Shown here: positions 1 through 64,000 of the stretch, piece after piece
Numbering within the stretch: the stretch's first letter is position 1
Layout of the letters: every line of letters starts with the position of its first letter
NCBI RefSeq assembly: GCF_041438805.1
Contig: NZ_CP109190.1
Coordinates: 2,914,001 to 2,978,000, forward strand
DNA length: 64,000 bases
Reading direction: 5' to 3'
From: Streptomyces sp. NBC_01707
GTDB lineage: Bacteria; Actinomycetota; Actinomycetes; Streptomycetales; Streptomycetaceae
Program-made: the position numbers and the translations under genes
Notes under the pieces: generated by a model
Databases searched by the model: none
Seen by the model: the letters and a program-made list of their open reading frames with translations, nothing else
Told to the model about the DNA's origin: nothing

Positions 1-108
1 TCCGATGACGTTGCCGCCGCGTTCCGCGAGCGCCCGGGCGACGGCCCGGCCGAAGCCGCTGGAGACACCCAGGACGAGGGACCAGGACCCCTGGATTTCT
101 GTGATCAT
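1..108 (-). CDS. Short-chain dehydrogenase/reductase, N-terminal fragment (runs off the window)
   Basis: The visible 36 codons begin MITEIQGSWSLVLGVSSGFG and continue into a helix starting RAVARAL. This is the first beta strand and the glycine-rich NAD(P)-binding turn (GVSSGFG, a variant of TGxxxGxG) of the SDR family. The ATG shares one base with the TAA stop of the preceding ketosynthase-like gene, so it is the next cistron of the polyketide operon. A 3-ketoacyl-ACP reductase or enoyl reductase acting on the growing chain is the natural inference. The substrate cannot be judged because the catalytic Ser-Tyr-Lys region lies outside the window. Confidence 0.75.
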   Translation of the reverse strand, partial: MITEIQGSWSLVLGVSSGFGRAVARALAERGGNVIG

Positions 109-1091
109 TATCGGCTCCTGTTCTGCGGGGGGTGGATGAGGGGTACGTGCGCGGAGGCGTCCAGCCGGGCGAACGCCACGTTGCCCTCCGCCGCGGCCGT
201 CACGACGATCCTGCTGTGGCCGTCCCGGGCGGCGAGCGCGGCGACGAGGTGGCGCAGCGGGGTGAGCGCTCCGGCGCCGGCCGGGGAGACCGTGAGGTCC
301 GCACACCGGTTGTCGAGCCAGGCCTTGACCGCCTCGCCGACGGGCGAGTCGTCGACGACCGCGTCGACCCGTGAGGGACTGTCCCCGTCCTCGGTCAGGG
401 CGCGCCAGGCGTTCTCCAGCGCGCGGCCGGAACGGGCGCCCGGCTCCAGGAAGGCGTCGCGCACCTGCACGGTGCCGTACGAGGACGCCGGGGGCGTGTC
501 GCCTGCGCGGGCGCAGATCAGCGCGACGGCTCCGGTGTCACTGCCGTCGGCGCCCGGTTCGCCGGCGGGCAGCGATTCCTCGGTCGCGCCGACGACGAGC
601 ACGTCGGCCCGGTCGGCGGCCAGTGCCCTGGCACCGGCGCCGAGCGCGTCCAGGGCGGCGGTGCGCGGCGAGTTGACGGTGAGCGTGAAGCCGTTGATCT
701 GATGTTCCGTGGCCAGCCGGGAGGCGAACAGGCTCATCGCGAAGTACGGCGCGGTCAGCGGGGCGATGGCGTCCGCACCCCGACCGATGATCGTGCGGTC
801 CTGCTCGTCCAGCAGGGCCATGCCCGCGTTGTCCGTGCCCACGACGACGCCACGGCGTTCGGCGGGGACGGCGGACAGTGCTCCGTCCGCGTCCGCCAGG
901 GCGTTCCCGGTGGCGGCGAGCAGGTACTGGCAGGCCGAGGGCAGCCGCTTGTAGCCGCGGCCCGGCAGCGCGGCGGCCACGTCGAGCCAGCCGGGGCCAG
1001 GGGTGCCGGTGACGGCCGGGGACAGGGCCTCGGTGGGCTTGTCGGTGCCGGGCAGGCAGACGCCCACCCCGAGGATGTCGAGCGCGCTCAT
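108..1091 (-). CDS. Degenerate ketosynthase-like protein (chain-length-factor type partner)
   Basis: This 327-residue protein has the thiolase fold pattern of beta-ketoacyl synthases: the start MSALDILGVGVCLPG, a VVVGT strand and VLVVGATEE after the nucleophile elbow. It lacks the catalytic residues. The nucleophile position reads NSPRTA (residues 140-145) with no Cys, and neither the HGTGT nor the GHT histidine block is present. It is about 100 residues shorter than an active ketosynthase. Its ATG overlaps the stop of the third ketosynthase gene by 4 nt. By analogy with KS/CLF heterodimers it probably pairs with that enzyme and shapes the chain pocket. The pairing is inferred from gene order; the missing residues are seen directly. 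Confidence 0.7.
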   Translation of the reverse strand: MSALDILGVGVCLPGTDKPTEALSPAVTGTPGPGWLDVAAALPGRGYKRLPSACQYLLAATGNALADADGALSAVPAERRGVVVGTDNAGMALLDEQDRTIIGRGADAIAPLTAPYFAMSLFASRLATEHQINGFTLTVNSPRTAALDALGAGARALAADRADVLVVGATEESLPAGEPGADGSDTGAVALICARAGDTPPASSYGTVQVRDAFLEPGARSGRALENAWRALTEDGDSPSRVDAVVDDSPVGEAVKAWLDNRCADLTVSPAGAGALTPLRHLVAALAARDGHSRIVVTAAAEGNVAFARLDASAHVPLIHPPQNRSR

Positions 1092-2407
1092 GCGGCGGCT
1101 CCCCGCGGGCCCGTGTCCTGGTGTACGGGATCGTGCCGCGCGGTGGCCGCCTGCCCCGCCGTGCCTGGGCGTTCACGTGCGGATCCGGCTCCCGGCACGC
1201 CCGACAGGACGAGCGAGACGTTGTTGCCGCCGAAGGCGTAGGCGTTGACCAGTACGGCGGACGCGCTCAGCGGCACCGGCCGGTCCTGCGGCAACCACAC
1301 CGCGCAGCGCGGGTCCTGCGCGGAGACGGGCGCGTTGGCCGGGACGCGCCCGTGGCGCAGCATCAGCGCCGCTGTCAGCACTCCGAACGCGCCGGCGACC
1401 CCCGCCGTGTGCCCGATCATGGCCTTGAGGCTGAACAGGGGGAGCTCGTCGCAGAGTTCGCCGAACACCTCGCGCAGCGCCTCGCTCTCCACGACGTCGT
1501 TGAGCGGGGTGCCCGTGCCGTGCGGCACCACGCCCCCGACGTCGTCGGGCCGCAGACCCGCGTCGGCCAGCGCCCGGCGCATGCCACGCACGGCCTGGGT
1601 GCCGCCGGGGTCGGGGGCGGTGGGGTGGTGGGCGTCGCAGCTGAAAGCGGCGGCGGACAGTTCCGCGTACGGCGTCGCCCCACGGGCCTCGGCATGCTCG
1701 GCCGACTCCAGGACCAGCATGGCCGCGCCGTCGCCGAAGAGGGTGCCCTGCCGGTCGGTGTCGAAGGGCCGGCAGGCGACCGGGTCGGCCGCGCCGATGC
1801 GGTTGAAGACGCCCATGCCCACGCGGGTCGGTCCCTCCGCACCGCCGGTGAGCACCATGTCCGCCTCCCCGGCCCGGATCATGTCCGCAGCGATCGCCGC
1901 CGCGTAGCCGCTGGCCGCACAGGCGTTGCCGACGCTGGTGCTGCCGCCGGTGGCGCCGATCGCGGCCGAGACCGCGGCGGAGGTCACCGTCATCGGCGAC
2001 CACCTGCCGACGGCCTGGCGAAGCGGTACGGCGTGCTCGGCGGCCCGCCGGGCCTCGTGCCGGCCGGCGTTGCCCATCTCCACGCCCAGTACGACGGAGA
2101 GCCGTTCGCGCCGCGCGTCGTCCAGACCGGCGTCCGCCACCGCTTCGTGGGCGGCGGCGATCGCCATGCGGGGTCCTGCGCCGAGCTCCACGTGGGCATG
2201 CCGCTCGGGCCCGTCGGGGACGTCGGCCTCCGGCACCAGGTACATCAGCCGGTTGGCCATGCGGGCGTCCGGGTCGGTCATGGGCCGGGGCGCGCCGCCT
2301 CCCGAGGTCAGGCCCTGCCAGAAAGCGGGCACGCCCGAGCCCAGACAGGAGATCGCCCCGAGGCCGGTGACGACCACCCGGCGGCCGTTTGCTCCTCGGG
2401 CGCTCAC
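1088..2407 (-). CDS. Beta-ketoacyl-ACP synthase (third KS of the cluster)
   Basis: A full-length KS of 439 aa with an intact triad: Cys163 in GNACAASG, His296 in PHGTGTPLND and His333 in GHTAG, plus Lys328. It should catalyse decarboxylative Claisen condensation of malonyl-ACP onto the ACP-bound chain. The C-terminal FGGNN glycine motif is present, followed by an extra tail of about 30 residues rich in Ala, Arg and Gly. The ATG overlaps the upstream CLF-like stop by 4 nt, and its own stop overlaps the next KS-like gene by 4 nt. Three separate KS genes in one type II operon suggest division of labour by chain length or starter unit (inference). Confidence 0.85.
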   Translation of the reverse strand: MSARGANGRRVVVTGLGAISCLGSGVPAFWQGLTSGGGAPRPMTDPDARMANRLMYLVPEADVPDGPERHAHVELGAGPRMAIAAAHEAVADAGLDDARRERLSVVLGVEMGNAGRHEARRAAEHAVPLRQAVGRWSPMTVTSAAVSAAIGATGGSTSVGNACAASGYAAAIAADMIRAGEADMVLTGGAEGPTRVGMGVFNRIGAADPVACRPFDTDRQGTLFGDGAAMLVLESAEHAEARGATPYAELSAAAFSCDAHHPTAPDPGGTQAVRGMRRALADAGLRPDDVGGVVPHGTGTPLNDVVESEALREVFGELCDELPLFSLKAMIGHTAGVAGAFGVLTAALMLRHGRVPANAPVSAQDPRCAVWLPQDRPVPLSASAVLVNAYAFGGNNVSLVLSGVPGAGSARERPGTAGQAATARHDPVHQDTGPRGAAA

Positions 2408-3375
2408 GCCCCCTCACCTGCTCCGGTCAGCACCAGTGCGGCAGCCGCGTCGTCCGTCGCTCCCCCGCCGCTGGTGGCCAGGACGGGGCCGGGGCCGCCC
2501 GCGACGAGGTGGGCGACGCCCACCGCGGCCTGGACGACGCCGAGTGCTCCCGAGCAGTGGCCGAGCCGCGTGGTGAGGTCCACCGCCGAGGCCGCTGCCG
2601 CGTCCTCGGCCGAGCCGAGCCACAGTCCGGCGGCGGGCGCGCCCTCGTGCAGCGCCTGGGCGACGGCCGTCGCGGAGTCGGCGGCCCGCACACTGCGGGA
2701 CAACGTGGCCAGGGGGCGGGCGCCCCGTTCGGCGACCCGCTCGGCGGACTCCAGGACCAGCGCCGCCGCCCCGTCGAGGACGTCGTGGCCCGAGCCGTCC
2801 GCCAGCAGCCTGGCGGCGGGCTCGGTGTGCGGCTCGACCCCGATGACGACGACCGTCTCGGCCCTGCGCACGGCGAGCAGGTTGCGCGCCCAGTACAGCG
2901 CGTCGGCCCCGCTCGTCGCCCCGTTGCACACCGTGAGGTTGGGCCCGCGCATCCCGTACCGGATGGCGATCCAGCCCGCGATCACATTGGACGAGGTGTG
3001 CGGCAGGCCGAGCGGGCTCAGTCCGGTGACCGTGTGTTCGGTGATGGTCTCGACGAAGTCGCAGACGCTGTCGAGGTTGCCGAGATTGGAGGAGACCACC
3101 ACGGCCGTGGTGTCGCCGGGTCCGGTGTACGTCTCACCGTCGTCGGACAGCAGGCCCGCCTGGCGCAGTGCGGGTCCGACGGCGCGCAGAGCGAGGCGCG
3201 AGGCCCGGTCCTTGTGCCGCATCGCCCTGCCCTTGAGGCCGGTGGCCGGGTCGAACCCCCCGTCGGGGGCGTCCGGGCCCAGAAGATCGGCGGCCTCCGT
3301 CAGACCGGGGACGGCGGTGCCCACTCCGGTGATCACGACGGCTTCCGCCGAACCCGCTTCGTGGCGCGCGGTCAC
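2404..3375 (-). CDS. Ketosynthase-like chain-length-factor homologue (Cys replaced by Ala)
   Basis: Translation from GTG at 3375 gives 323 aa. The start is chosen because GTGA overlaps the TGA of the preceding ketosynthase, the pattern used across this operon. The KS fold is recognisable (VVITGVGTAVPG, VVVSSNLGN, VVVIGVEPHT). The nucleophile elbow reads CNGATSG, with Ala153 where the active Cys should be, and the HGTGT block is missing. A GHCSG motif remains near residue 272. It cannot be a self-sufficient condensing enzyme and most likely forms the non-catalytic half of a heterodimer with the KS encoded just upstream. At 323 aa it is shorter than aromatic-PKS CLFs (about 400 aa). Confidence 0.72.
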   Translation of the reverse strand: MTARHEAGSAEAVVITGVGTAVPGLTEAADLLGPDAPDGGFDPATGLKGRAMRHKDRASRLALRAVGPALRQAGLLSDDGETYTGPGDTTAVVVSSNLGNLDSVCDFVETITEHTVTGLSPLGLPHTSSNVIAGWIAIRYGMRGPNLTVCNGATSGADALYWARNLLAVRRAETVVVIGVEPHTEPAARLLADGSGHDVLDGAAALVLESAERVAERGARPLATLSRSVRAADSATAVAQALHEGAPAAGLWLGSAEDAAAASAVDLTTRLGHCSGALGVVQAAVGVAHLVAGGPGPVLATSGGGATDDAAAALVLTGAGEGA

Positions 3376-4514
3376 GTGCGGTCCCCCTTCTCCAGGACGG
3401 CCACGGCGTTGATGCCGCCGAAGCCGAACGCGTTGATCTGTGCGGTGGACAGTCGGGCGGTGGCGGCCCTGTCGCGTACCAGGCGTAGTCCGGCCGCCTC
3501 GTCGATCGGGTCGGTCAGGCCCAGCACGGGCGGGACCACGCCGTGCCGCAGGGCGAAGGCCGCGGTGACCAGGCTGAGCAGTCCGGAGCCGCCCAGAGTG
3601 TGTCCGGTCATGGACTTGATCGCGGTGAGCAGGGGGCCGGCGCCGGCGCCTTCGAAGACTCCGGACACCGCGGTCGCCTCGGCCGAGTCGTTGAGCTGGG
3701 TGCCGCTGCCGTGCAGCATCACCAGGTCGATCTCGTCGGCCTTGAGCCCGGCCCTGCGGTGCGCGTCCCTGATCGCCCAGGAGATGGTCGTCGGGTCGGG
3801 GGCGGTGGGGTGTGCGGCGTCGCAGTTCATGCTGACGCCGCGGACGACGGCGTGAACTCCCCTGCGGGCGGCGCCCGTTCGCTGGACGACGACGGCGACC
3901 GAACCCTCGCCCATCAGCATGCCCGCGCGGGCCCGGTCGAACGGCCGCAGTGCGTGCGGTGTCTCGTTCTGTACGCGGTCGAGCGTCCCGAAGGCGCTCT
4001 CCGTGATCGAGTCGGTGCCCGCCACCACCACGGTGTCGGTCAGTCCGAGCTCGATCATGTCGGTGGCCATGCCCAGCGTGTACAGCGTGGCGGCGCAGGC
4101 GTTGGCGAAGGTGTAGCTCCGCGCCGTGCCGAACCGGTCCCGCAGCGCGCTGCCGAAGTGCAGGTCCCGCACGGTCAGCGGTGCGCCGTCGCGCCACCAC
4201 AGCTCGGCCGAGCGCTGTTCCCGCAGCGTCGTCCCGACGAGGATCGGGATGCCGTCGGCCGCGGTGTCCAGACCGGCGTCGGTGAGGGCCTGTTCGACCG
4301 CGGTCTCCAGCCACCGGGTGGCGCGCAGTGGGCGATCGGCGCCGTCCGGGCCACGGTCGTCGATCTCGTACGCCTGCTTCGCACGGTACTTGTCCCCGTC
4401 GAAGGCGTGCAGGTCGGTGAGGCCGCTGCGGCCCGCGCACAGCGCGTCGTAGACGGAGCGCGGGTCGTCGCCGATGCTCGCCACGGCCCCGAGGCCCGTG
4501 ATGTCCCAGCTCAT
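3372..4514 (-). CDS. Beta-ketoacyl-ACP synthase (second KS of the cluster)
   Basis: A 380-aa ketosynthase with Cys140 in ANACAAT, His268 in LHGSGTQLND, Lys300 and His305 in GHTLGG, and the C-terminal NAFGFGG motif. The N terminus (MSWDITGLGAVASIG) is compact. It should extend an ACP-bound acyl chain with malonyl units. Its ATG overlaps the stop of the CoA-ligase-like gene by 4 nt, and its stop overlaps the GTG of the Ala-containing CLF-like gene by 4 nt. It is therefore the catalytic member of the second KS/CLF-like pair. The LHGSGTQ variant also differs from the HGTGT of the other two KS enzymes, which suggests separate ancestry rather than a recent local duplication. Confidence 0.85.
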   Translation of the reverse strand: MSWDITGLGAVASIGDDPRSVYDALCAGRSGLTDLHAFDGDKYRAKQAYEIDDRGPDGADRPLRATRWLETAVEQALTDAGLDTAADGIPILVGTTLREQRSAELWWRDGAPLTVRDLHFGSALRDRFGTARSYTFANACAATLYTLGMATDMIELGLTDTVVVAGTDSITESAFGTLDRVQNETPHALRPFDRARAGMLMGEGSVAVVVQRTGAARRGVHAVVRGVSMNCDAAHPTAPDPTTISWAIRDAHRRAGLKADEIDLVMLHGSGTQLNDSAEATAVSGVFEGAGAGPLLTAIKSMTGHTLGGSGLLSLVTAAFALRHGVVPPVLGLTDPIDEAAGLRLVRDRAATARLSTAQINAFGFGGINAVAVLEKGDRT

Positions 4515-6055
4515 CGGTCGACCACCGCTTCCCGGCCCGCCGACTCCCGCAACCGGTTACGTGCGAGCTTTCCCGTGGACGTGGTGGGCAGTACGTCGAT
4601 CACCTCGACCCTGGCCGGGCGTTTGAAGGCCGCCAGGCGGGTGCGGAGAAGGGCGAGGATCGCCTTGCGGACGACGCTGGGGTCGGCGCCCGGCACGGGG
4701 ACGGCGTAGGCCACCGCCTGGTCGAGTCCGTTCTCGTCGCTCACGGCCACGACCGCGCACTCCGCCACCTCGTCGGCCTCGCGCACGACCGCCTCGATCT
4801 CGCCGGGGGCCACCTTGTAGCCACCCATGTTCAGCAGGTCGTCGGCGCGGCACAGGTACCAGAGCTCGCCCGTGTCGTCGCGGCGGACGATGTCGCCGGT
4901 GTACACGCCCCTGTCGGCGAAGGTGCGGCGGGTGGCCTCGGTCCGGTTGAGGTAGCCGAGTGCCACGGAGGGCCCGGCCACGTGCAGCCTGCCCTCGGTT
5001 CCTTCCGGGACCGGTCCGCCGTCCTCGCCCCTGACGGTCGCGGTGGCGCCCGGGACCGGGAATCCGGTGGCCCCCACGGTGATGGCCGCGGGCGGGGTGG
5101 CGACGACGAAGTGCAGGGCCTCGGTGGCGCCGAGGCCGTTGACGAGCGGCACGCCGAACGTCTCGCGCACCCGTTCGGCGAGCGCGGCCGGGCAGTGCTC
5201 GCCCGCAGTGGCGGCCAGCCGCAACGAGGCGGTCGCCGCGGCGCCGTGGCCGGCGGCCAGGGCGAGCAGGGCGACGTACATCCTGGGTACGGAGAACAGC
5301 ACGGTCGGCCGGTGGCGGTGCAGCGCGCTGTGGACCGCGTGCGCGTCGACGCCACCGCGCAGCACCACGGTGCGGGCGCCGGCGGCGAGCGGCAGGATGA
5401 CGGAGTTCCCGAAGCCGTACCCGAAGGACACCTTGGCGGTGGAGAGCACCACGTCGTCGGGTCCGAGCCCGAGCAGTGAGCCGACCGAAGCGGCGACGGC
5501 CTCGATGCCGGTGGCGGCGTGCAGCACGCCCTTGGGCGAGCCGGTGCTGCCCGAGGTGTACTGGATCAGAGCGGGCTGCCCGGCGGCCCAGTCGGCCTCC
5601 TCGGCCGCCGCGTCGGGGGCGTACGCCTGGGACCCGGTGTCGCTCCTGAAGATCGTGCGGACCTCGTCGCCCGTGGTGTGCGGCAGCCGGTCGATGTCCG
5701 CACCCAGCTCCCGCCGGGCGGCGTTCGGTACGTCGAAGTGCGCGAACCCGGCCTCGCAGTCGGCGGCCATGAAGCGCAGTTCGGGGTCGGACAGCGCGGG
5801 GCTGACCGGCACGGGCACACAGCCGTGCCACCACAGGCCCAGGATCGCCGCGGTGGTCGCCACCGAGTCGTCGGCCAGCACCAGGGCCCGGGTGCCTGCC
5901 GGAATCCCGCGCTCGCGCAGGGCCCCCGCGTAGCCGACCACGGCGTCGTGGAGCTGCGCGTAGGTCACCTCGCCGACGTCGGGGTCCACATGGCTGACGC
6001 GGTCCCCCGCGCCTGCCGACACGTGCTTGCCCACCAGTAGTTCCACCAGTTTCAT
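4511..6055 (-). CDS. Acyl/aryl-CoA (or ACP) ligase of the benzoate-CoA ligase type
   Basis: A 514-aa ANL-superfamily adenylating enzyme. The ATP loop YTSGSTGSPKG is at residues 166-176, followed by NGLGATEAL, YTGDIVRRDD, CRADDLLNMGGYKV and the C-terminal catalytic Lys in TSTGKLARNRL. The YTGD and DDLLNMGGY blocks resemble benzoate-CoA ligases more than long-chain fatty acyl ligases. It would activate a carboxylic acid as an adenylate and pass it to CoA or to the cluster ACP. Next to DAHP synthase and a PhzE-type enzyme, an aminobenzoate-like acid is a reasonable substrate (inference). The start is set by the 4-nt overlap with the preceding gene; longer open sequence upstream belongs to that gene in another frame. 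Confidence 0.82.
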   Translation of the reverse strand: MKLVELLVGKHVSAGAGDRVSHVDPDVGEVTYAQLHDAVVGYAGALRERGIPAGTRALVLADDSVATTAAILGLWWHGCVPVPVSPALSDPELRFMAADCEAGFAHFDVPNAARRELGADIDRLPHTTGDEVRTIFRSDTGSQAYAPDAAAEEADWAAGQPALIQYTSGSTGSPKGVLHAATGIEAVAASVGSLLGLGPDDVVLSTAKVSFGYGFGNSVILPLAAGARTVVLRGGVDAHAVHSALHRHRPTVLFSVPRMYVALLALAAGHGAAATASLRLAATAGEHCPAALAERVRETFGVPLVNGLGATEALHFVVATPPAAITVGATGFPVPGATATVRGEDGGPVPEGTEGRLHVAGPSVALGYLNRTEATRRTFADRGVYTGDIVRRDDTGELWYLCRADDLLNMGGYKVAPGEIEAVVREADEVAECAVVAVSDENGLDQAVAYAVPVPGADPSVVRKAILALLRTRLAAFKRPARVEVIDVLPTTSTGKLARNRLRESAGREAVVDR

Positions 6056-7017
6056 CGCGGACCTTTCCTTCGGGACGTCACTTCCACGGCGACGGCGTTG
6101 CCGCTGCCGAGGGCCAGCGCGAGGACGCGCGGGCCCGGTTGTTCCAGCGGGCCGGGGGCGGCCGTCAGGGCGACGGCGGTGACCAGCGCGGCGACGCCCC
6201 CGGCGGCCCCCAGGTCGCCGAGCCGCTCCTCGACCCGCAGCAGCGGCGCCGCACACAGCAGGGCCCGGGCGCCCGCGGCACGGGTGTCTGTCGCGGGCGC
6301 GGACAGGACCAGGTGGTCCGGCGGCCCGTCCAGTCGTTCCAGGCAGGAACGGACGAAGGCGTCGATGCCGTCTCGGGCCGTACGGGCCCTGAGGACCGGC
6401 CGGACGGCCGCTCCCCCGCCGTACGGGGCGTGCCGCTGGAGCACCACGCATAGCGCGCCCTCCGCCGGGTCGCCGCCGGGGCGGAACCGCCACGCGGACG
6501 TGTCCGCCGAGCCTCCGACCACGACGCGCTCGCACCGGCCCCGCGTCAGCATCCGTACGGCCTCGGTGACGGCCTGGGCGCCCGCGTCCTGCTCCCCGGT
6601 CACGTTCAGGTACGGCCCGTCGAGGCCGAAGCGCACGGACACCGCCGTCACGGGCGCGGTGAACGCGGAGTGCGCGGTGCGCCGTGGGGAGACCCGTCCT
6701 GGCCCGAACTCGGTGATGTCGGCGCAGGTCTGCGCGTACGCGGCCAGGCCCGCGGTGGACGAGGCCCACACGGTGGCGGTGCTGCCGCCTGCTCCCGGCG
6801 CCCCGGGTGTGCGGGGGGACGCGGCTGCCATCGCGTCGGTGGCGGCGGCGAGCGCGTGCTCGTGCTCCGGGGCCTCGTTCGCGAAGCGGCGGAGGGCGGA
6901 CGGGGCGAGCAGACCGGACAGACCTGACGCTCCCGGAAGTCGGACGCCGAGCCCGGCTACCGCTACCGCGCTCGGCCGTGCGGGGGCACGCAGGACCGTG
7001 CGTACGGTCTCAGGCAT
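6052..7017 (-). CDS. Chain-length-factor-like ketosynthase homologue with Cys-to-Gln substitution
   Basis: A 321-aa KS-fold protein. At the nucleophile elbow it reads VTGEQDAG, placing Gln143 where active ketosynthases have Cys. The same Cys-to-Gln exchange marks the KS-beta/CLF subunits of aromatic type II polyketide synthases and KSQ decarboxylases. The HGTGT histidine block is not found; the LGAAGG stretch near residue 270 seems to replace GHT-type sequence. Its ATG lies inside the last codons of the preceding ketosynthase (8-nt overlap), so the two are translationally coupled and probably form an alpha/beta heterodimer. A role in chain length or malonyl decarboxylation is inferred. Confidence 0.75.
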   Translation of the reverse strand: MPETVRTVLRAPARPSAVAVAGLGVRLPGASGLSGLLAPSALRRFANEAPEHEHALAAATDAMAAASPRTPGAPGAGGSTATVWASSTAGLAAYAQTCADITEFGPGRVSPRRTAHSAFTAPVTAVSVRFGLDGPYLNVTGEQDAGAQAVTEAVRMLTRGRCERVVVGGSADTSAWRFRPGGDPAEGALCVVLQRHAPYGGGAAVRPVLRARTARDGIDAFVRSCLERLDGPPDHLVLSAPATDTRAAGARALLCAAPLLRVEERLGDLGAAGGVAALVTAVALTAAPGPLEQPGPRVLALALGSGNAVAVEVTSRRKGPR

Positions 7018-8248
7018 CGTCGCCCCCGGCTGCGCCGAGCAGGAGCGCTGACACCCCGCCGCCCAGCCCGAAGGCGAGGCTGAGCACGGTGGCGACCGGG
7101 GCTTCGCGGCCCCGCGGCGGCACCAGGTCCAGGCCGGCGCAGGCCGGGTCGGGCCGGCGGAGGGTGGCGTTGCCCGGGAGGTGTTCTGCGGCCAGTGCGA
7201 GCACCGCGACCACTGCTTCGAGTACTCCCGCCGCGCCCTGGGTGTGGCCGAGCATGCCCTTGAGCGAGGACACGGCCGGCCTGCGCCGCCCGGGTCCGCC
7301 GAGGGCGGAGACGATCGCCCGCGCCTCGACGCCGTCGCTCGCGGGGGTGCCGGTGCCGTGCGCGCACACCCAGTCGATCTCCTCGGGCGCACGGTCCGCG
7401 TCCCGCAGACAGGTGCCGATCGCCTCGACGAGGGCGTCGCCGGTCGGCCGCGGCCGGGTGAGGTGGTACGCGTCGGCCGCAGCACCGTGTGCCAGCAGAA
7501 CGGCCAGCGGAAGTCCGCCGCGTGCGGCGCAGTGCTCGGCGCTCTCCAGGATCACGACGGCGGCGCCCTCGGCGGGCTGCATGCCGAGCCGGTCGCCGTC
7601 GAAAGGGCGGGCGACGTCGGGGGCGAGCGCCCGCAGCGTGGTGAACATGGCGAACACCTCCTGGGAGAGCTCCTCGGCCCCGCCGCAGATCGCGACGTCC
7701 ACCTCTCCCTCGGAGATCGCGGCGGCCCCGCATGCCACGGCGTCGCCGCCGACGGAGCAGCCGGAGGCCAGCAACACCACGGGCCCGTCGACCGGTACGA
7801 CCTCGGGCACCAGGTCGAGCAGCCGTTCCGGCTCGGCCCAGTCGGTGCCCTCGGCCGTCAGTCCGGCGGAGGTGATGCCGTGGTCCAGGACCGGCCTGGT
7901 GCCCATGACCGTCCCGGCGAAGACGCCGGTACGGGCGCGGCTCCCGGTGCGGGTGAGCCCCGCGCCGTGTGCCGCTTCCGCCGCGGCGGCAGCCAGGCAG
8001 CGGGCGGCGAGCGAGCGGTGCGGCGGCACGAGGGAGTCGAGCCGTGACAGCGCGGACCGGGGGATCTCCCCGGCGCGGTGCGAGGGGTGGCGGGAGGTGT
8101 CGAAGCGGGTGACGGGCCCCGTGGTCACCCGGCCTTCGCGTACGGCGTCCCACAGCGCCCGGTGACCGAGTCCGGCCGGCGACACCGCGCCGACCCCCGT
8201 CACCACGATGCCGGCGCGCCCCGGTGGGCACTCGACGGCAGTCGCCAT
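7010..8248 (-). CDS. Beta-ketoacyl-ACP synthase (first KS of the cluster)
   Basis: This 412-aa FabF-like ketosynthase carries Cys164 in ASGCSVGGDA, His297 in AHGTGTPASD, Lys330 and His335 in GHTQG. It follows the ACP gene directly: its ATG shares one base with the ACP stop (TGATG), which sets the start although the frame stays open further upstream. It is the catalytic partner of the Gln-containing CLF-like protein. The CSVGG elbow differs from the ACAASG and ACAAT of the other two KS enzymes, so the three active KS proteins are diverged paralogues. It acts in the cytosol on ACP-bound intermediates. Confidence 0.87.
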   Translation of the reverse strand: MATAVECPPGRAGIVVTGVGAVSPAGLGHRALWDAVREGRVTTGPVTRFDTSRHPSHRAGEIPRSALSRLDSLVPPHRSLAARCLAAAAAEAAHGAGLTRTGSRARTGVFAGTVMGTRPVLDHGITSAGLTAEGTDWAEPERLLDLVPEVVPVDGPVVLLASGCSVGGDAVACGAAAISEGEVDVAICGGAEELSQEVFAMFTTLRALAPDVARPFDGDRLGMQPAEGAAVVILESAEHCAARGGLPLAVLLAHGAAADAYHLTRPRPTGDALVEAIGTCLRDADRAPEEIDWVCAHGTGTPASDGVEARAIVSALGGPGRRRPAVSSLKGMLGHTQGAAGVLEAVVAVLALAAEHLPGNATLRRPDPACAGLDLVPPRGREAPVATVLSLAFGLGGGVSALLLGAAGGDDA

Positions 8249-8505
8249 CAGACCACCTTTCCCTTGTCGCGCAGCAGCGCCAGCACGGCCGACGCCGACG
8301 TCATTTCGCCCGCCTCGTCGGGACTGACCGAGATCTCGAATTCCCGCTCCACCCGCACGGCGATCTCGACCTTCTCCAGGGAGTCCGCCGCCAGGTCGTC
8401 GTAGAAACTCGCTTCCGGTTCCACGCTTTCGATGTCGATCTCCAGGATTTCCGCGACGATGCCGCGCACCCGGTCGAGAGCGGCAATGCTCTGCACATCG
8501 GACAT
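8248..8505 (-). CDS. Acyl carrier protein
   Basis: An acidic 85-aa protein whose DLAADSLEKVEI motif places the phosphopantetheine attachment Ser at residue 42. The preceding VEPEASFYDD and the downstream FEISVSPDEAGEM match helices I-III of type II ACPs. It is the only carrier protein in the visible part of the cluster, so the three KS pairs may share it unless others lie beyond the left edge. It starts 9 nt after the DAHP synthase stop and its own stop overlaps the ATG of the first ketosynthase, so expression should be coupled. Confidence 0.92.
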   Translation of the reverse strand: MSDVQSIAALDRVRGIVAEILEIDIESVEPEASFYDDLAADSLEKVEIAVRVEREFEISVSPDEAGEMTSASAVLALLRDKGKVV

Positions 8506-8514
8506 GACCGTCCC

Positions 8515-9723
8515 TCAATTCCAGTTCGCAGCAGCGGAAATTGCTTGTTCCGCGTTCAACCGGGGATCGCACAGCGTGGTGGAGCGGCCGTCGCAGCTGG
8601 TGAGCTCCGATGCGGCGGCGATGCATTCGCCAACCGTGTCCGGGGTGGTCTCCAGATGAAGTCCGCCCGGAATCGCGCCGACTTCACGCAGGGCCGCCTG
8701 GAATTCGACGATCTCCTGCGTGACGGAGCTCAGCAGCCGCGTCTTGCGGCCGCTGGTGGCCCGTACGGTGTTGCCGTGCATCGGGTCGCACAGCCAGACC
8801 ACCGGGTGCCCTGCCTCTCGCACCCGGGCAGCCAGTGCGGGCAGACGACGGGCCGCTTCTCCGGCTCCCATCCGCGAGATGAGCGTCAGCCGCCCAGGCC
8901 TGCGCGCCGGGTCCAGGAGCGCGCACAGCCGCAGGAGTTCCTCCTCCGTCATGCTGGGACCGACCTTGCAGGCGACCGGATTGGAGACCGCGGCCAGCAT
9001 GCGGACGTGCGAACCGTCGAGCTGGCGGGTGCGGTCGCCGATCCACGGCCAATGTGTGGACGTCAGCAGCATGTCGCCCTCGGAGCCACGGCGCAGCTGC
9101 GGCAGCTCGTAGTCCATGAGCAGTGCCTCGTGGCTGGTCCACACCGGAACCCTGGTGATCTCCTGCTGCTTGCGCAGGTAGGTCATGGCGGTGGTCGCGG
9201 CCTCGTGACAGGCGAGCATGCGCAGCGGATCGGGCCTGCGGTCCTCCTCGGTCTCCTTCGGGCCGTTGACCAGATGCCCGCGGAAGACCGGCAGTTCCAC
9301 GCCGTCGACGACCTCCGTCGGGCCGGACCGGGGCTTGGCGAACTGGCCGGCGAAGCGGCCCACCCGCAACACGGGCAGTCCGGAACCGATCTGCATCACT
9401 CCGGCAAGAGCGTCCAGCAGGCCGGTCTTCCTGCCCAGGTGGGCGGGCGTGCACTCGGCCGGGTCCTCGGCGCAGTCGCCGGCCTGGACGACCTGCCGGC
9501 GGCCGGCCGCGACGTCGGCCAGGGCCGAGCGCAGCGAGTGGATCTCGTCGGCGTCCACGAGTTCCGGCAGACAGGCGATGTCCCTCCTGATGCCGGTGAC
9601 GAGCCAGTCGTCGTTCCAGGCGGGCTGCTGACGGGACGGCAGCAGCCGCCAGGACCGCATCTCGTCCTCGGTGAGGGCGGAATGGGATTCGGTGAGTCCG
9701 GCCCAGTTGATGGCGACGTTCAT
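8515..9723 (-). CDS. Class II 3-deoxy-D-arabino-heptulosonate-7-phosphate (DAHP) synthase
   Basis: A 402-aa class II (plant/PhzC-type) DAHP synthase that condenses phosphoenolpyruvate and erythrose-4-phosphate, the entry step of the shikimate pathway. Family motifs include QAGDCAED with the metal-ligand Cys84, KVGPSMTEEE, LISRMGAG, DPMHGNT and GLHLETTPD. At about 400 aa it is shorter than the housekeeping class II enzymes (about 450-460 aa), like the dedicated copies in secondary-metabolite clusters. It is the promoter-proximal gene of the polyketide operon. Together with the divergent PhzE-like gene it indicates a boosted chorismate supply for an amino-aryl building block. Feedback insensitivity is typical of such copies but not shown by the sequence. 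Confidence 0.92.
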   Translation of the reverse strand: MNVAINWAGLTESHSALTEDEMRSWRLLPSRQQPAWNDDWLVTGIRRDIACLPELVDADEIHSLRSALADVAAGRRQVVQAGDCAEDPAECTPAHLGRKTGLLDALAGVMQIGSGLPVLRVGRFAGQFAKPRSGPTEVVDGVELPVFRGHLVNGPKETEEDRRPDPLRMLACHEAATTAMTYLRKQQEITRVPVWTSHEALLMDYELPQLRRGSEGDMLLTSTHWPWIGDRTRQLDGSHVRMLAAVSNPVACKVGPSMTEEELLRLCALLDPARRPGRLTLISRMGAGEAARRLPALAARVREAGHPVVWLCDPMHGNTVRATSGRKTRLLSSVTQEIVEFQAALREVGAIPGGLHLETTPDTVGECIAAASELTSCDGRSTTLCDPRLNAEQAISAAANWN

Positions 9724-10117
9724 AAAGGTTCGATCCTCGTATCCCCTGTCGGCTGCCTTGGAATAGGCGCAAGTGAATGAGGCGCAAGCGTGAATCGCGA
9801 AGGTCCGGCTGATTGCAGCCGAACGACGGCGTACCGACCGGGCGCCGCGATCGAATGTCCGGCGTGAACGGCCGAGTTCGGTGCGCCCGGCCGATTTCGA
9901 CTGTAGCCGTGCGGAAGCCCCTGAGGACTACCCGTGTGGGTAGCCGAGTGCGGTTGACAACCTACTCGTCGACCGCAGACCGCAGCGCATGTGAGTAGTG
10001 GCCCGCACACCCACCCGGCTGCCAGGCTGATCGGAACGCAGGAGATGCCAGGAAAAGAAAAGCAGGACAAGAGGTGGCAGTCATGACCTGTACCGTGCGA
10101 GTTTCTGGGGAGTTCTC
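9724..10117. promoter_or_regulatory. Divergent promoter region between the DAHP synthase operon and the PhzE-like gene
   Basis: This 394-bp stretch separates the two oppositely transcribed arms of the biosynthetic cluster and holds no convincing gene. It should contain both promoters. A perfect inverted repeat sits near its centre (separate entry), and a TTGACA hexamer begins at 9954 on the plus strand, but no good -10 hexamer follows at 16-19 bp. The plus-strand gene has a purine-rich GGGGAG just before its GTG start. No regulator gene is present in the visible part of the cluster. Confidence 0.6.
9928..9943. promoter_or_regulatory. Perfect inverted repeat, candidate operator
   Basis: CTACCC-GTGT-GGGTAG, a perfect 6-bp palindrome with a 4-bp spacer. 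It lies about 205 bp upstream of the DAHP synthase start and about 175 bp upstream of the PhzE-like start, just before a TTGACA hexamer. A site there could control both arms at once. The stem is too short for a terminator in this G+C-rich genome. Binding by a regulator is inference. Confidence 0.4.
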
Positions 10118-12049
10118 GTGAGTGAGATGAATTCGGCACGTCTGCAGTCCCTGTTGAGTCCCGACGCGCCGCCGTTCGCCCTGCTCCACCGACCGCATTC
10201 TGCGGGCCACGACGACGTCGAGATCCTGCTCGGGGACGTCACGGAGGTTCCGGGTCTGGGCGACCTGCCGCTGCCCTCGGGCGCGCCGTCGCACAGCGCA
10301 GAAGGCCGCCACGATCTGGTGGTGCTGGTTCCGTACCGTCAGATAGCCGAGCGCGGTTACGCGCACCAGGACGACGGCACTCCGCTGCTCGCCATGAAGG
10401 TGGACGAGCAGACCAGGCTGAGCGTCGAGGAGACGCTGGCCACCGTCCCCGACCGGCCCTTCGAGCTGGCCGACGCCGGCTTCGAGACCGACGACGCCGA
10501 GTACGGGACCATCGTCCGCAAGATCATGAACGAGGAGATCGGGCGCGGCGAGGGCGCCAATTTCGTGATCAAACGCTCCTTCGTCGCCACGGTCCAGGGG
10601 TCGCCCACCGATGCCGCGTTGACGGTGTTCCGTCGCCTGCTGGCCGGTGAGGCCGGTGCGTACTGGACCTTCCTCGTCCACACCGGCACGCGCACCCTGG
10701 TGGGCGCCACCCCCGAGCGGCATGTCGCGCTGAACGACGGCACCGTCACCATGACCCCGATCAGCGGCACCTACCGCTACCCCGCCGCCGGCCCCACCGT
10801 CCCCGGGACGCTCCGCTTCCTCGCGGACCCCAAGGAGACCGACGAGCTGTACATGGTCGTCGACGAGGAACTGAAGATGATGGCGCGCATCTGCGAACCC
10901 GGGGTCCGGGCGGAGGGGCCGTACCTGCGGGAGATGACGCGACTGGCCCACACCGAGTACCACCTCAGCGGGCGCACCACCCTGGAGGTGGGCGAGATCC
11001 TGCGCGAGACGATGTTCGTGCCCACCGTCACGGGCAGCCCGCTGGAGAACGCCTGTCGGGTCATCAACCGGTACGAGACCGAGGGCCGCGCCTACTACAG
11101 CGGGGTGCTCGCCGTGATCGGCCGGGACGAGACCGGCACCAGGCGGATGGATTCCGCGGTACTCATCCGCAGCGCCGACATCGACGCGCGCTCCCGCCTG
11201 CGGATCGGCGTGGGCGCGACACTGGTGCGCCACTCCGACCCCGGCTCCGAGGTCGCCGAGACCCGCGCAAAGGCGGCGGCGGTGCTCCAGGCCTTGCACG
11301 GTGGCGTCCAGCAGGCATCGGCGGAAGGCCCCGCGCTCGCGGCGGACCCCGAAGTCCTCAGCTCACTGGCGGACCGCAACCGGACCCTCGCCCGGTTCTG
11401 GCTGGAACCGTTCGACGAGGAGGCGCACCGCGGCCACCGGGAGGTGCTGGCCGGACGGCGAGTGCTGCTGATCGACGGCGAGGACACCTTCACCGCGATG
11501 CTCGCCCACCAACTCCACGCCCTGGGCCTGCGCGTCACCGTCCGGCGCTTCGACGAGCCGTACGAACCGGCCGACCACCACCTCGTGATCGTGGGCCCCG
11601 GTCCCGGCGACCCGCGCGAGCAGAACCACCCGAAGATCGCCGTCCTGCGCCGCACCGTCCGCGAACTCCTGGCCGCACGGCGGCCGTTCCTGGCGGTCTG
11701 CCTCGGACACCAGGTGCTCTGCGCGGAACTCGGGCTCGATCTGATCCGCAAGAACCCGCCCAACCAGGGCGTCCGGCGCCGGATCGACCTGTTCGGCCGC
11801 CCGGCCGGGCTCGGCTTCTACAACACCTACGCGGCCCTCTCCCCCACCGATCGCTTCACCGCCCCCCAGGTCCCCGAGGGCATCGATGTCAGCCGGGACC
11901 CGCACAGCGGCGAGGTCCACGCGCTGCGCGGCGAACGGCTGCGATCGACGCAGTTCCACCCGGAGTCGCTCCTGTCCGAGGACGGACTGCGCATCCTCGC
12001 CGACGACCTGTCGGCGCTGCTGCCCGCCCCCGTCCGCGCGACGGGCTGA
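10118..12049 (+). CDS. PhzE-type 2-amino-2-deoxyisochorismate (ADIC) synthase, chorismate-binding domain fused to glutamine amidotransferase
   Basis: A 643-aa fusion. Residues about 120-395 form the chorismate-binding (TrpE-like) domain, with MTPISGTYRYP, DELYMVVDEE and the VTGSPLENA stretch. Residues about 445-640 form a class I glutaminase with Cys528 in AVCLGHQVL and His614/Glu616 in FHPESLL. The PPNQGVRRRIDLFGRP and GFYNTYAA blocks are characteristic of PhzE rather than TrpE/G or PabA/B. The expected reaction is chorismate plus Gln to ADIC, without pyruvate elimination. The start is GTG with GGGGAG upstream. It is divergent from the DAHP synthase operon and followed by an exporter. No PhzD, PhzF, PhzB or PhzG homologue is in the window, so the fate of ADIC is open. 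Confidence 0.88.
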   Translation: MSEMNSARLQSLLSPDAPPFALLHRPHSAGHDDVEILLGDVTEVPGLGDLPLPSGAPSHSAEGRHDLVVLVPYRQIAERGYAHQDDGTPLLAMKVDEQTRLSVEETLATVPDRPFELADAGFETDDAEYGTIVRKIMNEEIGRGEGANFVIKRSFVATVQGSPTDAALTVFRRLLAGEAGAYWTFLVHTGTRTLVGATPERHVALNDGTVTMTPISGTYRYPAAGPTVPGTLRFLADPKETDELYMVVDEELKMMARICEPGVRAEGPYLREMTRLAHTEYHLSGRTTLEVGEILRETMFVPTVTGSPLENACRVINRYETEGRAYYSGVLAVIGRDETGTRRMDSAVLIRSADIDARSRLRIGVGATLVRHSDPGSEVAETRAKAAAVLQALHGGVQQASAEGPALAADPEVLSSLADRNRTLARFWLEPFDEEAHRGHREVLAGRRVLLIDGEDTFTAMLAHQLHALGLRVTVRRFDEPYEPADHHLVIVGPGPGDPREQNHPKIAVLRRTVRELLAARRPFLAVCLGHQVLCAELGLDLIRKNPPNQGVRRRIDLFGRPAGLGFYNTYAALSPTDRFTAPQVPEGIDVSRDPHSGEVHALRGERLRSTQFHPESLLSEDGLRILADDLSALLPAPVRATG

Positions 12050-12302
12050 CCGGAGAACGGGTCGCTGCCCGGCACGACTCCCGTCCCCCGCCGCGATCCC
12101 GGCACGCGGTCCCACACCTGCCGAGGCCCTCGTCTCCACCACGGATCCACAGCGCGGGCGGACGCGTCCCCCGCCACCGTGACGGGCGCCCGGCACCGAT
12201 CCCGCCACGCCGCGATCCCGCCACGCACCTCAGCTCCGTCGCGTCCCGCGAAGCGGTCCCGCTCGCCGGTTCCCCCGCAGACCTCACCCGAAAGCGCACT
12301 TG

Positions 12303-13781
12303 ATGCCACTCACCCACAGGCGCCCGGCCACGGACGAGCCCGGCGGCCGCGGTCTCGTCCTCGCGCTGGGCCTCTCGGCCATGATCGTGTCGATGATGCA
12401 GACCCTGGTCGTCCCGATCCTGACGGTGGTCCAGAAAGACCTGTCGCTGTCCTCCTCGAGTACGAGCTGGCTGGCCACCTCGACACTGTTGTCCGCCGCT
12501 GTGTTCACCCCGCTGCTCGGTCGCCTGGGCGACATGCGCGGGAAGCGACCCGTACTCCTGTGCGTGCTGGGGGTGACCGTCGTCGGATCCGCGCTGGCGG
12601 CCACCACCAGTTCGCTGCCGCTGCTGCTCGTCGCCCGCGCGATGCAGGGAGCTTCGACGGCGATCTTCCCGCTCGCGCTGTCGGTACTGCGCGACGAGCT
12701 GCCCGCACGGCGGCTGGCGGGGGCGATGGGGCTCGTCAGCGGGACGCTGGCGTTCGGCAGCGGTCTCGCCCTGGTCGGCGCGGGGCTGCTCACCCAGGGA
12801 CCGCACCCGGACTACCACCGGGTGTTCTGGCTGGCGACCGTACTGTCCCTGGTCGCACTGATCACCGTGGCGATCGCCGTCCCGCCGTCGCCCTCCTCCA
12901 CCGGCGGCCGTACGGACTGGCTGGGAGTGACGACACTCGCCGGCGCGCTGGTCCTGCTCCTGCTGCCCATCTCGCAAGGCGGTACATGGGGTTGGACCTC
13001 GGCGCGCTCCTTGGGGCTGCTGGGGGGCGCGGCGGTGCTGACCGCCTTGTGGGTCCTCGTCGAACGCCGGGTACGCCAACCTCTGGTGGACATGCGCATG
13101 TTCGTCCTGCGGCCGGTGGTCTTCACCAACCTCGCCGGGGTGCTGCTGGGGTTCGGCATGTTCACCCAGTTCATCGGCATCTCGTACCTGGTGCAGACGC
13201 CCCACCGGATCGCGGGGTACGGCTTCTCGGCCTCGGTGCTGGACGCCGCCGTGGTCTATCTGCTGCCCGGCACCGTCGCGTCGTTGATCGCCGCGCAGTT
13301 CGGCGGTGTGCTGGTCCGGCGGATCGGCGCCCGCGTCACCCTGGCCGCCGGAGCCGGGTCGGGCGTCCTGGGCTTCGGCTGGCTGGCCGTCAGCCACGGC
13401 GGTCCCGGGGGCGTCGTGGCAGCGGGGCTGCTCACCGGCATCGCGGTCAGCTTCGGCTTCGCGACCCTGCCCGCGTTCATCGTGGCGGGCGTTCCCGTCC
13501 ATCAGAGCGGCATCGCGAACGGCATCAACTCGATCGCCCGGTCCCTGGGCAGTTCGCTGGGCAGCGCCGTGATCACCGCGCTGCTGAGCGCCCGCCTGCT
13601 GACCGGACTTCCCCCCGGTACGCCCGCGGTGCCCGCCGAGGGCCAGTACACGCTCTCCTTCGCTCTCGGCGCCGCCGCCTTCGCACTGGTCGCCCTCATC
13701 GCTCTCACCGGTCTGCGGATCGAGGCCGTCCCGCACCAGAAGGTCGTACGACCCGCAGCGGCGGGCGACCGGGTGGCGTGA
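12303..13781 (+). CDS. MFS transporter, DHA2 drug:H+ antiporter family
   Basis: A 492-aa integral membrane protein with about 14 hydrophobic segments, matching the DHA2 (14-TMS) family. Motif A (GRLGDMRGKRP) follows TM2, and a motif-C-like glycine-rich stretch (GLVSGTLAFGSGLALVGAG) lies in TM5. It probably exports the cluster product by proton antiport and may give self-resistance (inference from position). It is co-oriented with the PhzE-like gene, 253 bp downstream. The start is ATG; an adjoining TTG three bases earlier is in frame and equally possible. The gap before it holds no gene. Confidence 0.87.
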   Translation: MPLTHRRPATDEPGGRGLVLALGLSAMIVSMMQTLVVPILTVVQKDLSLSSSSTSWLATSTLLSAAVFTPLLGRLGDMRGKRPVLLCVLGVTVVGSALAATTSSLPLLLVARAMQGASTAIFPLALSVLRDELPARRLAGAMGLVSGTLAFGSGLALVGAGLLTQGPHPDYHRVFWLATVLSLVALITVAIAVPPSPSSTGGRTDWLGVTTLAGALVLLLLPISQGGTWGWTSARSLGLLGGAAVLTALWVLVERRVRQPLVDMRMFVLRPVVFTNLAGVLLGFGMFTQFIGISYLVQTPHRIAGYGFSASVLDAAVVYLLPGTVASLIAAQFGGVLVRRIGARVTLAAGAGSGVLGFGWLAVSHGGPGGVVAAGLLTGIAVSFGFATLPAFIVAGVPVHQSGIANGINSIARSLGSSLGSAVITALLSARLLTGLPPGTPAVPAEGQYTLSFALGAAAFALVALIALTGLRIEAVPHQKVVRPAAAGDRVA

Positions 13782-14048
13782 CGCACTCCATGTTCCCGGA
13801 ATGGTTGTACGACATAAGGCGACTCTTTGGCAGAGAATCCATCACGTCTCCCTCACGCTTCCCGCTCCGGCATTCGCCCCGGCCGAACAGCCGTCCGACC
13901 GACATAGCCTGAGGCGGTCTCTCACGGCACCTGCGTCACCTGACGCCTCAGTGGTGACCCCATGTCGGGGTAGGCCACCCGCCGCAGACGAAGCGGCGCC
14001 GCCTGGAGGCGCGACGCGGCCCGCCCCGCTCCACAGATCGGACACACA

Positions 14049-15773
14049 ATGGCGACGCCCAGACCCCGTTTGTCCCGCTTCCGCCGAGACACACGGCAGC
14101 AGCCCGCACCCGAGGTCACCACGGTGGACCGGCGTGCCAGGCTCCTGGCGGGTGACCCGTCACTGGCCGAGTTGACGACCGACGGGCGCACCTGGGTAGG
14201 ACGGCGTGTGACCAGCCTGGAGGAGGGACGGGCGGCCGAGCGCAACCTCCGGCTCGTCACGGCCGCCCTGGAACACGGTGGCGTCGAATACTTCCTGGTG
14301 CCCGGACGCTCCGTACAGCGATACGTCGTCGGGATCCGGCTCGCCGACCGCAAGGCCCTGCTGAGCTCCCTGCGAGAGCTGTACGCCGGTACCGCCCTGT
14401 ATGCGGCGGAGCCCGTCTCGGACATCTGGCCCGCCAACGCGGCGCTCTACGCCGAAGGCGCACTGCCCACGGAACTCAAGCGGCGCCCGGTCATACGGTT
14501 CGGCGAGATCCTCCTCGGCCCTTCGGGCCAGGTTCTCGCCGGGCTCGTCCGAGGCTGCGACGTGGAGTTCTGGCGGGACGGCGGCCTGCTCCACGAGCAG
14601 CGTGAACAGGGCGACGCCCGTGCCACCGAGCTGCTCGGCAGCCTCCGCTTCCAGGCGCCGCCCGCACTCCTCGACGGCGCACTGGTTGGCCCCCGCCCCA
14701 ACGCGGTCTCCGACGTCGTACCGGCCGAGGCCCAGAAGCCCGCCACCCGGACAATCCGGGGCACAGACCACCCCACGTTCGCCGATTTCACCGAACCCGG
14801 CATCGACACCGTCACTTTCCCCCTGGACGTCGTCTACACATGGGTGGACGGCGACGACCCAGCTCTGGCCGCAAAGCGCGAGGCCCACCGCACCGGCCGA
14901 GCACCCGACGCGCAGTCCCGTGAGGCGGGCGCCTCCCGCTACACCAGCCACGACGAGCTCAAGTACTCACTGCGTTCCCTGGAGATGTACGCGCCGTTCG
15001 TGCGGAACATCTACATCGTCACCGACGGCCAGAGCCCCTCATGGCTGGACACCGCGGCGCCCGGCATCCGAGTCGTCGACCACAAGGAGATATTCAGCGA
15101 CCCGGATGCACTCCCCGTCTTCAACTCCCACGCCATCGGAACCCAGTTGCACCACATCGACGGGCTCTCCGAGCAGTACCTGTACTTCAACGACGACGTC
15201 TTCCTGGGCCGCCCGATCACGCCAGGACACTTCTTCCACGGCAACGGCATCGCCAAGGTGCCCTTCTCGCCCTCCCAACTCGGCCTCGGGGCACCGCATC
15301 CTGACGAACCGGCCCCCAATTCGGCGGGCAAGAACGTCCGGCGCCTGCTGCAGGGGAATCACGGACGCATGACAGTGAACAAGTTCGCGCACGCCCCGCA
15401 CCCTCAACTCCGCTCAGTGATGCGCGAAATAGAGGAGCGCTACGCGGAGGACGTCGACCGCACCAGCAGGTCCCGGTTCCGCGCCCCCAGCGACATCGCC
15501 ATGGGAGCGTCGTTCCATCACCATCAGGCTTTCCTCACCGGCCGAGCGGTGCCCGCGACGTACAAGGCACGTTACGTGGACGTGGCCCGGGGAGACGCGG
15601 ACGAACGGCTCGCCGAACTCCTGACGAACCGCCGCTTCGACTTCTTCTGCCTCAACGACGTCAACACCCCCTCCGAGCAGCAGGAAGAGATCCACCAAAA
15701 GATCCATGCCTTCCTGGAGAGCTACTTCCCCTTCCCCAGCCGCTTCGAGCGCACCACCGTCACACACACCTGA
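14049..15773 (+). CDS. Stealth-family sugar-phosphate transferase (capsule-type phosphotransferase)
   Basis: A 574-aa protein whose C-terminal half carries the four conserved Stealth regions in order: CR1 VVYTWVDGDDP near 261-271, CR2 from DELKYSLRSLEMYAPF (302-317) through NSHAIG to YFNDDVFLG (379-387), CR3 around GRMTVNKFAHAPHP, and CR4 RFDFFCLNDVN near the C terminus. Stealth proteins transfer hexose-1-phosphates in capsule, cell-wall glycan and glycopeptidolipid synthesis. The first 255 residues match none of these regions and look like a separate accessory domain. It has no signal peptide. A link to the upstream polyketide cluster is possible but unproven; the 267-bp gap in front of it suggests its own promoter. 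Confidence 0.85.
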   Translation: MATPRPRLSRFRRDTRQQPAPEVTTVDRRARLLAGDPSLAELTTDGRTWVGRRVTSLEEGRAAERNLRLVTAALEHGGVEYFLVPGRSVQRYVVGIRLADRKALLSSLRELYAGTALYAAEPVSDIWPANAALYAEGALPTELKRRPVIRFGEILLGPSGQVLAGLVRGCDVEFWRDGGLLHEQREQGDARATELLGSLRFQAPPALLDGALVGPRPNAVSDVVPAEAQKPATRTIRGTDHPTFADFTEPGIDTVTFPLDVVYTWVDGDDPALAAKREAHRTGRAPDAQSREAGASRYTSHDELKYSLRSLEMYAPFVRNIYIVTDGQSPSWLDTAAPGIRVVDHKEIFSDPDALPVFNSHAIGTQLHHIDGLSEQYLYFNDDVFLGRPITPGHFFHGNGIAKVPFSPSQLGLGAPHPDEPAPNSAGKNVRRLLQGNHGRMTVNKFAHAPHPQLRSVMREIEERYAEDVDRTSRSRFRAPSDIAMGASFHHHQAFLTGRAVPATYKARYVDVARGDADERLAELLTNRRFDFFCLNDVNTPSEQQEEIHQKIHAFLESYFPFPSRFERTTVTHT

Positions 15774-15988
15774 CGGCACCCACGTCGCACCGCGAGATCA
15801 GGCAGGGCGGTCACCGGCCTGTGCCGGATGCCGGGGCGCCGAGGTGAGCACTGGTGCCCTTCGAACAGCGCGGCCTGCCCGAAACCGGATCAGTGGCCCC
15901 GGTAGTCGCTGGCTGGTCCCGGTGTCGCGTCAATGGTGGTATTTTCTGCCGCCGATTGACCTTGCCCACGACACCTCAGGGGGACCCG

Positions 15989-16384
15989 ATGACCACTCCG
16001 CCGCCGCCCGGCCAGAACCCGTACAGACAACGCCCCGCCGCGCCGCTCCCCGCCCGCCGCTGGGGCGTCAGGCGCGTCCTCAAGGGAGTCGTCAGCGTCG
16101 TCGTGGTCGGTGTCGTCGCATACGGCGGCTACACGACCTGGTTCGGGGGCGCCGCGACCGCCGACGCGGGTGACTGCCTGCACGCCGGCAACGCGGCGGC
16201 CACGGCGGTGATATCCGTCGGCGATCCCGAGTTCGAGATCGTGGACTGCGGCACACCCGAAGCCCAGTTCAAGGTCTCCAGCCGCGCCTCCGGCACGGAC
16301 GGAACCTGCGAGGACCAGTACCAGCGCTACACCCAGGGCGGCGCGGGCCGGGACTTCACCCTCTGCCTCGAACCCCTCAAGTGA
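15989..16384 (+). CDS. Small membrane protein of the LppU/SCO3897-like family
   Basis: The 131-aa product begins MTTPPPPGQNPYRQ, a proline-rich cytoplasmic head, followed by a single membrane span (about residues 31-52). An extracytoplasmic domain with four cysteines follows (GDCLH, VDCGTPEA, TCEDQY, FTLCLEP), a pattern of the actinobacterial LppU-like family of unknown function. The ATG is preceded by CAGGGGGAC, a good ribosome-binding site, so the longer in-frame extension upstream is rejected. A hairpin terminator follows. Two disulfides outside the membrane are likely (inference). No role in the cluster is apparent. Confidence 0.75.
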   Translation: MTTPPPPGQNPYRQRPAAPLPARRWGVRRVLKGVVSVVVVGVVAYGGYTTWFGGAATADAGDCLHAGNAAATAVISVGDPEFEIVDCGTPEAQFKVSSRASGTDGTCEDQYQRYTQGGAGRDFTLCLEPLK

Positions 16385-16405
16385 GCCCTCACGCAACGGG
16401 GTGAG

Positions 16406-16440
16406 GTTCCTGGCGCCGGCCGGCCGTCGGCGCCAGGAAC
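16406..16440 (+). terminator. Hairpin terminator after the LppU-like gene
   Basis: A perfect 13-bp inverted repeat, GTTCCTGGCGCCG / CGGCGCCAGGAAC, with a 9-nt loop, starting 21 bp past the stop codon. It has no U-tract, as is common for Streptomyces terminators. Confidence 0.7.
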
Positions 16441-16526
16441 TCCACGGCGCCGCTCCGCGCGTCGTCAGGTGCACGCAGGCCGCCCGGGCAATAGTGACAC
16501 TCCCTCAAAGCGACGGAATTCTGTGA

Positions 16527-16940
16527 GGGATACAGATCCTTCACATATCCGACATCCATATCGGCCCCTCGGATGCCTCCAACTCCCGCTGTATCAACAC
16601 CAGGGAGACACCCCGCCGGATGCTCACCGACCCGGAGACCGTGAACGTCCCGGACGTCGTCGTCGCCGTCAGCGGGGACGCCGACGACGACGGCTCCGTG
16701 GAGGCGTACACGGCGGCGCGCCGCATGGTGCGGGAGTCCGCCCTCCGCAATCGGGCCGCCGTGGCCTTCTGCACCGGCAACCACGACGAGCGCGGGACTT
16801 TCGCCAAGGTGCCGGGCAGCGGACACCGCGGCGCCGAGGGGGCGAGGGCCCGCCGGACCATGGCACGGGTACCGAAAGGGCATCCGCCAGCCGTGGGAGT
16901 CCTCTTGGACTTCCGGCCCCATCAACCGACACGAGTGTGA
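16527..16940 (+). pseudogene. Metallophosphoesterase remnant
   Basis: The frame begins right after an in-frame TGA and reads ILHISDIHIG (metal-binding DxH motif), then PDVVVAVSGDADDDGS and FCTGNHDERG. These are the first metal-binding blocks of calcineurin-like cyclic-nucleotide phosphodiesterases. There is no start codon before the DxH motif; the first ATG is at 16620, after it. Family similarity fades after GSGHRG, and the frame stops at 16940 without the later GHxH metal-binding block. SGDADDD also departs from the usual SGDxAD. The gene is broken at both ends and probably inactive. It lies at the junction between the accessory region and the core chromosome. Confidence 0.65.
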
Positions 16941-17229
16941 AACGACCGAAAGCCCATTCGTGCACCTCAGAGCTCACACGCCCCCATCACAACTGGTCAC
17001 CCCGCTCGTTCGCCCCTTCCAGGACAACTGACCATCAGGGACCAGCAGCTCCGCGCAGAGTGTCCCTCACCCCGACACCCGATTGACATCCGCCATCTCG
17101 ACAGGGCCTGACCTGCCCAACAGGTTGACTGACACCCCATCAGAGCGAGCGCCACGAGCGTCATTCCAGCGTCGAGACATCGCCCGTAACGCCCACACCG
17201 CACATAATGCGCACACACAAAACCGCGGG

Positions 17230-18588
17230 TCAGGCGCCCTTCTCAGCAGGCTCCAGAATCGCCACGCACTCCACGTGATGCGTCATCGGGAACAGGTCGA
17301 ACGCGCGCAGCGTCCGCACCTTGTAGCCGCCCTCGCGGAAGTAAGCCAGGTCGCGTGCGAGTGCCGCCGGGTCGCAGGCGACGTAGGCGATGCGGCGGGC
17401 GCCGAGGCCGGAGAGGTGCTTCACCGTCTGCTTGCCCGCGCCCGCGCGCGGCGGGTCGAGGACGATCAGGTCGCACTCGGTGATGCCGGTGCGGGGCAGG
17501 ATCTGTTCGACCTTGCCGTGCTCGATGCGGACCCGGTCGAGGTCCTGGAGGTTGTGGCGGGCGTCCTCGACGGCGCGCTTGCCGGACTCGATACCGAGGA
17601 CCGCGCCCTTCTCACCGATGCGCTGACCGATGGCGCCGGCGAACAGGCCGACGCCGCAGTAGAGGTCGAGGGCGGTGTCGTTCTTGCGGGGCAGGAGGCC
17701 CTGCATGACCGCGCGGACGAGGGTGTTGGCGGCCTGCGGGTGGACCTGCCAGAAGCCGCCCGAGCCGACGCGGTACGTGCGGTCGTCGGCGCGTTCGCGG
17801 ACGAAGCCGCGGCCGTGGACCCGGTGGACGCCGCCGTCGCGTTCGTCGACGCGCAGGACGGAGACGGGCTTGTCGAGCTCGACGAGCGGCAGCCGGGCGC
17901 CGGGCTTCGGCGTGAGGATGACCTGGCGGTCGTTGGAACCGGTGGCGGTGATGGCTTCCACCGAGGCCATGCCGGTCCAGTCGCGCTTCTCGACGCCGAG
18001 TTCCGAGACGCCGGGCGCCGCGATCATGCAGTGCTCGACCGGCTCGACGTCGTGCGAACGGTGCTTGCGCAGGCCGGCGCGGCCGTTCTCGTCGATGGCG
18101 TACTGGACGCGGGTGCGCCAGGCGGGCACCTCGCCCTTCGGGAGCTTGTCGCCCTCGGCCGGCATGACCGTGCCGTCCCAGCCGGCCTCTTCGGGGGTGA
18201 GCCCGGCGAGGCGCTGGAGCTGTTCGGCGATGACCTCGCCCTTGAGCCGACGCTGGGCGCCGGGCTTGGCGTGCTGCCAGTCGCAGCCGCCGCACTTGCC
18301 GGGGCCGGCGTACGGGCAGGGCGCCTCGACGCGGTCCTTGGACGGTTCGATGATCGTGACGGCGTCGGCGCGCAGGAAGCGGGAGTCCTTGTCGCCGTCG
18401 GTGATCCGGGCGATGACCTTCTCGCCGGGAAGCGTGTGCCGTACGAAGAGGACCTGGCCCTCCGAGGTACGGGCGATGCAGTGGCCGCCGTGTGCGACGG
18501 GGCCCACCTCGACCTCGTACTCCTCGCCGATCAGTGAGTCCCCGGTCTGCGAGTCCTCGGCCGGCGACGAGGTGGATTCGTTCTGCAT
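17230..18588 (-). CDS. Class I SAM-dependent RNA (uracil-5-)methyltransferase, TrmA/RumA family
   Basis: A 452-aa protein with an N-terminal TRAM RNA-binding domain (about residues 20-80) and a Cys cluster (Cys91, Cys99, Cys102 in CPYAGPGKCGGCDW) of the type that holds an Fe-S centre in RumA. The SAM-binding motif LDLYCGVGLFAG and LIVLDPPRAG follow, then the catalytic nucleophile Cys405 in VACDPAALARD. It should make 5-methyluridine in rRNA or tRNA. The first Met is placed at 18588 (MQNESTSSPAED); no clear ribosome-binding site precedes it, so the start may shift. It is separated from the upstream K+ transporter gene by a hairpin. Confidence 0.87.
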   Translation of the reverse strand: MQNESTSSPAEDSQTGDSLIGEEYEVEVGPVAHGGHCIARTSEGQVLFVRHTLPGEKVIARITDGDKDSRFLRADAVTIIEPSKDRVEAPCPYAGPGKCGGCDWQHAKPGAQRRLKGEVIAEQLQRLAGLTPEEAGWDGTVMPAEGDKLPKGEVPAWRTRVQYAIDENGRAGLRKHRSHDVEPVEHCMIAAPGVSELGVEKRDWTGMASVEAITATGSNDRQVILTPKPGARLPLVELDKPVSVLRVDERDGGVHRVHGRGFVRERADDRTYRVGSGGFWQVHPQAANTLVRAVMQGLLPRKNDTALDLYCGVGLFAGAIGQRIGEKGAVLGIESGKRAVEDARHNLQDLDRVRIEHGKVEQILPRTGITECDLIVLDPPRAGAGKQTVKHLSGLGARRIAYVACDPAALARDLAYFREGGYKVRTLRAFDLFPMTHHVECVAILEPAEKGA

Positions 18589-18618
18589 GAGGGGGTGGCT
18601 CCAGAGATCAAAGGAAAA

Positions 18619-18663
18619 CGGCCGGACAACAACCCACAAGTCTACGTGGGTGGTGTCCGGCCG
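18619..18663 (-). terminator. Long hairpin terminator after the KimA-like gene
   Basis: Arms of 18-19 bases (CGGCCGGACAACAACCCAC and GTGGGTGGTGTCCGGCCG, one mismatch/bulge) around an 8-nt loop. It lies 25 bp past the stop of the transporter gene on the minus strand and just upstream of the RNA methyltransferase start. Confidence 0.7.
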
Positions 18664-18687
18664 CTTACCACTTGCGGGCGCGGAGAG

Positions 18688-20736
18688 TCAGCTCTTGCTG
18701 CTGGGCTCCTTGGCCCGGCGCTCCACGGGACCCCGCCGGACCGAGCCGGGAGCGTTCCATTCGGCACGCTTCCTGGCGCGCTTCTTCGCGGCCTCGGAGG
18801 ACTCCAGCTGGTACGGGACCGAGGTCACCATCACACCCGGGGTGAACAGCAGCCGCCCCTTGAGGCGCAGGGCGCTCTGGTTGTGCAGCAGATGCTCGTA
18901 CCAGTGCCCGACCACGTACTCCGGGATGTAGACACTGACCACGTCGCGCGGGCTCTCCCGGCGCAGGCCCTTCACGTAGTCGATGACCGGCCGGGTCACC
19001 TCGCGGTACGGGGAGTCGAGGATCTTCAGCGGGATGTTGATACCGCGCCGCTCCCAGTCCGCCTTGAGCGCCTTGGTATCGGCCGGGTCGACGCTGATGG
19101 ACAGCGCCTCCAGATGGTCGGAGCGGATCAGCTTGGCGTACGCCAGTGCGCGCAGCGTGGGCCGGTGCAGCTTGGAGACCAGAACGATCGAGTGGACCCG
19201 GGAGGGCTTCATGCTGTCGTCGGACGGGGCCTCGTCGGCGGAGATCTCCTCGGCGACGCGGTCGTAGTGCTTTCGGATCGCCGTCATCGTCCCGTAGAAG
19301 ATCACCATGCCGAGCAGCGCCACCCAGGCGCCGTGGGTGAACTTGGTGGCGAGTACGACGACGAGCACCAGGCCGGTGAAGAACGCGCCGAAGGTGTTGA
19401 TCGCGCGGGAGCGGATCATGTGGCGGCGCTTGGCCGGGTCCTTCTCGGTCCGCAGATGACGGTTCCAGTGCCGGACCATGCCGGTCTGGCTGAGGGTGAA
19501 GGAGACGAACACGCCGACGATGTACAGCTGGATCAGCCGGGTCGAGTCGGCGCCGTAGATCCAGGTGAGCAGGATGGCCGCGCCGGCCAGCAGCACGATG
19601 CCGTTGGAGAAGGCGAGCCGGTCGCCGCGGGTGTGCAGCTGGCGGGGCAGGTACCGGTCCTGGGCGAGGATCGAGCCGAGCAGCGGGAAGCCGTTGTACG
19701 CGGTGTTGGCGGCCAGGAAGAGCACGAGTGCGGTGGCCGCGGCGAGGATGATGAAGAGGAACGAGCCGTCGCCGAAGACGGCGGCCGCCACCTGGGAGAT
19801 CACCGGGTCCTGGACGAAGCTCGAACCGACGGCGGCGCCGTTGTGGATCAGGTCCTTGGCCGGGTTCTCCGCCATCTTCACATCGGTGGCCATGGCCAGG
19901 CCGATGATGCCGCAGAACATCGTGACGGCGAGCAGACCCATCATCGCGAGCGTGGTCGCGGCGTTCTTGCTCTTCGGCTTGCGGAAGGCCGGCACGCCGT
20001 TGCTGATCGCCTCGACGCCGGTCAGCGCCGCACAGCCGGAGGAGAAGGCCCGCAGCAGCAGGAAGACGAGGGCGAAGCCGGCGAGGCCCTGGTGCTCGGG
20101 CTTGATCTCGAAGTCCGACGTCGGGGCTTGCATCGTGTCGCCGAGGACGAGACCGCGGAACGCGCCCCAGACGATCATGACGAAGACGCCGGCCACGAAG
20201 AGATAGGTGGGGATGGCGAAGAGCTTGCCGGACTCCTTGACGCCCCGCAGGTTCATCAGGGTCAGCAGCACGATGGCCGTGATCGCGCAGAGCGTCTTGT
20301 GCTCGACGACGAACGGGACCGCGGAGCCGAGGTTCTCCACGCCGGAGGCGATCGACACGGCGACGGTCAGGACGTAGTCCACCAGCAGGGCGCTGGCGAC
20401 GGTCAGACCGGCCTTGGGGCCGAGGTTGGTGGTGGCGACCTCGTAGTCGCCGCCGCCGCTCGGGTAGGCGTGCACGTTCTGCCGGTACGAGGCGACGACC
20501 GTGAACATCAGGACCACGACAGCGGCCGCGATCCACGGGCTGAAGTGGTAGGCCGACACGCCCGCGATGGACAGCACGAGGAGGACTTCTCCTGGTGCGT
20601 ACGCCACCGAGGACAGCGGGTCGGATGCGAAGACGGGGAGGGCGATGCGTTTGGGGAGGAGCGTTTCCCCCAGCTTGTCGCTGCGCAAGGCCCGGCCGAT
20701 CAGGATCCGTTTGGGCACGTCGGTCAGTTTGGACAC
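18688..20736 (-). CDS. APC-superfamily permease, KimA (YdaO)-like potassium importer
   Basis: A 682-aa membrane protein with about 12 hydrophobic segments and a C-terminal cytoplasmic domain. Conserved stretches DPLSSVAYAPGE, SYRQNVHAYPSGGGDYEVA, NLGPKAG and LLVDYVLTVAVSIASG match the KUP/KimA branch (Bacillus subtilis YdaO/KimA, a high-affinity K+ symporter) rather than true amino-acid permeases. Two RCK-type K+ channel regulators are encoded divergently next door, which supports a potassium role. The GTG at 20736 (SKLTDVPKRIL) is taken as the start because the upstream in-frame extension is basic and unlike the family. K+ specificity is inferred from family and context. Confidence 0.78.
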   Translation of the reverse strand: MSKLTDVPKRILIGRALRSDKLGETLLPKRIALPVFASDPLSSVAYAPGEVLLVLSIAGVSAYHFSPWIAAAVVVLMFTVVASYRQNVHAYPSGGGDYEVATTNLGPKAGLTVASALLVDYVLTVAVSIASGVENLGSAVPFVVEHKTLCAITAIVLLTLMNLRGVKESGKLFAIPTYLFVAGVFVMIVWGAFRGLVLGDTMQAPTSDFEIKPEHQGLAGFALVFLLLRAFSSGCAALTGVEAISNGVPAFRKPKSKNAATTLAMMGLLAVTMFCGIIGLAMATDVKMAENPAKDLIHNGAAVGSSFVQDPVISQVAAAVFGDGSFLFIILAAATALVLFLAANTAYNGFPLLGSILAQDRYLPRQLHTRGDRLAFSNGIVLLAGAAILLTWIYGADSTRLIQLYIVGVFVSFTLSQTGMVRHWNRHLRTEKDPAKRRHMIRSRAINTFGAFFTGLVLVVVLATKFTHGAWVALLGMVIFYGTMTAIRKHYDRVAEEISADEAPSDDSMKPSRVHSIVLVSKLHRPTLRALAYAKLIRSDHLEALSISVDPADTKALKADWERRGINIPLKILDSPYREVTRPVIDYVKGLRRESPRDVVSVYIPEYVVGHWYEHLLHNQSALRLKGRLLFTPGVMVTSVPYQLESSEAAKKRARKRAEWNAPGSVRRGPVERRAKEPSSKS

Positions 20737-21164
20737 GCTGAGGATCGTAAGGGTTCCGTATGGAGGCCGCCGACGCACCACCCCTGCGGTCCTGCAATCT
20801 CCTGCACTCAGCCGAAATCGGCACGGAATCCTTAACGGAATCCTTGCACTCCCCCCTTATGGCATGAGCGCGCTGTAATCGTTCCGTTCCGGTCGGCCAC
20901 GAGGACAGGCTTGGCGGACGGTGGCGTTCCAGTGGATCTCCGCTCCCGCCATTCCGTCACCCGTTCCTCTTTACCGCGCCTTTGCAGCTACGGCCGTGGC
21001 GAAAGCACACTCGAATGAGGCAACGCATCGGTGGCCGCATAAGCTCATCCCGGGCAACGCCGAAAAACGTTGCCCCGTTGTTTGCCCGGCAAGCCGAGGA
21101 AAGAGTGTGAGCAGGGTGTTTTCGCAGGTCAGCCGGACGACCAGGACTGCGAGGTAGGCGCAAG
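20737..21164. promoter_or_regulatory. Divergent regulatory region of the K+ transporter and TrkA genes
   Basis: This 428-bp gap separates the KimA-like gene from the two TrkA genes. It carries no gene that I can support. It must hold both promoters. The notable element is an 11-bp tandem direct repeat (separate entry). I looked for the GGGGTGAATC and CCGAACCCG blocks of a ydaO riboswitch in both directions and did not find them. Confidence 0.55.
20823..20845. repeat. Tandem 11-bp direct repeat in the K+ gene promoter region
   Basis: ACGGAATCCTT occurs twice in perfect copies with one intervening A, a 12-bp period. It lies about 90 bp upstream of the KimA-like start on the minus strand, where a transcription factor binding on one face of the helix would be expected. 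An operator role is inference. Confidence 0.5.
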
Positions 21165-21833
21165 GTGCACATCGTCATCATGGGCTGCGGGCGAGTAGGA
21201 GCCGCTCTCGCGCAGACCCTGGAGCAGCAGGGGCACACGGTCGCCGTGATCGACCAGGACCCCACGGCGTTCCGCCGTCTCGGGTCGGGGTTCGGTGGTC
21301 GGCGCGTCACCGGTGTCGGCTTCGACCAGGACACCCTCCGTGAGGCGGGTATCGAGGAGGCCGGCGCGTTCGCCGCGGTGAGCAGCGGCGACAACTCGAA
21401 CATCATCGCCGCCCGGGTGGCCCGCGAGATGTTCGGCATCGAGAACGTCGCGGCGCGGATCTACGACCCGCGACGCGCCGAGGTCTACCAGCGCCTCGGC
21501 ATCCCCACGGTCGCCACCGTGCGCTGGACGGCGGACCAGATGCTGCGGCGGCTGCTGCCCTCGGGCGCCGAGCCGCTGTGGCGCGACCCGAGCGGCGGTG
21601 TTCAGCTCGCCGAGGTGCACACCACCCCCTCCTGGATCGGGCACAAGATCAGCACGCTGCAGGAGGAGACGGGCGTCCGCGTGGCGTTCCTCACCCGATT
21701 GGGCGAAGCCATTCTGCCGTCGTCGCAGACGGTGCTGCAGGAGGGCGATCTGGTCCACGTGATGATGCGCACGGACGAGATCGCGAAGGTCGAGGAGGCC
21801 TTCGCCGAGGGTCCTGAGGAGGGCGGTCACTGA
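21165..21833 (+). CDS. TrkA-family potassium uptake regulatory subunit (RCK domain protein), first copy
   Basis: A 222-aa protein with a Rossmann RCK_N domain starting HIVIMGCGRVGAALA (GxGxxG, residues 2-16) and ending its nucleotide site near VIDQDP, followed by an RCK_C (TrkA_C) domain from about residue 140. Such proteins bind NAD(H)/ATP and gate membrane K+ channels or transporters. RCK_C domains of some Gram-positive homologues bind c-di-AMP. The start is GTG. Its TGA shares one base with the ATG of the second copy. The membrane partner is not in the same operon; the KimA-like protein is the nearest transporter. Confidence 0.88.
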   Translation: MHIVIMGCGRVGAALAQTLEQQGHTVAVIDQDPTAFRRLGSGFGGRRVTGVGFDQDTLREAGIEEAGAFAAVSSGDNSNIIAARVAREMFGIENVAARIYDPRRAEVYQRLGIPTVATVRWTADQMLRRLLPSGAEPLWRDPSGGVQLAEVHTTPSWIGHKISTLQEETGVRVAFLTRLGEAILPSSQTVLQEGDLVHVMMRTDEIAKVEEAFAEGPEEGGH

Positions 21834-22510
21834 TGCGTGTCGCGATTGCCGGGGCCGGCGCGGTGGGCCGCTCCATCGCCGGCGAGCTCCTGGAGAACGG
21901 CCACGAGGTGCTCCTCGTGGACAAGGCACCGACCGCCATTTCGGTGGAGCGGGTGCCCATGGCCGAGTGGCTGCTCGCGGATGCCTGCGAGATCACCTCG
22001 CTGGACGAGGCGGCGCTCCAGCGCTGCAACGTCGTGATCGCCGCGACCGGCGACGACAAGGTGAACCTGGTCGTCTCGCTGCTCGCGAAGACCGAGTACG
22101 GCGTACCGCGGGTCGTCGCCCGGGTCAACAATCCGAAGAACGAGTGGCTCTTCAACGAGTCCTGGGGTGTCGATGTCGCGGTGTCCACGCCGCGTCTGAT
22201 GTCCGCCCTGGTCGAGGAGGCGGTGAGCGTCGGCGATCTGGTCCGGCTGCTGCGCTTCAGCCACGGCGACGCCAACCTGGTCGAACTGACGCTGCCCCCG
22301 GAGTCGGCCCTGGCCGGTACCCAGGTCGGCGATGTGGCGTGGCCCGAGGACACCTCTCTGGTCACCATCATCCGCGGTACGCGGGTGCTGACCCCGGGCT
22401 CGGAGGAGACGCTGGAGGCCGGTGACGAGCTGCTGTTCGTGGCCGCCCAGGCGCGCGAGGAGCAGCTGGAGGACCTGCTGTCGGTGCGTCGCGAGGTCGC
22501 CGACGACTGA
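21833..22510 (+). CDS. TrkA-family potassium uptake regulatory subunit (RCK domain protein), second copy
   Basis: A 225-aa paralogue of the preceding gene with the GxGxxG motif VAIAGAGAVGRSIAGE at the N terminus, the acidic nucleotide-binding residue in LLVDKAP, and an RCK_C half from about residue 140 (LVELTLPPESALAG, LVTIIRGTRVL). It is translationally coupled through TGATG. The pair corresponds to the CeoB/CeoC arrangement of actinobacteria, where two half-size TrkA proteins probably assemble into one gating ring. A strong bidirectional hairpin follows. Confidence 0.88.
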   Translation: MRVAIAGAGAVGRSIAGELLENGHEVLLVDKAPTAISVERVPMAEWLLADACEITSLDEAALQRCNVVIAATGDDKVNLVVSLLAKTEYGVPRVVARVNNPKNEWLFNESWGVDVAVSTPRLMSALVEEAVSVGDLVRLLRFSHGDANLVELTLPPESALAGTQVGDVAWPEDTSLVTIIRGTRVLTPGSEETLEAGDELLFVAAQAREEQLEDLLSVRREVADD

Positions 22511-22572
22511 GGACGGCCGGCCGGCTGACCGGCCTCGACTTCGGTACGTCGTCCGCACGGCATCTCGTACGA

Positions 22573-22615
22573 CGAAGGGGCCCGGAACCGTCTGTCACGG
22601 TTCCGGGCCCCTTCG
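22573..22615. terminator. Bidirectional hairpin terminator
   Basis: A perfect 18-bp inverted repeat (CGAAGGGGCCCGGAACCG and its complement) with a 7-nt loop between the convergent trkA and DUF3159 genes. It can serve both. Confidence 0.85.
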
Positions 22616-22654
22616 CTGTCGCCGACGGTCAGGCCTCTTCGATGTCGCTGCCGG

Positions 22655-23404
22655 TCAGGCCTCGGTGTTACGGGCCGCGGCGGCTTGCTCCTTGCGGGCC
22701 TTCTCGGCCTGCTCCTCCGCCTCCATCTCGGCGAAGACGTCGATGGGCGGCGGCGCCTTGGCGAGGAAGACCCAGGTCAGGTACACCGCGAGCAGGAACG
22801 GCGGGATCTTCAGGGCGACCAGCACCCAGCCGAGCTGGGCGGTGTCGGCCCACCAGTAGAGCGGGAAGAGGATCGCGCACTTGGCGAGCAGTATCAGCCC
22901 CCAGGCCCAACTGGCCTTGGCATACGCCTTCTTGCGGCCGGGATTCCGGGTACGCCAGGAGAGGTTCTCCTTGAAGACCGGCCCGAGGATCAGCCCTATC
23001 AGCGGCACCCCGGCGATCGTCGTGACGATGTAGGCGAGGGCCAGGCCCAGCGTGTAAATCATGCCGGGCAGGTAGAAGTCCTTGGCGTTGCCCGTCATCA
23101 TCGCGAAGACCACACCGAAGGCGACGCCGAAGACCCCGCTGAAGGCGTGCTTGACGGTGTCCTTGCGGATCAGCCGTACGGCGACGAGGACCAGGGACAC
23201 AGCCACGGCCGCGATGGCGGAGGTGTGCAGGTCCTTGTTGATGGTGAAGATCGTGACGAAGAGCAGCCCGGGCAGGACTGTCTCCACCATCCCGCGGATA
23301 CCGCCGAAGGCCTCGAAGAGTGCGGCTTCGGTGACCGCCTTCGCGTCGGCCTCCTGCTGGTCGGTGCGGTCCGTATCGGGTGTCGGCTTGTCGAGAGACG
23401 TCAC
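22655..23404 (-). CDS. DUF3159 family membrane protein
   Basis: A 249-aa protein with five or six transmembrane segments (for example GLLFVTIFTI, AAVAVSLVLVAVRLI, GVFGVAFGVVFAM and LYWWADTAQLGWVLVALKI) and the NPGRKKAYAKA loop. The C-terminal tail is charged and Glu/Ala-rich. It belongs to an actinobacterial family of unknown function and no enzymatic residues stand out. The start is GTG, 3 nt after the stop of the OB-fold gene, so the two are co-transcribed. That pairing hints at a link to nucleic-acid or envelope processes that I cannot define. Confidence 0.78.
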   Translation of the reverse strand: MTSLDKPTPDTDRTDQQEADAKAVTEAALFEAFGGIRGMVETVLPGLLFVTIFTINKDLHTSAIAAVAVSLVLVAVRLIRKDTVKHAFSGVFGVAFGVVFAMMTGNAKDFYLPGMIYTLGLALAYIVTTIAGVPLIGLILGPVFKENLSWRTRNPGRKKAYAKASWAWGLILLAKCAILFPLYWWADTAQLGWVLVALKIPPFLLAVYLTWVFLAKAPPPIDVFAEMEAEEQAEKARKEQAAAARNTEA

Positions 23405-23407
23405 CGG

Positions 23408-23815
23408 CTACTCCTTGCCGAGCGGTCGGAGTTCGTATTTGGGGTTGAACAGCACCCGGCGCCCGTGGCTCATGGCGATCCGGCCGGAGGCGATGAGCTT
23501 ACGGCCCGGCTCTATGCCCACGATGGAACGCCGGCCCAGCCAGACCACGTCCAGCGGGGCGGTGCCGTCGAAGAGCTCCGCTTCCAGGGCGGGCACTCCG
23601 GCGCGCGGCCGCAGGGTGACGGTCCGCAAGGTACCAGTCACCTTGACGATCTGGCGGTCGTTGCATTCGGAGATCCGCGTGCATCCCGATGCCTGCGAGT
23701 CCTCCTGCAGCTCCTCCGATTCCAGGTCTTGCTGGGAGCTGGACAGCCGGTCGAGCATCCGACGGAAGCGGCCGGACGGCCGCTCCGCCTTCTCGGAACG
23801 AGGGACAGCACTCAT
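23408..23815 (-). CDS. OB-fold nucleic-acid-binding domain protein
   Basis: A 135-aa protein. Residues about 45-125 show an OB-fold pattern (QIVKVTGTLRTVTLRP, ALEAELFDGTAPLDVVWLGR, GRKLIASGRIAMS, RVLFNPKYEL), as in the anticodon-binding/SSB-like tRNA_anti family. The N-terminal 45 residues are charged and probably flexible. The ATG at 23815 is chosen over upstream in-frame codons because homologous actinobacterial proteins start MSAVPRSEK-like. It lies upstream of the DUF3159 gene with 3 nt between them. The exact ligand is unknown. Confidence 0.75.
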   Translation of the reverse strand: MSAVPRSEKAERPSGRFRRMLDRLSSSQQDLESEELQEDSQASGCTRISECNDRQIVKVTGTLRTVTLRPRAGVPALEAELFDGTAPLDVVWLGRRSIVGIEPGRKLIASGRIAMSHGRRVLFNPKYELRPLGKE

Positions 23816-23924
23816 ACCCGAAGGGTACCGGGCCAGGGTGCTCCGGGCAGGTGTCCGTTCTCTCACCCTGACGGGCGACTCACGACGGAGCGAAGCTGAC
23901 GACCGTCCGCCGCACGCACAGTGC

Positions 23925-24617
23925 TCAGCCGCGTTCGAAGCGGTAACCCATGCCCGGTTCGGTGACGAAGTGCCGGGGGTGCGAGGGGTCGGTCTCCAGC
24001 TTGCGCCGAAGCTGGGCCATGTAGACCCGCAGATAGTTGGTCTCGGTGCCGTACGAAGGCCCCCACACCTCCTGCAGCAGCTGCTTCTGGCTGACCAGTC
24101 GGCCGCTGTTGCGGACCAGCACCTCCAGCAGATGCCACTCGGTCGGGGTGAGCCGCACGTCGCGTCCCTCGCGTTGGACCTTCTTCGCCGCCAGGTCGAC
24201 GGTGAACCCCTCGGTCTCGACCATCACGATGTCGTCGGCGCCGTCCTGGCCGACCGGTTCGGCCCGCCGGACCGAGGCACGCAGCCGGGCCAGCAGCTCG
24301 TCCATGCCGAACGGCTTGGTGACGTAGTCGTCGGCTCCCGCGTCCAGGGCCTCGACCTTCTCGTCGGAGGTGTGGCGGGCGGAGAGCACCAGGATGGGCA
24401 CCCGGGTCCAGCCGCGCAGCCCCCTGATCACCTCCACGCCGTCCATGTCCGGCAGTCCGAGGTCGAGGACGACGACATCGGGGTGACGCGCGGCGGCGAG
24501 CTGGAGTGCCGTCGCGCCGTCGGGCGCCGCGTCCACCTCGTACTTGCGCGCCTTCAGATTGATCACGAGGGCGCGTACGATCTGCGGCTCGTCGTCGACC
24601 ACAAGCACCCGGGTCAT
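23925..24617 (-). CDS. kdpE: KdpE, OmpR-family response regulator for the Kdp operon
   Basis: A 230-aa regulator with a receiver domain (acidic pocket DDE at 8-10, phospho-acceptor Asp52 in LDLGLPDMDG, Lys in DDYVTKPFG) and a winged-helix DNA-binding domain (RLTPTEWHLLEVLVRNSGRL, NYLRVYMAQLRRKLE). LVINLKARKYEV and the YLRVYMAQLRRKLE helix are typical of KdpE. It follows kdpD by 64 nt on the same strand. Under K+ limitation the phosphorylated form should activate the kdp structural operon 8 kb upstream. Confidence 0.92.
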   Translation of the reverse strand: MTRVLVVDDEPQIVRALVINLKARKYEVDAAPDGATALQLAAARHPDVVVLDLGLPDMDGVEVIRGLRGWTRVPILVLSARHTSDEKVEALDAGADDYVTKPFGMDELLARLRASVRRAEPVGQDGADDIVMVETEGFTVDLAAKKVQREGRDVRLTPTEWHLLEVLVRNSGRLVSQKQLLQEVWGPSYGTETNYLRVYMAQLRRKLETDPSHPRHFVTEPGMGYRFERG

Positions 24618-24681
24618 CGGGAACCTGCCTTTCTGCTGTACGGAATTGCTGCGGGGAGCACTACGGGTATCACCGCCGCGA

Positions 24682-27225
24682 TCATGAGACGGCCTGTGCG
24701 GGCAGATCGGTACCGGTCGGAACGTATCCCGACACCGCCTTGAGCGTCAGGACCATGGTCATGCCACCACCGGGGGTGTCCTCGGCGCCGAGGGTGCCGC
24801 CCATGGACTCCACGAAGCCGCGGGCGACGGCGAGCCCGAGGCCGACTCCGGCGCCGCGCGGGGCGTCGCCGTAGCGCTGGAAGGGCTCGAAGATCCGCTC
24901 CTTGCCCTCGTCGGGGACGCCGGGACCGCGGTCGGCCACCCGGAGCTCGACCCGGGCGCCGAGCGCGCTGGCGGCCACGGTGACGCGCTCTCCGTCGGGG
25001 CTGTACTTGACGGCGTTCTCGACGATGTTCGCGACGGCGCGCTCCAGCAGCCCCGGGTCGACGGCGACCATCGGCAGCGTCTCGGGGATGTCCAGGTCGA
25101 CGCTGCCCTCCGGTACGCCTCCGAGCGCCATCGGGACCACCTCGTCGAGGTCGATCTCGCGGATCAGCGGGGTGACGGTGCCGGTCTGCAGCCTCGACAT
25201 GTCGAGGAGGTTGCCGACCAGATGGTCGAGCCGGTCGGCGCCGTTCTCGATGCCTTCGAGGAGCTCCGCCTCGTCCGCCTCCGACCAGGCCACGTCGTCG
25301 GAGCGCAGCGAGGTGACGGCGGCCTTGATGGCGGAGAGCGGGGTCCGCAGATCGTGGCTGACGGCGGCGAGGAGCGCGGTCCTTATCCGGTTCCCCTCGG
25401 CGAGCCGCCGCGCCTCCTCCGCCTCCCCGACCAGGCGCTGCCGGTCGAGTACGACGGCGGCCTGGGCGGCGAACGCACCGAGCACCCGGCGGTCCTCGGC
25501 GGGCAGCACCCGGCCGGAGAGCGCGAGCGCCATGTGGTCGCCGACGGGCATGTCCACATCGGCGTCCTCGGGGCGGGAGACGGGCGCAGGGCCGACACTG
25601 CCCGCACAGGTCCACGGGTCGACGTCGCTGCGCCGCTCCAGGAGCGCCACGGACTCCATGGCGAAGGTCTCGCGGACCCGGTCCAGCAGGGCGTCCAGTG
25701 TGGTCTCGCCGCGCAGAACGCTGCCGGCCAGGAAGGACAGTATCTCGGACTCGGCGCGCAGTCGGGCCGCCTGATGGGTACGCCGGGCCGCCAGGTCGAC
25801 GACGGAGGCCACCGCCACCGCGACCGCGAAGAAGATCACGATGGCGACGAAGTTCCTCGGGTCCTGCACCGTGAGGGTGTGGGTCGGCGGGGTGAACCAG
25901 TAGTTCAGCAGCAGCGAGCCGACGGCCGCGGACGCGAGGGCGGGCAGCAGCCCGCCGAGCAGGGCCGCGGCGACCGTCAGGAAGAGGAAGAGCAGGACGT
26001 CGTTGGCGAGCCCCGGACCGTTCGTCATGCTGGTCAGGAGCAGCGTGAGCAGGACCGGACCGCCGACCCCGGTCAACCAGCCCCAGATGATCCGGGCCCG
26101 GCCGAGCCGGGCGCCGCGGGCGATCGGGAGTCCGCGGCCCTTGGCGACCTCGTCGTGCGTGACGATGTGGACGTCGAGGTCGGGGCCGGACTCGCGGGCG
26201 ACGGTGGCGCCGACGCCGGGGCCGTAGATGTACTGCCAGGCCTTGCGGCGGCTGGAGCCGAGCACGATCTGGGTGGCGTTGACACCACGGGCGAACGCGA
26301 GGAGCGCCGAGGGTATGTCGTCGCCGATGACGTGGTGGAACGTACCGCCGAGGTCCTCGACGAGAGTGCGCTGAGCGGTGAGTTCCTTGGGCGACGCGGA
26401 GGTCAGTCCGTCGCTGCGGGCGATGTAGACGGCGAGGATCTCGCCGCCGGAGCCTTTGGCGGCCATCCGGGACGCGCGGCGGATGAGCGTACGGCCCTCG
26501 GGGCCGCCGGTGAGGCCGACGACGATGCGTTCGCGGGCCTGCCAGGTGGTGCTGATGTTGTGCTCGCCGCGGTACTGCTGGAGGTACTCGTCGACCCGGT
26601 CGGCGACCCAGAGCAGGGCGAGCTCGCGCAGGGCGGTGAGGTTGCCCGGGCGGAAGTAGTTGGACAGGGACGCGTCGATCCGGTCCGGCTTGTAGATGTT
26701 GCCATGGGCCATCCGGCGGCGCAGCGCCTGGGGTGACATGTCGACCAGTTCGATCTGGTCCGCCCGGCGGACAACCTCGTCGGGGACGGTCTCACGCTGC
26801 CGTACGCCCGTTATCGACTCGACGACGTCACCGAGCGACTCCAGGTGCTGGATGTTGACGGTGGAGACGACGTCGATGCCGGCCTGGAGGAGCTCTTCGA
26901 CGTCCTGCCAGCGTTTGGCGTTGCGGGAGCCCGGCACATTGGTGTGGGCCAGTTCGTCCACCAGGGCGACGGCCGGGCGGCGCTCCAGCACCGCATCGAC
27001 GTCCATCTCGGTGAAGACGGTGTCCCGGTAGTCGATCGCGCGACGCGGGACCTGCTCCAGGCCGTGCAGCATCACCTCGGTGCGCGGCCGGTCGTGGTGT
27101 TCCACGAACCCGACGACGCAGTCGGTGCCCCGCTCCACCCGGCGGTGCGCCTCGGAGAGCATCGCGTACGTCTTGCCGACGCCCGGTGCCGCGCCCAGGT
27201 AGATCCGAAGCTTGCCGCGTGCCAT
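24682..27225 (-). CDS. kdpD: KdpD, osmosensitive potassium-responsive histidine kinase
   Basis: An 847-aa kinase with the standard KdpD layout: N-terminal KdpD domain with Walker A GAAPGVGKT (11-19) and LVDELAHTNVPGSRN, a universal-stress-protein domain (about 230-360), four clustered membrane spans (about 388-478), a GAF-like segment, then the H-box with His624 in AVSHDLRTPL and the ATPase boxes NIVENAVKYSP, RVADRGPGVPD and GLGLAVARGF. It senses K+ and turgor and phosphorylates KdpE. All key residues seem intact. It has its own upstream gap of about 200 bp behind the ABC ATPase gene. Confidence 0.94.
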   Translation of the reverse strand: MARGKLRIYLGAAPGVGKTYAMLSEAHRRVERGTDCVVGFVEHHDRPRTEVMLHGLEQVPRRAIDYRDTVFTEMDVDAVLERRPAVALVDELAHTNVPGSRNAKRWQDVEELLQAGIDVVSTVNIQHLESLGDVVESITGVRQRETVPDEVVRRADQIELVDMSPQALRRRMAHGNIYKPDRIDASLSNYFRPGNLTALRELALLWVADRVDEYLQQYRGEHNISTTWQARERIVVGLTGGPEGRTLIRRASRMAAKGSGGEILAVYIARSDGLTSASPKELTAQRTLVEDLGGTFHHVIGDDIPSALLAFARGVNATQIVLGSSRRKAWQYIYGPGVGATVARESGPDLDVHIVTHDEVAKGRGLPIARGARLGRARIIWGWLTGVGGPVLLTLLLTSMTNGPGLANDVLLFLFLTVAAALLGGLLPALASAAVGSLLLNYWFTPPTHTLTVQDPRNFVAIVIFFAVAVAVASVVDLAARRTHQAARLRAESEILSFLAGSVLRGETTLDALLDRVRETFAMESVALLERRSDVDPWTCAGSVGPAPVSRPEDADVDMPVGDHMALALSGRVLPAEDRRVLGAFAAQAAVVLDRQRLVGEAEEARRLAEGNRIRTALLAAVSHDLRTPLSAIKAAVTSLRSDDVAWSEADEAELLEGIENGADRLDHLVGNLLDMSRLQTGTVTPLIREIDLDEVVPMALGGVPEGSVDLDIPETLPMVAVDPGLLERAVANIVENAVKYSPDGERVTVAASALGARVELRVADRGPGVPDEGKERIFEPFQRYGDAPRGAGVGLGLAVARGFVESMGGTLGAEDTPGGGMTMVLTLKAVSGYVPTGTDLPAQAVS

Positions 27226-27429
27226 GGCCCCATTGTCTTTCAGATGAGCGACTGCGGCCGGTGCGGCAGCCGCTCACGAAGCTACCTCGAATATTTGCCG
27301 CAAAGGGGACACAAGGTCGGACAGGAGACCGAATTGACGGAATTCTGATGCGCCGGATCAGGGAGATGCCGCATATCACGACAGGTAACGAAAAGTGCCC
27401 GGGCGAACCCGGACGCCCCTCCCCCGCCC

Positions 27430-28182
27430 CTACGCCTGCTGCTCGACGATATGCCCGTCCCTCAGCTCCAGCACCCGGTCCGCCAGCCCCAGCAACTGCG
27501 CATCGTGCGTCGCCACCAGCGCGGTCACTCCCTCGCTCCGTACGACGGCCCGCAGCAGCTCCATCACGGCGAGCCCTGTCTCCGCGTCGAGCTGTCCTGT
27601 CGGCTCGTCCGCGATCAGCAGCGCGGGCCGGTTGGCGAGTGCACGGGCGATGGCGACGCGCTGCTGCTGGCCGCCGGAGAGCTCCCCGGGCCGCTGCGCA
27701 CCGTGGTCGCCGAGCCCGACCAGGGAGAGCAGCAACGCCACCCGGTCCTCCCGCTCGCGCGGGTCCGCCTTGCGCAGCCGCATCGGTACGCCGACGTTCT
27801 CCGCGGCGGTCAGGATCGGGATCAGGCCGAACGACTGGAAGATGAAGCCGAGCCGGTCCCGGCGCAGCTCCAGCAGCCCGTCCTCGCCGAGCTCGGAAAG
27901 GTCCGTGCCGTCGACGGTGATCCGGCCGCGGTCGGGGCTGTCGAGGCCGCCGACCAGGTTCAGCAGGGTCGTCTTGCCGGAGCCCGAGCGCCCCTTGAGT
28001 GCGACGAGCTCACCGCGCGGCACGTCGAAGGAGATGCCGCGCAGCGCGTGGACGGCACCGGCGCCGGTTCCGTACGAGCGGTGCAGGCCCTCGATTCGGA
28101 CCATCGGCCCACGGGCCGGGTCCTCGGCGACCGCCGTGCCGCCCTGGCCGCCTGTGCTCTTTCCGCCGGTGCTGTCGGTCAT
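27430..28182 (-). CDS. ABC transporter ATP-binding protein (MacB/LolD-type), without adjacent permease
   Basis: A 250-aa ATPase with Walker A GRSGSGKTT, Q-loop FIFQSFGLIP, signature LSGGQQQRVAIARAL and Walker B LLIADEPTGQLD with VATHD. The sequence is closest in style to the MacB/LolD subfamily, whose partner is an FtsX-like permease. No permease is encoded next to it: kdpC lies upstream behind a strong terminator and kdpD lies downstream. The ATG at 28182 is chosen because GGGGGAG precedes it; an N-terminal Gly/Thr-rich tail of about 25 residues precedes the domain. It may serve a distant permease or be a remnant of a lost pair. Confidence 0.85.
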   Translation of the reverse strand: MTDSTGGKSTGGQGGTAVAEDPARGPMVRIEGLHRSYGTGAGAVHALRGISFDVPRGELVALKGRSGSGKTTLLNLVGGLDSPDRGRITVDGTDLSELGEDGLLELRRDRLGFIFQSFGLIPILTAAENVGVPMRLRKADPREREDRVALLLSLVGLGDHGAQRPGELSGGQQQRVAIARALANRPALLIADEPTGQLDAETGLAVMELLRAVVRSEGVTALVATHDAQLLGLADRVLELRDGHIVEQQA

Positions 28183-28278
28183 GCGCTCCCCCATGCGTGG
28201 TCGGTCCCCGTCGGCCGCCAGTATGTGCATGAGGCACACGGCCGGGCAATGCCCGAGATCCTCCGGGCAGGCACAGCG

Positions 28279-28320
28279 CCGGGCCGCCGTGGTCCGTACA
28301 GCATGACCACGGCGGCCCGG
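28279..28320 (-). terminator. Strong hairpin terminator after kdpC
   Basis: A perfect 16-bp inverted repeat (CCGGGCCGCCGTGGTC and its complement) with a 10-nt loop, 20 bp past the kdpC stop. It separates kdpFABC from the ABC ATPase and kdpDE. Confidence 0.85.
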
Positions 28321-28339
28321 CGCATCCGTCGGCGGAGAA

Positions 28340-29017
28340 TCAACCCCCGTTCACCAGCTCCTTGAGTGCGATGTTGAGCTGCAGGACGTTGACTCGCGGC
28401 TCCCCCACGAAACCGAGGATCCGGCCGTCGGTGTGCTGTTCCACCAGCTTCTCCACCTGGTCGACGCCGAGGTGGTTCCGCTCGGCGACGCGGCGTACCT
28501 GGATCTGTGCGTACTGCGGGGAGATGGCCGGGTCGAGACCGGAGCCGGAGGAGGTGACGGCGTCGGCCGGCACGTCCGAGGGGCTGACCGGGTGGCCGGG
28601 CACGGAGTTGTCCTTGACGACGGCGGCCTTGGCGGCGGTGACCCAGTCGATCAGGTCCTTGTTGTCGCCGGACCGGTTGGTCGCGCCGGACAGGATCAGC
28701 TTGTACTGGGTGTTGACGCTGTTGGTGCCGAGTCCGTTGGACGGGCGCGGCTGGAACCACTTGAGGTCCGGGGCCGCGGTCTCCTCGCCCTTCTTCAGCG
28801 GCAGGTCGTAGCGCTGGCCGATGAGCTCGGAACCGACGACCTTGCCGTTCGCCGTGATCTCGGAACCGTTGGCCTTGCCCGGGAGGATGCCCTGGGCGAC
28901 ACCGGTGACCGCGAGCGGGTAGATCACGCCGCAGACGATCGTGAGGACGAGCAGGGCGCGCAGCCCGGCCCAAAGCAGCCGAACGGTGTTTCCTGCGGAG
29001 TTGTTCATGGAGGTCAT
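28340..29017 (-). CDS. kdpC: KdpC, potassium-transporting ATPase subunit C
   Basis: A 225-aa protein with one N-terminal membrane span (about residues 15-38, LRALLVLTIVCGVIYPLAVTG) and an extracytoplasmic domain with QRYDLPLK, FQPRPSNG, DAVTSSGSGLDPAISP and LVEQHTDGRILGFVGEPRVN, all KdpC signatures. It stabilises the KdpFABC complex and helps ATP binding by KdpB. It starts 7 nt after the kdpB stop. Length is slightly above the usual 190-200 aa because of insertions around residues 95-130. Confidence 0.93.
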   Translation of the reverse strand: MTSMNNSAGNTVRLLWAGLRALLVLTIVCGVIYPLAVTGVAQGILPGKANGSEITANGKVVGSELIGQRYDLPLKKGEETAAPDLKWFQPRPSNGLGTNSVNTQYKLILSGATNRSGDNKDLIDWVTAAKAAVVKDNSVPGHPVSPSDVPADAVTSSGSGLDPAISPQYAQIQVRRVAERNHLGVDQVEKLVEQHTDGRILGFVGEPRVNVLQLNIALKELVNGG

Positions 29018-29024
29018 GGCGCGA

Positions 29025-31163
29025 TCAGCCGATTCCGGGAATGAGGGAGAGGATCAGGTCGATGATCTTGATGCCGATGAACGGGGCGACCAGGCCGCCG
29101 AGTCCGTAGATCCCGAGGTTGCGGCGGAGCATCGAGTCGGCACTGCTCGGCCGGTAGCGCACGCCCTTCAGGGCGAGCGGCACCAGCGCGATGATGATCA
29201 ACGCGTTGAAGACGACCGCGGACAGGATCGCCGACTGCGGCGAGGACAGCTGCATGATGTTCAGCTTGTCCAGGCCCGGGTAGACCACCGCGAACATCGC
29301 CGGGATGATCGCGAAGTACTTCGCGACGTCGTTGGCGATCGAGAAGGTGGTCAGCGCACCGCGGGTGATCAGCAGTTGCTTGCCGATCTCGACGATCTCG
29401 ATGAGCTTGGTCGGGTTGGAGTCCAGGTCCACCATGTTCCCGGCCTCCTTGGCGGCCGAGGTGCCCGTGTTCATCGCCACGCCGACGTCCGCCTGAGCGA
29501 GCGCGGGCGCGTCGTTCGTACCGTCACCGGTCATCGCGACGAGCTTGCCGCCCGCCTGCTCACGCTTGATGAGGGCCATCTTGTCCTCGGGCGTGGCCTC
29601 CGCTAGGAAGTCGTCGACCCCCGCCTCCTCGGCGATGGCCTTCGCGGTCAGCGGGTTGTCGCCCGTGATCATGACCGTCTTGATGCCCATGCGGCGCAGC
29701 TCGTCGAACCGCTCCCGCATGCCCTCCTTGACGACGTCCTTGAGGTGGATGACACCGAGGACCCGGGCGCCCCGCTCGTCGTCGACGGCGACGAGCAACG
29801 GCGTACCGCCCGCCTGGGAGATCCGATCCGTGAGCGTGCGGGCGTCCGGCGAGACGGTGCCGCCCCGCTCCTCGACCCAGGCGACGACCGAGCCGGTCGC
29901 ACCCTTGCGGATCCTGCGTCCCTCGACGTCCACACCCGACATCCGGGTCTGTGCGGTGAAGCCGACCCACTCGGCCCCGGTGAGCTGGCCCTGGTGGCGC
30001 TCGCGAAGCCCGTACTTCTCCTTCGCCAGTACGACGACGGAGCGGCCTTCGGGCGTCTCGTCGGCCAGCGAGGAGAGCTGGGCGGCGTCCGCCAGCTCGG
30101 CCTCCGTCGTGCCCTTGACGGGTACGAACTCGGCGGCCTGCCGGTTGCCGAGCGTGATGGTGCCGGTCTTGTCGAGCAGCAGCGTCGACACATCGCCGGC
30201 GGCTTCCACCGCGCGTCCCGACATGGCGAGCACATTGCGCTGGACGAGGCGGTCCATGCCCGCGATACCGATCGCGGAGAGCAGCGCGCCGATCGTGGTC
30301 GGGATCAGGCAGACCAGCAGGGCGGTCAGCACGATCATCGACTGCCTTTGACCCGCGTAGATCGCGAACGGCTGCAGGGTGACGACGGCCAGCAGGAAGA
30401 CGATGGTGAGGGACGCGAGCAGGATGTTCAGCGCGATCTCGTTGGGCGTCTTCTGCCGGGAGGCACCTTCCACCAGACTGATCATCCGGTCGATGAACGT
30501 CTCACCGGGCTTCGTCGTGATCTTGACGACGATGCGGTCGGAGAGCACCTTCGTGCCGCCGGTGACCGCGCTGCGGTCGCCACCCGACTCCCGGATGACC
30601 GGCGCCGACTCACCCGTGATGGCCGACTCGTCGACGGAGGCGACACCCTCGACGACGTCACCGTCGCCGGGGACGATGTCGCCCGCCTCGCAGACCACCA
30701 GGTCACCGATGCGCAGATCGGTGCCCTGTACGCGCTCCTCGTTCTTCCCCACGAGCCGGCGCGCGACGGTGTCGGTCTTGGCCTTGCGCAGCGTGTCGGC
30801 CTGGGCCTTGCCGCGGCCCTCGGCGACCGCCTCCGCCAGGTTGGCGAAGATCGTGGTGAGCCAGAGCCACGCGGCGATCGCCCAGCCGAACCAGTCGGTC
30901 GGGTCCAGGGCGGCCAGGACGGTGGTGAGCACCGAACCGGCCAGGACCACGAACATCACCGGTGACTTGACCATCACCCGGGGGTCGAGCTTGCGCACCG
31001 CGTCGGGGAAGGACTTGAGCAGTTGCTTGGGGTCGAACAGCCCGGCGCCGACGCGCCCGCTGTCGGGCTTGTGCCCGGAGGGCACGTCCTGGTGCGGCGC
31101 ACGGGTCGGAGTGATGGTGGACATGGAGCCGGGCTCCTCTTGCTTCTCTGTACGAGTGGTCAT
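29025..31163 (-). CDS. kdpB: KdpB, P-type ATPase catalytic subunit of the high-affinity K+ pump
   Basis: A 712-aa P-type ATPase with the actuator TGES (183-186), phosphorylation site Asp331 in DKTGT, nucleotide-domain KGATGS and hinge [29 protein letters not shown]-type TM1 and the NEIALNILL segment match KdpB. It hydrolyses ATP to drive K+ import through KdpA. The ATG at 31163 overlaps the kdpA stop by 4 nt, which sets the start. The first 35 residues are hydrophilic. Confidence 0.95.
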
Positions 31164-32824
31164 GACGCCAGCCCCTCGGCCAGCGGTCCCAGCGCCAGCG
31201 CCGGGAAGAAGGTCAGACCGGTCACGATCAGGATCGTGCCGACCAGCAGACCGGTGAAGAGCGGCTTGTGCGTGCCGAGCGTGCCGACGGTCGCCGGGAC
31301 GGGCTTCTGCTCGGCGAGCGAACCGGCCAGCGCCAGAACGAACACCATGGGCAGGAACCGGCCCAGCAGCATCGCGAGCCCGATCGTGGTGTTGAACCAC
31401 TGCGTGTCGGCGTTCAGACCCGCGAAGGCCGAACCGTTGTTGTTGGCACCCGAGGTGTACGCGTACAAGATCTCGGAGAACCCGTGCGCACCGGAGTTGG
31501 TCATCGAATGGACCGGGGTGGGCAGGGCCATCGCCGCGGCGGTGAAGCAGAGCACCAGCGCCGGAGTGATCAGGATGTAGCAGGCCGCGAGCTTGATCTC
31601 ACGGGTGCCGATCTTCTTGCCGAGATACTCCGGCGTACGGCCGACCATCAGACCCGCGATGAACACCGCGATGATCGCCATGATCAGCATCCCGTACAGA
31701 CCCGACCCGGTACCACCGGGAGCGATCTCACCGAGCTGCATGCCCAGCATGGTGATACCGCCACCGAAACCGGTGAACGAGGAGTGGAACGAGTTCACCG
31801 CGCCCGTCGAGGTGAGCGTGGTGGCCACCGCGAAGATCGACGAACCGCCGATTCCGAAGCGGGTCTCCTTGCCCTCCATCGCCCCACCCGCGATGTCGAA
31901 CGCGGGCCCGTGGTGGGCGAACTCGGTCCACATCATCAGCGCGCTGAAGCCGAGCCAGATCACGCCCATCGTGGCGAGGATCGCGTAACCCTGCTTGAGG
32001 GAGCCGACCATCCGGCCGAAGGTACGGGTCAGCGCGAACGGGATGACCAGGATCAGGAAGATCTCGAGAAGGTTGGAGAGCCCGTTGGGGTTCTCGAACG
32101 GGTGGGCCGAGTTGGCGTTGAAGTAACCGCCGCCGTTCGTGCCCAGCTCCTTGATCGCCTCCTGGGAGGCGACCGCACCACCGTTCCACTGCTGCGAGCC
32201 GCCCAGGAACTGGCCGACACCGTGGATACCGGAGAAGTTCTGGATCGCGCCGCACGCGACCAGGAGGATCGCACCGACCACGGCGATCGGCAGCAGGATC
32301 CGTACGGTGCCGCGCACCAGGTCGGACCAGAAGTTGCCGAGCTCACCGGTGCGCGAGCGGGCAAAACCACGCACCAGCGCCACCGCGACAGCGATACCCA
32401 CCGCGGCCGAGACGAAGTTCTGCACCGCCAGGCCGCCGGTCTGCACGACGTGGCCCATGGCCTGCTCGCCGTAGTACGACTGCCAGTTGGTGTTCGCGAC
32501 GAAGGACGCCGCCGTGTTGAACGCCTGGTCCGGATCGATCGAGGCGAAGCCGAGCGAGCCGGGCAGACTGCCCTGGACACGCTGCAGCAGGTAGAGGAAG
32601 AGGACGCTCACCGCGGAGAACGCGAGGACACCGCGCAGATAGGCGGGCCAGCGCATCTCCGTATCGGGATTGGCGCCGATGGACTTGTAGATCCACTTCT
32701 CGACACGCAGGTGCTTCTTCGAGGAGTAGACGGCGGCCATGTAGTCGCCGAGGGGGCGGTACGCCAGACCCAGCGCCACCACGAGCGCGAGCAACTGGAG
32801 CACACCAGCGAGGACGGGGCTCAT
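31160..32824 (-). CDS. kdpA: KdpA, potassium-binding and translocating subunit
   Basis: A 554-aa subunit of the superfamily of K+ transporters with four pore repeats. Selectivity-loop sequences are visible: [40 protein letters not shown], and [16 protein letters not shown] near residue 345. The N-terminal segment [11 protein letters not shown] is typical. It forms the K+ channel-like pore of KdpFABC. It is translationally coupled to kdpB and starts 7 nt after the kdpF stop. Confidence 0.95.
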
Positions 32825-32831
32825 ATCGGGC

Positions 32832-32921
32832 TCAGAACCTCTCCGGGTAGAGAAGGGCGAGGACGAGATAGCCCAGCAGGGCGACGGCCACGATCAGACC
32901 GACAACGTTCTCGGCAGTCAC
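32832..32921 (-). CDS. kdpF: KdpF, small stabilising subunit of the Kdp pump
   Basis: A 29-aa single-span peptide ([20 protein letters not shown], then ending LYPERF), matching KdpF in size and in the conserved YLVxALLxPE(R/K)F end. It binds at the KdpA surface and stabilises the complex. The GTG start overlaps the stop of a 27-aa upstream reading frame by 4 nt (GTGA). Confidence 0.9.
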
Positions 32922-33001
32922 AGCTTCGCCACCCCCTTGGCAACGAGAGCCACCAGCGCGAAGACCGCGATCGTGGTGACGACGAAGGCCATGTCGGCCA
33001 C
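32918..33001 (-). CDS. 27-aa membrane peptide upstream of kdpF (possible extra Kdp small subunit or leader peptide)
   Basis: GTG at 33001 opens a 27-codon frame whose product begins MADMAFVVTTIAVFALVALV and ends with a basic tail including two Lys after the span. It would form one membrane segment. AGGAG sits 9 bases before the GTG. Its TGA overlaps the kdpF GTG by 4 nt, so it is the first cistron of the kdp operon if translated. Coupling, a good ribosome-binding site and membrane-like composition argue for a real gene. I know no function for it. Confidence 0.65.
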   Translation of the reverse strand: MADMAFVVTTIAVFALVALVAKGVAKL

Positions 33002-33014
33002 CGTGTGCTCCTAG

Positions 33015-33040
33015 ATGAGGTTCGGATTTTCGGACCTCAT
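33015..33040 (-). promoter_or_regulatory. Imperfect inverted repeat in the kdp operon leader
   Basis: ATGAGGTTCG and CGGACCTCAT form a 10-bp inverted repeat with one mismatch around an A/T-rich 6-nt centre. It ends 14 bp before the first start codon and just before the AGGAG site. It could be the KdpE operator or a 5' UTR hairpin; the sequence alone does not decide. Confidence 0.4.
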
Positions 33041-33188
33041 GAGCAAACCCTCGTCCGAAGCCCTTGCGGCCTGCGTTGATGCCTTTCTTACGGAGAGGCG
33101 TGCGCCCTTGACGGCGCCCATACGTGCCTCATACGCGCCCGATATACGCGCCGGTACGCGCGCCGCGCGGGCACCTCGGGCACACAGA

Positions 33189-33237
33189 AGGCCGGTGGGC
33201 CGCACCTCCCTCGAAGGGAAGTACGGCCCACCGGCCT
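33189..33237 (-). terminator. Hairpin terminator after the DUF3710 gene
   Basis: A perfect 14-bp inverted repeat (AGGCCGGTGGGCCG and its complement) around a 21-nt loop, 28 bp past the DUF3710 stop on the minus strand. The loop contains a further short CTCCC/GGGAA pairing. Confidence 0.75.
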
Positions 33238-33264
33238 GAGCTGTCTCGAGCCGCGGTCGGCGGC

Positions 33265-34038
33265 TCAGCGCACCTCGGTGATCTCGGGCCCGCGCTGGAG
33301 CTGACCCATGCCACCGGAGAACTTCGAGCCCTCCTGGTCCTCCTGCTGCACGCCCTCGGGCACCATCTGGGCGTCGTTGGGGAGCTTGAGGACGATCGGG
33401 TCGCGCGGCGCCATCGGGCCCTCGCCACGGACGACCACGGTGTCCCGGAAGATCGTTTCCAGCAGTCCGGCGGCCTCCGGCTGCACGGCACCCTGACCGG
33501 AGATCACTCCGCGAAGGAACCAGCGGGGCCCGTCGACGCCGACGAAGCGCACCAGCTGCACGCCGTTCGTCCCGTCCGGAAGCTGTACGGGGACCTGCGC
33601 CCGCAGCTCCCAGCCCAGCGGACCTTCGAGCTCGTCGATGATCCCGCCCTGCTTGGTGATGCCGGTGGCGATCTCCTCGCGGACCTCGCCCCAGATGCCC
33701 TCCTTCTTGGGGGCGGCGAAGGCCTGCAGCTGGATCGCGCTGTCGCGCAGCACGACGGTGGCGGCGACGATCGCGTCTCCGGCGACCTCGACGCGCAGCT
33801 CCATGCCTTCGACCCCGGGGACAAAGATGCCGCCCAGGTCGACCCGGCCCTCGCCGGGCTGGGAGACCTCGTCGATGTCCCACGGTCCGTCCGGGCGCGG
33901 CGCCGGCGGGAGATTCACCCGGCGCGCACCGTTCTCGGCGGCGTCGGTGCCATCGTGCTCGTCGACGACCTGCTCGGCCTCGCGCGCTTCGTCCGCCACA
34001 TCCTCGGCGGAACCACTCTTCTTGCGACGTCCGAACAC
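33265..34038 (-). CDS. DUF3710 domain-containing protein
   Basis: A 257-aa soluble protein with a charged N-terminal 45 residues (FGRRKKSGSAEDVADEARE) and the DUF3710 core: GPWDIDEVSQPGEGRVDLG, a beta-rich VEGMELRVEV stretch, LDELEGPLGWELRAQVPV-like sequence and FVGVDGPRWFLRGVISG. It is conserved next to dut in actinobacteria; function unknown. The GTG at 34038 is chosen because GGAAGGA lies 7 nt upstream. It begins 1 nt after the dut stop, so the genes are co-transcribed. Confidence 0.8.
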   Translation of the reverse strand: MFGRRKKSGSAEDVADEAREAEQVVDEHDGTDAAENGARRVNLPPAPRPDGPWDIDEVSQPGEGRVDLGGIFVPGVEGMELRVEVAGDAIVAATVVLRDSAIQLQAFAAPKKEGIWGEVREEIATGITKQGGIIDELEGPLGWELRAQVPVQLPDGTNGVQLVRFVGVDGPRWFLRGVISGQGAVQPEAAGLLETIFRDTVVVRGEGPMAPRDPIVLKLPNDAQMVPEGVQQEDQEGSKFSGGMGQLQRGPEITEVR

Positions 34039-34039
34039 G

Positions 34040-34576
34040 TCACTGTCCTTCCCGGTCGGGTACGACCGAAGCGTAGCTGTTCCCGCCCTGGGTGATCCCG
34101 CCCCTGACGCCATCAACATCATCGCCGGTGGCATGCCCACCGGTGGATCCGAAACCACCCTCGCCCCGGGCCGAGCCGGGCAGCTCCGACACCTCGTGGA
34201 AGCGCACCTTCTCGACCTGCTGGACGACCAGTTGGGCAACCCGGTCGAACCGCTCGAACCGTACGGTCTCGCGCGGGTCGAGATTGATGACGATCACCTT
34301 GATCTCTCCACGGTACCCGGCATCAACCGTCCCCGGGGCATTCACGAGCGCGACTCCGCAGCGTGCTGCGAGGCCGGACCGTGGGTGCACGAAGGCGGCG
34401 TACCCGTCGGGCAGGGCGATCGACACGCCGGTGGGCAGCACCGCCCGTTCCCCGGGGGCGAGTTCGGCGGCCTCGGTGGTCACCAGGTCGGCCCCCGCGT
34501 CGCCCGGGTGCCCATATGCCGGAATCGGCACCTCCGGATCGACCCGGCGAATAAGTACGTCGACGGGATGGCGCAT
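34040..34576 (-). CDS. dut: Deoxyuridine 5'-triphosphate nucleotidohydrolase (dUTPase)
   Basis: A 178-aa trimeric dUTPase with the five family motifs visible: GDAGADLV, PRSGLAARCG, NAPGTVDAGYRGEI, DRVAQLVVQ and the C-terminal P-loop-like RGEGGFGSTGG. It hydrolyses dUTP to dUMP and pyrophosphate, keeping uracil out of DNA and feeding thymidylate synthesis. The start at MRHPVDVLIRRV shares one base with the stop of the thioesterase gene. The tail after motif 5 is about 30 residues longer than minimal dUTPases. Confidence 0.95.
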   Translation of the reverse strand: MRHPVDVLIRRVDPEVPIPAYGHPGDAGADLVTTEAAELAPGERAVLPTGVSIALPDGYAAFVHPRSGLAARCGVALVNAPGTVDAGYRGEIKVIVINLDPRETVRFERFDRVAQLVVQQVEKVRFHEVSELPGSARGEGGFGSTGGHATGDDVDGVRGGITQGGNSYASVVPDREGQ

Positions 34577-35160
34577 CACGGGTTCACCTCGAAGGCGCGG
34601 ACACGCTTGGACTGGTCCGGGTCGGCCATCGCGGCCTGGATCTCGGCCGGGCGGCCGTTCTCGATGAAGTGGTCGACCTTGACCTCGATGAAGAGGGCCT
34701 CGGCGCGGACCGCGACGGGCCCGTCCGGGCCGCCGATCCGGCCGGTCGCACAGGAGTAGATCTTCCGGCCGTGCACGGCGGTGATCTCGGCGTCCAGGTG
34801 CAGCACGGTGCCCACCGGCACCGGACGCACGAAGTCGGTCTCCAGCCGTCCGGTCACCGCGATCACCCGCAACAGCCAGTTCAGCGAGCCGAGCGTCTCG
34901 TCCAGCGCGGTGGCCAGTACGCCGCCGTGCGCCAGCCCCGGAGCACCCTGGTGGGCGGGCTTCACGGTGAACTCGGCGGTGACACTCACACCCTCGCCGG
35001 CCCGCGCCTGGAGATGCAGACCGTGGGCCTGCCCCCCGCCACAACCGAAACAGTGTTCGTAGTGCGAACCGAGGAGCTCGCCGGGGGCCGGGGCGTCGGG
35101 GTGCCGGACCGGTTTCACCGCGCCGGCCGGTGGCTTCAGAGCCGCAGATGTTCCACTCAC
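34576..35160 (-). CDS. PaaI-family hotdog-fold thioesterase
   Basis: A 194-aa protein with a hotdog fold. HQGAPGLAHGGVLATALDET carries the HGG motif and the catalytic acid of PaaI/DUF4442-type thioesterases, and LETDFVRPVPVGTVLHLDAEI is the second half of the fold. It would hydrolyse an acyl- or aryl-CoA; the substrate is unknown. An N-terminal CFGCGG motif may bind metal. GTG at 35160 is chosen as start. It is translationally coupled to dut (TGATG). Confidence 0.8.
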   Translation of the reverse strand: MSGTSAALKPPAGAVKPVRHPDAPAPGELLGSHYEHCFGCGGGQAHGLHLQARAGEGVSVTAEFTVKPAHQGAPGLAHGGVLATALDETLGSLNWLLRVIAVTGRLETDFVRPVPVGTVLHLDAEITAVHGRKIYSCATGRIGGPDGPVAVRAEALFIEVKVDHFIENGRPAEIQAAMADPDQSKRVRAFEVNP

Positions 35161-35218
35161 AGGCGCAGACCTTACCCGCGCGGGTACCCGCAGGTCGCGC
35201 CGTGCCAAGCTTGGGTTC

Positions 35219-35674
35219 ATGCAGCCTTCCACCCCGCCTTTCGACGAACGTCTGACCGCGCCCCGTTCGTGGTGGCTCATCGCCTTCCTGATCGGCGTCG
35301 CCTGCGCCCTGATGCTGCTGCCGCTCGGCACCCTGCCGCTGCTGGCCGGCCTGGTCGGCGGCACGGCCCTGGCCTCGCTCGCGGTCAGCTCGTACGGCTC
35401 CGCCCGGATCCGGGTGGTGGCGGGCGCCCTGGTCGCGGGCGACGCCCGGATCCCGGTTTCGGCCCTCGGCGCGGCCGAGGCGCTGGACGCCGAGGAGGCG
35501 CGCGCGTGGCGCTCGTACAAGGCGGACACCCGGGCGTTCATGCTGCTGCGCAGCTACATCCCCACGGCGGTGCGGGTGGAGGTCACGGACCCGCAGGACC
35601 CGACCCCGTACGTCTATCTGTCCACCCGGGAGCCGCAGGCCCTGGTGGCGGCGCTCACGGCGGTACGGGCGTAG
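35219..35674 (+). CDS. DUF3093 family membrane protein
   Basis: A 151-aa protein with two adjacent N-terminal transmembrane helices (about residues 18-60, separated by a short GTLP turn) and a cytosolic domain containing RIRVVAGALVAGDARIPVS and YVYLSTREPQALVAAL, typical of DUF3093. Function unknown. It is transcribed divergently from the thioesterase-dut-DUF3710 operon, which starts 58 bp away. The G+C-rich sequence after its stop can fold but gives no clean terminator. Confidence 0.78.
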   Translation: MQPSTPPFDERLTAPRSWWLIAFLIGVACALMLLPLGTLPLLAGLVGGTALASLAVSSYGSARIRVVAGALVAGDARIPVSALGAAEALDAEEARAWRSYKADTRAFMLLRSYIPTAVRVEVTDPQDPTPYVYLSTREPQALVAALTAVRA

Positions 35675-35716
35675 GACGCGCGGCCGGCGGCGGCCGCCGG
35701 GGCGGCGCGGGAGGGG

Positions 35717-36712
35717 TCAGCCCTCGATCTCCTTCGGGAGGTCCTTGTGCAGCTTCCGGGGCCGCTCCAGCGGCGGCTGCTCCGGGAGCCGGTCCCAGGG
35801 GACCTGGCCCTTGCGCAGGTCCGTCCTGATCTTCTCGGCGAGCTTCTTCGTGTCGCGGCGGTTCATCATCGCGCCGACGGCGGCGCCGACCATGAACGGA
35901 ATCAGGTTCGGCAGATCGCGCGCCATGCGCTTCATGATCTGCTGGCGCAGCTCCCGCTTCATCTGGCCGCCCAGCGCCGCATTGATCGTCGTGGGGTGTC
36001 GGGCGTCGATGCCGCGCTCCTCCGTCCAGGAGGTGAGGTACGCGGTGCTGCGCTGGGTGAGGCCGCCCGGCGGACGCTGACCGTAGACCTCGTGCAGTTC
36101 GGCCACGAGCTTCATCTCGATCGCGGCCACGCCGGTGATCTCCGCGGCCAGCTCGGCGAGCATGGCCGGCGGTACGGGCATCATGGCCGCCGCGCCGATA
36201 CCGGCGCCGACGGTCGCCGTGCCCTTGCTCGCGCCTGCGACGAGTTTGTCGGCGAGCTCCTCGGGACCGAGTCCCGGGAACTGCCTGCGCAGGGTGGCAA
36301 GGTCTCGCACAGGGACGCGGGGAGCCGTTTCGATGATCCGGTCGGCGATATGACCGATCGCCGCCCTGGTGCTCTCCCCGCCCTTGCGGACGCCCCGTTT
36401 CACTGATTGCAGACGGCCTGCCCCGGTCACGGGCTCCGTCCTGTCGACCTGCTGCTCGGCCCCATCGGCCGCGTCGACTGCTGGTGCTGCTACTCGTCCC
36501 GCTCGTGCCACCTCTGCCGCGATGGCGGCTTCCACTGCTTCGAGCGAGGCCCAGCGGCCCCGCTCGTCGTCAGACTCGCCCGGAGAGGGTGGCAGGGCGG
36601 ACCGCTCGGCAGGCGCTGCTACGCCTTCCACCGGGCCTGTACCGCCCTGATACGCCTCCGACGACCTCTTACGCCACAAGCGCCGCTTCCGGAACGGTGT
36701 GTCGCCTGCCAC
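35717..36712 (-). CDS. Conserved hypothetical protein, Gly/Ala-rich membrane-associated segment
   Basis: A 331-aa protein not assigned to a named family here. The first 110 residues are charged and low in structure. The core (about 115-300) has RVPVRDLATLRRQFPG, a GASKGTATVGAGIGAAAMMP glycine-rich hydrophobic stretch, AEITGVAAIEMKLVAELHEVYG, and IPFMVGAAVGAMMNRRDTKKL near the C terminus. Two weakly hydrophobic glycine-zipper-like segments suggest membrane association. It sits 12 nt downstream of the DUF4193 gene on the same strand. Confidence 0.65.
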   Translation of the reverse strand: MAGDTPFRKRRLWRKRSSEAYQGGTGPVEGVAAPAERSALPPSPGESDDERGRWASLEAVEAAIAAEVARAGRVAAPAVDAADGAEQQVDRTEPVTGAGRLQSVKRGVRKGGESTRAAIGHIADRIIETAPRVPVRDLATLRRQFPGLGPEELADKLVAGASKGTATVGAGIGAAAMMPVPPAMLAELAAEITGVAAIEMKLVAELHEVYGQRPPGGLTQRSTAYLTSWTEERGIDARHPTTINAALGGQMKRELRQQIMKRMARDLPNLIPFMVGAAVGAMMNRRDTKKLAEKIRTDLRKGQVPWDRLPEQPPLERPRKLHKDLPKEIEG

Positions 36713-36724
36713 GGCCGACCGAAC

Positions 36725-37021
36725 CTAGTCGCAGTCGCGGCAGATCGGCTGGCCGTTCTTCTCGCGAGCCAGCTGACTCCGGTGGTGCACGAGGAAGCAG
36801 CTCATGCACGTGAACTCATCGGCCTGCTTGGGCAGAACCCTTACAGCGAGCTCTTCGTTGGACAGGTCTGCGCCGGGCAGCTCCAGTCCCTCGGCCGCGT
36901 CGAACTCGTCGACGTCGACGGCGGACGCCGTCTTGTCGCTCCGGCGCGCCTTGAGCTCTTCAAGGCTGTCCTGGTCGACGTCGTCGTCGGTCTTGCGTGG
37001 GGTGTCGTAATCCGTTGCCAT
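36725..37021 (-). CDS. DUF4193 family zinc-ribbon protein
   Basis: A 98-aa acidic protein starting MATDYDTPRKTDDD and ending with a four-cysteine zinc-binding pattern (CMSC near 73-76 and CRDC at 94-97). VLPKQADEFTC is typical of DUF4193. The family is restricted to actinobacteria and lies beside cutRS in Streptomyces; its function is unknown, though the fold suggests protein or nucleic-acid contact. The ATG at 37021 is chosen over one three codons earlier because the family starts MATDYDxPR. Confidence 0.85.
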   Translation of the reverse strand: MATDYDTPRKTDDDVDQDSLEELKARRSDKTASAVDVDEFDAAEGLELPGADLSNEELAVRVLPKQADEFTCMSCFLVHHRSQLAREKNGQPICRDCD

Positions 37022-37427
37022 TTGTCGCACTCCCCCTCTGGGTGTCTGCGGTGTCTCAGCGCACGTAACGCGTGAGAGGCCGGACTTGTGCCCGACCCGA
37101 GGCGGAGATTTTGCCTCACATCAAGGTCTGTTACTCAATCGACACCCGAGCGGACCTCTCGAGAGCGATCGGCTTGGGTGGCGAAGGGGACCGTACACGG
37201 TCCGAACGCCGTGCTTCACGGGCGCCACCCCGTGTACTTCCCGTGATATCGACCCCCGAAAACCCCGACTTTTGCCGGATTTTTGGTGGGAGGCCTGATC
37301 ACGGAGCGTGGATGGTCCGAAATTCGCTCCTGTGATCGATCACACACGGCTCGTCCGGGCACGGGTCCCGAAAATTCCGCTCAAAGCGAACAGGGCGATC
37401 TGTGTGCGAATCGCTCGGACCAGCCTC
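37022..37427. promoter_or_regulatory. 406-bp gap between cutS and the DUF4193 gene, with a perfect palindrome
   Basis: No gene is supported here. It contains the DUF4193 promoter (minus strand). TGTGATCGATCACA at 37331-37344 is a perfect 14-bp palindrome resembling CRP/FNR-type half sites (TGTGA...TCACA, spacer 4 instead of 6). It lies 310 bp from the DUF4193 start and closer to the end of cutS, so its target is unclear. Confidence 0.5.
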
Positions 37428-38663
37428 TCAGACCGGCAGGGTGACGCGCATCACGAGACCACCACCCTCACGGGGCTCCGCGATGATACGGCCGCCGTGA
37501 GCGCGCGCCACGGATCGCGCGATCGACAGGCCGAGCCCGACCCCTTTGTCGCTGCCCGTTCGCTCCGTACGGAGCCGTCTGAAGGGCTCGAAGAGGTTGT
37601 CGATCTCGTACGCCGGCACCACCGGGCCGGTGTTCGAGACCACCAGCACCGCCTGACCCGGCTGCAGCTCGGTGGTGACCTCCACCCAGCCCGCCTCCGG
37701 GACGTTGTAGCGCACGGCGTTCTGCACGAGGTTCAGCGCGATCCGCTCCAGCAGCACACCGTTGCCCTGGACGACGGCGGGCACGATCTCCCCGCGGAAC
37801 TCCACGCCCTTCTCCTCGGCCTCGCCGCGCGTCTGGTCGAGCGCCCGGGAGGCGACCTCGGCCAGGTCGACCGGCTTGCGCTCGATGATCTGGTTGTCGC
37901 TCCGGGCGAGCAGCAGCAGGCCCTCGACCAGCTGCTCGCTGCGCTCGTTGGTGGCCAGCAGGGTCTTGCCGAGCTGCTGGAGCTCCGGCGGCGCCTGCGG
38001 GTCGGAGAGATGGACCTCCAGCAGCGTGCGATTGATCGCGAGCGGAGTGCGCAGTTCGTGCGAGGCGTTCCCGACGAACCGCTGCTGGGCGGTGAAGGCC
38101 CGTTCCAGCCGGTCGAGCATGTCGTCGAAGGTGTCGGCGAGCTCCTTGAGCTCGTCGTCCGGACCGTCCAGCTCGATGCGCCGGGACAGGTCCGTACCGG
38201 CGACCTGGCGGGCGGTCCTGGTGATCCGGCCCAGCGGGGAGAGCACCCGCCCCGCCATGGCGTAGCCGAAGGCGAAGGCGATGACGCTCAGGCCGACGAG
38301 GGCCAGCAGCGAGCGGTTCAGGAGCGTGTCGAGCGCCTGCTGCCGCTGATGGTTGACGCACGAGTTCATCGCTGCGTTGACAGCGCTCGGCGACGACCCC
38401 TCACCGGACAGGTTGCACACGTCGCTGGACACCTGGCCGCTCACGATCTTGAACGGCAGCTCGCTGCCCACGTGCAGGGCCTGGGCGGCCAGCATGTAGA
38501 TGATCGACAGCAGCAGGATGCCGGCGATCAGGAACATCCCGCCGTACAGGAGGGTGAGCCGTATCCGGATGGTCGGGCGCAGCCAGGGGTACGGGGGCTC
38601 CAGCTGTTTGGGGTCCCAGGTGGGCTTCGGGGGCGCCGTGGGCGGCGCCGGGGCGGCGGACAT
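37428..38663 (-). CDS. cutS: CutS, sensor histidine kinase of the CutRS system
   Basis: A 411-aa kinase: cytoplasmic Pro-rich head, TM1 (about 36-60), a short extracytoplasmic loop, TM2 (about 117-137), HAMP, H-box His202 in NASHELRTPL, N-box NLVQNAVRYN, then SNTGPVV and GVGLGLSIARSV. The extracytoplasmic loop holds two cysteines, Cys83 and Cys102, which could form a redox-sensitive disulfide. Sequence and partner match CutS of S. lividans/S. coelicolor, first linked to copper and later to envelope and secretion stress. It starts 6 nt after the cutR stop. Confidence 0.9.
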   Translation of the reverse strand: MSAAPAPPTAPPKPTWDPKQLEPPYPWLRPTIRIRLTLLYGGMFLIAGILLLSIIYMLAAQALHVGSELPFKIVSGQVSSDVCNLSGEGSSPSAVNAAMNSCVNHQRQQALDTLLNRSLLALVGLSVIAFAFGYAMAGRVLSPLGRITRTARQVAGTDLSRRIELDGPDDELKELADTFDDMLDRLERAFTAQQRFVGNASHELRTPLAINRTLLEVHLSDPQAPPELQQLGKTLLATNERSEQLVEGLLLLARSDNQIIERKPVDLAEVASRALDQTRGEAEEKGVEFRGEIVPAVVQGNGVLLERIALNLVQNAVRYNVPEAGWVEVTTELQPGQAVLVVSNTGPVVPAYEIDNLFEPFRRLRTERTGSDKGVGLGLSIARSVARAHGGRIIAEPREGGGLVMRVTLPV

Positions 38664-38669
38664 CGGCCG

Positions 38670-39323
38670 TCAGATCCGGTAGCCGGAGCCGGGCACGGTG
38701 ACGATCACCGGCGGCTCTCCGAGTTTGCGGCGCAGCGTCATGACCGTCACGCGAACGACGTTGGTGAACGGGTCGGTGTTCTCGTCCCAGGCCTTCTCCA
38801 GCAGCTGCTCGGCCGAGACGACCGCTCCCTCGCTGCGCATGAGCACCTCCAGTACGGCGAACTCCTTCGGCGCGAGCTGGATCTCGTGCTCGTCGCGGAA
38901 GACCTCGCGGCGGTTGGGGTCCAGCTTGATGCCGGCGCGCTCCAGGACGGGCGGCAGCGCGACCGTCGTACGGCGCCCGAGGGCCCGTACCCGCGCGGTC
39001 AGCTCGCTGAAGGCGAACGGCTTGGGCAGATAGTCGTCGGCGCCGAGCTCCAGACCCTCCACACGGTCGCTGACGTCCCCGGATGCGGTGAGCATGAGCA
39101 CCCGGGTCGGCATGCCCAGCTCGACGATGCGACGGCAGACGTCGTCGCCGTGCACCAGGGGGAGGTCCCGGTCCAGCACCACCACGTCGTAGTCGTTGAC
39201 CTCGATGCGCTCCAGGGCGGCCGCACCGTCGTACACGACGTCGACGGCCATGGCCTCCCGGCGCAGTCCGGTGGCCACCGCATCGGCGAGCAGCTGCTCG
39301 TCCTCCACGACGAGTACGCGCAC
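38670..39323 (-). CDS. cutR: CutR, OmpR-family response regulator
   Basis: A 217-aa regulator, the exact length of S. lividans CutR. The receiver has an EDE acidic pocket near the N terminus, Asp51 in VVLDRDLPL, and Lys in YLPKPFAF. The winged-helix domain includes LAPKEFAVLEVL and VVRVTVMTLRRKLGEP. The GTG at 39323 is supported by GGAAGGA 7 nt upstream. It is the first gene of the cutRS operon. Confidence 0.92.
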   Translation of the reverse strand: MRVLVVEDEQLLADAVATGLRREAMAVDVVYDGAAALERIEVNDYDVVVLDRDLPLVHGDDVCRRIVELGMPTRVLMLTASGDVSDRVEGLELGADDYLPKPFAFSELTARVRALGRRTTVALPPVLERAGIKLDPNRREVFRDEHEIQLAPKEFAVLEVLMRSEGAVVSAEQLLEKAWDENTDPFTNVVRVTVMTLRRKLGEPPVIVTVPGSGYRI

Positions 39324-39681
39324 GGCGCTGTCCTTCCTTTGAAACTTCAGAACGTCCGATCGAGCGCACGGACCGTGATCCGGGCCGCTCAGCAGCACTG
39401 TCTGTGCGGCACCATCCTGCCCGCAACGCGTATAAACCGGCGGTAAGGCGGCGCGGCACGACCTGCGGCTTCCGGGAATTCACCGGATTTCCGGGCCAGT
39501 TGAGGTTTCTCTGAGCCCGGGGCTGGGGAGGACGAATTCACACCCGCGATCACGCCATGTATGTGGCACTCCACGGCCGCTCCGTCCCCCGGAGAGTGCG
39601 TGATCACCCGCCCTACCGCCCTCGGCGGAGGGAAACCCGGGCACACCCCCGTGCCACCGACCCACGATGAGGGGGCGCACC
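39324..39681. promoter_or_regulatory. Divergent gap upstream of cutR and the 57-aa gene
   Basis: 358 bp without a gene. It holds the minus-strand promoter of cutRS and the plus-strand promoter of the small gene at 39682. Two GAATTCAC copies occur (39477 and 39534), about 57 bp apart. No clear -35/-10 pair or operator could be assigned. Confidence 0.4.
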
Positions 39682-39855
39682 ATGGACGCTTTCACCGCAG
39701 GTCTGCTGCAACGAATCAGGACGACTGAGTCCGACCTCACGCGTGCTCGTGAGACGGGCGACGACTTCCTCGCGGACGTCGAGCAGGGCGAACTGGACGA
39801 CCTGCACCGCCTGGCCGCCGAGCACGGCGTCGAAGTCGGCGCCACGGCCGTCTGA
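39682..39855 (+). CDS. Small acidic hypothetical protein (57 aa)
   Basis: Starts MDAFTAGLLQRIRTTESDL and continues as one or two acidic, probably helical segments (DDFLADVEQGELDDLHRLAAEHG). The ATG at 39682 has GAGGGGG just upstream; an in-frame ATG five codons earlier overlaps that site and is less likely. A very strong hairpin follows the stop. I know no function; the size and helix pattern would suit a small protein-binding factor. Confidence 0.65.
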   Translation: MDAFTAGLLQRIRTTESDLTRARETGDDFLADVEQGELDDLHRLAAEHGVEVGATAV

Positions 39856-39861
39856 GTCGTC

Positions 39862-39905
39862 GGCACAGGGCCCCGGCGCCGCTGGCGGCGCCGGGGCCCT
39901 GTGCC
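39862..39905. terminator. Very strong bidirectional hairpin terminator
   Basis: A perfect 21-bp inverted repeat, GGCACAGGGCCCCGGCGCCGC and its complement, with a minimal loop. It lies between the convergent 57-aa gene and the inositol monophosphatase gene. Confidence 0.85.
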
Positions 39906-39956
39906 GTCCGTGAACGTCCGCCACAGCCCGTACCAGGGGCTTTGTCGGCGGCGCCG

Positions 39957-40793
39957 TCAGTCGTGCCAGGCGCCCAGCTCCTCCAGCAGTGCCTGCAGCG
40001 GCTCGAAGACTCCCGGCGAGGCGGCCAGTGTCAGCTCGCCGTCGGCGGTCAGCCCGGGCCGCCCGCCGGTGCGGGCTCCCGCCTCCCGGGCGATCAGGTC
40101 GCCGGCCGCGAGGTCCCAGGGATGGAGGCCGCGCTCGTAGTAGCCGTCCAGCCGGCCGGCGGCGACGTCGCAGAGATCGATGGCGGCCGAGCCGCCACGC
40201 CGGATGTCGCGCAGCTTCGGGATCAGATGCTGGACAACATCCGCCTGATGCCTGCGGACGTCGGTGACGTAGTTGAAGCCGGTGGAGACCAGCGCCTGAT
40301 CGAGCGGCGGTGCGGGACGGCTGCGCAGCGCGGCACCCTCCCCGTACGCCCCGCCGTTTGCGTACGCACCGCCGCCGAGGACCGCGAAGTACGTCTCGCC
40401 GCGCATCGGGGCCTCCACCACGCCCACGACCCGCTCGCCGTCCCGCTCGGCGGCGATGGAGACGGCCCATGTCGGCAGTCCGTAGAGGTAGTTCACCGTG
40501 CCGTCGAGCGGGTCGATGACCCAGCGGATGCCGCTGCTGCCCGCGGAGCTGGAGCCCTCCTCGCCGAGGAAGCCGTCCTGGGGACGGTGCTCGGCGAGGA
40601 AGCCGGTGATCAGCTTCTCGGCCGCGATGTCCATCTCGGTGACGACATCGATGGGGCTCGACTTCGTCGCGGCCACACCCAGATCGGCAGGGCGGCCGTC
40701 GCGCAGCAGCGCACCGGCGCGCCGGGCGGCCTCCCGTGCGAGGCCGAGCAGTTCGGACAGGACGGGGTCGGTCACAGAGGACACAGGGGTCAC
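39957..40793 (-). CDS. Inositol monophosphatase family protein
   Basis: A 278-aa Mg2+-dependent phosphatase with GEE (77-79), the metal-binding motif WVIDPLDGTVNY (91-102) and the C-terminal WDLAAGDLIAREAGA. It would dephosphorylate inositol-1-phosphate or related sugar phosphates, for mycothiol and phosphatidylinositol precursors. It lies 15 nt downstream of the ferrochelatase gene on the same strand. SuhB-like proteins share these motifs, so the physiological substrate is not certain. Confidence 0.88.
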   Translation of the reverse strand: MTPVSSVTDPVLSELLGLAREAARRAGALLRDGRPADLGVAATKSSPIDVVTEMDIAAEKLITGFLAEHRPQDGFLGEEGSSSAGSSGIRWVIDPLDGTVNYLYGLPTWAVSIAAERDGERVVGVVEAPMRGETYFAVLGGGAYANGGAYGEGAALRSRPAPPLDQALVSTGFNYVTDVRRHQADVVQHLIPKLRDIRRGGSAAIDLCDVAAGRLDGYYERGLHPWDLAAGDLIAREAGARTGGRPGLTADGELTLAASPGVFEPLQALLEELGAWHD

Positions 40794-40808
40794 AGCGGTA
40801 CAGCGCTC

Positions 40809-41936
40809 CTAGGCGTAGGGACTGTCGGCGCCCGCGGCGGCGGGCTTGAGGGCACGCGCCGGGCAGCAGCCGACGGGACAGAGGTCGTGGCTCGGGCCGA
40901 GCGCCCCGAGCGCGCACCGGTCCACCGGGCGTCCCTGCTCGGTGGCGGCGCGCTCCAGCACCAGCTCGCGCACGGCCGCGGCGAACCGCGGGTCGGCGCC
41001 GACCGTCGCGGACCGGCGGACCGGCAGGCCTAGCTCGGCGGCCTTCGCGGTGGCCTCGGTGTCGAGGTCGTACAGGACTTCCATGTGGTCCGAGACGAAG
41101 CCGATGGGGGCCATCACGACCGCGGGCACGCCCTCCCCGTGGAGCGTCTCCAGGTGGTCGCAGATGTCGGGCTCCAGCCACGGGATGTGCGGGGCACCGC
41201 TGCGCGACTGGTAGACGAGCCGCCACGGGTGGTCGGTGCCGGTCTCCTCGCGGACCGCGGCGACGATCAGCTGTGCGACGTCGAGATGCTCGGCCACATA
41301 GGCGCCACCGTCGCCGTGCGTCTCCTCGGGGCCGGAGGTGTCCGCGGCGGAGGTGGGGATGGAGTGCGTGGTGAAGGCGAGGTGGGCCCCGGCCCTGACG
41401 TCCTCGGGAAGATCGGCCAGCGACTTCAGGACGCCGTCCACCATGGGCCGTACGAAGCCGGGGTGGTTGAAGTAGTGCCGGAGCTTGTCGACGCGTGGCA
41501 CCGGCAGCCCTTCGGCCTCCAGGGCGGCCAGCGACTCGGCGAGGTTCTCGCGGTACTGACGGCATCCGGAGTACGAGGCGTAGGCGCTGGTGGCGAGGAC
41601 CGCGATACGGCGGTGCCCGTCCGCGACCATCTCGCGCAGGGTGTCGGTGAGGTACGGGGCCCAGTTCCGGTTGCCCCAGTACACCGGCAGATCGAGTCCG
41701 TGTTCCGCGAAGTCCTTGCGCAGGGCGTCCAGCAGGGCCCTGTTCTGCGCGTTGATCGGGCTGACGCCGCCGAACAGGAAGTAGTGCTTGCCGACCTCCT
41801 TGAGCCGCTCCTCGGGGATGCCGCGGCCGCGCGTCACGTTCGCCAGGAACGGGACCACGTCGTCCGGACCCTCGGGTCCGCCGAAGGAGAGCAGCAGCAG
41901 GGCGTCGTAGGGAGCGGGAGCGCACAGATCGGACAT
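40809..41936 (-). CDS. hemH: Ferrochelatase (actinobacterial coproporphyrin type)
   Basis: A 375-aa enzyme inserting Fe2+ into a porphyrin, in actinobacteria coproporphyrin III. Visible signatures are [44 protein letters not shown] with the catalytic His, [16 protein letters not shown] and [17 protein letters not shown]. Four C-terminal cysteines (341, 353, 357, 358 in LCPVGCC) match the [2Fe-2S] ligands known in actinobacterial ferrochelatases. The start [20 protein letters not shown] gives the family N terminus; longer frames upstream are rejected. Confidence 0.93.
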
Positions 41937-42070
41937 GGGAACGATCCTGCCACCCGCCTGTGACAGCGCGTCGACCGACGTCCACCGGCGCGCCCGTCGG
42001 GCACCTGCCGCGGTCTCCTGCGCAGTTGGCCGCCCGTAAGCTGTAGCAGCCACCTTCACGCATTACACCC

Positions 42071-43348
42071 GTGCATGACCTCGCTGTACCGGAGCCCCGC
42101 TTGCCCAGTCCCTACCGTGCGATATTCGCCGCCCCCGGCACCAAGGGGTTCTCGGCGGCCGGCTTCTTCGGCCGGATGCCGCTGTCCATGATGGGCATCG
42201 GCGTGGTGACCATGGTGTCCCAGATCACCGGCCGATACGGGCTCGCGGGCGCGCTCTCCGCGACGCTGGCCATGTCGGCCGCGGTGCTCGGTCCCCAGGT
42301 GTCCCGGCTCGTCGACCGGCACGGGCAGCGGCGCGTCCTGCGTCCGGTCACCCTGGTCGCGATCGCGGCGGTGGCCGGTCTTCTGATCTGTGCACAGCAG
42401 CGGCTGCCGGACTGGACGCTGTTCGTCTTCGCCGCGGGCGCCGGCTGCGTCCCCAGCGTGGGTGCGATGACCCGGGCCCGCTGGGCGGAGATCTACCACG
42501 GTTCGCCGCAGCAGCTGCACACCGCGTACTCGTGGGAGTCGATCGTCGACGAGGTGTGCTTCATCTTCGGGCCGATCGTCTCGATCGGCCTGTCCACCGC
42601 CTGGTTCCCCGAGGCAGGTCCGCTGCTGGCCGCCGGATTCCTGATCGTCGGCGTCTTCTGGCTGACCGCCCAGCGTGCCACGGAGCCGGTGCCGCACCCG
42701 CGCGAGCAGCACAGCAGTGGCTCGGCGCTGCGCTCCCGCGGTCTTCAGGTGCTCGTGGCCACCTTCGTGGCGACCGGCGCGATCTTCGGGGCGGTCGATG
42801 TGGTGACGGTGGCGTTCGCCGAGGAACACGGCCACAAGGCCGCGGCGAGCCTGGTGCTGGCCGTGTACGCACTGGGGTCCTGTCTGGCCGGAGCCGTCTT
42901 CGGGCTGCTGAGCCTCAAGGGAAAACCGGCCACCAGGTGGCTGGTGGGCGTGTGCGCGATGGCCGTGAGTATGATCCCCCTCCAACTGGCCGGGAACCTG
43001 CCGTTTCTGGCCGTGGCGCTCTTTGTCGCGGGCCTCGCCATCGCACCGACGATGGTGACCACCATGGCCCTCGTCGAGCAGCACGTACCACGCGCCAAAC
43101 TGACCGAGGGCATGACCTGGACCGGTACCGGGCTCGCCGTCGGTGTGGCGCTCGGCTCCTCGGCCGCAGGCTGGGTGGTCGACGCGTCCGGGGCTGCGGC
43201 GGGGTACGCGGTGCCCGTCGTGGCGGGAGCGCTCGCGGCCGCGGTGGCGTTCCTGGGGTATCGCCGGCTGGCCGAGCCGGTTCCTACGGGGAGGCGCGGG
43301 GAAGATGACCGACACCTACGCACGGACGACGACGAGCGCGTGGCGTAA
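42071..43348 (+). CDS. MFS transporter (12-TMS)
   Basis: A 425-aa integral membrane protein with about 12 hydrophobic spans and the MFS loop VDRHGQRRVLRP after TM2. The repeat-half loop and RHLRTDDDERVA tail are cytosolic. Substrate unknown. The GTG at 42071 gives the longest product; a TTG at 42101 (PSPYRAIFAAPGTKGFS) is a plausible alternative start because the family usually begins there. Its last 44 nt overlap the FAD-oxidase gene in another frame, so the two are probably translationally linked. Confidence 0.82.
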   Translation: MHDLAVPEPRLPSPYRAIFAAPGTKGFSAAGFFGRMPLSMMGIGVVTMVSQITGRYGLAGALSATLAMSAAVLGPQVSRLVDRHGQRRVLRPVTLVAIAAVAGLLICAQQRLPDWTLFVFAAGAGCVPSVGAMTRARWAEIYHGSPQQLHTAYSWESIVDEVCFIFGPIVSIGLSTAWFPEAGPLLAAGFLIVGVFWLTAQRATEPVPHPREQHSSGSALRSRGLQVLVATFVATGAIFGAVDVVTVAFAEEHGHKAAASLVLAVYALGSCLAGAVFGLLSLKGKPATRWLVGVCAMAVSMIPLQLAGNLPFLAVALFVAGLAIAPTMVTTMALVEQHVPRAKLTEGMTWTGTGLAVGVALGSSAAGWVVDASGAAAGYAVPVVAGALAAAVAFLGYRRLAEPVPTGRRGEDDRHLRTDDDERVA

Positions 43349-44627
43349 CTGGGCGGGCAACGTCACCGCCCGTCCGGCACGGACGGCCTCCCCCGCATCC
43401 GTCGACGAGCTGGTGCAGACACTGCGAAGTGCCTCCGAGGACGGTCTGAAGGTGAAGCCGGTCGGCACCGGCCACTCGTTCACCGCGACCGCGGCCACCG
43501 ACGGACTCCTGATCCGCCCCGACCTGCTCACCGGCATCCGGGAGATCGACCGCAAGGCGATGACGGTGACCGTCGAGGCAGGCACCCCGCTGAAGCGGCT
43601 GAACACCGCGCTCGCCCGGGAGGGCCTGTCGCTCACCAACATGGGCGACATCATGGAACAGACGGTCGCCGGGGCCACCTCGACCGGCACCCATGGAACC
43701 GGCCGCGACTCGGCGTCCATATCGGCCCAGATCCGCGCCCTGGAACTGGTCACGGCGGACGGCACGGTACTGGCCTGCTCCGAGAAGGAGAACGCCGACA
43801 TCTTCGCCGTCGCCCGGATCGGGCTCGGCGCCCTGGGCGTCATCACGGCGATCACCTTCGCCGTGGAGCCGGTCTTCCTGCTGACGGCTCGTGAGGAGCC
43901 GATGGCCTTCGACCAGGTCACGACCGACTTCGATCAGCTGGTAGCCGAGAACGAACACTTCGAGTTCTACTGGTTCCCGCACACCGGCAACTGCAACACC
44001 AAGCGCAACAACCGCAGCGCGGGCCCCGCCGCTCCGCCCGGCAAGGTCAGCGGCTGGATCGAGGACGAGCTCCTCTCCAACGGGATCTTCCAGGTGGCCT
44101 GTTCGCTCGGCCGGGCGGTTCCCGCAGCCATCCCGTCGATCGCCAAGCTCTCCAGCCGCGCCCTGTCGGCCCGTACGTACACCGACATCCCGTACAAGGT
44201 CTTCACCAGCCCGCGCCGGGTCCGCTTCGTGGAGATGGAGTACGCCCTTCCGCGCGAGGCCGCCGTCGACGCGCTGCGCGAGCTGAAGGCGATGGTCGAC
44301 CGTTCCCCGCTGCGGATCAGCTTCCCGGTGGAGGTACGCACGGCCCCCGCCGACGACATCGCGCTCTCCACGGCCTCGGGCCGGGAGAGCGCGTACATCG
44401 CCGTCCATCTCTACAGGGGCACGCCCTACCAGGCGTACTTCACCGCGGTCGAGCGGATCATGACCGCCCATGGCGGCCGCCCGCACTGGGGCAAGGTCAA
44501 CACCCGCGATGCCGAGTACCTGGCCGGCGTGTATCCGCGGTTCGGCGAGTTCACCGCCGTACGCGACCGGCTGGACCCCGACCGGCTGTTCGGCAACGAC
44601 TATCTGCGCCGGGTCCTGGGCGACTGA
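43305..44627 (+). CDS. D-arabinono-1,4-lactone oxidase-type FAD-linked oxidoreductase
   Basis: A 440-aa VAO-family flavoenzyme. GTGHSFTATAATDG carries the His that can bind FAD covalently; TSTGTHGTGRDSASISAQIR is the FAD pyrophosphate loop, and the C-terminal HWGKVNTRD is the ALO-domain active-site signature. It would oxidise an aldono-lactone or a polyol, giving H2O2. The ATG at 43305 is supported by GGGGAAG just upstream, even though it lies inside the end of the MFS gene. An uptake plus oxidation pair is a reasonable inference. Confidence 0.87.
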   Translation: MTDTYARTTTSAWRNWAGNVTARPARTASPASVDELVQTLRSASEDGLKVKPVGTGHSFTATAATDGLLIRPDLLTGIREIDRKAMTVTVEAGTPLKRLNTALAREGLSLTNMGDIMEQTVAGATSTGTHGTGRDSASISAQIRALELVTADGTVLACSEKENADIFAVARIGLGALGVITAITFAVEPVFLLTAREEPMAFDQVTTDFDQLVAENEHFEFYWFPHTGNCNTKRNNRSAGPAAPPGKVSGWIEDELLSNGIFQVACSLGRAVPAAIPSIAKLSSRALSARTYTDIPYKVFTSPRRVRFVEMEYALPREAAVDALRELKAMVDRSPLRISFPVEVRTAPADDIALSTASGRESAYIAVHLYRGTPYQAYFTAVERIMTAHGGRPHWGKVNTRDAEYLAGVYPRFGEFTAVRDRLDPDRLFGNDYLRRVLGD

Positions 44628-44643
44628 CCACGACGGCAGCCAC

Positions 44644-45597
44644 TCACCGACCGGAGTCCGTGCCGGTCGTGGCGGGGGCCTCCTGCCCCGGGGCGATGCC
44701 CGAGCCGGTGGAGTCCGGGGCGACACTGCTGCCGTCGCCGCCGCTCGGCGTCGGGGTGGGCGTGGCGGCCGGTGCCGTCTCGTCGCCACCCGGGCGCGAC
44801 GGTGTCGGGGTGGGCGTCGGTTCGGTCGTGGGGCGGTCCCCCTGTCCCGCGTCCGGGCTCCGGCTCTGCCCGTCCTGCGGGTCCGTGCCCGGCGTCCCGC
44901 CGCTTTCCTGACCCGGCGTCAGCCCCTGACCCGGGTCGCCGCCGACCGAAGGCGCCGGGCCGTCGTGCCTCGGGCCCTGGGCCCCACCGCGCACGACGGA
45001 GCCGACGGTCGTTCCCTGACCACCGCTCAGATCGTTGCCGGAGATCAGCTCGTACGTGGTGATGCCGGCCATCGACACCGCGAAGACCGCCACCGCGCCC
45101 AGCACGGGCCGCTTCCAGCCGCGGATCCGGGTGCCATGGGTGGTGGACGCGGTGAACTCCTCGTCCGGGTACGCCGGATACGACGCGAGCGGCCGGGTCG
45201 CGTCTCCGGCGAGCGGCTCCAGCAGTTGCGTACGGCCCGGATCGACCGTCACCGTGCGGAGCACCGTCGTGGCGTCCACGGATCCGTCCGGCAACCGTCG
45301 CCCGCTCCCCGATCCACCCGCCCCGTGCGCCCCCCGGGTGTCCCGCGTCTCCCGCGTATAGACCGTGACTTCACGGATCTGTTCACCCGTACGGCGGAAG
45401 AAGTGCTGGAAGACGGAGCCGCCACAGGTGGCGACGACGCTCATCACTCCGGCCCCGAGAATCGTTCCGTACACGCCCAGTTGCGAGGCCGCCACAGCTG
45501 CCGCGACCGCTGCCACGGCGCTCCCCGCCACCTGTGGCACGTTCAGATCTATACGCCTTTCCTTGGGTTCTATGTCAGTTTCCGGCTTCTGCACCAT
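44644..45597 (-). CDS. Membrane protein with Pro/Thr/Gly-rich extracellular tail
   Basis: A 317-aa protein. After a charged head (MVQKPETDIEPKERRIDL) it has two close hydrophobic segments (about 25-60), a cytosolic loop with RTGEQIREVTVYTRETRD, a third span (about 168-190, VLGAVAVFAVSMAGITTYE), and a low-complexity tail of about 120 residues full of Pro, Thr, Gly, Ser and acidic residues. The tail looks like an extracytoplasmic linker. No enzymatic motif was found. The ATG is preceded by AGGGCTGGG. It converges on the FAD-oxidase gene with only 16 bp between stops. Confidence 0.75.
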   Translation of the reverse strand: MVQKPETDIEPKERRIDLNVPQVAGSAVAAVAAAVAASQLGVYGTILGAGVMSVVATCGGSVFQHFFRRTGEQIREVTVYTRETRDTRGAHGAGGSGSGRRLPDGSVDATTVLRTVTVDPGRTQLLEPLAGDATRPLASYPAYPDEEFTASTTHGTRIRGWKRPVLGAVAVFAVSMAGITTYELISGNDLSGGQGTTVGSVVRGGAQGPRHDGPAPSVGGDPGQGLTPGQESGGTPGTDPQDGQSRSPDAGQGDRPTTEPTPTPTPSRPGGDETAPAATPTPTPSGGDGSSVAPDSTGSGIAPGQEAPATTGTDSGR

Positions 45598-46093
45598 TCC
45601 CAGCCCTTGATTGACATCTCTCCCACCATGCAACAGGAAGGGACAATTGGGCGAAGTAAATGGTTCCACTTCAGGCGATTCTGTGAAGCAGGACACGCAT
45701 CATGGGCATATCGCGGCCAAGTGGGTAGCTGAACTCCCGTGCCTGACGAGAACTTCGGCGGCGCGCCGGTCCACCCACATGGCCCGAATGGAGTACTGTG
45801 GCGAGCCCTGGGGCCGGACTCCCACGTGGTGTCCGGGATCTTCGGGAGGGGGCCGAAGGAGGCACTCGATCCGGCGGCGCCACGGCATCGCACGGAGGCC
45901 TGCTACGCAGGGTGACAGGCAGTCACTCAGCGTCGCACAAGAGGTCACCGTGTCATACCGGCGATCAAGGGCTCACGCTCGACACGCCGGGCAACACGGC
46001 AATGTTGTGGCAGGCTGCACCCGGGCAGGCCACACTCGACTAGCGGAAGCAGCGACGCACGTGACGTCGGCAGGCACCACCCGGGAGGTCCCC
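45598..46093. promoter_or_regulatory. 496-bp divergent gap upstream of sepH and the Pro-rich membrane protein gene
   Basis: No supported gene, tRNA or known RNA motif here. It contains the promoters of both flanking genes. Open frames crossing it have no start context or family similarity. CCGGACTCCCACGTGGTGTCCGGG near 45830 is partly palindromic but interrupted. GGGAGG lies 6 nt before the sepH ATG. Confidence 0.45.
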
Positions 46094-47158
46094 ATGCCCG
46101 AACTGCGTGTCGTGGCCGTCTCCAACGACGGCACACGACTGGTGCTCAAGGCTGCGGACAGCACGGAGTACACGCTTCCGATCGACGAGCGGCTGCGCGC
46201 CGCCGTGCGCAACGACCGCGCGCGGCTCGGCCAGATCGAGATCGAGGTGGAGAGCCACCTCCGCCCCCGCGACATCCAGGCCCGGATACGAGCCGGTGCC
46301 TCCGCGGAGGAGGTTGCTCAGCTCGCCGGAATTCCGGTCGACCGTGTCCGCCGCTTCGAGGGCCCCGTGCTCGCCGAGCGTGCCTTCATGGCGGAGCGGG
46401 CCCGGAAGACTCCCGTGCGCCGTCCCGGCGAGAACACCGGCCCCCAGCTCGGCGAGGCGGTGCAGGAGCGACTCCTGCTGCGCGGTGCCGACAAGGAAAC
46501 CGTCCAGTGGGACTCGTGGCGTCGTGACGACGGCACCTGGGAGGTCCTGCTCGTGTACCGGGTCGCAGGCGAGCCGCACTCGGCGAGCTGGACGTACGAC
46601 CCGCCGCGCCGGCTGGTGCAGGCCGTGGACGACGAGGCGCGTTCGCTGATCGGCGAGACGGACGACGTCGCCGCGCCGGAGCCGAGCTTCCCGTTCGTCC
46701 CGCGGATCGCGCGGCTGCCGCGTGACCGGCCGCTGGACCGTGCCCTCGACCGTCAGATGGAACGGCCCGCTCCGCCACCCCCGCCCGAGCCGGACGACCA
46801 CGTCGTCAGCGCCTCGGCCAGTGAGCGCGACTCGCTGACCAGCCTGCTGGAGGCGGTGCCGAGCTTCCGTGGCGACATGGTGGTGCCGGAGCGGCCCACG
46901 CCGCCCGAGCCACCGACGACCACTCCTGCCGCACAGGAGCCGGAGGTCGACGAGCCGCCGGCTGCGGCGGCTTCCGCAGGGGCCGGTTCCGCCTATGCGG
47001 ATGTGCTGATGCCGCGAGCGGTGGCCGGCCACCGCGACCGGCTGACCGGCACGACGGACCGCCAGGCAGAGGCGGACGGCGTCCGTCCGGGCCGCCGGGC
47101 CGCGGTGCCGAGCTGGGACGAGATCGTCTTCGGCACCCGCCGCAAGAAGCAGGACTGA
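46094..47158 (+). CDS. sepH: SepH, FtsZ-binding cell-division protein (DUF3071)
   Basis: A 354-aa protein with the N-terminal DUF3071 domain: PELRVVAVSNDGTRLVL, a helix-turn-helix-like segment (about 58-95, DIQARIRAGASAEEVAQLAG), and WEVLLVYRVAGEPHSASW. A long Pro/acidic linker leads to the conserved C-terminal VPSWDEIVFGTRRKK. SepH stimulates FtsZ assembly during Streptomyces sporulation septation. The ATG at 46094 is set by GGGAGG upstream and the family N terminus. A strong hairpin follows. Confidence 0.92.
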   Translation: MPELRVVAVSNDGTRLVLKAADSTEYTLPIDERLRAAVRNDRARLGQIEIEVESHLRPRDIQARIRAGASAEEVAQLAGIPVDRVRRFEGPVLAERAFMAERARKTPVRRPGENTGPQLGEAVQERLLLRGADKETVQWDSWRRDDGTWEVLLVYRVAGEPHSASWTYDPPRRLVQAVDDEARSLIGETDDVAAPEPSFPFVPRIARLPRDRPLDRALDRQMERPAPPPPPEPDDHVVSASASERDSLTSLLEAVPSFRGDMVVPERPTPPEPPTTTPAAQEPEVDEPPAAAASAGAGSAYADVLMPRAVAGHRDRLTGTTDRQAEADGVRPGRRAAVPSWDEIVFGTRRKKQD

Positions 47159-47177
47159 CCGGGGTGACCGTGGCATG

Positions 47178-47213
47178 ACGAGGGCCCGTACGCCGCTGCG
47201 TACGGGCCCTCGT
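47178..47213. terminator. Bidirectional hairpin terminator after sepH
   Basis: A perfect 16-bp inverted repeat (ACGAGGGCCCGTACGC and its complement) with a CGCT tetraloop, 19 bp past the sepH stop and shared with the convergent sulfurtransferase gene. Confidence 0.88.
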
Positions 47214-47270
47214 GCTCCATCCGACCGGAACCCAATGCCGCAGTTCCGGTTACAAGGGGCGCCGACGCCG

Positions 47271-48107
47271 CTACTGCGGATCGGGACCCTTGGCGACCGG
47301 CCGGGACTCGTCGGCGGACCACTCGGACCAGGAACCCGCATACAGTGCAGCGGGAATCCCGGCGACGGCCAGGGCCAGCACCTCGTGCGCGCCGGAGACG
47401 CCGGAGCCGCAGTAGACACCGACCTCCGGCGCGCCGTCCGTGCCGAGCTCCTTGAATCGGGCGGTCAGCACCTCTGCCGGCAGGAACCGCCCGTCGGCGC
47501 CGGCGTTCTCGGAGGTCGGGGCCGAGATCGCGCCCGGGATATGACCACCGACCCGGTCGATCGGCTCCACATCGCCTCGGTAGCGCTCCGCGGCCCGGGC
47601 GTCGAGCAGCAGGCCGGAGCGGGCCGTTGCCGCGGCGCCGTCGGCGTCCAGCAGGGGCAGCGCCCCCGGCACGGGCCTGAAGTCGCCCTCGGCGGGGGTG
47701 GGCGTCTCGGTGGAGAGCTCGCCCTCCCATGCGGCGAGACCGCCGTCCAGTACGCGGACGTCCGGGTGCCCCGTCCAGCGCAGCAACCACCAGGCGCGCG
47801 CGGCGGCCCAGCCCTGACCGCCGTCGTAGACCACCACGGGAGTGCCCCGGCTGACGCCTGCGCGGCGCATCGCTGCGCCGAATTCCTCCGGGTCCGGCAG
47901 CGGATGACGGCCGCCGCTGCCTGCAGGACCGGCAAGTTCCGCGTCCAGATCGACGAAGACCGCGCCCGGGATGTGCCCGGCCTCGTAGTCGGGGAGGCCG
48001 TGCGGACCGCCGAGTTGCCAACGTACGTCCAGGAGCACCGGCGGACGCGGCCCCGCCGATTCGCTCACGCATTCGGATGCGGAGATGATGGGCTTCATGG
48101 GTGCCAT
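47271..48107 (-). CDS. Thiosulfate/3-mercaptopyruvate sulfurtransferase (double rhodanese)
   Basis: A 278-aa tandem rhodanese. The N-terminal inactive domain has LLDVRWQLGG, YEAGHIPGAVFVDLD and VVYDGGQGWAAAR. The C-terminal domain has LLDARAAERYRG and the active-site loop with Cys233 in YCGSGVSGAHE. CGSGVS resembles the CGSGVT loop of mercaptopyruvate sulfurtransferases (SseA). It moves a sulfane sulfur from 3-mercaptopyruvate or thiosulfate to cyanide or thiol acceptors. A second in-frame ATG three codons in is also possible. Confidence 0.88.
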   Translation of the reverse strand: MAPMKPIISASECVSESAGPRPPVLLDVRWQLGGPHGLPDYEAGHIPGAVFVDLDAELAGPAGSGGRHPLPDPEEFGAAMRRAGVSRGTPVVVYDGGQGWAAARAWWLLRWTGHPDVRVLDGGLAAWEGELSTETPTPAEGDFRPVPGALPLLDADGAAATARSGLLLDARAAERYRGDVEPIDRVGGHIPGAISAPTSENAGADGRFLPAEVLTARFKELGTDGAPEVGVYCGSGVSGAHEVLALAVAGIPAALYAGSWSEWSADESRPVAKGPDPQ

Positions 48108-48329
48108 CCTCGCGCAGGAGGCGTCAAACCCGTAACAGCACCGAAGCGGTCACATCGCAATAAACCGGGCTTCCTCTGTCGACATACCGGAAAATGCGGC
48201 GCGGCCGGGACGTATCGCACGCCGGGTGATGCAAGCATCTGCACGGGGCGCACACCTCTCGCACCGCCGGTCGGCGCGTCGGCCCCGTTCCCCGTACGGC
48301 CACCACGATGGTCCGAGAAGAGAGTGACG

Positions 48330-49106
48330 ATGACCGAGGCTGCCGCCCGGCGCACACCCGGAACACCTTGCTGGGTGAGCTTGATCGTGCACGGTCTGTG
48401 TACGACACAGGAGTTCTACGCCGACCTGTTCGGCTGGGAGTTCGTGCCCGGCCCGGACCAGCTGGGCCCCTACGTCCGCGCGCTGATCGACGGGAAGGAG
48501 GTCGCGGGCATCGGACAGCTGCCGCCCGACCGGCACCTGCCGGTCGCCTGGACGACCTACCTGGCCACCGACGACGCCGACGTGACGGCGGAGACGATCC
48601 GCTCCTGCGGCGGGACTGTCGGCGTCGGGCCGCTGGACGCGGCCGAAGCGGGCCGTATGGCCATCGTCTCCGACCCGAGCGGCGCCGTTTTCGGGATCTG
48701 GCAAGCCGCGGCGCACATCGGTACGGCACTCGCGGGGGCTCCTGGAACCCCGGTCTGGAACGAGCTGGTGACGAGCGAGACCTCGACGGTCGCCAAGTTC
48801 TACCAGGCGGTCTTCGGATTCGAGCCGGAAGCGGTCGTCTCGGCGGACTTCGACTACCAGACGCTGCATCTGCACGGCCGCCCGGTGGCCTCGCTGCACG
48901 GGGTCGGCCGCGCGCTGCCCCGCGACCGGGGCCCGCACTGGATGACGTACTTCGAGGTCGCCGACACCGACGAGGCCGCCGCGCGGGTGGTGGACCTCGG
49001 CGGGCATGTGCTGCAGCCGCCGCGGGAGGGATCGAGCGGGCGCGTGGCGACGGTCGCGGACCCGGAGGGCGCGGTCTTCACGATCGTACGGTCGGCGGAT
49101 CGCTGA
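48330..49106 (+). CDS. VOC family protein with two glyoxalase-like domains
   Basis: A 258-aa protein with two vicinal-oxygen-chelate repeats: residues about 12-125 (TTQEFYADLFGWEF, AIVSDPSGAVFGIWQ) and 135-255 (VAKFYQAVFGFEPEA, ATVADPEGAVFTIV). This two-domain type resembles the CFP32/hydroxylase-like VOC proteins of actinobacteria. Metal ligands are not conserved well enough to name a reaction. It is divergent from the sulfurtransferase gene with about 220 bp between starts. Start ATG after GAAGAGAG. Confidence 0.85.
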   Translation: MTEAAARRTPGTPCWVSLIVHGLCTTQEFYADLFGWEFVPGPDQLGPYVRALIDGKEVAGIGQLPPDRHLPVAWTTYLATDDADVTAETIRSCGGTVGVGPLDAAEAGRMAIVSDPSGAVFGIWQAAAHIGTALAGAPGTPVWNELVTSETSTVAKFYQAVFGFEPEAVVSADFDYQTLHLHGRPVASLHGVGRALPRDRGPHWMTYFEVADTDEAAARVVDLGGHVLQPPREGSSGRVATVADPEGAVFTIVRSADR

Positions 49107-49160
49107 TTCCGCACTGCCGATCGCCACGCCGTCCGGGACCTCTTCCCTTCGTGCGAACTC

Positions 49161-49580
49161 TTACCGGTCCCCGGCGGCGAGCGCCGGTTCGATGCGCTGC
49201 AGGAGGCCCGGCCACCCTTCGCCCATGCCGTGGAACGCCGTCTTGCCCAGAGGCGAGTCGAGGTCGAACCCGGCGTGTTCCAGGAACAGCCGGGTACCCG
49301 TCCCCTCGGCTTCAAGCCGCCAGGTGATCGTGGTGTCCAGCGAATCGGGGGCAAAGCTGTAGCGCAGGAGGCGCTCCGGCTCGACGGCGAGCACCTCGCA
49401 CGCCTGCTGTCCCCAGGGGCCCATGTCCAGGGTGAAGCGGTGCCCCACGACCGGCCGCACATCACCGGCGGCCCACCACCGCGCGTGCAGTTCGGGGTCG
49501 GTCAGCGCCCGCCAGACCGCCGCCGGCGGATGGGCGATGAATTGATCGCAATGAATGACGGACGGCTCTGCTCCGGTCAT
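49161..49580 (-). CDS. SRPBCC (AHSA1-like/START-fold) domain protein
   Basis: A 139-aa protein with FIAHPPAAVWRALTDPELHARWW at the N terminus and a helix-grip fold pattern ending in a long C-terminal helix (MGEGWPGLLQRIEPALA), typical of activator-of-Hsp90-homologue-1-like proteins. It is translationally coupled (4-nt overlap) to the ArsR-type gene before it. This ArsR plus SRPBCC pair is common in actinobacteria; the ligand is unknown. Confidence 0.85.
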   Translation of the reverse strand: MTGAEPSVIHCDQFIAHPPAAVWRALTDPELHARWWAAGDVRPVVGHRFTLDMGPWGQQACEVLAVEPERLLRYSFAPDSLDTTITWRLEAEGTGTRLFLEHAGFDLDSPLGKTAFHGMGEGWPGLLQRIEPALAAGDR

Positions 49581-49900
49581 CGGTTCTCCTCGTCGATCAG
49601 GTCGCTGAGCGCGCCCATCCGGGCCCGCCAGTAGCGTTCGAAGGGATGCAGCCACTCGACGGCCTCGGCCAGTGGGGCTGCTTCCAGGTGGTAGTAGCGG
49701 TACCGCCCCCGCGGTTCCTCACGCACCAGCCCCGCACCTCTGAGCACCGCCAGGTGCTCGGAGACCGCGGGCCTGCTCAGCTCGAACGCGCCGGCGAGAT
49801 CTCCCGCCGCGCGCGGGCCCTCACGGAGAGCCTCCAGGAGCGTGCGTCGCACCGGGCTGGCCAGAGCGCTGAACACATCTGCTGCCGCCATGCCCACCAT
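49577..49900 (-). CDS. ArsR-family winged-helix repressor
   Basis: A 107-aa winged-helix protein: VFSALASPVRRTLLEALREG, recognition helix LSRPAVSEHLAVLRGAGLV and wing EEPRGRYRYYHLE. The metal-binding Cys motif of classical ArsR/SmtB is absent, so it probably responds to a small organic ligand or to the coupled SRPBCC protein. The first ATG is used; an in-frame ATG three codons later is possible. It likely controls its own two-gene operon. Confidence 0.87.
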   Translation of the reverse strand: MVGMAAADVFSALASPVRRTLLEALREGPRAAGDLAGAFELSRPAVSEHLAVLRGAGLVREEPRGRYRYYHLEAAPLAEAVEWLHPFERYWRARMGALSDLIDEENR

Positions 49901-49983
49901 GATGCGTCGGAAAACTCCGACACGTCAAGCGGGCGAAAACGAGACAGGCAGCGGGCGGTGGCCCTGCGGTCCGCAGCGGCGGT

Positions 49984-50634
49984 TCAGCCGGGCGTGACCG
50001 GGAGGACATCCGGCGACAGAGCGCTCGCACGGGCCCTCGCGCTGGTCATCCTGCGCTGGTGGTGGCGCCTGCACAGCACCTCGTAACCCACCTCGCCCGC
50101 CAGCTGGTTGACATCCCCCACGACGACCTGGGCGCCTTCGACGACCATCTCGCCGCCCACGGTGCGGGCGTTGTGCGTGGCCCGTGCACCGCACCAGCAG
50201 AGCGCTTCGACCTGGAGGGTCTCGACCCGGTCGGCCAGCTCGATGAGGCGCTGGGACCCTGGGAACAACTTGGTGCGGAAGTCGGTGGTGATCCCGAACG
50301 CGAAAACGTCCAGACCGAGGTCGTCGACGACCCGCGCCAGCTGATCGATCTGTGCGGGGGCGAGGAACTGGGCCTCGTCGACGATCACGTAGTCCGCCCT
50401 GCCGCCGCGGGTGATGTGGTCGACGAGATGCGCGTACACATCCATGTCCTCGTCGGCCTCGACGGCCTCCGTGACCAGCCCCAGCCGCGACGAGAGCTTG
50501 CCCTCCCCCGCCCGGTCGTCACGGGTGAAGATCACACCTTGCAGACCGCGGGCCGACCGGTTGTGGCCGATCTGCAGCGCCAGCGTGCTCTTTCCGCAGT
50601 CCATCGTTCCGGAGAAGAACACAAGCTCGGGCAT
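49984..50634 (-). CDS. tdk: Thymidine kinase (type II)
   Basis: A 216-aa salvage kinase phosphorylating thymidine to dTMP. P-loop GTMDCGKST at 9-17, Walker B-like VIVDEAQFL, FGITTDFRTKLFPGS and the zinc-binding Cys pairs (ALCWCGARATHNAR and a later C-x2-H arrangement) match type II (TK1-like) enzymes. It follows the phosphodiesterase-like gene by 54 nt on the same strand. Confidence 0.92.
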   Translation of the reverse strand: MPELVFFSGTMDCGKSTLALQIGHNRSARGLQGVIFTRDDRAGEGKLSSRLGLVTEAVEADEDMDVYAHLVDHITRGGRADYVIVDEAQFLAPAQIDQLARVVDDLGLDVFAFGITTDFRTKLFPGSQRLIELADRVETLQVEALCWCGARATHNARTVGGEMVVEGAQVVVGDVNQLAGEVGYEVLCRRHHQRRMTSARARASALSPDVLPVTPG

Positions 50635-50688
50635 GAGGGGTTGAGCACCTTTCGATTCGAACGGGGTGGGGCGAGCAGGACGAGCAGG

Positions 50689-51876
50689 TCAAGAACGCAC
50701 TTCGAGGAGCGGAACGAGCTGTTCGACGGGGGTCATCGAGCCGTGCATGCCGACCATCGCGGACTCGTTCGGCTCCTGGACGGAGGCGGTGACCACGACG
50801 TCGTCGTGGGCGGCCGCGACCACATCGCCGATCCGGCCGTACACCCGCTCGTCGACCTGCGGGCCGAACCAGCCGGCCGCGATCGCCTCGTCCCGGCTCG
50901 CCACCCAGAACTGTTCGCCGAGCACTTCCTGCCAGACGGTCAGCACATCGGCCTCGGCGCCCGGCACGGCATACACATGACGGGCCCGGCCCTCGCCGCC
51001 GAGCAGGGCGACGCCCGCGCGCAGCTCCCAGTCCTCGTCGAAGTCGATCCTGGACTGCTCGTCGAACGGGATGTCGATCATGCCGTGGTCCGCGGTGACG
51101 TACAGGGCGGAGCGGGGTGGCAACTGTTCGGCGAGGCGCTGCACGAGACCGTCCACATACATCAGCTGGCCGCGCCAGGCGTCGGAGTCGACGCCGAAGC
51201 GGTGCCCCTTGCCGTCGATCTCGCTGTAGTACGTGTAGACGAGCGACCGGTCACCGGCGGCGAGCCGGTCCGCGGCCAGGTCCATCCGCTCCTCGCCCGT
51301 GAGCCTGCCGTGGAACATGCCACCGCTCAGCGCGATCTTGGTGAGCGGAGTGTGCTGGAAGGTCGGCGCGGAGACCTGCGCGGTCTGCACGCCCGCCTCG
51401 TCCGCGAGGCGGAAGACGGTGGGGTACGGCTGCCAGACCTCCGGCGGGGTCCAGGGCTTCCAGCGGAGCTGGTTCATCAGCTCGCCGGTCTCCGGATTGC
51501 GGGCGGTGTAGCCGGGAAGGCCGTGTGCGCCGGGCGGCAGCCCCGTACCGACCGAGGCGAGCGAGGTCGCCGTGGTGGCCGGGAAGCCCGCCGTGATCGG
51601 ACGGCCGGTGCCCCCACGCGACGTGGGGAGCAGCGAGTGCAGATACGGGGCCTCGTCCGGGTGGGACTTGATCTGCTCCCAGCCCAGACCGTCTATCAGG
51701 AAGACGCAGTTCCGGTCGGCGGGGGTGAGCTCGGGGATCGCCGCCGTGAAGCCGGGCACGCCCTGTCCGGCGACGAGCGTCGGCAGCAGATCGGCGAGCG
51801 AGCCACTGCCGTACTCGGGGACGGGCGCCGTGTCGAGGGGGAGCAGGACGGGGTCCTGCCAGGCCGGATGGGCCAT
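50689..51876 (-). CDS. Alkaline phosphatase-superfamily nucleotide pyrophosphatase/phosphodiesterase
   Basis: A 395-aa enzyme of the alkaline phosphatase superfamily. CVFLIDGLGWEQ supplies the first metal Asp, AGFPATTATSLASVGTG the Thr nucleophile, YSEIDGKGHRFG a metal Asp/His pair and YVTADHGMIDIP the second metal site. GLPGYTARNPET matches type I NPP-like proteins. It has no signal peptide, so it acts in the cytoplasm. It is coupled to the DUF5998 gene (TGATG). Confidence 0.87.
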   Translation of the reverse strand: MAHPAWQDPVLLPLDTAPVPEYGSGSLADLLPTLVAGQGVPGFTAAIPELTPADRNCVFLIDGLGWEQIKSHPDEAPYLHSLLPTSRGGTGRPITAGFPATTATSLASVGTGLPPGAHGLPGYTARNPETGELMNQLRWKPWTPPEVWQPYPTVFRLADEAGVQTAQVSAPTFQHTPLTKIALSGGMFHGRLTGEERMDLAADRLAAGDRSLVYTYYSEIDGKGHRFGVDSDAWRGQLMYVDGLVQRLAEQLPPRSALYVTADHGMIDIPFDEQSRIDFDEDWELRAGVALLGGEGRARHVYAVPGAEADVLTVWQEVLGEQFWVASRDEAIAAGWFGPQVDERVYGRIGDVVAAAHDDVVVTASVQEPNESAMVGMHGSMTPVEQLVPLLEVRS

Positions 51877-52484
51877 CAGCGGCCGGTCGCCGCGGTCGCG
51901 GTCGCAGCCGCGGCCGTCGCCTCGGAGAGCGACTGGGCGAAGGCGAGCGTCTGGCGCACCGTGTCGGGGCCGTCGCCGGCCTCGCTGACGCGCAGACTCA
52001 GGTCGTCGGCGGTGGAGCTGCCGGTGTAGCCGTGGTCCGCCTCGCAGTTGGGGTCGCCGCAGGCGGCGGGCTCCAGGTCGATCCGGGAGACCGCACCCCA
52101 GCCGATGGTGAGAACGACCTCACGGGGCAGCGTCCCCGGCACGTACTTCTCGGGGTTGGCCACGACACGGCTGACGACGACCGACGAGATCCGGTCGAGC
52201 TTGACCGACTCGGTGGAGGTGGTGGCGTACGGCGACGGGGAGCTGGTGTCGGCGTTCTGCTCGTCCGTGTGGCTGACGATGAAACGGTTGTCGGTCAGAA
52301 CCAGGACCGTGACGTGCCTGCGCACCTCGCTGGAGTCGAAAGTGGTCTCCTGGTGCACCAGGTACGACGCGACCGGCTCACCGCCGACGGCGGCCTCCAC
52401 CGCCTCGGCCACAAGGGCCGGGTAGTAGCCGCTGCGCTCGATCGCCGCGCGCAGCCCCTGGGTCGTCGTACCGGTCTTCGCCAT
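51876..52484 (-). CDS. DUF5998 family protein
   Basis: A 202-aa soluble protein starting MAKTGTTTQGLRAAIERSGYYP. RRHVTVLVLTDNRFIVSHTDEQ and REVVLTIGWGAVSRIDLEPA give a beta-rich, PH-like core. An Asp-Pro-Asn-Cys (DPNC) motif and an Ala/Thr tail follow. The family is actinobacterial and uncharacterised. The ATG at 52484 is chosen because AGGATGG precedes it; an ATG three codons earlier is also in frame. Coupled to the phosphodiesterase-like gene. Confidence 0.78.
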   Translation of the reverse strand: MAKTGTTTQGLRAAIERSGYYPALVAEAVEAAVGGEPVASYLVHQETTFDSSEVRRHVTVLVLTDNRFIVSHTDEQNADTSSPSPYATTSTESVKLDRISSVVVSRVVANPEKYVPGTLPREVVLTIGWGAVSRIDLEPAACGDPNCEADHGYTGSSTADDLSLRVSEAGDGPDTVRQTLAFAQSLSEATAAAATATAATGR

Positions 52485-52560
52485 ACGCACCATCCTACGG
52501 GGGGTGAATGGCTGCCGGGGACGCTGCGCGAAAGGGCCAGGGGCCGGGCGGCCGGTGGCT

Positions 52561-55515
52561 TCAGTAGTTGGGAAGGCGACGAGGTCCCAGGTCGGTGCGG
52601 GCGAGCGACGGCGCCAGCCGGACGCTCGCCCCGAGCACGGTCAGGCCCTGGGTGGCGACCACGACCGGCTCCAGTGCGACGGACACCACCTCGGGGTGGT
52701 CGTCGACGAGCCGGGACACCCGCAGCAGCAGCTCCTCGAGCGCCGCGGAGTCGACGGGCGCCGAGCCACGCCAGCCGAAGAGGACCGGCGCCGCCCGAAT
52801 GGACCGGATCAGCTCGGCTGCGTCGCGGTCGGTGGCCGGCACGAGGCGGTGGGCGGTGTCGCCGAGAAGTTCGGAGGGCGCGCCGGCCAGCCCGAAGGAG
52901 AGGACGGCACCCGCGGCCGGGTCGATCGTGGCCCGTACGACGGTGTCCACCCCGCGCGGTGCCATGGACTGGACGACGGGCTGGAGCTCGGTGGGCTTGC
53001 CGAGCAGGTCGGTCAGCTCGCCGTAGGCCCGGCGCAGCGCGGCCTCGTTGGCAAGGTCCAGCCGGACGCCGCCGAGGTCTGCGCGGTGACGCAGGTGGGG
53101 TGCGGTGGTCTTGAGCGCGACCGGATAGCCGAGCCGGGCCGCCGCCGCGACGGCGGCGTCCGGGTCGGGGGCCGGGAGCGTCGGTCGTACGGTGATGCCG
53201 TAGCGGCCCAGGAGCTCGCACGCCTCGTCGTGACCGAGCGAGCGGCCGCGCGGGTCGGGGTCGGACCCGAGGAGCGCGTCGATACGCGCGGCGGCGCCTG
53301 CCTCGTCGATGGTGTCGTCGAGGAACTCGGGCACCTTCCCGGGTACGGCGGCCTGCCGCCGCCATTGGGCGTACTTCACGGCCTCGGCCAGAGCGCGCAC
53401 GGCACGCTCGGCCGCCGGGTAGGCGGGGATCCGGCCGAGGACGGGGACGGCGGGGGTGTCGCCCGGGTCCGTGTCGGACCGCTGCTGCGTGGGGCTGTCG
53501 CCGGGGGTGGTCGACACGGACGGCCCGGTCCTGGCGGCCGGCGGCGCGGCCTGGGCGGTCGGCGGGGCGGTTCGAGGGGCCGGCGCAGCCGAAGCGTCCG
53601 GGGCAGCCGGCGCGGACGCACGAGCCACCGGTGGCACCGCGGCCGTGCTCGTGGCGGCGGCGAGCGCTTCGGCCAGGCCGCCGATCTCCACATGGACCAC
53701 GGCCACCGGCTTGGCCGGACCGGTGGCCGCGGCGGTGCGCAGGGCGGCCGCCAGGACCTCGCCCTCACCCGATTCCGCTTCGCCGTTCTCCCCCACCCAG
53801 GGGATCGCCGTCACGACCACCGCGTCGCAGTTGCTGTCGGCGAGCGCCTCGGCCAGCGCGTCCCGGAAGTCCTGCGGGGTGGCCGCCGTGGTGAGGTCGC
53901 GGGGCGGCCTCGGGCGCAGCCCCTCGGCGAGGCAGGCGTCGTACGTGAGGAGGCCGAGGGACTCGGAGTTGCCGAGAATGGCGATCCGCGGACCCGCCGG
54001 GAGGGGCTGGTCGGCGAGGAGCAGGCCCGCGTCGACCATCTCCGTCACCGTGTCGACGCGGATCACGCCCGCCTGCCGCATGAGCGCGGAGACCGTCGCG
54101 TCCGGGATCCGGCTGACCGGTACCGCATGGCCCGGTGGGGTGCTGCCGCTGTGCCGGGCGCCCTTCACCACGACCACGGGCTTCGTCGCCGCGGTGCGTC
54201 GGGCGAGGCGGGTGAACTTGCGCGGATTGCCGATCGATTCGAGGTACAGCAGGGCGACGTCGGTGTCCGGGTCCTCGTACCAGTACTGCAGGAAGTCGTT
54301 GCCCGAGATGTCGGCGCGGTTGCCCGCGGAGATGAAGGTGGACAGGCCGGCGCCACGCCGGTAGAGCCCGGAGAGCAACGCGATGCCGATGGCGCCGGAC
54401 TGCGTGAACAGGCCGATGCGTCCGGGCGCGGGCGATTCGGGGGCGAGTGAGGCGTTCAGCCGTACGGCGTCGGAGTTGTTGATGACGCCGAAGGCGTTCG
54501 GACCGATGATGCGCATGCCGTACGAGCGGGCCTGGCGCACCAGTTCGCGTTGCCGTTCCCTGCCTTCGGCCCCCCACTCGGCGTATCCGGCGGAGAGGAC
54601 GACCAGGCCCTGGACGCCGTGCTCGCCGCAGTCGGTCACGGCCTCCGGGACCCGGTCGGCGGGCACGGCGACGACCGCGAGGTCGACCGGTTCGCTGATC
54701 CCGCCGATGGAGCGGTGCGCGGGAACACCGTCGATCGTGTCCTGGTCCGCGGCGAACGCGCTGTTCACCGCGTACGTGCGGCCGGTGAATCCGGCAGCGA
54801 GGAGGTTGCGCAGGACCGTGCGGCCCACTCCGCCGGGGTTACGGCCGGTGCCGATGACGGCGACCGAACCCGGCGCGATCAGCCGCTGGACCGACCGCGC
54901 CTCCGCCCGCTGCTCACGGGCGCGCTGGACGGCGAGGGACTCGGCAGTCGGTTCGAGGTCGAGGGTGAGGTGGACGGAGCCGTCCTCGAAGCTGCGCTGC
55001 TGGGTGTATCCGGCGTCCCGGAACACCTTGATCATCTTGTTGTTGGCGGGCAGCACCTCGGCGGCGAAGCGCCGGATGCCGCGCTCGCGGGCCACTGCGG
55101 CGATGTGCTCCAGCAGCGCCGACGCCACGCCACGGCCCTGGTGGGCGTCCTGGACGAGGAAGGCGACCTCGGCCTCGTCGGCGGGGGCGGAGGCCGGCCG
55201 GCCGGTCGCGTCGATCCGGTCGTAGCGGACGGTGGCGATGAACTCGCCGCCGACCGTGACGGCGAGACCCACCCGGTCGACGTAGTCGTGATGGGTGAAG
55301 CGGTGCACGTCCTTGGCGGAGAGCCGCGGATAAGGGGCGAAGAACCGGTAGTACTTCGACTCGTCAGAAACCTGCTCGTAGAAGCTGACCAGCCGCTCGG
55401 CGTCGTCCGTGGTGATGGGCCTGATCCGGGCCGTGCCACCGTCGCGGAGCACGACGTCCGCTTCCCAGTGGTCGGGGTACGCGTGATGCGGACTCTGCTC
55501 CGGCGTGGGCTGCAT
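52561..55515 (-). CDS. GNAT protein acetyltransferase fused to an NDP-forming acyl-CoA synthetase (SlPatA-like)
   Basis: A 984-aa fusion. Residues about 15-185 are a GNAT domain (acetyl-CoA loop in FLVQDAHQGRGVASALLEH). Then comes an ADP-forming acyl-CoA synthetase: CoA-binding (VAVIGTGRNPGGVGR), succinyl-CoA ligase-like and ATP-grasp domains. The arrangement matches S. lividans PatA, which acetylates AMP-forming acyl-CoA synthetases. An Ala/Pro-rich linker of about 90 residues (around 635-725) separates the last two parts, longer than I expect. The usual catalytic His of the synthetase part was not located, as in PatA-type proteins. ATG at 55515 is preferred over a TTG two codons upstream. 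Confidence 0.88.
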   Translation of the reverse strand: MQPTPEQSPHHAYPDHWEADVVLRDGGTARIRPITTDDAERLVSFYEQVSDESKYYRFFAPYPRLSAKDVHRFTHHDYVDRVGLAVTVGGEFIATVRYDRIDATGRPASAPADEAEVAFLVQDAHQGRGVASALLEHIAAVARERGIRRFAAEVLPANNKMIKVFRDAGYTQQRSFEDGSVHLTLDLEPTAESLAVQRAREQRAEARSVQRLIAPGSVAVIGTGRNPGGVGRTVLRNLLAAGFTGRTYAVNSAFAADQDTIDGVPAHRSIGGISEPVDLAVVAVPADRVPEAVTDCGEHGVQGLVVLSAGYAEWGAEGRERQRELVRQARSYGMRIIGPNAFGVINNSDAVRLNASLAPESPAPGRIGLFTQSGAIGIALLSGLYRRGAGLSTFISAGNRADISGNDFLQYWYEDPDTDVALLYLESIGNPRKFTRLARRTAATKPVVVVKGARHSGSTPPGHAVPVSRIPDATVSALMRQAGVIRVDTVTEMVDAGLLLADQPLPAGPRIAILGNSESLGLLTYDACLAEGLRPRPPRDLTTAATPQDFRDALAEALADSNCDAVVVTAIPWVGENGEAESGEGEVLAAALRTAAATGPAKPVAVVHVEIGGLAEALAAATSTAAVPPVARASAPAAPDASAAPAPRTAPPTAQAAPPAARTGPSVSTTPGDSPTQQRSDTDPGDTPAVPVLGRIPAYPAAERAVRALAEAVKYAQWRRQAAVPGKVPEFLDDTIDEAGAAARIDALLGSDPDPRGRSLGHDEACELLGRYGITVRPTLPAPDPDAAVAAAARLGYPVALKTTAPHLRHRADLGGVRLDLANEAALRRAYGELTDLLGKPTELQPVVQSMAPRGVDTVVRATIDPAAGAVLSFGLAGAPSELLGDTAHRLVPATDRDAAELIRSIRAAPVLFGWRGSAPVDSAALEELLLRVSRLVDDHPEVVSVALEPVVVATQGLTVLGASVRLAPSLARTDLGPRRLPNY

Positions 55516-55689
55516 GGCCAAAGCCTACGGCTCGGTCAGCGGTCGCGTACGGCTCGGGGCCGGGGCAGTCTGAGAGGGCCGATCGGCCTTGCGGCACGGG
55601 CTGCGGCACCGGGTCGCGGGTCGGGCGGGACATCGCGCACCACATGAGAGACTGGTCTAGACAACCATTGATTCGTGAAGGGCAGAACC

Positions 55690-55971
55690 ATGGCTGAGCG
55701 CCGCGTCAATGTCGGTTGGACCGAGGGCCTGCACGCCCGCCCCGCTTCCATCTTCGTCCGTGCCGCCACGGCGTCGGGCGTCCCCGTGACGGTCTCCAAG
55801 GCCGACGGCAGCCCGGTGAACGCCGCTTCGATGCTCGCGGTGCTCGGCCTCGGCGCGCAGGGCGGCGAGGAGATCGTGCTCTCCTCCGAGGCGGACGACT
55901 CCGAGGCCGCACTCGACCGGCTGGCGAGGCTGGTCGCGGAGGGGCTCGACGAGCTCCCGGAGACCGTCTGA
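55690..55971 (+). CDS. ptsH: HPr, phosphocarrier protein of the PTS
   Basis: A 93-aa HPr with His15 in GLHARPAS (phosphorylated by enzyme I) and Ser47 in NAASMLAVLGLG at the regulatory site. It relays phosphate from PEP to sugar-specific EIIA proteins. The ATG at 55690 follows AAGGGCAGAACC. A hairpin with a T-rich tail follows. Enzyme I is not in the window, in line with Streptomyces, where ptsH and ptsI are apart. Confidence 0.95.
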   Translation: MAERRVNVGWTEGLHARPASIFVRAATASGVPVTVSKADGSPVNAASMLAVLGLGAQGGEEIVLSSEADDSEAALDRLARLVAEGLDELPETV

Positions 55972-56015
55972 TTCAGGACCTCGCCGGCCGTTCGAGCCGG
56001 ACGCATTTCTGCGGC

Positions 56016-56050
56016 AGAGCCGCGGCACCGTCGACCGGAGCCGCGGCTCT
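56016..56050 (+). terminator. Intrinsic terminator after ptsH
   Basis: A perfect 11-bp inverted repeat (AGAGCCGCGGC / GCCGCGGCTCT) with a 13-nt loop, followed by TTCGTTTT, 45 bp past the ptsH stop. One of the few here with a T-rich tail. Confidence 0.8.
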
Positions 56051-56176
56051 TTCGTTTTCGCGAGTCGCGCCGATCACCGGTCCGCTCCCGAGTCGGTTTC
56101 CGAGATTTCCGGAGTGAATTCGGGCAGCCGAAACAAAGCCCCGCCGAATTGCATCTCTTTGTATACGGCGCATGTG

Positions 56177-56893
56177 TTAATGACGGCCGCTCGCGGTGTT
56201 TACGACATGTTGCGAAGTTCTCACCCGGCCGGGCCGCGGCGGGGCGGCGTCCCGGCCGGGGATGCGGTCCGCGCGCCGCAGCCGGTGCGCGGCGGTGGCG
56301 CGCTCGGCGTGCTGAGCGGCCAGCGCCCTGGCCCGTTCCGCGTCACCGCGCGCGACCGCGTCCACGATGGCCCCGTGCTCGGCCCAGGAATCGGTGGGGC
56401 GGGCCGGCTGCTCGACCGCGTACATCCAGGCGATCTTGTGCCGGAGCTGGGTCAGCAGTGCGATGAGCCCGGGGCTGCCGGAGGCCTGGGCGAGCGTTTC
56501 GTGGAACCAGCCGCCCAGCGAGCGCAGATCCTCGCCCTCACCCCGTCTGGCCCGCTCCTGACCGAGCCTGACCAGGCCACGGAGAACCTTGAGGTGCGCC
56601 TCGGTGCGGCGCTGCGCGGCACGGGCCGCACCCAGTGGCTCCAGCAGCATCCGGACCTCCAGCAGGTCGGCGGCCTCCTGCTCGGTGGGCTCGGCGACAC
56701 AGGCGCCGGCGTGCCGGCGGGTGACCACGAAACCCTCGGACTCCAGGGTGCGCAGCGCTTCCCGTACCGGGACCCGGGAGACCCCGTAACGGCGTGCGAG
56801 CAGTTCCTCGGTGAGTCTGCTGCCGCGTTCGAAGACACCGGAGACGATGTCGTCACGGATTGCCGTGCATACCGAATGCGCCGGAATGCGCAT
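56177..56893 (-). CDS. GntR-family regulator (FadR/FCD subfamily)
   Basis: A 238-aa regulator with an N-terminal winged helix (IRDDIVSGVFERGSRLTEEL, VSRVPVREALRTLESEGFV) and a C-terminal helical FCD ligand-binding domain (RMLLEPLGAARAAQ, WFHETLAQASG, WAEHGAIVDAVARGD). The C-terminal 30 residues are Arg/Pro-rich and probably disordered. It is a single-gene unit; the regulated pathway is not evident. It lies beside ptsH but is convergent with it. Confidence 0.88.
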   Translation of the reverse strand: MRIPAHSVCTAIRDDIVSGVFERGSRLTEELLARRYGVSRVPVREALRTLESEGFVVTRRHAGACVAEPTEQEAADLLEVRMLLEPLGAARAAQRRTEAHLKVLRGLVRLGQERARRGEGEDLRSLGGWFHETLAQASGSPGLIALLTQLRHKIAWMYAVEQPARPTDSWAEHGAIVDAVARGDAERARALAAQHAERATAAHRLRRADRIPGRDAAPPRPGRVRTSQHVVNTASGRH

Positions 56894-57057
56894 GTCCGAA
56901 CCTCCGCCTTAATCCCCGCGAAACGCGGCCGATCGACGCCTGTTCTGTGACTCTATTGCAATGCGGCTGCATTTCCGACGCCGGGTCGAAATCCATGAAT
57001 ATCTTTTGGTCCGAAGACGGTTCGGCGAGCGTCTCCGGCGGGGGCCGGTGCGGGTAC

Positions 57058-57092
57058 GCCGAAGGCCCCGGCGGGAAGCCGGGGCCTTCGGC
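57058..57092 (-). terminator. Hairpin terminator after the M23 peptidase gene
   Basis: A perfect 15-bp inverted repeat (GCCGAAGGCCCCGGC and its complement) with a GGGAA loop, 13 bp past the M23 stop. Confidence 0.82.
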
Positions 57093-57105
57093 GGTGCCGC
57101 GTCGG

Positions 57106-57924
57106 TCAGACGGTGACGCCGTGGGCGCGCAGGTACGCGACGGGGTCCATGTCGGAGCCGTACGACGGCGTGGTCCGGGCCTCGAAGTGGAGGTGCGGTC
57201 CGGTGGAGTTGCCGGTCGAGCCGGAGAAACCGATCCGCTGGCCCGCGCCGACGCTCTGGCCGACCGACACACCGATCGACGACAGATGGCCGTACTGGGT
57301 GTACGTGCCGTCCGTCATCCGGAGCACGATGTTGTTGCCGTACGCGCCGCCCCAGCCGGCCTCGACGACCGTGCCGGCGCCGACGGCGACGACGGAGCTG
57401 CCGGAGGCGGCATGGAAGTCGATGCCCGAGTGGCGGCCGGAGGACCAGAGGGAGCCACTGGACTTGTAGCCGGTGGTGACGTACGAACCGGCGACCGGGA
57501 GCTGGAAGGCACCGAGGCGGGTGCGCTCGGCGGAACGGGCGGCGCGCGCCTTCATCTCACGGGCCGCCTTCGCGCGGGCTTCGGCCTTGGCCTTGGCTGC
57601 GGCCTTGGCGTTCGCTTCGGCCTTCGCCTTGGCATCGGCCTTCGCCTTCGCGGCAGCCTTCACCTTGGCGGCGACCTCGGCCTGGTGCTTCTGCACGTCG
57701 GCCTGGGTGGCCACCTGCTCGGCGAGGGTGCCCTCGATGGCGATGACCTGGTTCAGGCCGGTCTCGCTGACGGAGGGGGCTTCGGTGCCGGCGGCGAGCG
57801 CCGGAGAGGCCAGCCCACCGATGACGCCGGTGGTGGCCAGAGCTGCGATGCCGGTTACCTGCGCGCTCTTGCGCGTCAGACGGTTCGGGGCACGGTGCTT
57901 CCCGGTGGGGCGGGTGAACGCCAT
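57106..57924 (-). CDS. Secreted M23 family peptidoglycan endopeptidase, under a c-di-AMP riboswitch
   Basis: A 272-aa secreted protein: basic N terminus, hydrophobic signal segment (about 22-44, cleaving near ALA-AG), an Ala/Lys-rich repetitive coiled segment (about 75-130, AKAKAEA-type repeats), then a LytM/M23 domain with Zn ligands His165 and Asp169 (RHSGIDFH) and His246 in GPHLHFE. It should cleave peptidoglycan cross-bridges. A ydaO-type riboswitch precedes it, so c-di-AMP probably lowers its expression, as for other Streptomyces cell-wall hydrolases. Confidence 0.92.
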   Translation of the reverse strand: MAFTRPTGKHRAPNRLTRKSAQVTGIAALATTGVIGGLASPALAAGTEAPSVSETGLNQVIAIEGTLAEQVATQADVQKHQAEVAAKVKAAAKAKADAKAKAEANAKAAAKAKAEARAKAAREMKARAARSAERTRLGAFQLPVAGSYVTTGYKSSGSLWSSGRHSGIDFHAASGSSVVAVGAGTVVEAGWGGAYGNNIVLRMTDGTYTQYGHLSSIGVSVGQSVGAGQRIGFSGSTGNSTGPHLHFEARTTPSYGSDMDPVAYLRAHGVTV

Positions 57925-57950
57925 GAGGTGGCTGGTCCTTTCCTTCCTTC

Positions 57951-58100
57951 TCGCCTACCGGGTTAGCTGACGGGTTCGGAGCAGGAAGGTCTCCTACGGA
58001 TCCGCGGGCCCCTGAAGAGGCGCGCAGGCATCCGATTCACCCCAGGGACTGCGTGGGTCCCCGGCTCCCCAGGCTCGCGCCTGACGGGGACTCGGCGATA
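57951..58100 (-). promoter_or_regulatory. c-di-AMP riboswitch (ydaO-yuaA type)
   Basis: Read on the minus strand from 58100, the leader has the conserved blocks of this class: 5' pairing arm TCGCCGAGTCCC, GGGAGCCGGGG, GGGGTGAATC (58043-58034), then TCCGAACCCGTCAGC and CTAACCCGGTAGGCGA, whose GGCGA closes the first stem. It ends 27 bases before the M23 ATG, so control could be by transcription termination or at the ribosome-binding site. The match is by recognition of conserved sequence; no covariance model was run. Confidence 0.88.
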
Positions 58101-58250
58101 GCTGCCCGGCGCCGCGGATGCGGCATACGGGTGACGGACAGCGCTGCCGACGCTAAGCGGGGGGACTTTCATTCACCAAACGGACAGGGCGCTTTGTAGC
58201 ACATCCCACAGGGCACACAGGCAGTTATCGGGCAATACGGACAAAGGGGA

Positions 58251-58281
58251 AGACCCCGGCGAGAATCGGCTCGCGGGGTCT
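58251..58281 (-). terminator. Hairpin terminator after the M16 peptidase operon
   Basis: AGACCCCGGCGAG and CTCGCGGGGTCT pair over 12 bp with one bulged base around a 6-nt loop, about 30 bp past the stop of the second M16 gene on the minus strand. Confidence 0.7.
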
Positions 58282-58312
58282 CCCTCTGTCTCGCTATGGG
58301 CTATCCGATTCG

Positions 58313-59725
58313 TCAGCCGGTGACGACCGACACCTCACCGATGCCCAGCGCCCGGACCGGCTCCTCGATCTGCGCGGCGTCGCCGACGAGGATCGTGACC
58401 AGACGGTCCACCGGGAAGGCGCTGACCACCGCCGCGGTCGCCTCGACCGTGCCGGTCTCGGCGAGACGGGCGTACAGCTGCGCCTGGTAGTCGTCCGGGA
58501 GATGCTGCTCGACCTGGTCGGCGAGCGTGCCCGCGACCGAGGCCGCCGTCTCGAACTTCAGCGGGGCGACACCCACGAGGTTCTGCACCGCCGTCTCGCG
58601 CTCGGCGTCGGTCAGGCCCTCGGCCGCCAGCGTCCGGAGGACCGTCCACAGGTCGCCGAGCGCCGGTCCGGTGGACTCCGTGTCCACCGAACCGCTGATG
58701 GCCAGCATCGCGGCGCCCGTCGCCCCGGAGGCGGAGTCCGGCGCCGACGACCGCAGGACCTGCGCGAAGGCCCGCACGCCGTACGTGTAGCCCTTCTCCT
58801 CACGCAGCACCCGGTCCAGCCGGGAGGTGAGCGTGCCGCCCAGGCAGTACGTGCCGAGGACCTGGGCCGGCCACACGCTGTCGTGCCGGTCGGCGCCGAT
58901 CCGGCCGATCAGCAGCTGGGTCTGCACGGCTCCGGGACGGTCGACGATGACCACCCGGCCGGTGTCGTCGGCGGTGATCGGCGGGGCCGGCCGGTGCTCG
59001 GCACTGTTCCCGGACCAGTCGCCCACGGTGTCGGCGAGCAACGCCTCCAGATCGATGCCCGTGAGGTCACCGACGACCACGGCGGTCGCGGTGGACGGGC
59101 GCACATGCGCCTCGTAGAAGCTGCGGACGGCCGCGGAGTCGATCCGCTCCACCGTCTCCTCGGTGCCCTGGCGCGGGCGCGACATCCGCGCGGTGGCCGG
59201 GAAGAGCTCCTTGGAGAGCTGCTTTGCGGCGCGGCGGGCGGGGTTGGCCTGCTCGTGCGGGATCTCGTCGAGCCGGTTGCGTACCAGCCGCTCGATCTCG
59301 CTGTCGGAGAACGCGGGTGCCCGCAGCGCCTCGGCGACCAGACCGAGCGCCTTGGCCAGCCGGGAGACCGGGACCTCGAGGGAGACCCGGACGCCGGGGT
59401 GGTCGGCGTGCGCGTCGAGAGTGGCCCCGCAGCGCTCCAGCTCGGCTGCGAACTCCTCCGCGGAGTGCTTGTCGGTGCCTTCGGACAGCGCCCGCGCCAT
59501 GATCGTGGCCACACCGTCGAGGCCCTCGGGTTCGGCGTCCAGCGGGGCGACGAGGTAGATCTCGACCGCGATGACCTGCTGGCCGGGGCGGTGGCAGCGC
59601 AGCACCGTGAGCCCGTTGGGCAGGGCGCCGCGCTCGGGGGCGGGGAAGGCCCAGGGCCTGGCCGTGCCCGGGGCCGGCTGCGGGTGGTACTCCATCGATA
59701 CTCCAGTCGCGGCAGCGTCGGTCAC
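58313..59725 (-). CDS. M16 family peptidase-like subunit, non-catalytic
   Basis: A 470-aa M16 fold protein. Where the active subunit has HxxEH, this one reads GVATIMARALSEG, with no His pair. VVVGDLTGIDLEALL, DRVLREEKGYTYGVRAFAQ (R/Y motif that contacts substrate) and a VPVSRL region are present. It matches the glycine-rich-loop subunit of heterodimeric M16B peptidases. The GTG at 59725 overlaps the stop of the catalytic gene (GTGA), so the two are co-translated and probably form the dimer. Confidence 0.85.
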   Translation of the reverse strand: MTDAAATGVSMEYHPQPAPGTARPWAFPAPERGALPNGLTVLRCHRPGQQVIAVEIYLVAPLDAEPEGLDGVATIMARALSEGTDKHSAEEFAAELERCGATLDAHADHPGVRVSLEVPVSRLAKALGLVAEALRAPAFSDSEIERLVRNRLDEIPHEQANPARRAAKQLSKELFPATARMSRPRQGTEETVERIDSAAVRSFYEAHVRPSTATAVVVGDLTGIDLEALLADTVGDWSGNSAEHRPAPPITADDTGRVVIVDRPGAVQTQLLIGRIGADRHDSVWPAQVLGTYCLGGTLTSRLDRVLREEKGYTYGVRAFAQVLRSSAPDSASGATGAAMLAISGSVDTESTGPALGDLWTVLRTLAAEGLTDAERETAVQNLVGVAPLKFETAASVAGTLADQVEQHLPDDYQAQLYARLAETGTVEATAAVVSAFPVDRLVTILVGDAAQIEEPVRALGIGEVSVVTG

Positions 59726-61101
59726 TTGTCCGCCCCTTCGTGCGCGTCGGTGTCGGCGTCCGTCTCGTCGGCGGCCGCCCCGTCGGTGGACTCGGCCGGC
59801 TCGACCGGCTCGTAGACGAGTACCGCCCGGTTGTCGGGGTGAAGCTGGGCCCTGGCAGCCGCCTGGACCTCCTCCGCGGTGACGTCGAGCACCCGCTGGA
59901 CGGCGGTCAGGGCGAGCTGCGGGTCGCCGAACAGCACGGCGAACCGGCACAGTTCGTCGGCGCGGCCCGCGACCGTACCGAGCCGGTCCAGCCACTCGCG
60001 CTCCAACTGGGCCTGGGCGCGCTCCATTTCCTCTGGTGTCGGACCCTCGGCCGCGAACCGGGCCAGCTCCTCGTCGACCGCGGCCTCGATCTGCGCCACC
60101 TCGACCCCGCCGGACGTCTTCACGTCCAGCCAGCCGAGCGAGGGCGCACCGGCGAGCCGCAGCAGCCCGAATCCGGCCGCGACGGCCGTCCGGTCGCGGC
60201 GGACCAGGCGGTTGTGCAGCCGGGAGGACTCGCCACCGCCCAGCACGGTCAGCGCGAGGTCGGCGGCGTCGCACTCCCGGGTGCCGTCGTGCGGCAGCCG
60301 GTAGGCGGCCATCAGCGCCCGCGCCGGGACCTCCTCACGGACCTCTTCACGCAACTGCTCGCCGATGACATCGGGGAGCGCGCCGTCGCGCGGCGGCTGC
60401 TTGCCGTCGTGGGACGGGATGGAGCCGAAGTACTTCTCGATCCAGGCGAGCGTCTGCTCGGAGTCGATGTCGCCGACGACGGACAGCACCGCGTTGTTGG
60501 GCGCGTAGTACGTACGGAAGAAGGTGCGTGCGTCCTCCAGCGTCGCGGCGTCCAGGTCGGCCATCGAGCCGATCGGGGTGTGGTGGTACGGGTGGCCCTC
60601 CGGGTAGACGAGGGCGGTCAGCTTCTCGAACGCCGTGCCGTACGGCACGTTGTCGTAGCGCTGACGGCGCTCGTTCTTGACGACGTCCCGCTGGTTCTCC
60701 ATGGACTCGTCGTCGAGCGCGGCGAGCAGTGAGCCCATCCGGTCGGCCTCGAGCCACAGGGCCAGCTCCAGCTGGTGCGTGGGCATCGTCTCGAAGTAGT
60801 TGGTGCGTTCGAAGCTGGTGGTCCCGTTGAGGGAGCCGCCGGCCCCCTGCACCAGTTCGAAGTGTCCGTTCCCCTTGACCTGTCCGGAACCCTGGAACAT
60901 CAGGTGCTCGAAGAGGTGAGCCAGACCCGTGCGCCCCTTGACCTCGTGGCGCGAACCGACGTCGTACCAGAGGCACACCGCGGCGACCGGGGTCAGATGG
61001 TCCTCGGAGAGCACCACGCGCAGGCCGTTGGCCAGACGGTGCTCGGTCGCTGTCAAGCCGCCGGAGCCGGCCTGGGCTGTGGCCGTGTGACCCATGGGCA
61101 T
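59722..61101 (-). CDS. M16 family zinc metallopeptidase, catalytic subunit
   Basis: A 459-aa M16B peptidase with the inverted zinc motif His62-x-x-Glu65-His66 in AHLFEHLMF and the third ligand Glu region around DVVKNERRQRYDN about 75 residues on. NGLRVVLSEDHLTPVA and YAPNNAVLSVVGD are family blocks. The C-terminal 30 residues are acidic (TDADTDAHEGADK). It has no signal peptide, so it acts in the cytosol on peptides. ATG at 61101 follows GAAGGGACGT. Confidence 0.9.
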   Translation of the reverse strand: MPMGHTATAQAGSGGLTATEHRLANGLRVVLSEDHLTPVAAVCLWYDVGSRHEVKGRTGLAHLFEHLMFQGSGQVKGNGHFELVQGAGGSLNGTTSFERTNYFETMPTHQLELALWLEADRMGSLLAALDDESMENQRDVVKNERRQRYDNVPYGTAFEKLTALVYPEGHPYHHTPIGSMADLDAATLEDARTFFRTYYAPNNAVLSVVGDIDSEQTLAWIEKYFGSIPSHDGKQPPRDGALPDVIGEQLREEVREEVPARALMAAYRLPHDGTRECDAADLALTVLGGGESSRLHNRLVRRDRTAVAAGFGLLRLAGAPSLGWLDVKTSGGVEVAQIEAAVDEELARFAAEGPTPEEMERAQAQLEREWLDRLGTVAGRADELCRFAVLFGDPQLALTAVQRVLDVTAEEVQAAARAQLHPDNRAVLVYEPVEPAESTDGAAADETDADTDAHEGADK

Positions 61102-61325
61102 GTACGTCCCTTCGATCGCGATACTGGATTTCCTGCGAGACCTGCCACTGTAAGCAAGCGGACCGACACCTGGCGAAGTTCCCGTGCCGTGGAAGTTCGC
61201 GTGAAACAGCGCCGGACGGCCCCTAGAGACGGGTCGAGGTCGGGGTTGTCAGTGCGGCGGTCCACAATGGTCCGCGTCAGAACCAGAGGTTGCCCGAACA
61301 GATCTGTGAAGGAGTCGCAGCAGCG

Positions 61326-63776
61326 ATGGCCCGCCGCAGTACGAAGACCCCGCCGCCGGACGACTTCGAGGAGAAGATCCTCGACATCGACGTCGTCGAC
61401 GAAATGCAGGGCTCCTTCCTCGAGTACGCGTACTCGGTGATCTACTCACGGGCCCTGCCGGACGCCCGCGACGGCATGAAGCCGGTGCACCGCCGCATCG
61501 TGTACCAGATGAACGAAATGGGGCTGCGCCCCGACCGCGGCTATGTGAAGTGTGCCCGCGTGGTCGGCGAGGTCATGGGCAAGTTGCACCCGCACGGCGA
61601 CGCGTCGATCTACGACGCGCTGGTGCGGATGGCGCAGCCGTTCTCGATGCGGCTCCCCCTCGTCGACGGACACGGCAACTTCGGCTCGCTCGGAAACGAC
61701 GACCCGCCTGCCGCCATGCGGTACACCGAGTGCCGGATGGCCGACGCCACGTCGCTGATGACGGAGTCGATCGACGAGGACACCGTCGGATTCCAGTCGA
61801 ACTACGACGGCCAGGAGCAGGAGCCGGTCGTCCTCCCGGCCGCGTATCCGAACCTCCTGGTCAACGGCTCGTCCGGGATCGCGGTCGGCATGGCGACCAA
61901 CATGCCGCCGCACAACCTGGGCGAGGTCATCGCCGCCGCCCGCCATCTGATCAAACATCCGGGTGCGGACCTGGACACCCTGATGCGGTTCGTTCCCGGT
62001 CCGGACCTGCCGACCGGCGGCCGGATCGTGGGCCTCGGCGGCATCAAGGACGCGTACGCGGCCGGCCGCGGCACGTTCAAGATCCGTGCGACCGTCTCCG
62101 TGGAGAACGCCACGGCGCGCCGCAAGGGTCTGGTCGTCACCGAACTGCCGTTCACCGTCGGCCCCGAGAAGGTGATCGCCAAGATCAAGGACCTGGTCTC
62201 GGCGAAGAAGCTCCAGGGCATCGCGGACGTCAAGGACCTCACCGACCGCGAGCACGGCCTGCGCCTGGTCATCGAGGTCAAGAACGGCTTCGTGCCCGAG
62301 GCCGTTCTGGAGCAGCTCTACAAGCTGACGCCGATGGAGGAGTCCTTCGGCATCAACAATGTGGCGCTGGTCGACGGGCAGCCGCTCACGCTGGGCCTCA
62401 AGGAGCTCCTCGAGGTCTATCTCGACCACCGCTTCGACGTGGTACGACGCCGCAGCGAGTTCCGCCGGACCAAGCGTCGCGACCGGCTCCATCTGGTCGA
62501 GGGTCTGCTCGTCGCGCTGATCGACATCGACGAGGTCATCCGGCTCATCCGCTCCAGTGACAATTCGGCGCAGGCGAAGGAGCGGCTCATCGAGCACTTC
62601 TCGCTGAGCGAGATCCAGACGCAGTACATCCTGGACACCCCGCTGCGCCGGCTCACCCGGTTCGACCGGATCGAGCTGGAGAGCGAGCGGGACCGGCTCA
62701 ACACCGAGATCGACGAGCTGACCGCGATCCTCGAATCGGACGCCGAGCTGCGCAAGCTGGTCTCCACCGAACTGGCCGCGGTCGCCAAGAAGTTCGGCAC
62801 CGACCGGCGTACGGTGCTGCTGGAGTCGGCCGGTGCGCAGGTCGCTGCGGTACCGCTGGAGGTCGCGGACGACCCGTGCCGGGTGCTGCTCTCCTCGACC
62901 GGTCTGCTGGCCCGTACGGCCACCGGCGACCCGATCGCGTTCGACGAGGACGCCAAGCGGGCCAAGCACGATGTGATCGTGTCGGCCGTCCCGGCGACGG
63001 CGCGCGGCGATGTGGGTGTGGTGACGTCCACCGGGCGGTTGCTGCGGCTCGCGGTGATCGATCTGCCGCAGCTCCCGGACACGCACGCGGCGCCCAATCT
63101 CTCGGGTGGCGCGATGGTCTCGGAGTTCCTCACGCTGGAGAACGACGAGGAAGTCGTCTGCCTCACCACGCTCGACGAGTCCTCCCCCGGTCTGGCGATC
63201 GGCACCCTGCAGGGGGTCGTCAAGCGGGTGGTGCCGGACTACCCGGCCAACAAGGACGAGTTGGAGGTCATCACCCTCAAGGAGGGTGACCGGATCGTCG
63301 GCGCCGCCGAACTGCGTACCGGTGAGGAGGACCTGGTCTTCATCACGTCCGACGCGCAGCTGCTGCGTTACCCCGCGGCGCAGGTGCGACCGCAGGGCCG
63401 GGCGGCCGGCGGTATGGCGGGGGTGAAGCTGGCGGCGGGCGCCGAGGTGCTCTCGTTCGCCGCGGTGGATCCGGCGGTCGACGCGATGGTGTTCACGGTG
63501 GCGGGCTCGCACGGCACGCTGGACGACTCGGTGCTGACGGCGAAGCTCACCCCGTTCGACCAGTATCCGCGCAAGGGCCGGGCCACCGGTGGGGTGCGCT
63601 GTCAGCGGTTCCTCAAGGGCGAGGACGTCCTGGTGTTCGCCTGGGCTGGTGCGATGCCGGCGCGGGCGGCGCTCAAGAACGGCACTCCGACGGAGCTGCC
63701 GGAGCCGGATCCGCGGCGCGACGGTTCGGGTACGCCGCTGGCCAAGCCGGTCGCGGTGATCGCCGGACCGGCGTAG
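61326..63776 (+). CDS. parC: DNA topoisomerase IV subunit A (ParC)
   Basis: An 816-aa type IIA topoisomerase A subunit. [40 protein letters not shown], and the active-site Tyr133 in [10 protein letters not shown] are intact. The C-terminal half holds the pinwheel beta repeats ([12 protein letters not shown] linker, [29 protein letters not shown]). The gyrA-type GQRGG box is not seen; [10 protein letters not shown] and RATGGVRC stand in its place, and the core gyrA of Streptomyces lies near oriC, so this is ParC. It decatenates daughter chromosomes with ParE, not encoded here. GAAGGAG lies before the ATG. Confidence 0.9.
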
Positions 63777-63780
63777 CCGG

Positions 63781-63805
63781 CCGCCCGGCCCCGGCGGCCG
63801 GGCGG
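63781..63805. terminator. Hairpin between convergent parC and the right-edge gene
   Basis: A perfect 10-bp inverted repeat (CCGCCCGGCC and its complement) with a 5-nt loop, 4 bp past the parC stop and 15 bp past the stop of the converging gene. Confidence 0.6.
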
Positions 63806-63820
63806 TGGCGGGCCGATGGG

Positions 63821-64000
63821 CTACGCGTCGTCGACCGGCTGTTGTACGTACCGCAGGACGCCCCACATGCTCTGCTCATGTGCGGCGTCCTGCGGCGTGT
63901 CCGGGGAGATTGCAGCGTGCGGAGCGTTGTCCGGCGGCTCAGGGGAGGCGTTTTCGCGGCAGGTGGCCAGCTCCCTGTGCAGGGTGCCCGGGTCGATGCC
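63821..64000 (-). CDS. C-terminal fragment of an uncharacterised protein (runs off the right edge)
   Basis: An open frame of 59 codons ending at TAG reads in part GIDPGTLHRELATCRENA, then PEPPDNAPHAAISPD and WGVLRYVQQPVDDA. Its composition is acidic and hydrophilic, with coding-like G/C-ending codons. Its stop converges on parC. Too little is visible to assign a family, and an alternative frame cannot be excluded. Confidence 0.5.
   Translation of the reverse strand, partial: GIDPGTLHRELATCRENASPEPPDNAPHAAISPDTPQDAAHEQSMWGVLRYVQQPVDDA

Follow-up and report, generated by a model that had tools for sequence, protein, structure and literature searches.

The window analyzed here, a stretch of 64,000 nucleotides (C1:2914001-2978000) of the 9.9 Mb Streptomyces sp. 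NBC_01707 genome, carries at its left edge three ketosynthase genes (KS1, KS2 and KS3), each followed directly by a gene encoding a shorter ketosynthase-like protein that lacks the active site cysteine (CLF1, CLF2 and CLF3). The first-pass annotation had pointed to the sequence left of the window and, when we added 20 kb on that side with genes predicted by a codon-usage caller, the operon was found to continue leftward through genes encoding an SDR, a second acyl carrier protein (ACP2), a FabG-like KR, a hydrolase, an LLM oxidoreductase and an FAD monooxygenase (Table 1). On the right side a PhzE-like gene, adjacent to the DAHP synthase gene, and an MFS exporter gene are divergent from the operon. 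Between the DAHP synthase gene and the SDR gene there are nine junctions, and eight of them are overlaps: by 1 nt at ACP1-KS1 and CLF3-SDR, by 8 nt at KS1-CLF1 and by 4 nt at each of CLF1-LIG, LIG-KS2, KS2-CLF2, CLF2-KS3 and KS3-CLF3. The sole non-overlapping junction is the 9-nt gap between the DAHP synthase and ACP1 genes. Hence, the tight coupling by overlaps of mostly 1 to 8 nt that had been noted earlier is borne out. The earlier picture of one visible ACP serving three pairs is not, as ACP2 lies just left of the window; a single ACP was visible because the window edge excludes ACP2.

Table 1 Genes of the cluster within the window and to its left. Positions are those of the window unless preceded by a locus name.
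Feature	Position	Strand	Basis or remark
LuxR-type regulator, large	L006:11757-14129	opposite to operon	left of window, outside
4HBT-family gene	L006:14155-14577	opposite to operon	left of window, outside
FAD monooxygenase	L006:14643-15824		left of window, outside
LLM oxidoreductase	L006:15943-17001		left of window, outside; TIGR03559 above its cut-off
Alpha/beta hydrolase	L006:16998-17972		left of window, outside
FabG-like KR	L006:18082-18828		left of window, outside; bounds from reading frame
ACP2	L006:18983-19237 (window about -1017..-763)		left of window, outside
SDR, FabL/FabI-like, 268 aa	L007:11302-12108 (window about -698..108)	(-)	3' end in window, 1..108; Tyr-x6-Lys
CLF3, KS-like protein without Cys, 327 aa	108..1091	(-)	PF00109; CLF tree: with cinnamoyl-type CLF3
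KS3, ketosynthase, Cys-His-Lys-His, 439 aa	1088..2407	(-)	PF00109; KS tree: with cinnamoyl-type KS3
CLF2, KS-like protein without Cys, 323 aa	2404..3375	(-)	PF00109; CLF tree: with aryl-ligase-linked CLFs
KS2, ketosynthase, Cys-His-Lys-His, 380 aa	3372..4514	(-)	PF00109; nearest solved structure, ishigamide KS 6kxd
LIG, benzoate/anthranilate-CoA-ligase-like AMP-binding enzyme, 514 aa	4511..6055	(-)	domain and structure-database matches
CLF1, KS-like protein, Gln replacing Cys, 321 aa	6052..7017	(-)	PF00109, alignment, CLF tree
KS1, ketosynthase, Cys-His-Lys-His, 412 aa	7010..8248	(-)	PF00109; KS tree: aurachin-like group
ACP1, 85 aa	8248..8505	(-)	PF00550, 47.2 bits
Class II DAHP synthase, PhzC-like by length, 402 aa	8515..9723	(-)	nearest solved structure 6bmc
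PhzE-like chorismate-binding/amidotransferase fusion (anthranilate or ADIC synthase), 643 aa	10118..12049	(+)	nearest solved structure 3r74, 623 bits
MFS exporter, probably a cluster member, 492 aa	12303..13781	(+)	kept in G273; none matched beside PhzE in G398

The six reading frames of the three pairs all matched PF00109, with E values of 5e-25, 6e-17 and 2e-30 for KS1, KS2 and KS3 and of 5e-7, 5e-15 and 7e-9 for CLF1, CLF2 and CLF3. Upon alignment with relatives the Cys, His, Lys and His residues were all present in the three ketosynthases, whereas the cysteine column held Gln in CLF1, Ala in CLF2 and Arg in CLF3. The first catalytic histidine was missing from all three CLF proteins and the second was kept in CLF2 only. 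Three intact ketosynthases, each succeeded by a shorter cysteine-less partner, had been the core of the first-pass annotation and this stands. The fold model of CLF1 was poor (pLDDT 57, three sequences); the KS and CLF chains that it matched would be weakly consistent with the assignment.

A careful tree of 58 ketosynthases was made after removal of ten of the 68 rows of a quick tree (one very long branch and nine near copies or outliers). In this tree KS1 groups with the ketosynthases of loci L035 and L036 and their relatives with support of 100/100, within a wider group (100/99) that adds L037, L144 and P0183, the last being a ketosynthase from Streptomyces sp. NA04227, which produces aurachin SS; P0183 was placed by its sequence, gene context aside. 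KS2 falls within a group (99/91) of ketosynthases encoded beside aryl ligases, which sits with cinnamoyl-type KS2 proteins in a 100/100 clade, and KS3 joins the cinnamoyl-type KS3 proteins (17 rows, 100/98), the labels aryl and cinnamoyl having been assigned from the gene content of the loci. The CLF tree (quick method, 50 rows, with the CLF1 of G398 left out) was congruent with the KS tree. As judged by these trees, the three pairs are of three separate ancestries: aurachin-like, aryl-ligase-linked and cinnamoyl-type KS3/CLF3-like. We also considered three tandem copies of one pair, a reading that was ruled out because the pairs fall in three clades of both trees.

The gene contexts of the relatives were then compared. 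A profile search of genome contigs with the KS1 alignment gave at least 80 loci, mostly FabF-like, of which 12 were examined, L038 among them without gene calls. The order ACP-KS-CLF-LIG was found in the KS1-group loci L035, L036 and L037, and in L035 and L036 the unit stands alone. L037, which also has a P450 gene, and L072 have the order UbiA-ACP-KS-CLF-LIG, which is that given for the sau and aua genes in the available part of PMC10295502. For the other two pairs the loci were drawn from CLF2 matches, mostly the better-scoring ones, and therefore the following fractions do not describe a random sample: KS2-CLF2 lies directly behind a LIG-like gene in 12 of 13 loci (L022-L034), a KR-like gene comes next in five of these 13, and KS3-CLF3-SDR, together with three KS and three CLF-like genes, occurs in 6 of 11 loci (L147-L157). 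The exception among the 13, L023, has just CLF2 and an ACP-like gene. The position of KS2-CLF2 relatives behind an aryl ligase speaks for an aryl substrate of KS2. In some relatives the KS2 sets adjoin complete 3-hydroxyanthranilate-type starter genes, which hints at further products. KS3-CLF3-SDR-ACP2-KR is contiguous in our cluster and occurs without LIG in L146, L163 and L164. One locus, L149, has the order ACP, KS, KS, CLF, hydrolase, 4HBT, KS, CLF and SDR, continued by a hydrolase, three small genes, a CLF, an ACP, two FabA/ApeI-like genes and a KR; this order fits GlaD to GlaU as far as the accessible text of PMC9381841 names those genes.

Between and beside the pairs lie genes on which the first-pass annotation was silent, the ligase gene and the adjoining DAHP synthase and PhzE-like genes, and it named no starter; these neighbors suggest that the starter is an aryl acid derived from chorismate, with anthranilate the most probable candidate. 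The closest solved structure of the PhzE-like protein, 3r74, is one that we take to be PhzE. Benzoate-CoA ligases were the top matches of LIG, and the anthranilate-CoA ligase 4wv3 matched at an E value of 1e-59. In a tree the PhzE-like protein forms a separate branch among those on the ADIC-synthase side and, at 48 diagnostic columns, it is ADIC-like at 32, primary-like at 7 and neither at 9, although three chorismate-contact residues gave no separation of the ADIC and primary types here. Among 20 PhzE-like loci, chosen by score rather than at random, PhzD adjoins the PhzE-like gene in all 16 of the higher-scoring or KS2-linked loci (L125-L140) and is absent beside the four presumed primary synthases (L124, L141-L143). 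The cluster has no PhzD gene, and the genome has nine isochorismatase-family matches, none of them inside the cluster. A phenazine reading was set aside because the PhzD of L034 matches the genome at just 28% and 31%, versus 64-72% for the intact PhzD proteins of L125-L140. In the portion of PMC5958127 at hand, the ADIC-forming Lim6 is contrasted with tomaymycin TomD/TomP, whose pathway forms anthranilate, it is stated that sequence cannot tell ADIC from anthranilate synthase activity, and TomC with TomD/TomP provides a published precedent that lacks PhzD. We therefore favor anthranilate, with ADIC as its rival.

FabI/FabL-type enoyl-ACP reductases have the signature Tyr-x6-Lys. The signature was found in the cluster SDR and in all SDRs compared (14/14), but the best NCBIfam model of the cluster protein, FabL, scored 117.5 bits versus a cut-off of 328, and no listed model exceeded its cut-off. 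Moreover, the gla authors state in the accessible part of their paper that an enoyl reductase is absent from cinnamoyl-lipid clusters (PMC9381841). Owing to these scores and this statement, an enoyl reductase role of the SDR is an uncertain prediction. No match to the DSBA-type isomerase-like proteins of L152 and L153 was found at an E value of 1e-4 in any of three loci: the window extended by 20 kb on the left, G398 (40 kb) and G273 (28 kb). The same three loci gave no matches to the FabA-like and ApeI-like proteins of L149 or to their counterparts in L152 and L153, and no KSx/CLFx orthologues. Given that isomerase, dehydratase and KSx/CLFx homologues were not found, the simplest reading would be that a ready ring is imported and the ring-extending part of the machinery is kept.

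The gene set is more than a chance assembly, as shown by its synteny in two other genomes. In G273 both the gene set and its order are retained, with identities of 89-97%, and ACP2 is 100% identical over 66 aa, the gene being cut at the edge of the G273 piece. In G398, which belongs to another genus of the same family, the order of 17 genes from the regulator to PhzE is kept at 47-73% identity, and CLF1, recognized by translation, is an eighteenth conserved gene. The G398 cluster contains a methyltransferase-like gene that is absent from the window, and the neighborhood of its PhzE-like gene gave no MFS match. KS1 is rare. At an E value of 1e-70 matches were found in 5 of 295 genomes of the genus and in 5 of 392 in another draw, the identical five, in three of which the match was just 44% identical; at 1e-60 in 6 of 327 family genomes; and at 1e-80 in 1 of 325 class genomes, the window's own, the genus, family and class draws being overlapping. 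Matches to CLF2 were frequent, occurring at 1e-10 in 114 of 295 genomes of the genus, many of those near the threshold perhaps being other KS-like proteins. KS1, KS2 and KS3 were all matched in Streptomyces sp. RB6PN25 and NPDC048361, and some other genomes had two of the three.

Taken together, these genes could encode an aryl-primed, staged, highly reducing type II PKS that converts anthranilate to a 2-aminophenyl or quinoline-type chain, a reading to which we give an even chance; the starter, the order of the pairs and the product are what we infer. The DAHP synthase and PhzE-like enzyme would channel chorismate flux to an aromatic amino acid, most likely anthranilate, which LIG would activate and load onto ACP1, with ACP2 carrying malonyl groups or growing chains. 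KS1/CLF1 and KS2/CLF2 would perform the first condensations on the aryl-ACP, and KS3/CLF3, by its position kin of a pair reported to accept ACP intermediates with a benzene ring, would extend the aryl chain further. The FabG-like KR would reduce, fatty acid synthesis would lend a dehydratase, an arrangement also proposed for cma, and the SDR may act as the reductase in at least one enoyl step. Release would be the task of the hydrolase or the 4HBT protein, the amine could attack a keto group that remains on the chain, and the two oxidoreductases, FAD and LLM, could finish the molecule, giving a 2-aminophenyl polyene or alkyl chain or a 2-substituted quinoline or quinolone. The pathway would resemble a cinnamoyl-lipid relay in which the shikimate pathway supplies the benzene ring and no polyene has to be cyclized for it. 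The staged extension toward a reduced or polyene chain proposed in the first-pass annotation survives in part, modified in that none of the pairs duplicates another and two ACPs are present. Its alternative of different starters is possible but not needed. In its most specific form the proposal is a three-stage relay in which heterodimers from three PKS families, the aurachin-type, the aryl-primed and the ring-recognizing, act in turn on one shikimate-derived 2-aminobenzoyl primer. We put this form forward tentatively and somewhat short of probable. Several points count against the aryl-primed reading: the cluster has no dehydratase gene, KS1 and KS2 both resemble enzymes that handle starters, which blurs their division of labor, the PhzE-like protein sides with ADIC synthases although PhzD is missing, and the enoyl reductase role of the SDR is uncertain.

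The presence of two ACPs also fits a scheme in which two lines meet, KS1/CLF1, ACP1 and LIG making 2-aminobenzoylacetyl-ACP while KS2/CLF2, KS3/CLF3, ACP2, KR and SDR make a reduced acyl chain, the two being joined to a 2-alkylquinolone that the FAD monooxygenase oxidizes. The independence of the ACP1-KS1-CLF1-LIG unit in L035 and L036 favors such a division, as do the contiguity of the KS3-CLF3-SDR-ACP2-KR block and its occurrence in loci that lack LIG. However, KS2-CLF2 relatives are found directly behind aryl ligases in nearly all of the loci described above, and no gene was recognized for joining two acyl chains; we consider the two-line scheme unlikely. A starter other than anthranilate is a different matter. 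If the PhzE-like enzyme makes ADIC, then LIG could load ADIC or a compound derived by the FAD or LLM oxidoreductases, and both the closeness of the protein to PhzD-linked ADIC synthases rather than to the four primary synthases and the lack of PhzD in the cluster, with just the two low-identity genome matches, would agree. Against this stand the TomD/TomP case of PhzE-like anthranilate synthases without PhzD (PMC5958127, in its available part), the failure of the contact residues to split the types and the resemblance of LIG to benzoate and anthranilate ligases, and we judge a non-anthranilate starter quite unlikely. That the locus is an ordinary cinnamoyl-lipid cluster which makes its own benzene ring by polyene cyclization seems very improbable: the homologues of KS2/CLF2, KS3/CLF3, SDR, ACP2, KR, hydrolase and FAD monooxygenase are shared, but the isomerase, the FabA-like dehydratase pair and KSx/CLFx have no homologue in the three loci, and the DAHP synthase, PhzE-like, LIG, ACP1 and KS1/CLF1 genes would all be extra.

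If the aryl-primed reading is true, chain length and degree of reduction in type II PKSs can be determined by bringing together, on a single primer, heterodimers that differ in descent; the cluster would then be a compact test case for chain handover between KS/CLF pairs and a pointer to an anthranilate-derived product. The three-stage relay, if true, would yield a new class of products, either 2-aminophenyl polyenes or quinolines with a long chain, and would be a natural example of a ready-made ring brought into cinnamoyl-lipid logic.

The cinnamoyl-lipid clusters are among the closest known systems. According to the available text of PMC9381841 they generally have two or three KS-CLF pairs, the three-pair type II PKSs in print being the globisporamic acid (gla) and youssoufene (ysf) clusters, and the ysf pairs work in stages, YsfJ-YsfK accepting ACP-linked benzene-ring intermediates. 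By the gene order of L149, KS3/CLF3 would be placed like YsfJ-YsfK. Loci of the ysf/gla type also have homologues of our KS2-CLF2, KS3-CLF3-SDR, ACP2, KR and hydrolase. The first-pass annotation had raised the prospect that the three pairs fall in one described family with a known product; the three-pair architecture is indeed that of cinnamoyl lipids, but no homologues of genes that define the family (the isomerase, dehydratase pair and KSx/CLFx) were found in the three loci, and the cluster has instead its genes for a chorismate-derived starter, along with LIG, ACP1 and a pair of the aurachin-like kind. With the aurachin clusters aua, rau and sau, as described in the accessible part of PMC10295502, it shares the ACP-KS-CLF-ligase unit, here ACP1-KS1-CLF1-LIG, for which anthranilate priming is the published role in the aurachin clusters. 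Our cluster differs in having two more pairs, a KR and an SDR, and no UbiA-type prenyltransferase was among the 20 cluster proteins scanned with Pfam, whereas L037, L072 and L144 have one.

Like the cluster, the avenalumic acid cluster ava has an acyl-ACP ligase, two ACPs, a KS/CLF and a FabG-like KR, and for the p-coumaric acid cluster cma the dehydratase is proposed to come from fatty acid synthase and an FMN enzyme replaces the FabG-like KR (PMC10777205, in the part available). These systems differ from ours in having one KS/CLF pair rather than three and in encoding a 3,4-AHBA starter and diazotase, proteins that Pfam and NCBIfam scans of the cluster genes did not find. The pairing of a dedicated DAHP synthase with a PhzE-like synthase is that of tomaymycin (TomC/TomD/TomP) and limazepine (Lim3/Lim6), although there the starter genes feed an NRPS and, as far as the accessible text of PMC5958127 goes, the limazepine set additionally includes PhzD and a DHHA oxidoreductase. 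Our literature search, to which subscription journals were mostly closed and which drew on sources seen in part, recognized no published cluster of the same combination. Type II PKSs with several pairs are already known; what appears to be new is the combination of aurachin-, avenalumic-acid- and cinnamoyl-lipid-type enzyme sets in one cluster.

Genes encoding PhzD and PhzE (the latter of the ADIC/anthranilate synthase type) adjoin sets composed of LIG (a benzoate/anthranilate-CoA-ligase-like enzyme), KS2, CLF2 and KR at loci L139, L140 and L034 of genomes G023, G192 and G145, respectively. ACP2 was called within the sets of L140 and L034, and PhzC (a class II DAHP synthase) plus a second SDR are also present at L139 and L140. 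All three sets are highly reducing type II PKSs, probably with a 3-hydroxyanthranilate-type starter. The product of the L140 FabI gene scored 324 bits with the InhA model, which is below the InhA cut-off, and a matching gene, likewise adjoining starter genes, is carried by L139. The extra enoyl reductase of these two loci could either take part in biosynthesis or be a copy that confers self-resistance.

Features located in the fetched loci and in the window
Feature	Position	Setting	Match
True FabI gene	L140:12834-13613	Adjoins starter genes	FabI model, 403 bits (cut-off 299)
Methyltransferase-like gene	L161:4380-5054 (G398 cluster)	Flanked by 4HBT and FAD monooxygenase genes	
Stealth-family protein	window 14208-15773	Right of exporter gene	4/4 Stealth regions match Pfam

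Loci L146, L163 and L164 contain KS3-CLF3-SDR-ACP2-KR-KS1-like blocks without LIG, and adjoining these are long genes having KS-like stretches (2077 aa in L146 and 2092 aa in L163). The arrangement of the three loci is apparently that of a type II/type I hybrid PKS.

Owing to its methyltransferase-like gene, the syntenic cluster of G398, a member of another genus, may give a methylated product. The Stealth-family gene of the window probably lies outside the cluster. Two cinnamoyl-type clusters (L150 and L152, so labeled from gene content) each contain two homologues of the window FAD monooxygenase (42-48% identity), and this pairing may be a clue to what the monooxygenase does.
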